In this document: in pieces, positions 1 through 33,421 of the stretch
Position numbering within the stretch: position 1 is the stretch's first letter
Layout of the letters: each line of letters begins with the position of its first letter
Assembly: GCF_010692555.1 (NCBI RefSeq)
Contig: NZ_JAAHHG010000062.1
Span: 1-33,421 of the forward strand
Origin: Okeania sp. SIO3B5
GTDB taxonomy: Bacteria; Cyanobacteriota; Cyanobacteriia; Cyanobacteriales; Microcoleaceae
DNA length: 33,421 nt
Reading direction: 5' to 3'
Notes under the pieces: generated by a model
The model's database searches: none
What the model was told of the DNA's origin: nothing
What the model saw: only the letters and a program-made list of their open reading frames with translations
Translations under genes and position numbers: made by a program

Positions 1-246
1 GTTTCTTCCTATCAATTTTTAGCGTTGGCGGAGGATGGTGGCGGCAGCTATATCGCCTGATGGTCTGTGGTGATAACTTCTTACCTAGGCAGGCTAATAC
101 ACCATTTTCAGCTTGACACGCCAGTAGGTGTTAGGTGGTAGGTGTAAATTCAAGAGGGAAGGCTTGATAGGAGTGGAAATTTGGGATATTTCTTCAACAT
201 TGAGAAGAAAACATTTTTATTATACTTAATTATCCGGACATGATAT
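1..246. other. Noncoding left edge with K unit and a solo family-B end
   Basis: No open reading frame worth calling. Positions 23-51 carry a 29 bp unit (K) repeated identically at 16637-16665, where it interrupts another repeat. Positions 234-246 (CCGGACATGATAT) are the right terminal repeat of family B. The ~45 bp before it resemble the right part of complete B copies, so this is probably a 5'-truncated B element. Confidence 0.6.
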
Positions 247-651
247 AAGCATTCAGCCATCAGCTATTGCTTTTAGTTTACGATAAAAGCTTTATTAATT
301 GTCTTACTACGTAAGCATTCAGCCGTCAGCCATCAGTACTTCAGCTATTGCTTTTAGTTTAGGATAAAAGCTTTATTAGTTGTCTTACTAAAAAAGTTGC
401 CTCCCTTGCCCTTAAAGTCTATATTAATTTAAATACTTTACTTAAGAAGAGAGTCTTGCTGCTGATAGCTGACAGCTAATAGCTGAATGCTTACCTTACT
501 ACAAAAGTTGCCTCCCTTGCCCTTAAAGTCTATATTAATTTAAATACTGTCCTTAAGGAGAGAGTCTTGTTGCTGAAGTCCGCAGTTCATCCGCAGGAGG
601 CTAGCTGACAGCTAATAGCTGTTTGCGCAGTAGTCCGCAGGAAATGCTTAC
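247..651. mobile_element. Family-H MITE-like element (outer copy), interrupted by another H copy
   Basis: Left end AAGCATTCAGCC and right end AATGCTTAC (643-651) form the terminal inverted repeats. The right repeat is split by a family-G hairpin (about 621-642): other copies read GCTGAATGCTTAC without it. The body (262-310 plus 503-575) matches the inner H copy at 343-464 and an inverted copy at 3607-3728. No protein is encoded, so transposition would need a transposase in trans. Confidence 0.7.
311..494. mobile_element. Family-H MITE-like element (inner copy) with 8-bp target duplication
   Basis: This is a 184 bp insertion with perfect 13-bp terminal inverted repeats, GTAAGCATTCAGC (311-323) and GCTGAATGCTTAC (482-494). 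It is flanked by the 8-bp direct repeat CTTACTAC (303-310 and 495-502). Removing the insertion and one flank copy restores the outer H body, which matches the uninterrupted body inside the inner copy itself. It contains its own H body (343-464) plus a short AGCTGAY-type tract. Confidence 0.8.
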
Positions 652-787
652 ATTAAGAGATTGGGCGTTGTATATTTGTGGGATAAATGATAGGTTTAGA
701 CAGAGAAAATCAAAGGAAAAAGTATTATGAAATGTCTAGATTGCCCATCCAAACATATCATACTATTAAATGTGAGTGAAGACAATT

Positions 788-1922
788 ATGAGCAAGAAAA
801 ATAAGTATGACGCTGTGATTATTGGCGGTGGATTTTTTGGCTGTAAAATTGCTTCATTTTTAAAAAAGTATTTCAACAAAATTTTAATTTTAGAAAAAGA
901 AAACGATTTATTATTACGAGCATCTTATTTCAATCAAGCAAGGGTACACAATGGCTATCATTATCCTCGTAGTCTTTTAACAGCATGGCGTTCTAAGATA
1001 AATTATTCTCGGTTTATTCAAGAATATTCTGATTGTATTGTGAGGAATTTTACCAGTTATTATGCCGTAGGTAAAAAATTATCTAAAATTAATGCCCGTC
1101 AGTTTAAAGTTTTTTGCGAGCGCATTTCAATTCCTCTTGAAGAAGCAGAAAAGAAGATTAAAAAATGGTTCAACCCTAATCTCATTGAAGCCGTATTTAA
1201 AACCAAAGAATGTATCTTTAATGCAGAGAAACTTCGGCAAAAAATCTATGAAGAACTGGAAATATTGTCTATTGAATTTCAGCTAAATACAGAAGTTTGT
1301 TATGTGAATCCTGGCACTCATACCGAAGAAATAGACGTGATTTGTCATTCTCAGACAGACCCTTTTTTTAGTCTGAAAACTCGGTATATTTTTAACTGTA
1401 CTTATTCATCTATTAATCATATTTTAGCCAATTCTCATCTATCCCTTATTCCCCTCAAACATGAATTAACTGAAATGGCATTAATTGATGTACCAAATTG
1501 TCTAAAAAATGTAGCCATAACCGTTATGTGTGGTCCTTTTTTCTCAATAATGCCCTTTCCTTGTCGCCAACTTCATACCTTAAGTCATGTCCGTTATACC
1601 CCGGTTTGTTATTGGCAAGATCAGGTAGGAAAACCACTGATTAAGCCAAATTATGAGAAAATAAGAAAGCGTAATAGTCAATACCCTTATATGATTAGAG
1701 ATACCATTCGTTATTTACCTATTATTAAAGACTGTAACTATGTTGATTCTCTCTGGGAAATCAAAACCGTTTTACCTCAAAGTGAAGTTAATGATAGTCG
1801 CCCCATTTTAGTAAAACATCATCCGAATTTACCAAATTTAATCTCTATTTTGGGGGGGAAAATTGATAATATTTATGATGTGATGACTGAGTTATATCAT
1901 GTCCGGTTGAATACTTATAAAT

Positions 1923-1924
<2 letters not shown>
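788..1924 (+). CDS. FAD-dependent oxidoreductase (DAO-like Rossmann flavoprotein)
   Basis: Predicted cytosolic flavoprotein. The N-terminus has the dinucleotide-binding beta-alpha-beta fold: KYDAVIIGGGFFGCKIA contains GxGxxG at residues 14-19 from the chosen start, followed by an acidic strand end (LILEKEND) that would bind the ribose. The rest resembles DAO-type oxidoreductases found next to glycosyltransferases in cyanobacterial surface-polysaccharide loci; its substrate is unknown. ATG 788 is preferred over an in-frame GTG at 776; neither has a strong Shine-Dalgarno. The last ten codons (from 1894) lie in the left end of a family-B element. The TAG stop straddles the junction with an inserted family-A element, so the native C-terminus has probably been replaced. 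Two glycosyltransferase genes follow on the same strand. Confidence 0.8.
1894..1922. mobile_element. Family-B left end inside the oxidoreductase 3' end
   Basis: ATATCATGTCCGG at 1894-1906 plus the following TTGAATACTTATAAAT matches the left ~30 bp of complete family-B copies. It is read in frame as the C-terminal residues YHVRLNTYK. Family A begins immediately after it, and no matching B right end in the same orientation follows. Confidence 0.7.
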
Positions 1925-2135
<211 letters not shown>

Positions 2136-2266
2136 GCAAAATCACTTTGCATACTAATTTAAGCTAATTTAATGTTAATTATTCTTATTTTTGCTTCTCC
2201 CCTACTCACCCACTCCCCTACTCCCCTGCTCAACAAAATGTAGAAAAGTTTTTGAGAAACGGTATA

Positions 2267-2426
<160 letters not shown>

Positions 2427-2494
2427 AACTCATAGCTGATAGCTGATAGCTGACGGCTGTTTGCGCAGCATTCCGGAGGAAATGCTTACATTAC
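2427..2494. repeat. Solo right end of family H with G hairpin
   Basis: An AGCTGAT heptamer tract (about 2432-2455) is followed by the family-H right end AATGCTTAC, split by a G hairpin (TTTGCGCAGCATTCCGGAGG). It sits just ahead of the glycosyltransferase start. Confidence 0.55.
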
Positions 2495-2516
2495 GAGACA
2501 AGGAAATTAAATTTTA

Positions 2517-3521
2517 ATGAACAATACAAATACAGACTGTTTTGTTTCAGTAATTCTTCCCCTTTATAATGATTCTCGAATTATCACAATTGTTGTTGAT
2601 GAAATTGTTAGTATTCTTAAAGAGAATTATCAATTTTATGAATTAATATTAATCAATGATGGTTCAGAAGATGATACAACTGAGCAAGTTGAGGATTGTT
2701 TACACAAATATTCTGGTTTGCGTTTAATTAATCTTTCTCGACATTTTGGAACTGAAATTGCCATCTCATCAGGATTAGATACAGCTATTGGCGATTTTGT
2801 TGTTATTCTCTTGCCTGATTGCGATCCACCTCAATTAATTCCTGAATTAATTCGACAGTGTCAAGACGGAAAAGATATTCTAATTGGTGTTAGAAAAAAT
2901 CGTTTAGATGACCCCTTATGGATGAGATTAGGGGTTAATCTTTTTTATTGGACTTGTCAACATCTCTTACATATTCCTTTAACGAAAAATGCCACTCAAT
3001 TTCGGGTTCTCAGTCGTCAAGTTGTGAATGCCTTGACATACGTTCCTGATAATTATTGTTATTTACGATTATTAAGTGCATATATCGGTTACAGAAGTCA
3101 GACGTTTACTTATACACCAATTAAACGTTATAAAAAAGTAAAAAAACGCGGTTTAATTGCCTCAATTAATCTCGGATTACAAATCATATATATGAATTCA
3201 GCCCACCCTTTGAGATTGGCTAGTTATTTGAGTATTTTGGCAAGTGGTTTTAATTTATTGTATATGTTTTATATTGTTATGGTTTATCTAATTAAAAATA
3301 AAGTGGCTGAAGGATGGGTGACACTTTCGATGCAAAACGCCATTATGTTTTTCTTTATTTCTGTTATTTTAGGAATTATTTGTGAATATATAGGGTTAAT
3401 TTTTGCCAAATCACGAGGATGGGCAACTTATTATATTGCTGATGAAAAAAATAGTTCTGTATTTATAGTCGAACGGGATACCTACAATGTTGTTAATGAT
3501 TCAAAAGATATAGCAATATGA
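2517..3521 (+). CDS. Family-2 glycosyltransferase with two C-terminal TM helices (polyprenyl-phosphate glycosyltransferase type)
   Basis: GT-A fold inverting glycosyltransferase, 334 aa. Visible: the N-terminal strand VSVILPLYNDS (10-20), NDGSEDDT (47-54) for the nucleotide-sugar site, the metal-binding DXD-like DCD at 101-103, and an acceptor-side region around FRVLSRQVV. Two membrane helices (about 234-259 and 273-297) close the protein. This GtrB/ArnC/DPM1-like arrangement usually transfers a sugar from a nucleotide donor to undecaprenyl phosphate at the cytoplasmic face. Start ATG 2517 has AAGGA at 2500-2504, a rather long 12-nt spacing. It lies between an oxidoreductase and another GT2, suggesting a glycan or glycolipid locus. 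The sugar cannot be deduced. Confidence 0.88.
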   Translation: MNNTNTDCFVSVILPLYNDSRIITIVVDEIVSILKENYQFYELILINDGSEDDTTEQVEDCLHKYSGLRLINLSRHFGTEIAISSGLDTAIGDFVVILLPDCDPPQLIPELIRQCQDGKDILIGVRKNRLDDPLWMRLGVNLFYWTCQHLLHIPLTKNATQFRVLSRQVVNALTYVPDNYCYLRLLSAYIGYRSQTFTYTPIKRYKKVKKRGLIASINLGLQIIYMNSAHPLRLASYLSILASGFNLLYMFYIVMVYLIKNKVAEGWVTLSMQNAIMFFFISVILGIICEYIGLIFAKSRGWATYYIADEKNSSVFIVERDTYNVVNDSKDIAI

Positions 3522-3531
3522 TTTTAATTGT

Positions 3532-3745
3532 GAGGTAAGCATTTCCTGCGGAATGCTGCGCAAACAGCTATTAGCATTCAGCTTTTCCTGCGGAATGCTG
3601 CGCAAACAGCAACAAGACTCTCTCCTTAAGGACAGTGTTTAAATTAATATAGGATTTAAGGGCAAGGGAGCCAACTTTTCTAGTAAGATAATTAATAAAG
3701 CTTTTATCGTAAACTAAAAGTAATAGCTGATGGCTCACGGCTATT
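3532..3745. repeat. Inverted family-H copy with two G hairpins
   Basis: In reverse orientation this matches the H body (3607-3728 versus 343-464). Its outer end, GTAAGCATT (3534 onward), is split by a G hairpin, and a second G hairpin follows at about 3584-3609. The inner terminal repeat is missing. With the H copies at 247-651 it makes an inverted repeat around the oxidoreductase and the first glycosyltransferase. Confidence 0.65.
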
Positions 3746-3764
3746 AATTTTGGGTCTGCTTCAA

Positions 3765-3925
3765 TAATGGATAATGGATAATTGATAATTGATAATTACC
3801 TCTCCCTAAAAGGAAGAGGATTGAATAAAAGAAAAAAATTTATTTTTTTCCCCTTGAAAGGGGAGGCTTTAAACCTAAATTATTGAATTATTGAATTATT
3901 GAATTATTAATTATTAGGTAAAAAC
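3765..3925. repeat. Family-D repeat
   Basis: TTGATAA/TGGATAA heptamers are followed by TTACCTCTCCCT, an AT-rich centre, CCCCTTGAAAGGGGAGG with CTTTAAA, and an AATTATTG tract. The same arrangement recurs at 4445-4664, 11660-11942 and 22553-22680. No coding capacity is seen. Confidence 0.6.
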
Positions 3926-4002
3926 AACCTTTTAAATTGAAAAAGAATAAAAAGTTACTGCCATGAGTCTGAGGACAAAACCTTATGAAGTAATGAATAA
4001 TT

Positions 4003-4440
4003 AGGGTTTGCGTATGGAAAGTCTGTTAGTAGGGGTAGGAGACAACCCACCCCTAGCCCCTCCCAGGAGGGGAGGGGAAGACAGGAGACAGAAGAAATGG
4101 AAATTATAGAGCAGGTAGTCGTAAAAATTGTCCCAAGATTGTTCTGCCATAATCATCCCAAAATACTAGCATGCATGAGCTCTTTAGTGGTACTTAGACA
4201 TTTTTTGGTAGGAAAAATGCTTCAAAGTCAGTCTAGACAAGGGAATTACGTCGATGCCTTAAAAATGGCTAGAACCCTTGGTAATTCAGGATTTATACCT
4301 TTTTGACGTAAAAGCCTGTGCCCATCTATATTTGAGCCTATTTTCTGGCTTGATTTTGTGTAAGTCCCATTAGACCGAAAAGCTTGCACTTTTTTCGACC
4401 AAAAAAGGCTGAAACTAATATCAGTCAATGCTTTGATATT
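4003..4440. mobile_element. Family-A element, diverged left end, interrupted by a 182 bp insertion
   Basis: The left end AGGGTTTGCGTA (4003-4014) is a mutated family-A terminus. The body up to CATGAGCTC and again from CCGAAAAGC to ATCAGTCAATGCTTTGA matches the complete copy at 6976-7216. A J module sits at about 4045-4080 inside the GGAGACA tract. The right terminal repeat is not recognisable. A 69-codon reading frame across it is a by-product of the repeats. Confidence 0.65.
4188..4369. mobile_element. 182 bp MITE-like insertion with TTAG target duplication
   Basis: Ends TGGTACTTAGACA (4188-4200) and TGTGTAAGTCCCA (4357-4369) are inverted repeats with 11 of 13 matches. They are flanked by TTAG on both sides (4184-4187 and 4370-4373). 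The host family-A copy at 6976-7216 lacks this segment. Termini with ACTTAnrCA are reminiscent of the AGGACTTACGCA element at 11301-11389. Confidence 0.7.
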
Positions 4441-4444
4441 AGAT

Positions 4445-4664
4445 CGTTCATTAATTGATAATTGATAATGGATAATTGATAATTACCTCTGGTTAAAACC
4501 GTTACGGAATTGAATATAAGGAAATATTATTTCTTCTCTTGGTTGATTGGATATGGCGAGGTCCCCTCGCCATCCGGAGACCGCTTTTTTCCCCTTAAAA
4601 GGGGGAGGCTTTAAACCAGAATTATTTAATAATTAATAATTAATAATTAATAATTCGGTAAGCC
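4445..4664. repeat. Family-D repeat (long form)
   Basis: TTGATAA heptamers lead into TTACCTCT. There follow a GGATATGGCGAGG hairpin segment (GGCGAGG...CCTCGCC, 4553-4573), then CCCCTTAAAAGGGGGAGG with CTTTAAA and a TAATAAT tract. The GGCGAGG hairpin is shared with the copy at 11660-11942 and with about 21260-21285. Confidence 0.6.
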
Positions 4665-4676
4665 CTAATTACTAAT

Positions 4677-4751
4677 TGCTGATAGCTGACTGCTGATAGC
4701 TGAATGCTTACAGAGGTACTGATAACTGATAACTGATAACTGATAACTGAA
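4677..4751. repeat. Solo family-H end followed by a CTGATAA heptamer tract abutting a start codon
   Basis: GCTGATAGCTGAATGCTTAC (about 4688-4707) is a family-H right end. It is followed by AGAGGTA and four CTGATAA units, ending CTGAA directly before ATG 4752. The same leader with five units precedes the TPR gene at 21533. The only Shine-Dalgarno-like sequence, AGAGGT, lies ~40 nt from the start. Confidence 0.8.
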
Positions 4752-5549
4752 ATGACACAACTTCAGGAGCAAAAGTGGCAAATTCCCCATTATGAAATTT
4801 ACAATTTGGCAGATAAGAAAAGCAAATATTGTGTTTGTATTTTTGTGATTAATGAAGGGGAAAAAATTCAAAAGCAGTTAAAAAAAATGGGTTCTATTTC
4901 TGAAACCATTGATGTAATTATTGCTGATGGTGGAAGTACCGATAATTCATTGGAATTAAATTTTTTAAAACAGGTCAATGTCCGAACTTTATTAATAAAA
5001 AAAGATAGGGGTAAATTGAGCAGTCAAATGCGGATGGCCTTTGCTTATGCTCTTCAAGAAGGTTATCAAGGAATTATTACTATTGATGGCAATAATAAAG
5101 ACGATCCTAGAGCAATTTTAGATTTTATGAAAGCCTTAGATGAAGGATGGGATCACCTGCAAGGTTCTCGTTTTATTCCAGGGGGAAAAGCTATTAATAC
5201 GCCTTGGGAAAGATATTTAGCTATTCGTTTAATTCATGCACCTTTGATTAGTTTAGCATCGGGTTTTCATTATACCGATACAACTAATGGATTTCGTGCT
5301 TACAGTCGTCGGTTTTTATTAGACACTAACGTCAATCCTTTTAGAGATATTTTCTCAGTTTATGAACTGCATTATTATCTCTCAATTCGTGCCAATAAAC
5401 TAGGCTATCGAGTTAAAGAATTACCAGTCACCCGTTCCTATCCATTGAATCAACCGACTCCGACCAAAATTAGTCCTATTAAAGGCAATTTAAGGGTTAT
5501 GATAACTTTAATAAAAGCTTGTTTAAATCAATATAATCCGTTCTACTAA
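4752..5549 (+). CDS. Family-2 glycosyltransferase, short form without TM tail (DPM1-like)
   Basis: 265 aa GT-A fold enzyme. The N-terminal strand CVCIFVINEGEKI (28-40) is followed by IIADGGSTDNS (56-66) and the metal-site strand IITIDGNNKDDP (108-119), an unusual DGN version of DXD. QGSRFIPGG and TTNGFRAYSRR (177-187) match the acceptor-side region of dolichol-phosphate-mannose-synthase-like enzymes. There are no C-terminal membrane helices, unlike the enzyme at 2517-3521, so it is probably peripheral or cytosolic. It likely acts in the same glycan pathway, though 1.2 kb of repeats lies between the two genes. It has no conventional ribosome-binding site; its start abuts a heptamer tract. The next feature is the right end of a decayed TnpB element. 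Confidence 0.85.
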   Translation: MTQLQEQKWQIPHYEIYNLADKKSKYCVCIFVINEGEKIQKQLKKMGSISETIDVIIADGGSTDNSLELNFLKQVNVRTLLIKKDRGKLSSQMRMAFAYALQEGYQGIITIDGNNKDDPRAILDFMKALDEGWDHLQGSRFIPGGKAINTPWERYLAIRLIHAPLISLASGFHYTDTTNGFRAYSRRFLLDTNVNPFRDIFSVYELHYYLSIRANKLGYRVKELPVTRSYPLNQPTPTKISPIKGNLRVMITLIKACLNQYNPFY

Positions 5550-5676
5550 ACTTACCCAAACTTACCCATGCCGGAATTGCATGAGCTTTGGAGCTAGCTT
5601 CCTGTCTCACAGAAGACCACTGACCGCAGTCTGTAACTTATCTTCTCCACAGGCTTCAAATCGGCGGGAACTCCAC
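5550..5676 (-). other. Right end of the decayed IS200/IS605-type element
   Basis: The sequence downstream of the tnpB stop contains a CATGC...GCATG hairpin (5567-5571 with 5579-5583), placed as expected for an IS200/IS605-family right end. In intact TnpB elements this region also supplies the 3' part of the guide RNA. Boundary and activity are uncertain. Confidence 0.45.
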
Positions 5677-6045
5677 CTACTGACTTACATAGTTTTCTAG
5701 GTTAACAGCAGCATTAAAGTCTCTGTCTACTGAGAAACCGCAGTTGCTACATTCGTATAATCTTACACTCAATAGCATTTTCTGTTGATGCCCACAGTGA
5801 GAACATATTTGAGAACTGGGATAAAATCTATCTGCTATCACTAAAGTGCTTCCATACCATTCACACTTATATGTAAGCTGACGCCTAAACTCATAAAAAC
5901 CACAATCTGCTATGGCACTTGCCAGTTTATGATTTTTGAGCATTCCACTTACATTGTCATACTTCTATCACTATGGTGCTGTGGTTTTTGGCTAACCATG
6001 TTGTGAGTTTATGTAATGCGTCTGCTCTGATCTCAGATACTGCTT

Positions 6046-6091
6046 GGTGCGCGTTCCGCAAGCGAGCTGACGTCGTCGCGGGGTCGCATCC
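6046..6091. repeat. ~46 bp palindromic repeat inserted in tnpB
   Basis: Starts GGTGCGCGTTCCGC and ends GGGGTCGCATCC, with inverted ends (GGTGCG/CGCAYC) and inner GCGG/CCGC. A near-identical inverted copy lies at 10987-11031 in noncoding DNA. Both sit next to AAGC/AAG. The reading frame of tnpB resumes on the far side, so it is an insertion. Confidence 0.75.
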
Positions 6092-6359
6092 GCTTTTTTG
6101 TGAGCCTTGGCTAGTCTTTTTACGGCCTTGGCTCTGTTTTTTGAACCTAGCTCTTTTTTCTTGACACGGCGTTGGTAACGAGTTAATCGTTTTTTTGCTT
6201 GTTTGTAGGCTTTGATGTTAGCATACTTTGTTCCATCACTACAAGTTGCTAGAGTATTTATACCAACATCTACACCGATAACACCTCGTTTTTTAGGGGT
6301 AGGTTTTGGCTCACATTCATACTTAAAACTTATGTACCAATTATCTGCTTTTTTTGTTA

Positions 6360-6424
6360 GCGTTTGCGCAGCATTCCGATAGGAAAGCTCCTCTGTTTGC
6401 GTAGCATTCCGCAGGAAAAGAGGC
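6360..6424. repeat. Two G-type hairpins inside tnpB
   Basis: Two imperfect copies of the GTTTGCGCAGCATTCCG...AGGAAA unit occur here, also found at about 621-642, 2459-2483, 3539-3566 and 3584-3609. They create the terminal nonsense residues of the N-terminal tnpB fragment. Confidence 0.7.
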
Positions 6425-6946
6425 TATCCTGACATTTTTTACTGGTACTGAGGGTAAGATTTCATAAGTTTTTACTATTCCTATTCTTGGTAGTTTGATA
6501 TAGTTTCCTTTCAGAATTTTAATACTTCCTTCTAAATAGAAACTATCTTTTTTCCCTTTTTTCTTAAAGGCCGGAAATCCACGTTTAGGAATAGTTAAAA
6601 AGTTTTTAAATGCCCTCTCTAAATCTCTTAAGGCTTCTTGAGGGGCACACTTTGATACTTCATAGTACCAGGGATTTTCGCTTTTTACTTCCCTCACCAA
6701 ACGCTTATGTAAAGTGATAGCACTCAGTCGTTTCTTGTTTGATTCATATTCAGTAATGCAAGTTGCTAATCCCCAGTTATAAGCATGACGGGCTACACCT
6801 GCGTGTTTGGCAAGTATAGTTTTTTGGTAATTGTTAACTTTTAATTTGGTCTTGATTGATTGCATTTGAATTGGTAGGCCATGAAAAAAAGTCTTTGATA
6901 ATTATAGAATAAACTAATAGCTGCGCAACATGAAAAGCAAAGCGTA

Positions 6947-7341
<395 letters not shown>

Positions 7342-7343
<2 letters not shown>

Positions 7344-7480
7344 AACGCACCGAAATTATGAAAGAGACGGTGCGTTACGACGGATGCCTGAAATCAATTC
7401 ATCTTCTGAATTTCAGCCGTAAATACGCACCTACAATTTTGGCTGAATTTCAGAACATCATGAAAGAGGCGGTGCGTTAT
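7342..7480. repeat. ATAACGCACCG inverted-repeat segment between two B elements
   Basis: ATAACGCACCG (7342-7352) pairs with CGGTGCGTTAT (7470-7480). A second CGGTGCGTTA sits at 7368-7377, making a short hairpin with the left end. The inverted repeat extends outwards into the adjoining family-B ends, giving a perfect 22-bp pair (7331-7352 with 7470-7491). Confidence 0.65.
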
Positions 7481-7614
7481 ATCATGTCCGGTTGAATAAT
7501 TAGACTTTGGTGGAAGGAAGGCAGGAGGCAGGAGGCAGGAGGCAGGAGGCAGAAGGTTTTCTCAAGAGTGTCACCTTGATTTTATACACGCTCCGATGCT
7601 ACCGGACATGATAT
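7479..7614. mobile_element. Family-B element, GGAGGCA variant
   Basis: Ends ATATCATGTCCGG (7479-7491) and CCGGACATGATAT (7602-7614). Its heptamer tract is GGAGGCA (about 7519-7550), where the copies at 2267 and 6947 carry GGAGTCA. Confidence 0.75.
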
Positions 7615-7624
7615 TACTTTTCAT

Positions 7625-7786
7625 TAGACATCTCCAAAAATCAAAAAGACAATCAATTCTTATCCATAAATTATCAATTGTTCCCCTCCCCTCCTGGGAG
7701 GGGCGAGGGGTGGGTTGGGAGGGGGAGGGGCGAGGGGTGGGTTCCCTGTTCCCTGTTCCCTGTTCCCTCTTTTTTGGAGATGTCTA
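7625..7786. mobile_element. Family-C MITE-like element carrying two J modules
   Basis: Inverted ends TAGACATCTCC (7625-7635) and GGAGATGTCTA (7776-7786). The outermost TA may be the target duplication, as for IS630/Tc1-type elements. It contains two G-run modules (about 7690-7741) and four GTTCCCT heptamers (7741-7769). Similar copies: 19151-19287, 29512-29622, 16439-16573, 11516-11640. Confidence 0.75.
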
Positions 7787-7814
7787 TTATCAATTATCCA
7801 TTATCAATTATCCA

Positions 7815-10745
7815 TTATCCATTATTACTGTATGCTTCTATCGGCAAACAGGAACACACAAAATTACGATCGCCAAAAGCATTATCAACCCTTCCCACAG
7901 CAGGCCAAAACTTATGCTCCCGTGTCCACGGTGCGGGATAAGCGGCACGTTGTCGAGAATAATCATGTTTCCATTCATCCACCATCAAACTCTCAGCAGT
8001 ATGGGGTGCATTCTTCAACAAATTATCCTCTTTATCTGCTTTCCCAGTTTCAATCTCCTCTATTTCCTGGCGAATCAAAATCATCGCTTCACAAAAACGA
8101 TCTAACTCTTCCTTAGACTCACTCTCCGTTGGCTCCACCATAATTGTACCCGCTACAGGCCAAGAAACTGTCGGTGCGTGAAAACCATAATCCATCAAAC
8201 GTTTGGCAATATCTTCCACTTCAATACCAGCCAATTTTTTCAACGGACGCAAATCCAAAATGCACTCGTGAGCAATAAACCCATGCTTACCCTTATACAA
8301 AACCGGATAATAACTCTCCAACCGTTGAGCAATATAATTAGCATTCAAAATTGCTACTTTAGTCGCTTCAGTCAAACCATCCGCACCCATCATAGCAATA
8401 TACATCCAAGAAATAGGCAGAATACTCGCACTACCCCAAGGTGCAGCAGATACCGCTCCACTAGAATTGTCTCCACCAATATTAATCACAGAATGCCCTG
8501 GTAAAAACTTTGCTAAATGAGATTTAACACCTATGGGACCCATTCCTGGGCCTCCACCACCGTGAGGAATACAAAAAGTTTTGTGCAAATTCAAATGACA
8601 AACATCTGCTCCTATTTCTGCTGGGCGACATAAACCTACCTGAGCATTCATATTCGCTCCATCCATATAAACTTGACCGCCGTTACTGTGGATAATTTCG
8701 CATATTTCAGAAATTTCTTCCTCAAATACACCGTGGGTTGAGGGATAAGTAACCATAATGGCAGCTAAGTTATCTTTGTGTTTTTCTGTCTTCTTCTTTA
8801 AATCTGCAATATCTATATTTCCTTGTTTATCGCATTTGACAACTACAACTTTTAACCCACTCATCACCGCTGAAGCAGGGTTAGTACCGTGAGCAGATTC
8901 AGGAATCAAACAAATATTGCGATGTGCTTCTCCTCGGTGAGCGTGATATTCGCGAATTACTAATAAACCTGTATATTCTCCCTGGGAACCTGCATTTGGT
9001 TGTAGGGAGATGGCGCTAAAACCTGTGATTTCTGCCAACCATTCCTCTAGTTGTTCAAACATTATTTGATAACCTTTGGTTTGAGAAGTGGGGGCGAAGG
9101 GGTGAATTTTGGCAAATTCCGGCCAGGTTACAGGTATCATCTCTGCTGTAGAGTTGAGTTTCATTGTACAGGAACCTAACGGTATCATTGATGTTGTTAG
9201 GGATAAGTCTTTTGCCTGTAAACGTTGGAGGTAACGCAATAATTCGGTTTCTGAGTGGTAGCGGTTAAATACTGGGTGAGTTAAATAACTGCTGGTGCGG
9301 GAATGTAATTCCCCCTTGCCCCCCTTTGAAAGGGGGGGAGTGTTTTCGTCTGGTAATGGTTCTCCACCAGCAAAAATTTCCCAGAGGTTTTGCACATCTA
9401 TATTAGTGGTGGTTTCATCTAGGGAAATGCTGAAAGTTCGATCGTCGAGACTCCGGAGATTAATACCTGCTGTTTCAGCAGCATCAATAATTTCTTTTGC
9501 ATTTTTCAGAGGAGAGTCAGCACCTAATTCTACGCGGATAGTATCAAAAAATGGTTCTTCACCAATTTGATAACCAAGCTGTTTTAAACCTGCTGCTAGT
9601 TTCGATGTCAAATTATGGATATTTTCGGCAATTTCTTTTAAACCATCCGGGCCGTGATAAACTGCATACATACTTGCCATTACCGCCAGCAAAACTTGAG
9701 CAGTACAAATATTACTCGTTGCTTTCTCCCTGCGAATATGTTGTTCCCGTGTTTGCAATGCCAACCTTAGTGCAGGGTTGCCGTTAGCGTCTTGAGAAAC
9801 TCCGACAATACGACCTGGAGTTTGTCGTTTATAAGCTTCTTTTGTCGCAAAGTAGGCAGCATGAGGACCGCCATATCCTAGAGAAACGCCAAAACGTTGA
9901 GTATTACCTACAGCAATATCAGCACCAAATTCTCCGGGAGGCGTTAACAAAGTTAGACTGAGTAAGTCAGCAGCAACAGTAACTAAACCTCCCACTTCGT
10001 GAACTTTTTCTACAAATTCGCGGTAGTCATAAATTGCTCCGTCGGTAGCAGGATATTGGAGGAGTGCGCCGAATATTGGTTTGTCAAAGGTGAAGGTGCG
10101 AAAGTCGCCAACGATAACTTCTATTCCCAATGGTTGCGCTCTAGTTTTCACCACTTCAATATTCTGAGGATGGCATCCAGAGTCAACAAAGAAAGCTTCT
10201 GCCTTGGTTTTGCACTGGCCGTAACTCAAGCTCATTGCTTCTGCTGCTGCTGTAGCTTCGTCGAGTAGGGAAGCGTTAGCTATTTCTAAACCTGTTAAGT
10301 CTGTAATCATGGTTTGAAAATTCAGCAATGCTTCCATGCGTCCTTGAGCTATTTCTGCTTGATAGGGAGTGTAAGCAGTGTACCAACCAGGGTTTTCTAG
10401 GATGTTGCGGAGGATGACTGGTGGGGTGATGCAGTCGTAATAACCCATTCCTATGAAGGAACGAAATACCTGGTTTTTGGAGGCTATTTCTTTGATTTTG
10501 GTAAGAGCAGCACTCTCACTCAGAGATTTTGATAGATTTAGGGGTTTTTCGTATCGAATTACTTGAGGAACTGTTTTGTCAATTAGGTCATCTAGGGAGG
10601 AAACACTTAATACTGTCAACATTTTTTGAATTGCGTCAGAGGCCGGGCCAATATGTCTTGGGCAAAACTTAGTAGATTTATGGCCATTATTCTGGTATTG
10701 TGGTTTAGGGGTTGACTTTGTATTAGATTTGTGTATGGCTACCAC
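7815..10745 (-). CDS. gcvP: Glycine dehydrogenase (decarboxylating), P-protein of the glycine cleavage system
   Basis: PLP enzyme that decarboxylates glycine and passes the aminomethyl group to lipoyl-GcvH, as in photorespiratory glycine use. 976 aa, the usual length of the fused single-chain form. Visible: KFCPRHIGP near the start, the N-half FIGMGYYD segment, [13 protein letters not shown] in the C-half, and the PLP-lysine region [16 protein letters not shown] with Lys about 722. Start is GTG 10745, with AAGGA at 10755-10759 (9-nt spacing). Two parts come from repeats: residues about 467-480 ([13 protein letters not shown]), inserted at a variable linker between the halves, and the last few residues plus stop, which lie in a TGGATAA heptamer tract. 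gcvH is ~3.9 kb upstream on the same strand; gcvT is not in the window. Confidence 0.97.
9308..9343. repeat. Palindromic C/G-run repeat inside gcvP
   Basis: CCCCCTTG followed by CCCCCCTTTGAAAGGGGGG resembles the hairpin core of family D. It is translated in frame on the minus strand as [11 protein letters not shown]. This stretch is not expected in other GcvP proteins and lies in the linker between the two halves. Confidence 0.6.
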
Positions 10746-11038
10746 TTTATATATTCCTTGGAGTTAACTTCTGATTAAGTTTTAACAAAAATTCTTGAAG
10801 AAGGCAGCTATGCTGAAGGCAGAAGGCAGAAGGGAAGATTGTATGGGGATAGTTAACGACCTGCCGCTCCGCGTCTACTCACCCCAAACAATTTTAAGCA
10901 CCCCTGTTGACGGTGGGGTATTAAACCTATCAGGGAAAAGATAACTTAATGGGGGTTAACGAAGTCAGAAGTCAGAAGTCAGAAGCGGTGCGACCCCGCG
11001 ACGACGCCAGCTCGCTTGCGGAATGCGCACCAAGAGAG
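10746..11038. other. Noncoding region upstream of gcvP with a 45 bp palindromic repeat
   Basis: Contains the gcvP ribosome-binding site, an AGAAGTC heptamer tract (about 10966-10985) and, at 10987-11031, the repeat that also interrupts tnpB at 6046-6091. An 82-codon frame here is formed by repeats. No promoter could be recognised. Confidence 0.5.
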
Positions 11039-11200
11039 TCAGAAGTTAACCCACCCCTAACCCCTCCCAACCCACCCCTAACCCCTCCCAACCCACCCCT
11101 AACCCCTCCCAGGAGGGGAGGGGAAGTAGGGGATTTAAGCCCCGCTCCAAAAATATTACGCCTTAAAAGGCGGGGTTTTAGACCCATATTATTTTGATAA
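11039..11200. repeat. Family-E repeat with triple J module
   Basis: Three tandem 21-bp AACCCACCCCTAACCCCTCC units lead into CCAGGAGGGGAGGGG. Then follow a segment ending in CCAAAAATATTACGCC and TTAAAAGGCGGGGTTTTAG. An inverted copy of the E part lies at about 21330-21430, with one J module. The minus strand has several runs of three or four G with 1-3 nt loops. Confidence 0.65.
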
Positions 11201-11300
11201 AATAATTTTGGTGGTGCATAGTAATGATAGGGAAAGTGTGGGGAGTGTGGGAGGTGTAGGGAGTGTGGGCAGTGTGGGAAGAAATTAAAAAAAATATATC

Positions 11301-11389
11301 AGGACTTACGCAAAGACACTGTGTATAGAGTCCAGTAACTATTGGACAATAGTTATGAGTACTATATATAGCGTATCTGCGTAAGTCCT
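11301..11389. mobile_element. 89 bp MITE-like hairpin element with AGGACTTACGCA ends
   Basis: Perfect 12-bp inverted ends AGGACTTACGCA (11301-11312) and TGCGTAAGTCCT (11378-11389) sit in an AT-rich ATATAT context. A second inverted repeat lies inside (TAACTATT-GGAC-AATAGTTA, about 11336-11355), so the whole element could fold into one long hairpin. No coding capacity. Confidence 0.75.
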
Positions 11390-12120
11390 AATATATATTC
11401 ACATGATTAGCGAGCAGGACAACCATAATCTTTTTTTGAGTTTAGAGGCCAAATTTTGGCATTGCCAATTCAGTTAACAGTTAACAGTTATCAGTTATCA
11501 GTTATTAGTTATTAGTAGACATCTCTGGAAAAGAGGGAGTAGGGAGTAGGGGTTAGGGAGTAGGAGGAAATAATTGATAATTTCTGTGGGGTAATTGATT
11601 TTATTTTTTATTATTGAAACTGAAATAATACGGAATTGAAACATTTCAGTATGAAGATATTTTCAACAATTAATAATTAATCATTAATAATTAATAATTA
11701 ATTATTAACAATTACCTCTTTTTTTCAAGGAGAGGATTGACGCGGTAGGGAAAATTTTTTCTTTTCTTGGTCGATTGGATATGGCGAGGATACCTTGCCA
11801 TCCCACCCTACGGGAAGCTGCGCTTTTTCCTAGGTCATGCTCCGCAAACATGTCGCGTAGCGTTAACGTAGTTATGCGCCAGCAAAACGACCGCTTTTTT
11901 CTCCTTTAAAGGAGAGGCTTTAAATCTTAATTATTTGGTAAAAGTTTATACTATTACTGTAATATAGCAATCCTAAATTGGTTGCGGGTAATCAAAAAGT
12001 AGATAAAAAAACTGAAACTCTTACCTGTTCCCTGTTCCCTGTTCCCTGTTCCCTGTTCCCTAAAAACAGTAAGATTTTTATACACAAATAAAATAGGATT
12101 ACTATAGTATTTTTTTGATT
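11390..12120. repeat. Repeat block: C copy, D copy and heptamer tracts
   Basis: No gene seen. 11471-11514 carries CAGTTAA/CAGTTAT-type heptamers. 11516-11640 is a family-C copy with a clear left end (TAGACATCTCT) and decayed right end. 11660-11942 is family D, interrupted near 11800-11905 by a segment with GCTCCGCAAACATG and a GCGTAGCGTTAACG stretch. 12026-12061 is a CCTGTTC tract just ahead of the pentapeptide gene. Confidence 0.55.
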
Positions 12121-13185
12121 ATGAAAAGAAAATTTATTGCTGCTGGCTTAGGAATTTTAACTATTATATCAGTACCATTTAGTGTATTTAAGTTACGCCA
12201 AAATCAAGAACTCGAACGTACTGTTAATTATGCTCAAATTGAAACTTGGCAGTATGACTCAAGAGAAGATTTTTTTAATTGGGAATCTATTTTAGAACAA
12301 ATTAATAGTTTGCCTTTGTTCAGATATACTATAGGAATTACTTTCATATTTTTCTTGATCTTTGTCTTTGCAATTTATCGGGAAAAAGAGTTAAACCCGA
12401 TTACGATGAAGCAAGAAAGAGTTAATCCAGTTATCTACTTGAATAACCTCTTATCCTCTATAGCTAAGAAAGAACCTTGGGAAGTCTTTGAGAAAATATT
12501 TTTGCCTGTTTTTATCGGTTTAATTGCCAGTTTTATTACTTACGATTTAGAACAAATTCAAGAACAAATTGCTGATAAACGCCTCCACGAACAAATATGG
12601 GAAAACTACCTGAAAGAAATACGAGAAATTTTGGTAGACCGAACAAATATTAATAATACTGATACAGATAAATTTGATTATTTAGATTTAATTAGGGCTA
12701 ATACATTAGCTTTATCAATTCGTTTAGCAGATAATAAAATACTCAAAGGATTATTATTAAAATTTCTATATGATGCAGAATTAATTCGATGCAGAGAATT
12801 AGATGCAGATTGCAATCGAATAGTTTCTCTGGATGGAGTTAATCTAGAAAATGCTCAATTAATGAATGCTAATTTAGAAAAAGCCAAGTTAAGTGGTACT
12901 AACTTTAATAATGTCAAATTGAAAAATTCTACTCTGGTAGAAGCTGATTTAAGTTATGCAAAATTAGTGGGAGCTGAACTTAGAAATGCCAACTTAAATC
13001 AAGCAAATCTTAGTTTTGCTCAATTAAATAATGCAGATTTGCGAGGTGCAGATTTAAGTCAAGCTAATTTAACTAATGCCAATCTTAGTGGTGCGAAAAT
13101 AAATAAAAAAACAACGTTGTTATTTGCTACTTTGTGTAAAACGATTATGCCAGATGGAAACATTTCTAATGAAAAATGTCCTTAG
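12121..13185 (+). CDS. Membrane-anchored pentapeptide-repeat protein
   Basis: 354 aa from ATG 12121; a TTG at 12115 is less likely. An N-terminal hydrophobic helix (about 2-22) is followed by further membrane segments at about 72-90 (IGITFIFFLIFVFAIY) and 125-140 (FLPVFIGLIASFITY). From about residue 223 to 330 the protein consists of A(D/N)LXX pentapeptides (NLENA, NLEKA, ADLSY, ANLNQ, ADLRG, ADLSQ), about twenty in all, predicting a right-handed quadrilateral beta-helix. Such proteins are common in cyanobacteria and usually of unknown function; no partner is implied by the context. It runs opposite to gcvP and gcvH and sits between them. The leader carries a CCTGTTC tract and no clear Shine-Dalgarno. 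Confidence 0.85.
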   Translation: MKRKFIAAGLGILTIISVPFSVFKLRQNQELERTVNYAQIETWQYDSREDFFNWESILEQINSLPLFRYTIGITFIFFLIFVFAIYREKELNPITMKQERVNPVIYLNNLLSSIAKKEPWEVFEKIFLPVFIGLIASFITYDLEQIQEQIADKRLHEQIWENYLKEIREILVDRTNINNTDTDKFDYLDLIRANTLALSIRLADNKILKGLLLKFLYDAELIRCRELDADCNRIVSLDGVNLENAQLMNANLEKAKLSGTNFNNVKLKNSTLVEADLSYAKLVGAELRNANLNQANLSFAQLNNADLRGADLSQANLTNANLSGAKINKKTTLLFATLCKTIMPDGNISNEKCP

Positions 13186-13796
13186 CGATCGCCCTGAGTG
13201 ATATAGCAGAAAATTATTTGGAGTTTGACAATAAATTTGAGTGGTTTGTACAGAATTCGGTTAGAAAAAGGGAGTAGAAAATAAAACCCACATTCCGCAC
13301 GACAAAATGTAGCATAAAAATCTAAGTCAAAAGTCAAAAGTCAAAAGTAAGAAGTAAGAAGTAAATTATAGTAGTCAACGATTCAATAAATATTTATGCC
13401 TAATATTTAACCGAGAATTTGACTCTTGATCGAGGTAAATGAAGATAATTTATATAGTATAAATACTTAAACATCCTCAGAATTTTATACTAATGTTCAT
13501 GTTACAAATTGAAGTGCGAAATGTAGGACAAAAGAATATCCGCACCCTATTTGCATAGCGTTATAGATGAACCACGTCTTCAACAATTAATAATTAATAT
13601 CATGTCTGCTTGAATACTTATACTTTAGTGGAAGGAAATCAGAGGAAGGAAAGAGTCAGGTTAGGGAGTCGTCGGTAGGGCAACGTACAGGATGGAAGAA
13701 GAGAGAGTTTTAAAGTATAAGGAGGAGAAAGTTTTTTTTTGTCATGCTCTTATCTAGCTGCTGTAGTCTAATAAAATTTACAAAGATTTTAAAATA
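13186..13796. other. Noncoding region with AGTCAAA tract and decayed family-B copy
   Basis: 13322-13362 is an AGTCAAA/AGTAAGA heptamer tract. 13607-13618 (ATATCATGTCTG) starts a diverged family-B copy running to about 13760, where GTCATGCTCTTATC replaces the usual CACGCTCTTATCCGG right end. Nothing else recognised. Confidence 0.5.
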
Positions 13797-14144
13797 TTAA
13801 AATACAGGATTTTCATTAACAGTTTGCCAGATTTGTTTACAAAGCTCTGAATTCAGTTTTTGGTCAAAATACTTTCCCTCTTTCTCTGATTTTTTTAAAG
13901 CTTCCAGGCTTTCATTACTATCTATATCTCCGTTAATAATAGCCTTCTCAAGTGCTATAGTTCCAGCACGTCTAGCAGATTGATAAATAGATGCTTCCGA
14001 AGAATTTTTAGCAGCATTACTTGTGCACCAACTCATAGCACCAATCATCTGAGAAATTTTTTCCCCATCCCATGTTTCTGCTTTGACAGATATAGGTATT
14101 AAACCAATTATGACAGTCAAACTAAACCATATATATTTTTTCAT
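13797..14144 (-). CDS. Small secreted protein of unknown function
   Basis: 115 aa with a clear Sec signal peptide (MKKYIWFSLTVIIGLIPISVKA, cleavage likely after VKA at about residue 22). The mature part is ~93 residues, mostly helical, with two cysteines (in SWCTSN and ELCKQIW) that could form a disulfide. ISQMIGAMSWCT near the start and LCKQIW near the end might define a four-helix fold. I do not recognise the family. The ATG follows GGGGTAGT, a weak ribosome-binding site. It lies between a decayed B copy and the gcvH side, on the same strand as gcvH but 480 bp away. Confidence 0.7.
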   Translation of the reverse strand: MKKYIWFSLTVIIGLIPISVKAETWDGEKISQMIGAMSWCTSNAAKNSSEASIYQSARRAGTIALEKAIINGDIDSNESLEALKKSEKEGKYFDQKLNSELCKQIWQTVNENPVF

Positions 14145-14627
14145 TTTACTACCCCGACTATATTTTTTTATACTCCTATTATATCAAAACACCTTCAAAC
14201 TATGATAATCCGGGAGCCACATTAACTTAAAAAATATCGACCATGCTTGACTAGATAAATTCACAAAAAATAATTTCCGATAAGGCATAAAATAACGTTA
14301 ATTCCACTAACTTCAGCATAGAAAATAAGGTAGAAAAGTTAATAAAGACAGATAAGTTCAAGAATTAAGAATTTAGAATTTAGAATTACCTATTTTTAAT
14401 TCTGGCTCCTACCCTCACTCATAAGACTTTTTCAGCAAGCCCTAAATTATAGCAATGTGCGCTGGCAAATTTACAAATTACAGGAACTGTCCAATAGCTA
14501 AAATTCTGATATTATCAGCTTTTTATTCCCCCAGATGAGCTGTTGCTTTCCAGAGCTGTTGCCTGCGCACAGCGCTATATTTTTTAGAGTTGTAAATTGT
14601 AGATTTGAAAATATTTTTGGTTACTAT
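14145..14627. other. Noncoding region with reversed family-A end
   Basis: An AGAATTA/AGAATTT heptamer tract at about 14360-14388 is followed by TTACCTA (a D-like start). At 14407-14443 there is an inverted family-A end (AAGACTTTTTCAGCAAGCCCT) flanked outside by AAAT, the same target as in other A copies. The rest has no recognisable signal. Confidence 0.5.
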
Positions 14628-15026
14628 CTACTCTCCTTCTACCATTTCGCGATACTCCTCAGCAGAATAAATATCATCTCCTTCTAGTTCATCAGGGTCT
14701 TTAACACGCACCTTCATCAGCCAACCCTCTATATATGGGTCTTCTTCCGATAACCGCTCTGGACTTTCTAATATTTCTTCATTGCGGTCTATAACTGTAC
14801 CAGTAATAGGAGCTTTCAAGTCTTCAACTGCTTTGACAGACTCTACACTGCCACACGATCCTTCTTTTTCTATTTGATCTCCCACCTCTGGAAGCTCCAG
14901 AAATACAATATCTCCCAACTGTTCAATAGCATAGGCACTAATACCAATAGTGGCAATTTCGCCATCCATTCTTACATATTCGTGGGTTTCAAGATACTTG
15001 AGGTCATCTGGAAATTCTAATTGCAT
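14628..15026 (-). CDS. gcvH: Glycine cleavage system H protein
   Basis: 132 aa lipoyl carrier protein that shuttles the aminomethyl group from GcvP to the T and L proteins. The lipoylation site is Lys65 in [12 protein letters not shown]. The surrounding fold is typical: [25 protein letters not shown] before it and [26 protein letters not shown]-like sequence after it (the actual run has an extra E). ATG 15026 is supported by GAGGA at 15033-15037, 6-7 nt upstream. gcvP lies downstream on the same strand but ~3.9 kb away, so they are unlikely to form one transcript. A hydrolase gene diverges 106 bp upstream. Confidence 0.96.
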
Positions 15027-15032
15027 TTATAT

Positions 15033-15037
15033 TCCTC
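15033..15037 (-). promoter_or_regulatory. Ribosome-binding site of gcvH
   Basis: GAGGA on the minus strand, 6-7 nt before ATG 15026. It is one of the few canonical Shine-Dalgarno sequences in the window and fixes the gcvH start. Confidence 0.7.
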
Positions 15038-15132
15038 ACAATATTACAAATAACGCTAGCCATCTCAACACTAGAAATGCGTTACAAATTATTCCGTATA
15101 GAATAATATAGGTAAATATCCAGTTCTTTCTT

Positions 15133-15957
15133 ATGGATAAGAAAAATATTATAGGACTACTTATAGGGAAGTTTTCTGTTTTTAGGCTAATCAGATCTAT
15201 CCTAATTATCTATGTCCTTGTGGGTTGGTGGGCTTTCTTTTTCTCAGATCGGCTGATTTTTTTACCTAGTCCATCTAGCTATCAAGAAAACCAAGAATTT
15301 GTCAAGCTTCAGTCTAGTGATACAGTCCAAATTACAGGTGTTTATTTAGCATTACCCAAAGCAAAGTATACAATTCTCTACAGTCATGGTAATGCTGAAG
15401 ATCTAGGGGAAATTTTGACCAGGTTGCGAGATTTGCGAGATATTGGATTTAGTATATTTTCCTATGACTATCAGGGTTATGGAACAAGTCAGGGAAATCC
15501 TTCAGTTAAAAATGCCTACCAAGATATTAATGCAGCTTATGAATACTTAACTCAGCAGTTGGGCATACCTGCAAACCAAATTATTGTTTATGGACGTTCA
15601 GTTGGTGGGGGGCCTTCAGTAGATTTGGCATCCCGGCAACCTGTAGCTGGTTTAGTAGTTGAAAGTTCATTTACAACTGCGTTTAGAGTTGTGACGCGTA
15701 TCCCTATTTATCCCTTTGATCGGTTTCGCAATATTGATAAGATAAAAAATGTTAATTGCCCAGTTTTGGTAATCCACGGAAATTCTGACCGGGTAATTCC
15801 ATTTTCCCACGGGAAACAACTTTTTACTGCTGCTAATGAACCTAAACTTTCCTTTTGGGTTGATGGTGCTGGTCATATTGATTTATTAGCAGTGGCAGGT
15901 GAAAGGTATGAAAAAGTGATGATTGAATTTGCTAATTTGGTACAAAAAAATCAATAA
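15133..15957 (+). CDS. Alpha/beta hydrolase with N-terminal membrane anchor (ABHD17/BEM46-like)
   Basis: 274 aa serine hydrolase. A membrane helix at about 19-36 (LIRSILIIYVLVGWWAFF) is followed by FLPSPSSY, typical of this family. The oxyanion HG is in ILYSHGNAEDLG (81-92). The nucleophile is Ser156 in VYGRSVGGG, the acid Asp219 in HGNSDRVIPF, and the base His248 in GAGHIDLL, so the triad is complete. Substrate unknown; relatives include depalmitoylases and peptidase-like hydrolases. It is divergent from gcvH. The stop codon is followed at once by a GGGAGTA heptamer tract. Confidence 0.9.
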   Translation: MDKKNIIGLLIGKFSVFRLIRSILIIYVLVGWWAFFFSDRLIFLPSPSSYQENQEFVKLQSSDTVQITGVYLALPKAKYTILYSHGNAEDLGEILTRLRDLRDIGFSIFSYDYQGYGTSQGNPSVKNAYQDINAAYEYLTQQLGIPANQIIVYGRSVGGGPSVDLASRQPVAGLVVESSFTTAFRVVTRIPIYPFDRFRNIDKIKNVNCPVLVIHGNSDRVIPFSHGKQLFTAANEPKLSFWVDGAGHIDLLAVAGERYEKVMIEFANLVQKNQ

Positions 15958-16035
15958 GAGGGAGTAGGGAGTAGGGAGTAGGGAGTAGGGAATAGGGAGT
16001 AGAGAGTAGGGGGAAATAATTTATCTCAACGTTGG
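15958..16035. repeat. GGGAGTA heptamer tract abutting a stop codon
   Basis: About seven GGGAGTA units (with GGGAATA and AGAGTAG variants) begin within 2 nt of the hydrolase TAA stop. The sequence then resembles the interior of a family-C element. Confidence 0.75.
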
Positions 16036-16402
16036 TTGAAGACCCGCGCTCTCCCGCAGGGGAGCGGAGAGATGGGAAAACCAATCAATAAGAGCGGTTT
16101 TGCAGATAATCTGTTAACATACAAATATTGCTCAGGCCAAAAATCAAGGTGCGCGATTACTGTAACTGTTCAATCAAGTCGCCGAGGGGCACGCCTCCTC
16201 CGGAGGAGCTGCGCTAACGGAGAAGTTAAACGGACACGGAGGAAGTGTTAGACTGGCAAAGCCCAGCATTTTCCAGCGAGGTGTCAACCCGCCCTGAATC
16301 TTTCAGTGTAGGGGCGATTCGCGAATCGCCCCTACAGTCTGTTTGATTGATGGATGGGAATCGGTGCGCTGTCTCGTAGAGCAGCGTCGGGAGGATGTCA
16401 AG
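16036..16402. repeat. Family-L-like element (diverged), containing a 30 bp perfect palindrome
   Basis: Begins with GACCCGCGCTCTCCCG and GGGGAGCG, and ends CGTCGGGAGGATGTCAAG. Its ends correspond to those of the L copies at 16605-16877 and 22716-23004, while the interior is different. It holds a GC-rich hairpin (CCTCCTCCGGAGGAG, about 16194-16208) and the palindrome at 16307-16336. A 71-codon frame here is not credible as a gene. Confidence 0.5.
16307..16336. repeat. 30 bp perfect palindrome
   Basis: The half-site TGTAGGGGCGATTCG is followed directly by its reverse complement, with no loop. GC-rich palindromes of this kind are dispersed in cyanobacterial genomes. As RNA it would form a strong hairpin, so it could act as a terminator, though no T-run follows. 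Confidence 0.8.
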
Positions 16403-16438
16403 AATAAGAGTACGATAATTGATTTGATTTTTTATTAT

Positions 16439-16573
16439 TGAAGATGTCTAGAAAATAGGGAACAGGGAATAGGGGACAGGGAACCCACCCCTATCCCCTC
16501 CCAGGAGGGGAGGGGAATAATTGACAATTTATGGATAAGAATTTATTTTATTTTTAATTTCCGGATATGTCTA
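16439..16573. mobile_element. Family-C element with AGGGAAC tract and one J module
   Basis: The right end is CCGGATATGTCTA. The left end is merged with the end of another C-like fragment (GAAGATGTCTAG). A GGGAACA tract is interrupted by a J module at about 16481-16517, followed by the AATTGACAATTTATGG-type body shared with 29512-29622. Confidence 0.55.
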
Positions 16574-16604
16574 GTAGTAATTAAGTTTGATTCAAGAATA
16601 ATTT

Positions 16605-16877
16605 TAACTTCCCTGGCGGGAAGTCCCGCGCTCTCCCGTTGGCGGAGGATGGTGGCGGCAGCTATTAGGGGAGCGTCGTATGAGAAAGCCAGGGCCAAGA
16701 GTCGGATACCTCCACAAATAAAACCTTTCTATACCCTTGACAAGCTAGGAGCTATGCATGTTATTATCAACGTCAATACAGGGGGAGGACATCACCTCTG
16801 TCAAAACAGTGGTCATTTTTTTCATGACTGAAGAATCCCGCGTTGTTGCGCATAGCGCAACGTCGGGAGTATGTCAA
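16605..16877. mobile_element. Family-L element (TnpB-less IS200/IS605-like), with K unit inserted
   Basis: Left part ACTTCCCTGGCGGGAAGTCC, then CGCGCTCTCCC...GGGGAGCGTCGTATG. Right part GACTGAAGAATCCCGCG, a hairpin GTTGCG-CATAG-CGCAAC (about 16849-16865) and GGGAGTATGTCAA. The inverted copy at 22716-23004 has the same ends plus CAGGGGGAGGACATCACCTC, but a different interior. K (16637-16665) is an extra insertion. Hairpin ends with no transposase suggest an element mobilised in trans. Confidence 0.6.
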
Positions 16878-16891
16878 GTTTCTTGATGCTT

Positions 16892-16955
16892 ATATCGTGT
16901 CCGGTGGAATGCTTATAAATAACGACCGAGGAGTTATATAGAATCCGGTTATATA
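16892..16955. mobile_element. Truncated family-B copy
   Basis: ATATCGTGTCCGG (16892-16904), then TGGAATGCTTATAAATAACGACCGAGGAGT, matches the left half of family B without an A insertion. The right half is replaced by a short ATCCGGTTATATAG stretch. Confidence 0.5.
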
Positions 16956-16986
16956 GTAGGCGTTGATAGTTAATAATTTCTATAAT

Positions 16987-17290
16987 TACCGAAAAGCAAC
17001 GTTGAAAGCCCCCGTGTTTTAACCGGGGGATGAAAACAAGCGAGTCGTTTAGACTAGACAACTTTAGTTGTCCTGTGCTATTTTCTGGATATACAAACGT
17101 TTAGACAAAAGTAAGCAGCAAAGCATGGTTTAGACGCTATGCCGACTGTGTAGGGGCACCGCGGAAATTGTCCCCAAAGAGTATATCTTTGGTCAGCGCT
17201 CGAAAAAAACGAAGCAACATGGATTTATTGGTGTTGCGTAGTATCAACTTAGAATCCCCTCGGCAAAAGCTGTGGGGAGTAGTTAATTCA
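16987..17290 (+). ncRNA. Structured noncoding element, copy 1 (candidate TnpB guide-RNA/right-end relic)
   Basis: About 300 bp with no open frame, conserved almost base for base at 18387-18952. Hairpins visible: CCCCCGTGTTTTAACCGGGGG (17009-17029), GACAACTTTAGTTGTC (about 17056-17071), and near the end CCCCTCGGC with GCTGTGGGG (about 17255-17278). The modular layout, with a terminal hairpin near a TCAA-like end, resembles the 3' region of TnpB elements that encodes the guide RNA, but no tnpB is attached. Strand is inferred by analogy. It could instead be another class of structured RNA or a plain repeat. Confidence 0.45.
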
Positions 17291-17337
17291 AGACTTTAAT
17301 CTCTCCCACTCCCCCACTCCCCCACTCCCCTACTCCC

Positions 17338-18132
17338 CTACTCTCCTGCTAACTGTGCTTTTGCATTTTGCCACATTTGTTCAAACTCCGCCAAAGTATA
17401 CTCAGAAAGAGGGCGGTTGCACATTTTTTCTACTAAAGCAAACCGTTTCAAAAATCGATGATTAGTTCCTTGTAAAGCTTGTTCTGGATTTAAATCATAC
17501 CACCTTGCTAATTGCACTAAAACAAATAAAATATCTCCCATTTCTGCTTGTTGATGCTCCTTATCTTCAGATTTTAAAGCCTCTTCAAACTCCCCAACTT
17601 CTTCGTGGAATTTTTCCCAAACTTCTTCAATATTTTCCCATTCAAAACCAATAGCAGCAGCTTTTTTTGAAATTTTCGTTGCTGCCATAAGTGGAGGTAA
17701 CTGTCGAGCATATCGACCGAGTTTTGTACTCAATAAATCATTAGTTTCTCCTTTTTCTGCTGCTTTGATTTTTTCCCAATTTTGCTTAACTTCTTCTGTA
17801 CTATTTACTTTCACATCTCCAAATACATGAGGATGTCTTCTAATCATTTTTTTATTAATACTTTGAGCAACTTCAGCTAAAGTAAAATCATTGGCTTCGC
17901 TAGCTACTTGTGCTTGCAAAACTACCTGTAATAATAAATCTCCTAATTCATCAATTACTGCTTCTTTATCTCCGCTTTTTATTGCATCAACTGCTTCATA
18001 AGCTTCTTCAATAATATAAGGAGTTAAACTTTCTGGAGTTTGAGCTAAGTCCCACGGACAACCACCATCTGGAGAACGTAATTTGCCTACTATTTCTATT
18101 AGTTCTTGTAATGCAGTTAATGTTGAATCCAT
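17338..18132 (-). CDS. mazG: Nucleoside triphosphate pyrophosphohydrolase MazG
   Basis: 264 aa all-alpha NTP pyrophosphatase that removes non-canonical or excess NTPs. The N-terminal domain shows GGCPWDLAQTPESL and the metal-binding helices IIEEAYEAVDAI and IDELGDLLLQVV, the EExxE/ExxD pattern. RRHPHVFGD and the linker lead to the second MazG domain with the same pattern (EEVGEFEEAL, EMGDILFVLVQLARW). Length and two-domain form are those of full MazG. ATG 18132 is preferred over an upstream in-frame TTG at 18144; no Shine-Dalgarno is seen. The stop codon lies in a CACTCCCC octamer tract (about 17300-17346). The gene is bracketed by direct copies of a ~300 bp noncoding element. Confidence 0.95.
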   Translation of the reverse strand: MDSTLTALQELIEIVGKLRSPDGGCPWDLAQTPESLTPYIIEEAYEAVDAIKSGDKEAVIDELGDLLLQVVLQAQVASEANDFTLAEVAQSINKKMIRRHPHVFGDVKVNSTEEVKQNWEKIKAAEKGETNDLLSTKLGRYARQLPPLMAATKISKKAAAIGFEWENIEEVWEKFHEEVGEFEEALKSEDKEHQQAEMGDILFVLVQLARWYDLNPEQALQGTNHRFLKRFALVEKMCNRPLSEYTLAEFEQMWQNAKAQLAGE

Positions 18133-18386
18133 ATTAGATCGCAAAATAGTTTAATTTTAATATGAAATAAGTAAAGTCCTAATTTATGTTCACCATATCA
18201 TCTATAAAGCAGACTGCCAAAATCATTCCTACAATATTTTTCCCTACGGTAATTTTTTTTGTTAAGCTGGGGAAAAAACAGTATTTATCGCTAATTAAGA
18301 GGGTTTTATCTAGCAGCCATCTTTATGATTTTAAATATTCTGGAAAAAGGCGACCTGGATCGAGAACTTAAAACTGTTTATTTTCT

Positions 18387-18952
18387 TACCGAAAAGCGAC
18401 GTTGAAAACCCCCGTGTTTTAACCTATCCCTTATAAGGAACTCCTGAAAACCTTGTGTGGAGCAGGGGAGTAGGGGACCCACCCCTTGCCCCTACCCCTC
18501 CCAGGAGGGGAAAAAGGAGAAGGGAGAAAGAATCATAGTAGATAGGAAAAACTACTTAAGTTATCAAAAAAAATCTACTTTTTAATATACTTTTTCTCTG
18601 GCAAAAATCTTTGAAATGCTAGTACATAACTTGTCTATTTTGTCAAGTTTTATGTTAAGAAAGATGTTTATAAAGCATAGGTGTTTTAACCGGGGGATGA
18701 AAACAAGCGAGTCGTTTAGACTAGACAACTTTAGTTGTCCTGTGCTATTACCCGGATATACAAACGTTTAGACAAAAGTAAGCAGCAAAGCATGGTTTAG
18801 ACGCTATGCCGACTGTGTAGGGGCACCGCGGAAATTGTCCCCAAAGAGTATATCTTTGGTCAGCGCTCGAAAAAACGAAGCAACATGGATTTATCGGTGT
18901 TGCGTAGTATCAACTTAGAATCCCCTCGGCAATAGCTGCGGGGAGTAGTCAA
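18387..18952 (+). ncRNA. Structured noncoding element, copy 2, interrupted by a 256 bp insertion
   Basis: Matches 16987-17290 with few differences, apart from an insertion in the loop of the first hairpin. The terminal hairpin reads CCCCTCGGC...GCTGCGGGG. It differs from copy 1 at one loop base and at a T/C opposite T, so pairing is kept. The end GGGAGTAGTCAA is a plausible IS200/IS605-type right cleavage context. Function as guide RNA is inferred only. Confidence 0.45.
18425..18680. mobile_element. 256 bp MITE-like insertion with 11-bp target duplication
   Basis: Flanked by GTGTTTTAACC on both sides (18414-18424 and 18681-18691), which is single in the intact copy at 16987-17290. The ends TATCCCTTATAAGG and (inverted) TATGCTTTATAAAC match at 10 of 14 positions. 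It contains a J module (about 18478-18511). No protein is encoded. Duplications of 10-12 bp are typical of IS4-type transposases. Confidence 0.7.
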
Positions 18953-19555
18953 CTAAACCTACAATAATAGATTTACCATAATATTAAGTTAGGTAGGTAC
19001 GAAAAAAACTAATTATGTAACAAAAAGTAAAGTAACTCTGAAACCTCTTCCCTTCTGTCCTCTGCCTCCTGCCTGAATCTAACTATAAATTTTAACGCCT
19101 ACCTAACTTACAACTGTATAAAGGATGACTATCTATCAACTGGCGTGCAATAGACATCTCCAATAATAAAAAATAAAATAAACTATCGTACAGAAATTAT
19201 CAATTCTTACCCTCCACGATCGGGGGAGGGGCGAGGGGTGGGTTCCCTACTCCCTACTCCCTACTCCCTCTTTTCTGGATATATCTAAATGGAATAATTA
19301 AACCTTTTTTATTCGCGATGCAAGATCTAGACATATAGGCCACATAAATCTATAGTTATGAATTTTACATAAAACAAACAAATGTATTAATAAATAAAAT
19401 TAAGCAATTTTTATCATTTTTGATGATTTTCTGAGGATTGTGCTACAAAGGTTAAAGATAGTCATGATAATATATTCCAGATGTGCAAGCAAACTATCAG
19501 GAATATTTTAATAATTCGTATCTATTGATACAAAAGTACTAGGAATTCCCTTAAT
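18953..19555. other. Noncoding region with a family-C element
   Basis: TTAGGTAGGTACG at about 18987 and CTACCTAACTTA at about 19098 form an inverted repeat (TAAG/TTAG...GTAGG), possibly another small element. 19151-19287 is a family-C copy (TAGACATCTCC / GGATATATCTA) with a J module and CCCTACT heptamers. 19288-19555 is AT-rich leader sequence before the histidine kinase, with AGGA 12-15 nt before its ATG. Confidence 0.5.
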
Positions 19556-20890
19556 ATGTTTGCTTTGTATGAGTCATATTCAGATTCATTTATTGTGCCT
19601 AATTTAGAGGTTAAAAGTCAATTTTTATCTTTAGAGTCAACTATACAGGAACTACCTCTCCAAGACTTTCAAATTGCATCTAACTACCTTGGGAAAGATA
19701 TTGCACCTGTGTTTGAAGCAAACCCTTTGCTGCCTGGTGTGATTTTGAGAGACCAGCAAGATAAATTAGTTGGTATGATTTCCCGAAGATTATTTTTTGA
19801 AAAAATGGGAAGTCGCTATGGTATAGAGATGTTTTACAAGCGACCTATAGAAGCTTTATATCGTTTCTCTAAAATAGATATATCTATTCTTCCTGGTAAT
19901 ACGTTAATAGTAGAGGCCGCACAAAAATCTTTACAGAGACGGCCTGAATTATTATACGAACCAATTGTTGTAGAAATAGAAGCTAATGTTTATAGACTTT
20001 TGGATGTGCATCAGTTATTAGTTGCTCAATCAAAAATTCACGAACTTACGAGTCATCTACTACAAAAACAAACTCAAGCAAAAGCTATTCAAACTGAGAA
20101 AATGGCAAGCTTGGGAAGAATGGTTGCTGGGGTTGCCCATGAAATTAGAAATCCTGTTAACTGTATTTGGAATAATTTAATATTTCTAAATTCTTATTTA
20201 GAAGAAATTACTAAGCTGTTATCTGCTTATGATGAAATATCAGAGTCATCTCCAATTATTAATCTAATTAAAGAACAGATAGATTATGATTCTTTACAGG
20301 AAGAATTAGATGAGACAACTCAAGGTATTAAATTGGGTTCGGAACAACTGCTGAAAATTGTGAATAGTCTTCGCAATTTTTCTCACATGGATGAGTCTAA
20401 AAAGAAACAAGCATATATCCATGAATGTATAGATAGTAGCTTACTGATTTTAAATAATCGTCTTAAACATGGGATCAAAATTGTTAAGAATTATTGTACA
20501 AATTTACCAACTATCAGTTGCTATTCTGGTCAACTTAGTCAAGTATTTATGAATATAATTAGTAATAGTATTGATGCACTTAATGAAAAATTAGCTGAAC
20601 TGGACTTGTGTGATTGGCAACCTCAAATTAAAATTAGTACAGAAGTCATATTTAAACAAGACTCTGATTGGCTGACTATTAAAATAGCTGATAATGGACT
20701 TGGTATTCCTCTAGAAATACAAGATCGAATCTTTGAAAACTTTTTTACCACTAAACCTGTAGGTAAAGGAACAGGTATGGGTTTAGCTATTTGTTACCAA
20801 ATTATCACTGAAAAACATGGTGGAAAGCTTGAACTAAATTCCTTACCAGGCAAGGGTACTGAATTTGAAATTATTATACCAATAGTTTAA
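19556..20890 (+). CDS. Sensor histidine kinase with CBS-like N-terminal region
   Basis: 444 aa, no membrane segments, so a soluble sensor. Residues about 25-165 look like a degenerate CBS-pair region ([25 protein letters not shown], then [25 protein letters not shown]). A coiled coil (about 167-185) leads to the HisKA domain, with phospho-acceptor His195 in [14 protein letters not shown]. The HATPase domain has the N-box [10 protein letters not shown], the G1 box DNGLGIP (about 379-385), an F-box [11 protein letters not shown] and the G2 box [10 protein letters not shown]. All catalytic motifs are intact. No response regulator is adjacent, so it is an orphan kinase here. Ligand unknown, perhaps a nucleotide if the CBS region is functional. 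Confidence 0.9.
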
Positions 20891-21532
20891 TTGAATACTG
20901 TTCATATCTCTAGAGAAGAAAAAATATAAACAGAGAAGAAAAAATATAAACTCAGATACTCCTGACTGAAAAAAAGAGTAGAGAATTTTTACAAAAAGAA
21001 TTACTTAAAAGCTAGAAGCAGAAATATAGAGGTATTATTTATATATATTATTTCCAATAGACATATTTAGAATTAGATTTTTTCCTATAGGGGATAAGGA
21101 TTTCAGATATATGTAATAGTAGTATACTGCAAATTATAAAATTTTTAGGATAGCCTATCATACTATATACTTTATACTTTCAACTGAACTTCTTAATCAT
21201 AAATACTTTTTACCGAGAAATTGTGGGTATGCGCCTCCCCTTTTAAGAGGATAAAAAGCGCTCGAGAGATGGCGAGGAAACCTCGTCATCTCTAACCGAA
21301 CAAGAGAAAAGAGAATATTCCTTATCAAAATAATTGGGTCGCGCAACCCCGCCTTTTAAGGCGAAATATTTTTGGAGTCTTGCTCAAATCCCCTACTTCC
21401 CCTCCTGGGAGGGGCTAGGGGTGGGTTAACTTCTGACTTTTGACTTCTGACTTCTGAGTTCGTTAAGTCAAGCCTCCTTAATTGCAGAGGTACTGATAAC
21501 TGATAACTGATAACTGATAACTGATAACTGAA
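20891..21532. other. Noncoding region with tandem 20-mer, D/E fragments and heptamer leader
   Basis: Two direct copies of a 20 bp unit (AGAGAAGAAAAAATATAAAC) lie at about 20911-20950. 21210-21325 holds an inverted D-like fragment with the GGCGAGG...CCTCG hairpin. 21330-21430 is an inverted E copy with one J module. 21430-21465 has CTTCTGA/CTTTTGA heptamers. 21485-21532 is the AGAGGTA plus five CTGATAA units directly before the TPR gene start. Confidence 0.6.
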
Positions 21533-22429
21533 ATGACTGTGCCAAATCGAAATTTCTTAGTTTCTTTATTCATTACCCTGGGCTTATGGGGCACTACAGC
21601 TAAACCAATACTGGGCCAAGCATTAGTTCCTCACATAATACAACTAAACTCAGCTCAATTGGAGCAAACGGGTTTAAGGTTAGCTGAGGAAGCTGTACAG
21701 TTAGCAAGATTTCAACAATTTGATTTAGCTTTATCAAGAGCTGAATTGGCCACTGAGTTAGCCCCGAATAGTCAACAAACCTGGGCACTATTAGGCAGTC
21801 TTTACATTCAAGCTGAAGAGTTGGAAGAAGGTATTACCGCTTTAGAACAAGCTCAAGAACTCGATCCAAGTAATGCCGATCTTCGATTTGTTATTGGTAG
21901 AGCTTACTTTCAAAAAGCTGATTATGGAGAAGCGATCGATAACTTAAGGGCAGGTTTGAAGTTGAAACCAGATAGTCCTGGTGCTTTGTTCGATCTAGGT
22001 AATGCTTATTACAAACGTGGTAAGTTTAAAAGAGCGATCGCTCGATATGAAGAGGCTTATGATTTAGAGAAAAATCTATGGCCTGCAATTAATAATATTG
22101 GCTTAGTTGAGTACGAGATGGGAAATGTGGATGATGCGATCGCAAAATGGCGTGAAGCTGTCTCTTTAGATAGTAAGGCAGCAGAACCACTTCTAGCGCT
22201 ATCAGTAGCTCTCTACACTAAAGGGGATAAACAACAAGGTTTTGCTATGGGAGAAGAAGCTCTACGACTAGATAGCAGATATGCAGATATTGATTATCTT
22301 GACCAAAATTTGTGGGGAGAACGTTTGCTGGAGGATGCGAAAAGGTTTCTGGCAACTCCGCGTATTCAAGAAACTTTAGCTCAAATAGAGGACTTACCTC
22401 CTTCGTCTCCAGATCGGGTTTCTCCATGA
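21533..22429 (+). CDS. Secreted or periplasmic TPR protein
   Basis: 298 aa. The N-terminus has a signal peptide (hydrophobic core FLVSLFITLGLWGT, cleavage likely near ILGQA at about residue 30), so it acts outside the cytoplasm. From about 47 to 255 it is built of tandem 34-residue TPR motifs (ALSRAELATELAPNSQQTWALLGSLY; ALEQAQELDPSNADLRFVIGRAYF; NLRAGLKLKPDSPGALFDLGNAYY; RYEEAYDLEKNLWPAINNIGLVEY; KWREAVSLDSKAAEPLLALSVALY), about six repeats. Those would scaffold protein-protein contacts; the partner is unknown. The ATG abuts a CTGATAA tract with no Shine-Dalgarno, the same leader as the glycosyltransferase at 4752. HIP1 sites occur within the gene. Confidence 0.88.
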   Translation: MTVPNRNFLVSLFITLGLWGTTAKPILGQALVPHIIQLNSAQLEQTGLRLAEEAVQLARFQQFDLALSRAELATELAPNSQQTWALLGSLYIQAEELEEGITALEQAQELDPSNADLRFVIGRAYFQKADYGEAIDNLRAGLKLKPDSPGALFDLGNAYYKRGKFKRAIARYEEAYDLEKNLWPAINNIGLVEYEMGNVDDAIAKWREAVSLDSKAAEPLLALSVALYTKGDKQQGFAMGEEALRLDSRYADIDYLDQNLWGERLLEDAKRFLATPRIQETLAQIEDLPPSSPDRVSP

Positions 22430-22715
22430 GCTAGTGTCGCTACGCGGAAGTTAAAAGTCAAAATTCACAATTCAAAAGTTAAAAGTATTGATTTGTAATT
22501 GTTTTAGGATTTTGTAACCAGTTATTTCCGCCATCCTGCACTAGCTTCAAGAATTTAGAATTAAGAATTAAGAATTTAGAATTACCTCTCCTTGAAAAGA
22601 AGAGGATTGGGTTAAAAGGAATTTGTTTCTTTTTCTCCATGAATGGAGAGGCTTTATACCTTAATTTTTCGGTCAGATACAACATTGAGTTCAATGTTGC
22701 AGAAGTATCGCGTTA
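22430..22715. repeat. Noncoding region with family-D copy
   Basis: An AAGTTAAAAGT stretch and AGAATTA/AGAATTT heptamers (about 22553-22580) lead into TTACCTCTCCTTG, an AT-rich centre, CTCCATGAATGGAGAGG with CTTTATA, and TTTTTCGGT at about 22674. There is no gene. Confidence 0.55.
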
Positions 22716-23004
22716 TTGACATACTCCCGACGTTGCGCTAACGCGACATGACGAACGCGGGATTCTTCAGTCAGAAAAAAAAGCTGACTGCTGTTTATAC
22801 AGAGGTGATGTCCTCCCCCTGTGTTTAGAACAATCATAATCTATTTATTTGTAATTGTCAATAGCTATAAATGTATAGCATACAATATGCTACAAATACT
22901 ACAAAAAGGGGAAATCCCCGATGAACAACACAGATAACGCCCGGCTTTCCCATACGACGCTCCCCTCCGGGAGAGCGCGGGACTTCCTGCCGGGGGAGTT
23001 AAAA
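22716..23004. mobile_element. Family-L element (TnpB-less IS200/IS605-like), inverted relative to 16605-16877
   Basis: TTGACATACTCCCGACG with a GTTGCGCTAACGCGAC hairpin, then GCGGGATTCTTCAGTC, ACAGAGGTGATGTCCTCC and, at the far end, GGCTTTCCCATACGACGC, TCCCCTCCGGGAG, GCGCGGGACTTCCTGCC. Only the terminal ~60-80 bp at each side are shared with the other copy; the AT-rich interior is unrelated. Confidence 0.6.
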
Positions 23005-23170
23005 GTAACTAAAGTGTCTCTTGGGGAGTAGCTATGCTTTCGAGGTAAAATAGCTAGATGTCGTTTCTACAAAAGTTATACCGGGCGACAGTCGCTAACA
23101 TGAGGAAACCTCCTCTCAATAGACATTTGATAGCTATTGCTGTTGATAACAGGCTTTAATATTTTCTCTG
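23005..23170. other. Short noncoding gap before the signalling operon's 3' end
   Basis: No gene or clear hairpin was found. This is the downstream side of the minus-strand operon, and no convincing intrinsic terminator is visible. Confidence 0.4.
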
Positions 23171-23482
23171 TCAAGATCGTATTGTTGGATCGTCACTAAT
23201 TGTTTGACGTGATCTCTCGGAAGAACTACCTGTTGGTGCATATCTTCTCTGTGCAAGCTGTTTTTGAAGCAAACGCATTTCTTGTTTCCGTCTTTTGTCT
23301 AGATTTTTATTAGGCAATGAAGCCAGTAGATACAAAGAAGCGAAAGGCCAATAAATGATTGAAACGAAAAACCATAATATACCAGAATATCCTATTTTTC
23401 TAGCATTGATACCGGCTACAATGCTCAATATAATCACAAGTATTACAGGTATTAATTTACTTATTACATAGATGATTTCCAT
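23171..23482 (-). CDS. Small membrane protein, unknown function, last gene of the kinase operon
   Basis: 103 aa. Two predicted membrane helices (about 5-26, VISKLIPVILVIILSIVAG; about 32-53, GYSGILWFFVSIIYWPFASLYLL) are separated by a short ARKIG loop. A basic, disordered cytosolic tail follows (KRRKQEMRLLQKQLAQRR...), ending in a Ser/Thr-rich stretch (TGSSSERSRQTISDDPTIRS). That tail would be a plausible substrate for the neighbouring Ser/Thr kinase, which is inference only. The start lies 27 nt after the upstream gene's stop, so it is probably cotranscribed. Family not recognised. Confidence 0.65.
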   Translation of the reverse strand: MEIIYVISKLIPVILVIILSIVAGINARKIGYSGILWFFVSIIYWPFASLYLLASLPNKNLDKRRKQEMRLLQKQLAQRRYAPTGSSSERSRQTISDDPTIRS

Positions 23483-23509
23483 ATTAACTTCTATTTTAGA
23501 ATAGCCTCA

Positions 23510-23857
23510 TTATAAATTTTTTGCCGCAGTCATATATTCTTCTAGCTTTAAGAAAAAAAAATTTGGGTTTTTATCATCAATAAGGAATTTTATACCCGTC
23601 TTTTTTCCATTAGGTAAACGGTAATCAATTTGACAAGAATCTTGTGATAGTTTTATTTTTTTGCCACTAAAAATTGTAGAGTAAGGAACTGTCCTTATTG
23701 TTTTTACTAGGAGAATATTCTGATAGAAATCCTGTATCAAGGGAATATAAAATTTCCTAACAGTTCCTTCAAATATTAAAGCAGTATCATTTAAAAAAAC
23801 AGAACCATCACCATAAAATTTGCTTTTATACGACCAATATACTACACTAAATTGCAT
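23510..23857 (-). CDS. Small beta-rich protein, possibly PH-like, unknown function
   Basis: 115 aa, no signal peptide or membrane segment. The pattern of short strands (GDGSVFLNDTALIFEGTVRKFYIPL, NILLVKTIRTVPYSTIFSGKKIKLS, CQIDYRLPNGKKTGIKFLI) followed by a C-terminal helix (FFLKLEEYMTAAKN) fits the layout of bacterial PH/GRAM-like domains, which often bind lipids or peptides. That assignment rests on pattern only. The ATG is 2 nt after the kinase stop codon, so translation is probably coupled and the product likely works with the kinase. Confidence 0.6.
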   Translation of the reverse strand: MQFSVVYWSYKSKFYGDGSVFLNDTALIFEGTVRKFYIPLIQDFYQNILLVKTIRTVPYSTIFSGKKIKLSQDSCQIDYRLPNGKKTGIKFLIDDKNPNFFFLKLEEYMTAAKNL

Positions 23858-23859
23858 GA

Positions 23860-25464
23860 TTATTTATCCATATTTAGTTGACATCTTTCTTTAAGATCGG
23901 AAAATTCAAAGCTATAAGTAGATATAGCAAGGTAATAATCACATACTTGTTTACATTCTTCATATAAACCTACCTCAAAATAGCCATTGGCTAAGAGAAG
24001 AGTTACACCAAAATTATAAGGATCTACTTCAAGAGCAAGTTTAGCTTCAACAATCGCTTCTTCAACCTGTCCATTAAATATCAGCAACTCAATATATTTT
24101 TGGCGTAGATTCATGTTGCCCCAATTTGCATCAACAAAGCTTTTAAGAAGCTGAATTATTCGGCTTATATCTTGTGATGCTTCTCGTAGTATCTTATGAA
24201 GAATTAAACTTTCTCGCAAATTTTTTATTTGAGTTAAATAACGTACTGCAATATAAATAAAAACTACATTTCCCCAAGATGCTATTCCCAAAAAAATACT
24301 TAAAAAAAACTCAGCAGCAGTTTCATCTCCTCCAAGCATTCCGAAGATATTTAATATTATTCTTAGAGTAACTAACAATACAAAGAAACTAGCTAGCATA
24401 ATAAAAATCCCAGCAAAAGTTTTTAAACGATTTTCCTTTTCTTGACCCACATAAAAAATAATTAACCCTCCTAATGACATGGCAAAGTGGAAGATGTTTG
24501 GTAAGCCTGCTAAAGTAGCATATATCCAAAAACGTATCCACTTTTTTTTGAGTTCTGCTCGTTCTTTTTTTTCCCAAGTAGGAAGAGAAGTTTTTGACTT
24601 AAAATCTTTATCAGGGATATATTTAGTAACAGCTGAGTTCGACCATTCTTTTAATTCATATAAAAGAGCATTAGCAGAGGCAGTACGATTAACCAATTCT
24701 TTTTCTAATAGATGAAAAAGAATATACTCAAAATCAGGATTGATTTCTTCTAATACTTCACTGGGAGGTTGGGGAATACTAAGCAATATATTTTTTGATA
24801 AATCTTGTTCTGTATCTCCTTCAAATGGCTTGATACCTGTCAGTAAACTGTAAGTACAAACACCCAATGCCCACAAATCTGATTGTTCACAAGGTCGCCC
24901 TCTCAATTGTTCGGGTGCCATATAATGATATGTACCAGCTACACGCTTAATAGTTTGAATTCCTTCTGCCATGCGACTAATACCAAAATCTACTAATACA
25001 AATCTTCGATTTTGTTTGTCACCTGTAACTAAAATATTACTCAATTTTATATCTCGGTGAATTATATTATTAGCATGAGCATGAACTAAAGCATCTGCTA
25101 TTTGAGTAAGAAAAGTTATTACTTCTGTTGTTGAAAGTTTTCCCCTTTCTTCTAAATATGACTGAATAGTAATTCCGTCAATATATTCCGTAACTAAAAT
25201 AAGTTTTCCTTCATGTATAAAGTAATCTTTGAGATTGACAATATTTGGATGATTTAACCTAGACAATAAGTCAGGTTCAACTAATAGCGAATCAATATTT
25301 CCAGTATTATCAATTATTTTGACTGCAACAATTTCATCAGGTTTTTCTTTATGATAACCTTGATAAACAATGCCATGAGCACCTCGTCCAATTTCCTCTA
25401 AAAGAACATATTGATTTAAAGGAATATTCATGGTTGATATTCTTCTATCTTGAGTATTATTCAT
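23860..25464 (-). CDS. Ser/Thr protein kinase with TM segments and C-terminal TPR-like region
   Basis: Hanks-type kinase, about 534 aa. Motifs: glycine loop GRGAHG (about 27-31), VAVKII with catalytic Lys about 49, HRDIKLSN (Asp about 138), VDFG (Asp about 159) and APEQ in the activation segment, so it should be active. After residue about 300 come three to four hydrophobic stretches (FWIYATLAGLPNIFHFAM; FAGIFIMLASFFVLLVTL; FLSIFLGIASWGNVVFIYI), then a helical tail with TPR-like repeats (LRQKYIELLIFNGQVEEAI; NFGVTLLLANGYFEVGLYEE). Start ATG 25464 has GGAG 7 nt upstream and overlaps the end of the preceding FHA gene by 8 nt; an earlier TTG at 25467 is possible. FHA domains bind phosphothreonine, so kinase and FHA protein are natural partners. 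Confidence 0.92.
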   Translation of the reverse strand: MNNTQDRRISTMNIPLNQYVLLEEIGRGAHGIVYQGYHKEKPDEIVAVKIIDNTGNIDSLLVEPDLLSRLNHPNIVNLKDYFIHEGKLILVTEYIDGITIQSYLEERGKLSTTEVITFLTQIADALVHAHANNIIHRDIKLSNILVTGDKQNRRFVLVDFGISRMAEGIQTIKRVAGTYHYMAPEQLRGRPCEQSDLWALGVCTYSLLTGIKPFEGDTEQDLSKNILLSIPQPPSEVLEEINPDFEYILFHLLEKELVNRTASANALLYELKEWSNSAVTKYIPDKDFKSKTSLPTWEKKERAELKKKWIRFWIYATLAGLPNIFHFAMSLGGLIIFYVGQEKENRLKTFAGIFIMLASFFVLLVTLRIILNIFGMLGGDETAAEFFLSIFLGIASWGNVVFIYIAVRYLTQIKNLRESLILHKILREASQDISRIIQLLKSFVDANWGNMNLRQKYIELLIFNGQVEEAIVEAKLALEVDPYNFGVTLLLANGYFEVGLYEECKQVCDYYLAISTYSFEFSDLKERCQLNMDK

Positions 25465-27334
25465 CAAAAAACTCCGTTACCATATCTCCAATTGAAGCTT
25501 CAATAAAAAGAGCGTCTCGATCTGGATGATCGATTCTAATTACATTATCTGTTTTCAACCCTCCTACATTTTTCCTAATCAAAACTTCTAAAACAATTAC
25601 ATTAGCAATTGTAATTCTGTCTCTTGCTTGTAAACTATAAGGCTGATTTTCTGAAATAACTTTTCCATTTAATTTAGTATGTCCTCTGCTTTTATCAAAA
25701 ACAAAATACTCTGTATCAATTTGCTGTATTTCTAAATGCCTACGACTAATTTGAAGACTTTTTTTATCTGAGCCAGGAACTCTTATAATTACATCGTTAC
25801 CTTCACTAGGAGATAATCCTTGTTTGCGTCGTTGTCTACCAATTGTAATGGTTTTTAGCCCATAAGGTGCTTGATAAGCATAAGGAGTTCCTAAAATTCG
25901 CAGGTATAATAAATTTGTTGAAGTTGGAAAATTATTACTCATTCCAGGAAGTGATTCTACTGTTATCGAACCACCTCCAGAATTTATTTGTGCCTGTATA
26001 ATTTTCCGTAATTCAACAGTTTCTTTATATACTGGCATTGACTCGGAAATTGATTTTAGTAATCCATTTGTAATCGTTAGAGCTTTTGCTAATTCCCCTC
26101 GTTGAGCAAATTGACGTGCTTCATCTAAAGACGATTTTGCCTCGTATATTTTTTGTGTACGTTTTGCTTGAAAATCATCGTACTCTTTTTGAAGTGTATT
26201 TCTGTAGTTTATAATTATTCGATATTGAATAAATCCAGAGATAAAAATCATTAAAAAGAAAATCAAGGTTGAAGGCAAATATAAAAATTCATTTCTTTCC
26301 CATTCAAATACTGTAATCTTTAAATCAGGAGACCAATAAGTTATTTTTAATGACAACCATCCTAATGAATTGTAGTTTTCAATTGCTATCCAGAAAGAAT
26401 TGAAATTTTGTCTTTTGAAATCACGCTTTTCATCAAATTCCGAATAATCAAAATAGATAGTTTGATCTACTTTTTTTGATAATCCTGAATTCTCAATGAA
26501 ACTCCTAATGATTTGTTCTTTTTCTAATGATTGTCGTGTCAAGATAACTTTCACTGAACTGGGTGAAATTTCAGATTTTTGTCGCCAATATCTATTGTTT
26601 TTATCTTGAAAGTCAAGAAGAGACTGATTTACCCATTGAGTGAGAACTTTATTAGGATTGGGATTGAATAAAGTAAAATGAAAAATGGAAGTAACTGATA
26701 AAACAACAATACCTGAAAAGATACTTAATTTCCGGAAATAGGGAGGAACAGCATTTTCAGGTGGTCGTTCTATTTCTTTTTCTTCTTCTGGATTTAATGT
26801 ACTTTCTGAATCATCATTAAGATTTGTCTTATCTAAATTAGTTTTTGGGACTATGTTTAATATAGTGATTCCAATTTGAAAAAAATCAAGAGTTAATTCA
26901 CTGTTATGCTTGAGTAACAACTCTTCATAATTGAAATTGATAAAATAAAAACCATCTGGTTTTCTGATTAAACTTCCTAGAGTATTTACTTCTCTAAATT
27001 TTGAAAATCTGACAACTTCATTAGTATTTGTACCAACGTTAACTTTCCCTTTGGGCACGATTATGTATCTCCTTACTTCTTCTCCATTAGAGTCATGTTG
27101 AATAAGTACTCCTGGAGATAATGAATCGTTTTTATTGTGTTCAAATAAAAAAGACAAAGAAGAACCTAACTGAACTCTTGCTCCTAAAAAAAGTTGAGTT
27201 CGATCGTGAATCTTTTTGCCGTCAACATATGTACCATTAATAGATTTTCTATCCTCAATCCAATATTCATTAGTCTTTAAATTATAAGAAATAGCAGCGT
27301 GTAAATTACTGACTTGATGAGAATCATCATCAAT
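25457..27334 (-). pseudogene. C-terminal part of an adaptor-FHA-TM-FHA protein, cut off by an in-frame TGA
   Basis: Open in the same frame as 27335-27613; only the TGA at 27335-27337 separates them. The part before the first ATG (27157) completes an FHA domain (SNLHAAI = SxxH, INGTYVDG = NGT...G). From ATG 27157: a second, degenerate beta domain (about 30-105), an acidic linker, TM helix about 143-163, a ~130-residue segment probably outside the membrane, TM helix about 292-315, a coiled coil (about 318-392), and a C-terminal FHA domain (TITIGRQRR about 437-444, ISRRHLEI 470-477, KLNGKVI). If ATG 27157 is used, the protein loses the first FHA domain but keeps the membrane part and the second. 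The 3' end overlaps the kinase start by 8 nt. Confidence 0.85.
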
Positions 27335-27613
27335 TCAAAAACCACAAGTTGGCGATCGCCCGATAATAGCCCAATCTTTAAAAACACAATGAACTTCGTT
27401 GTTGCTCCCTTTCAAGGGGAAAATAATTCTATCTTCTTGAATAAAATCTATTTTTTCTTCAAGTTCAGAACGTTCTCTCTCAGCTTCTTCTAACTCTCTT
27501 TGATAATTTAATTTATGAGTAGGATTTGGTTCAGTAGCAATAGCTTTTCTTAAGCCACGAATTTTTGTAGACAATACTTCCCATTGTTCTTGAAGCTCAG
27601 TATGTTTATCCAT
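27335..27613 (-). CDS. N-terminal part of the split FHA protein: helical adaptor plus truncated FHA
   Basis: 92 aa as it stands. Residues about 4-60 form a charged helical hairpin (LQEQWEVLSTKIRGLRKAI...LEEAERERSELEEKIDFI) of the type called effector-associated domain (EAD) in bacterial conflict systems. The same pattern ends the peptidase encoded just upstream (LR....E.nP...El..ie.kI). Residues about 68-92 start an FHA domain (VFKDWAIIGRSPTCGF) that stops at TGA after strand 2. One base change (for example from CGA, CAA or TGG) would restore a ~718-residue protein. AGG lies 8-9 nt before the ATG, and the gap to the peptidase gene is 24 nt. A genuine mutation, an assembly error or readthrough cannot be told apart here. 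Confidence 0.8.
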   Translation of the reverse strand: MDKHTELQEQWEVLSTKIRGLRKAIATEPNPTHKLNYQRELEEAERERSELEEKIDFIQEDRIIFPLKGSNNEVHCVFKDWAIIGRSPTCGF

Positions 27614-27637
27614 AAAAGTAATACCTGGTTTTAATAT

Positions 27638-28270
27638 CTAGTCAAATTGTTGTTCAATTTTCTCAATTTTTGATTCAATTTCATCAAGTTCCCTCTGGGT
27701 TTGTTCTATATCTGCATCTCGCTGAAGTTGCACAATAGGATTAACTTCAGTAATACGACTACTACGTAACATAAAGATTTTCTTTCTTAAGTCATCGTAA
27801 TGCACTTGCAATTCACTTAATTCTTGCTCTAAGCGACAACGTTTACCAAATGTCAAACGATTGGAGGGACGTTTAGAGCTAATCTCCATTTGAACTAATT
27901 TACCTAATTCAGTCCAAGCTTCCCTTAAGACTTTAGTAGAAATCAGAAAAGCAGCCTTCGTATTTTCTCTTTTTGTCTCTGCTGCTACTGCCATACCCAC
28001 TACTCCAGCTAATTGCTCATCCCACACAGGCGCACCACTAAATCCTTTCTCCACTTGATAACCAGATACTTTGACATCTTCTATCTGTAGCCAGTTTTTT
28101 CCAGTCAAATCTCGTAATATCCCAGATACCCAAATCCCATCATTATGACCTTTGGGAAAACCAAAAATTCTGATTGGATGCTGCTCTATAAAACTGATAC
28201 AAAGAGTCACATAACGTGACAAATTGATGTTTACTTCCTGCTTCCACTGAGGCCGTCGGCGGTTACTCAT
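27638..28270 (-). pseudogene. 5'-truncated trypsin-like peptidase with C-terminal helical adaptor (EAD-like)
   Basis: 210 codons. From about residue 29 the sequence is the C-terminal lobe of a trypsin-like peptidase of the conflict-system type: IRIFGFPKGHNDGIWVSGIL, WLQIEDVKVSGYQ, then the nucleophile motif KGFSGAPVWDE (Ser in GFSGAP) and GVVGMAVAAE. The lobe with the catalytic His and Asp is absent. Residues about 140-210 are a helical hairpin (LEQELSELQVHYDDLRKKI...IEQTQRELDEIESKIEKIE) matching the N-terminus of the next gene. The first ~28 codons come from the right end of the TnpB element inserted in front, and the ATG overlaps the tnpB stop as ATGA. The peptidase cannot be active by itself; expression would depend on tnpB transcription. 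Confidence 0.82.
28190..28266 (-). other. Right end of the intact TnpB element (probable guide-RNA 3' region)
   Basis: Downstream of the tnpB stop, the GTCAC-ATAAC-GTGAC hairpin (28206-28220) is placed like the right-end hairpin of IS200/IS605 elements. The peptidase-like sequence starts just beyond (about 28186). In this family the guide RNA covers the tnpB 3' end and right end, and its guide part is the flanking host DNA, here the peptidase gene. The exact border was not resolved. Confidence 0.5.
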
Positions 28271-29352
28271 CCACAGGCATTCACGGTCGAACCGACCGCA
28301 TCTCTCAAATTAATACTGGCGTTTAAATCTCTGTCTATTGACAAGCCACATTCTGGACAGTCATAAGTCCTTACATTTAAGGGCATATCTTGAACATGAC
28401 CACAATTCGAGCAAGTTTTTGATGATGGAAAAAACCTATCAACTATTACTAACTCAGAACCGTACCACTGTGTTTTATATTCTAGTTGACGCCTGAATTC
28501 ATAAAATCCTTGGTCTGCTATTGATTTCGCTAGTTTACGGTTAGCTAACATTCCACTAACGTTTAAATCTTCTATGACAATGGTGCCGTGGTTTTTGGCT
28601 AAGTATGTTGTCAATTTATGAAGTGTGTCTTTACGGATGTTAGCTATCTTTCTATGTAGCTTGGCAATTTTGAGTTGTATTTTTCGCCAATTAGCTGAAC
28701 CAATTTCTTTATTCCGGTTTAGATATTGTAGTTGAGAAAGTTTGGCTTCAAACCGGCGATATGACTTGACACTTTCAAAGACTTTTCCATCACTTAAAGT
28801 TGCTAATGTTTTAATGCCTAAATCTACACCTACAACTTCAGTAGTTTTTGGTGTTGGATCAGGAGTAAATTCATAACCCAAACTTAAGTACCAATCACCT
28901 GCGTGTCTACTAATAGTTATTTTTTGAGTAGTTGCTTCAATTGGTTCATAGGTTTTGACAATACCAATAAAAGGTAATTTATGATTCCATCCATTTAATT
29001 CTATTGGTTTTCCAGAATTATCAATTGTAAATGAATCAGACCTACCTTTCTTCTTAAATTTTGGGTATTTTCCTAATCCTTTAAAGAACCTTTTGAATGC
29101 TTCACCTAAGTTGATGAAAGCATATTGGTAAACCTTAGATGACAAGTTTTTCATCCAAGAATATAAAGGCTTTGTGTGGTTAGTAAAAACCTCTCTGAGC
29201 TTACGAATATTTGGCTTGTAACCATCAAGATATGCAGCATTCCATAAACTTAAACCCCAGTTATAAACCCATCTTGAATAACCTGCGTGTTGAGCCAAGA
29301 GGGTTTTCTGCTGGTTATTTAGTTTGAGCTTTGTACGAATTGACTTGTACAT
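28267..29352 (-). CDS. tnpB: TnpB, IS200/IS605-type RNA-guided endonuclease (intact)
   Basis: 361 aa from ATG 29352 (MYKSIRTKLKLNNQQKTLLAQHAG, the usual TnpB start); an in-frame ATG at 29391 would add 13 untypical residues. RuvC-like catalytic residues are all present: VVGVDLGIKTLA (RuvC-I Asp), TIVIEDLNVSGM (RuvC-II Glu), SIDRDLNASINL (RuvC-III Asp). A zinc ribbon lies between the last two (CSNCGH...CPECG). It cuts DNA next to a short target-adjacent motif, using RNA from the element's own right end, and promotes retention of the transposon. No tnpA is present, so mobility would need a Y1 transposase in trans. It sits in the 5' part of the peptidase gene. It is related to the decayed copy at 5677-6865. 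Confidence 0.93.
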   Translation of the reverse strand: MYKSIRTKLKLNNQQKTLLAQHAGYSRWVYNWGLSLWNAAYLDGYKPNIRKLREVFTNHTKPLYSWMKNLSSKVYQYAFINLGEAFKRFFKGLGKYPKFKKKGRSDSFTIDNSGKPIELNGWNHKLPFIGIVKTYEPIEATTQKITISRHAGDWYLSLGYEFTPDPTPKTTEVVGVDLGIKTLATLSDGKVFESVKSYRRFEAKLSQLQYLNRNKEIGSANWRKIQLKIAKLHRKIANIRKDTLHKLTTYLAKNHGTIVIEDLNVSGMLANRKLAKSIADQGFYEFRRQLEYKTQWYGSELVIVDRFFPSSKTCSNCGHVQDMPLNVRTYDCPECGLSIDRDLNASINLRDAVGSTVNACG

Positions 29353-29511
29353 ATTTTTAGCTCTTTTTTGAGTTGACGACTGTATTTTCAATGGTCAGAT
29401 ATAACTAGCGTATTATACTGCTTTATAACGTTAGTTGTCAACTAAGTCAAAGCTCCATCGACTATTATAGTTTGGTTACTATCTATTTTATACCAACGTT
29501 ATCATCATCAT
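29353..29511 (-). other. Left-end side of the TnpB element
   Basis: TTAGTTG-T-CAACTAA (29431-29445) is a 7-bp stem inverted repeat, suitable as the left-end hairpin of an IS200/IS605 element. No peptidase-like sequence is found beyond it, so the missing 5' half of the peptidase gene is not simply displaced to this side. Confidence 0.45.
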
Positions 29512-29622
29512 TAGACATCTCCAAAAAAGAGGTAGTAGGCAGTAGGCAGTAGGCAGTAGGGATAAATAATTGATAATTTATGTGTGAGAATTGATTTTAT
29601 TTTTAATTTCCGGAGATGTCTA
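29512..29622. mobile_element. Family-C MITE-like element (111 bp)
   Basis: Inverted ends TAGACATCTCC (29512-29522) and GGAGATGTCTA (29612-29622). Its heptamer tract is GCAGTAG (about 29531-29560), unlike the GTTCCCT, CCCTACT and GGGAGTA tracts of other C copies. It lies in the leader of the AAA_35-NACHT gene. 29623-29900 is AT-rich and holds one GGCGATCGC site (HIP1 type) near 29718. Confidence 0.78.
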
Positions 29623-29900
29623 TTATTAGAAGCTATTCGAGGAGTATATCTTAAGTAAGAAGCTTGAAATACTGAATTTTCCGAGAATTTTCCGATTGGT
29701 TTTAATCATTCTATCCGGCGATCGCTAACTTTATCTATCATTATCTAACAATATTTTTATCTATCAATAATTTGATAAATTAGGTCAATAAAACTAATCT
29801 AGTTATCACGAAAATTATCTAATACAAATTAAAGTTGCTATAATTGCTAAAATCTATAAATTACAACTTTTTATTTTTTTTCCTTCTGCCAAAATAAGCT

Positions 29901-32900
29901 ATGACAAATTATCAATATCAAGTCGGTGGATGTTTACCAATTGATTCTCCCACCTATATTAAACGTCAAGCAGATTTAGAATTATATCGTGGATTAAAAG
30001 CTGGAGAATTTTGTTATGTTCTTAATTCTCGACAGATGGGTAAGTCTAGTTTGCGAATACAAACTATGGAAGTTTTACAAATGGAAGGAATTATTTGTGC
30101 TGGTATCGATCTAAGTGCAATTGGTAATTTAGATATTACTCCTGAACAGTGGTATGCAAGTGTAATTGACAGTATTATTAGTAGTTTGGATTTATACGAT
30201 CGCTTTGATTTAACAAGTTGGTGGTTTGAGCATAATAATTTATCTTATGGGCAGCGTTTTAGTAAATTTATTCAATTGATTATTCTCAAGTTAATTCCTC
30301 AAAATATTATAATTTTTATCGATGAAATTGATAGTATTCTTAGTTTAAAATTTCGAGTAGATGATTTTTTTACGGTGATTCGTTCTTGTTACGATAAAAG
30401 GGGGCAAAATCAAGAATATAAACGCTTAACTTTTTCTTTTTTCGGTGTAGCTACTCCTGCCGATCTAATTCAAGATAAAGTGCGGAGTCCATTTAATATT
30501 GGTCGTGGAATAGAATTAACTGGTTTTAGTTTCAAAGAAGCTCAACCTTTAGTAACAGGATTAACTACAAAATCTACTAATCCTCAAGCAACATTACAAG
30601 CTATATTAAATTGGACTGGAGGACAACCTTTTCTGACTCAAAAGTTGTGTCAACTTACCCTAAAATCTGATTCTTCTATTCCGAATAATAAGGAAAAAGA
30701 ATGGGTAGAAGATTTTGTCCGAACCACGATAATAGATAATTGGGAAAGTCAGGATGAACCACAACATTTACGGACGATTCGAGACCGTATTTTATTAAGC
30801 GATCGATGCCAGAAGTTGTTATTACTATATCAAAAAATTTATCAGACAAAAGAAGTAAAGGTTAATCAGAGTTCAGAACAATTAGAATTAAGATTAACTG
30901 GATTAGTTGTGCAGCATCGAGGTAAGTTAAAAGTTTATAACCATATTTATGAAGCAATTTTTAATCGAAATTGGATCGATCATGTTTTGGCAGAAGTAGG
31001 AATAGTAAAAGATGGTAATTATCCTCTCAATTCCAATGAAAATTTATCAATGAATCGGCAGGAATATCGGAATTGCAAAATATTGTTGAACAAGGTAAAA
31101 AATTATTGGGTGAAAGGTGTTTTAGAGACTTCTTTGCACGGAAAAGTATTAATTGAACTAGGATTAGAAGAACGAAAAAATGCGGTAAATCGTCCTTGGG
31201 GTTTAGTTTGGCAAGATTTAGAAAGTCCGCAACAAGAATTACCACCAGGTACTCGAATTATTGATAAATTTGATGAGTTAGGTGTAGGGAGAACTTTATT
31301 GATTTTGGGTGAACCAGGTTCGGGAAAAACTACAACTTTATTAGAATTAGCGCGAGATTTAATTAATAGAACTGAAGCTAATCTAACTCAATCAATACCT
31401 GTTGTTTTTAACCTATCTTCTTGGGAGGGAAAAAAACAGGCGATCGCTGATTGGTTAGTTCTTGAATTACATACTAAATATCAAGTTTCTCAACAGATTG
31501 GCAAAATTTGGATACAAGAACAAAGGTTAATTTTACTACTTGATGGTTTAGATGAAGTGAGTAGGGAAAAACGAGAAGATTGTGTGAATGCTTTGAATTA
31601 TTTTTGTCAAGAATATGGGCAAACAGAAATAGTAGTTTGTAGTCGTATTCGTGACTATGAAGCTCTTTCAAGTAATTTGATATTTCAAGCAGCTATCTAT
31701 TTACAGCCTTTAAGTTTAGAGCAAATTCAAGGGTATTTAAAAAATGCAGGTTCAGAATTAGCAGCAGTAAGTAAGGCATTAGAATATGATGTGAAATTAC
31801 AAGAATTTGCCCGGTATCCTCTAATTTTAAGTATTATGAGTTTGGCTTATCAAGGAATATCTATTGAAGAATTACCTAGTCGCAGTAATACTGAACTGAG
31901 AGAACATTTATTTAATGCTTATATCGAGCGAATGTTTAAGCGTCGATCTGTTAGTGTTCTCTATTCTCAGGAGAAAGTAAAAAAATGGCTAAGTTGGTTA
32001 GCAAAGCAAATGGTAAGAGAGTCAGAAACTGTGTTTTTAATTGAACGAATGCAACCCTATTGGCTAGATAATTTAACTCAAAAGAGGATATATAGTATTT
32101 TAAATAGGTCAATTATAGGATTGATTCTTAGTATAGTTGTAGGGTTATGCTTATGGAGAGTATTTTTTTATGATGTTAGGTTAATTATCTATTCTTTAAT
32201 ATCTGGATTAATTTATGGGTTAATATCTGGATTTATTTTAGAAATAAACTCTAAATTTAAGTTGAGTTCAGGTTTAAAGTCGGGAATTATATCTGGGATA
32301 ATATATGCACTAATTATCTGGTTAACTGGTTGGAATTTTGATGCCGGAAGCCATTTATTTGTTAAAATTAGTGACCTAGTTTTTATTATATTATTTGTAG
32401 CTATGGTTTTTGGAAATATTTTTGCTAAGAGTGAGATAATTAATCCAGTAAGTACTATTAAATGGTCATGGAAGCAAGGAGGTCATTATTCAGTTGTAGG
32501 TATGGTTTTCGGATTACTTATGGGTTTACTGGTCAACTTTGTTTCGTTTTTTTTCCTAAATTTAATGCTAGTTAATTCCATAATTTATGGATTAGTTTTT
32601 GTGATAGGAATATCAACAATTTTTGGATTAATTGGTGGCTTTGAAAAAGGGGGGGAATTAGGAAAATCTGAAAATCCTAATCAGGGAATATGGCTTTCAG
32701 TATATAATGCAACGCTTTTGTTTCTGATTGTGGGAATTATTGGTAGTCTATTGATTGGATTAATGGATTATGGTTTAGGGTTACTTAATTATCCTTATAA
32801 CTATAGTTCTTTCAATCATACTTTGATTTTAATTATAGTTTATTCAATAAGTTTTGGTTTGAGTGGTAGCTTAGTTGGAGGAAATAATTCTGGCTTGACT

Positions 32901-33071
32901 TGTATTCGACATTTAAGTTTGCGCCTCATACTTTTTTGGAATCATTATATTCCTTGGAACTATGCTCGTTTTCTTGACTATGCAACCCAGTTAATATTTT
33001 TACAAAAAGTTGGAGGTGGCTACATTTTTATTCATAGATTATTGTTAGAACATTTTGCCAGAATGCTATGA
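29901..33071 (+). CDS. AAA_35-NACHT STAND NTPase with C-terminal transmembrane region
   Basis: 1056 aa with two NTPase modules. The N-terminal AAA_35-type domain has [20 protein letters not shown] (9-28), the P-loop-like [10 protein letters not shown] (42-51), Walker [11 protein letters not shown] (137-146) and [12 protein letters not shown] (239-250). The NACHT module has [12 protein letters not shown] (about 467-477), Walker [12 protein letters not shown] (about 545-555), and a sensor-like [12 protein letters not shown]. After about residue 735 come roughly eight to ten membrane helices rich in Gly/Ile ([27 protein letters not shown]). The tail ends with [35 protein letters not shown], typical of cyanobacterial NACHT-membrane proteins. 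STAND NTPases sense a trigger and oligomerise; here a membrane effector is plausible. It diverges from the peptidase/FHA/kinase operon. Confidence 0.9.
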
Positions 33072-33421
33072 AGAAAGTTTGAGTTTTTAGGGCTTAGGTT
33101 TTAGGGATTAGACGAAAATACTAAATTATTAAATAAGGAATTAAGATTCAATGTTTGTAGGGCGGGTATCTTGCCCGCGACTGGTGTACTAAAGTGGAAT
33201 CTGCTGTATCAAATAAGGAATTAGGGTTTGCTGAAAAAGTCTTATGGGTGAGGGTAGGAAACAGGAGACAACCCACCCCTAACCCCTCCGATGGAGGGCA
33301 GGGCTGTTTCATTCTCGATAGACACGGAGACACACCAGACACACCAGACACGGGGATAGAGGCTTTTAAACGGCGTTGAACCAAATATTCTCTCAGAGCT
33401 TAAAGACGCGTACTTTGCGCT
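33072..33421. other. Noncoding right edge with family-A end and J module
   Basis: GGGCGGGTATCTTGCCCGC (about 33161-33179) is a hairpin of a common cyanobacterial type and might terminate the NTPase transcript. 33223-33234 (AGGGTTTGCTGA) starts a truncated family-A element with one GGAGACA unit interrupted by a J-like module. ACACCAGACACACCAGACAC is a 9-bp tandem repeat near 33332. Short open frames here are repeat products. Confidence 0.5.

Follow-up and report, generated by a model that had tools for sequence, protein, structure and literature searches.

Near-identical noncoding sequences in direct orientation lie on both sides of mazG (17338-18144, minus strand; Pfam MazG, 1.9e-38) in Okeania sp. 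SIO3B5, and the question raised by this locus is what kind of element they represent, where it came from, and what its hairpins are for. A repeat search of the window (the whole stretch of 33,421 nucleotides that was analyzed) returned direct repeats of 204 nt (97%), 88 nt (93%), and, for the left piece, 48 nt (88%), with starts 1,400 to 1,667 nt apart; in a search of the organism's own genome, copy 2 matched copy 1 over its right-hand 272 nt at 97% and over its left 39 nt at 95%. With limits set from an alignment of 29 full copies together with the sequence itself, copy 1 occupies positions 16990-17286 and copy 2 occupies positions 18390-18952, both on the plus strand. The original prediction of a duplicated element bracketing mazG, with copy 2 split by an insertion and copy 1 as the unsplit form, was thus borne out. 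Several stable hairpins had also been predicted, and the right parts of both copies do fold better than most shuffled sequences (copy 1, z = -2.15, 6 of 200 shuffles as good; copy 2, z = -3.09, 1 of 200). The one difference between the terminal hairpins leaves the pairing undisturbed, as had been claimed, but it falls in an internal mismatch and the loop and is not a compensatory change.

That two similar copies lie within 1.4 kb of each other in the same orientation might suggest a local segmental duplication around mazG. This is contradicted by their differing flanks, by the TTAC that each copy has to its own left (16986-16989 for copy 1 and 18386-18389 for copy 2, plus strand), and by their being two of about 40 dispersed copies, so that the probability left to a segmental duplication is negligible. 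In the 11.06-Mb genome (789 contigs), 49 matches were merged by hand count to at least 40 places, a lower bound because scoring covered the best 40 of 328 candidates; three of the 40 places are at contig ends, and two of these are possibly one copy. The alignment contains the 29 full copies and leaves out the three at contig ends and the rest, which are split or truncated. The left edge is TTAC in all 29 aligned copies and the right edge is TCAA in 27, with unrelated flanks; copy 1 of the window (17283-17286, plus strand) and one other copy (L014) have a right edge mutated to TTAA, and copy 2 has TCAA intact (18949-18952, plus strand). Across the alignment, palindromes occur near both ends and terminal inverted repeats are absent. 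On the plus strand of copy 1, sequence inspection and a motif scan place a left-end guide, AAAG, at 17005-17008 and a left hairpin, CCCCCG/CGGGGG, at 17009-17014 with 17024-17029, and the sequence shows a right-end guide, GAAT, at 17252-17255 followed by the right-end hairpin at 17256-17277. Variable blocks are found in many combinations among the 29 aligned copies, as if segments had been exchanged between copies.

For six copies, we joined the two flanks and looked for the resulting sequence in four same-genus genomes. For one copy (L013), an empty site with a single TTAC was found in two of the four (G001 and G003), and in the other two (G002 and G004) the match ends at TTAC. A second copy (L024) lies inside another repeat, and single-TTAC empty sites were present in the six loci inspected (L317-L322), with 90 to 93 continuous nucleotides, of which the right flank in common is only 9 nt. 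The single-TTAC empty sites therefore indicate insertion 3' of TTAC without duplication. The joined flanks of L016 gave only 72 to 73% matches across the join, and those of L025 and L023 gave no match across the join among the matches listed. The flanks of a further copy (L019) are about 547 bp apart in a relative (L329, G003:C1), each at TTAC, and this insertion seems to have been coupled to a deletion. At mazG itself, the gene was found in all four same-genus genomes searched, with both element copies absent within 1.5 kb of it; a base-level empty site was not recoverable, as the flanks are too diverged in these four genomes. Loss of mazG through recombination between the two direct copies is geometrically possible.

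The window holds other repeats as well. Inverted, 78 to 90% complementary pieces of another repeat lie on either side of the mazG region (16410-16573 and 19151-19282). A repeat with an IS605-like plan occupies 16020-16403 and has at least 53 matches in its own genome (best 40 candidates scored), and a third family, whose right end terminates in GTCAA, occupies 16603-16880, has at least 60 matches there (best 40 candidates scored), and has one more window copy at 22716-23007 (minus strand).

The origin of the element can be read from relatives in which the same ends enclose tnpB. In the organism's own genome, a tnpB remnant (L034) continues straight into the element's right end. Twelve of the 38 relatives searched had matches (four of the 12 only short ones), and in G002 and others tnpB lies in the roughly 1.25 kb that separate the left end from the right end. 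At ten tnpB-bearing loci of related genomes, the left ends are 79 to 99% identical to the window's (six at 95 to 99%) and the right ends 79 to 86%. The window element is 301 nt including TTAC, versus 1,518 nt in one such relative (L162), and is missing parent positions 98-1344, so that 97 nt of left end are followed directly by the final ~180 nt (174 parent nt) of a tnpB element. In other deletion classes the missing part is about 132-1150 (L169-L171) or 293-1397 (L176). A TnpB with an open frame of 435 aa (L168) scored 3.6e-49, over the cutoff, against NCBIfam guided_TnpB and 7.6e-16 against Pfam OrfB_IS605. Its structural model is weak (mean pLDDT, 60.4), with Cas12f and TnpB structures as the best Foldseek matches and TM-scores of about 0.25 to 0.36 for most near-full-length matches, and we use it as support only; PDB sequence searches gave no matches. 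A divergent tnpA stands beside tnpB in 3 of 89 tnpB loci (L223, L246, and L248), all in more distant cyanobacterial relatives, and at L223 the right end is nearly identical to that of the window element and the left hairpin is of like plan. The element had been predicted to be the right-end or guide-RNA part of a TnpB element that had lost its protein gene; a protein-less remnant it is, since the same ends flank tnpB in related genomes, but not of the right end only, since both ends are kept.

We interpret the repeats as a non-autonomous IS200/IS605-type element of the PATE kind, produced by internal deletion of a TnpB-only element; with the proposed mobilization in trans and the proposed omegaRNA in trans included, we give this reading a probability of roughly 80%. 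The element keeps a hairpin-bearing left end, the 3' part of its parent, and the IS608-type signals TTAC, TCAA, AAAG, and GAAT. It has dispersed to about 40 genomic places without duplicating its target, and its right part is a member of an RNA family whose pairing covaries. Several observations count against this reading. In the elements whose left ends are most similar to the window's (L161-L164 and L167), tnpB is interrupted, and the elements with an open tnpB have left ends at 79% (L168) and 85% (L125, in the own genome, open with an in-frame insertion). Two tnpB-bearing elements (L165 and L166) are preceded by TTGAC, not TTAC. Moreover, the left arm is unpaired in 14 of the 29 aligned copies, reading CAAGC in 11 (L005, L008, L010, L011, L021, L023-L025, and L027-L029) and CATAG or TATAG in 3 (L018, L022, and L035), with a CCCCC-type arm in the other 15. 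All 14 are dispersed though unable to pair, which is not easily explained by an IS608-like mechanism.

The RNA structure of the kept 3' part was analyzed with 62 right ends (set A1) hand-picked among the hits (178 hits, reduced to 144 distinct). In copy 1 the omegaRNA-type region, comprising the 3' end of the tnpB reading frame and the right end, was placed at 17105-17286 (plus strand) by homology to the 3' end of tnpB and by covariation, and in copy 2 at 18772-18952 (plus strand) by right-end matches and folding. RNAalifold predicted 23 pairs from the 62 sequences, 17 of them with double changes. With one hairpin added, the structure has 28 pairs, of whose cells 96.5% are paired, and double changes occur in 19 of the 28 versus a shuffled mean of 10.9; the covariation score was 0.310 versus 0.137 for shuffled and 0.034 to 0.100 for slid alignments. 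None of the five covariation measures was reached by any of 500 shuffles, with the caveat that the structure was partly derived from the same alignment and that the sequences are related. A putative 5' helix of the RNA, several pairs of which are not formed in most sequences, was excluded from the structure. As for what might have refuted the original prediction, tnpB lies between the same ends and compensation is strong across relatives. No matching Rfam family was found, either at the gathering score for the window and three tnpB-bearing loci or at E values up to 10 for 18350-19000. Identity with a HEARO/IscB RNA or with a group II intron was rejected on the grounds of the tnpB adjacency. 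Covarying structure is also what would be expected if the repeats were a stand-alone gene for a noncoding RNA, or a regulatory repeat, and no transposon; the exact-edged dispersal, the empty sites, and the tnpB-bearing elements with the same ends contradict this, and we consider it very improbable.

A more serious alternative to a functional RNA is that the element is a plain PATE, in which only the DNA ends matter, for TnpA, and the omegaRNA part is a passive, unused leftover; we put its chances just short of even. Some PATEs have been described as IS605-type elements reduced to fused ends, in the part of PMC3119063 used here, and since one internal deletion type is found in all 29 aligned copies, a single founder could explain which parts were kept. 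On the other hand, 174 parent nucleotides are kept at the 3' end, where the right hairpin, guide, and cleavage site need about 35, and the deletion class L169-L171 keeps about 330 to 368 nt, though L176 keeps only 121 nt. Sequence diversity bears on the same point. In 19 protein-less copies, diversity was 0.030 at 56 paired sites versus 0.159 at 121 unpaired sites, a difference reached by 0 of 20,000 permutations of the site labels, which ignore linkage between sites; in all 29 copies, the values were 0.033 and 0.145. Diversity at the paired sites of the protein-less copies is thus low, four to five times below that of the unpaired sites, which a passive leftover would not lead one to expect. 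Right ends beside tnpB (n = 17) gave a smaller contrast, 0.065 versus 0.130, a loose comparison, as this set draws on several species (two not Okeania) and some of its genes are decayed. The tnpB tail frame is readable to a stop in only 7 of 27 protein-less copies (L026 and L006 were left out of the 29). In a wider set, the tail frame was intact in 29 of 66 sequences with tnpB upstream and in 14 of 58 without, counts to which we give no weight because the stop motif differs in distant relatives; the first of these figures shows that loss of the frame is common next to tnpB as well. What speaks for the plain PATE is the nature of the changes: among the 15 cells at paired sites that have changed in the 19 protein-less copies, 8 have lost their pairing, 6 retain it by a change on one side only, and 1 belongs to a double change. 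Because paired sites change little and yet about half of their changes are disruptive, selection on the RNA of the protein-less copies is indicated but not proven.

If the element is a deletion derivative that is served in trans, it would be moved as single-stranded DNA by a Y1 (HUH) TnpA encoded elsewhere. A Y1 tnpA with the element's ends was not found among the 20 Y1 loci of its own genome, which gave only chance matches of 12 to 15 nt, and a looser end-motif scan for an own tnpA gave mostly chance-like hits. Candidates for the TnpB are at hand: at least two tnpB genes of the element's clade are open in this genome, L278 (81% over residues 3-429) and L279 (85% over residues 4-435), and L125, with its in-frame insertion, is a third. 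All three retain the residues presumed to be catalytic (D, E, and D), at positions assigned by our own reading, and the clade seems to be without the usual zinc-finger segment; we infer that the PATE RNAs may be loaded by L278- or L279-type TnpB in trans. At least 150 hits of tnpB type came from the own genome, where 150 of the 615 candidates were scored, and by Pfam the window itself has a further tnpB gene (28267-29391, minus strand) and an apparent tnpB broken in two pieces (5677-5943 and 6341-6865, minus strand).

A transcript reading out of the right end would then yield an omegaRNA guided by the flanking ~16 nt, putatively 17287-17302 for copy 1 and 18953-18968 for copy 2 (both on the plus strand and by analogy with ISDra2, as presented in the portion of PMC8612924 drawn on here). 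This RNA could load TnpB made elsewhere in the genome, and the TnpB so supplied might cut the vacated TTAC site, whereby each copy would be helped to persist. Both window copies are probably now fixed in place, with their RNA parts whole, because the right cleavage site of copy 1 has become TTAA and the left hairpin of copy 2 has been split. Going further, the protein-less PATEs (~40 or more) may form a shared guide-RNA economy, each expressing an omegaRNA with its own flank as the guide, served by two or three TnpBs in trans, retained by RNA-guided cleavage, and with the scaffold under selection on the PATEs. We offer this tentatively and rate it well below even odds, having lowered our estimate slightly because of the 8 pair-breaking changes.

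The sequence splitting copy 2 is an element in its own right. The original prediction of a 256-bp insertion with an 11-bp duplication held as to insertion and duplication, but not as to sizes: with limits taken from the ends (CTAT...ATAG) of other genomic copies, the insert is 257 bp (18424-18680, plus strand) and the duplication is the 10-bp GTGTTTTAAC (18414-18423 and 18681-18690, plus strand), the discrepancy being one C that is countable either way. The insert does sit, as foreseen, in a hairpin loop, that of the left-end hairpin of copy 2. It is a member of a separate MITE family with a modal duplication of 9 bp. The genome contains 110 instances (56 + 54) of this family's end motif and 0 of its reversed control, and from 64 loci we drew 42 complete distinct insertions of 145 to 584 bp, a count that leaves out insert ends without a recognizable left end. 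These have terminal inverted repeats and a target duplication, with no transposase gene inside; the duplication is perfect in 30 of the 42 (9 bp in 21, 8 bp in 5, 10 bp in 3, and 11 bp in 1). At 38 of the 42 insertions the duplication is bordered immediately by CCC on the left and GGG on the right, versus 0.8% of 5,000 random positions, and a stem of at least 6 is possible at 27 of 42 sites, versus 10% of random positions. Six of the 42 lie in the left hairpin of this PATE family, in both orientations and with differing interiors, so the loop must have been struck more than once. The CATAG-type left arm of some PATE copies looks like the leftover of a MITE end. Among the open reading frames beside the ends at 59 loci, inspected by eye, no transposase of an autonomous partner was recognized. 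Another PATE copy (L039, G000:C371) contains a second, different small element with ends ATATCATGTCCGG. IS231A and the REP-targeting IS elements likewise prefer palindromic targets inside other repeats; the MITE resembles them in its preference for palindromes, and its target is a C-run, about 9 bp, and a G-run. Its preference for C-run/G-run palindromes, and hence for the PATE left-end hairpin, is a possible brake on the PATE.

PATEs as a kind are known; what this family adds is the scale, the RNA structure, and the specificity of the MITE, and the literature that we searched yielded no description of this cyanobacterial PATE family or its MITE. The family offers a natural high-copy case of TnpB guide-RNA scaffolds without the protein, in which tnpB-bearing relatives, deletion classes, and empty sites are all present, and so makes it testable whether TnpB serves non-autonomous relatives in trans and whether selection keeps the RNA of PATEs. 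Protein-less guide RNAs in many copies per genome have a precedent in the stand-alone omegaRNA loci of IscB, which have no nuclease gene. The Okeania PATEs are like these in being protein-less guide-RNA loci in many copies; IscB belongs to a different family of nucleases, and its RNA lies upstream of the gene.

Among the nearest counterparts are the PATEs of Haloquadratum walsbyi, which, according to the sections of PMC3119063 cited here, have no terminal inverted repeats, near-terminal palindromes, and no target duplication, are too short for a transposase, and in some cases come from IS605-type elements by core deletion. They are often struck by other small mobile elements, of which the SMR-A attackers cause no duplication (PMC3119063, same sections). 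The Okeania element shares the lack of terminal inverted repeats, the palindromes, the shortness, the absence of duplication, the core deletion, and the attack by small elements; unlike the PATEs described in that portion of PMC3119063, it keeps a covarying omegaRNA-type segment, its host is a cyanobacterium, and, in contrast to SMR-A, its attacker is a MITE with mostly 9-bp duplications that enters C-run/G-run palindromes. A PATE-like element of Halanaerobium hydrogeniformans has almost the same plan, with 28 nt of left end including a hairpin, the last 58 nt of tnpB, and the whole 160-nt right end, and is present there, from what the excerpt of PMC7290912 reports, in one copy versus about 40 here; the excerpt presents no analysis of an RNA. 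IS608 of Helicobacter pylori inserts 3' of TTAC, is cleaved at TTAC on the left and at TCAA on the right, and has the guides AAAG and GAAT, signals that the Okeania element has in common with it, whereas IS608 carries both tnpA and tnpB, in the account given in the relevant part of PMC5934647, and the Okeania element carries neither. Finally, the kept 3' part corresponds to the region that gives the guide RNA of ISDra2, whose reRNA of ~150 nt comes from the 3' end of tnpB and the right end and is guided by ~16 nt of flank, the target motif being the insertion site; as laid out in the same portion of PMC8612924, the ISDra2 RNA belongs to an element with its own tnpB and a TTGAT motif, whereas the Okeania element has no tnpB and uses TTAC.
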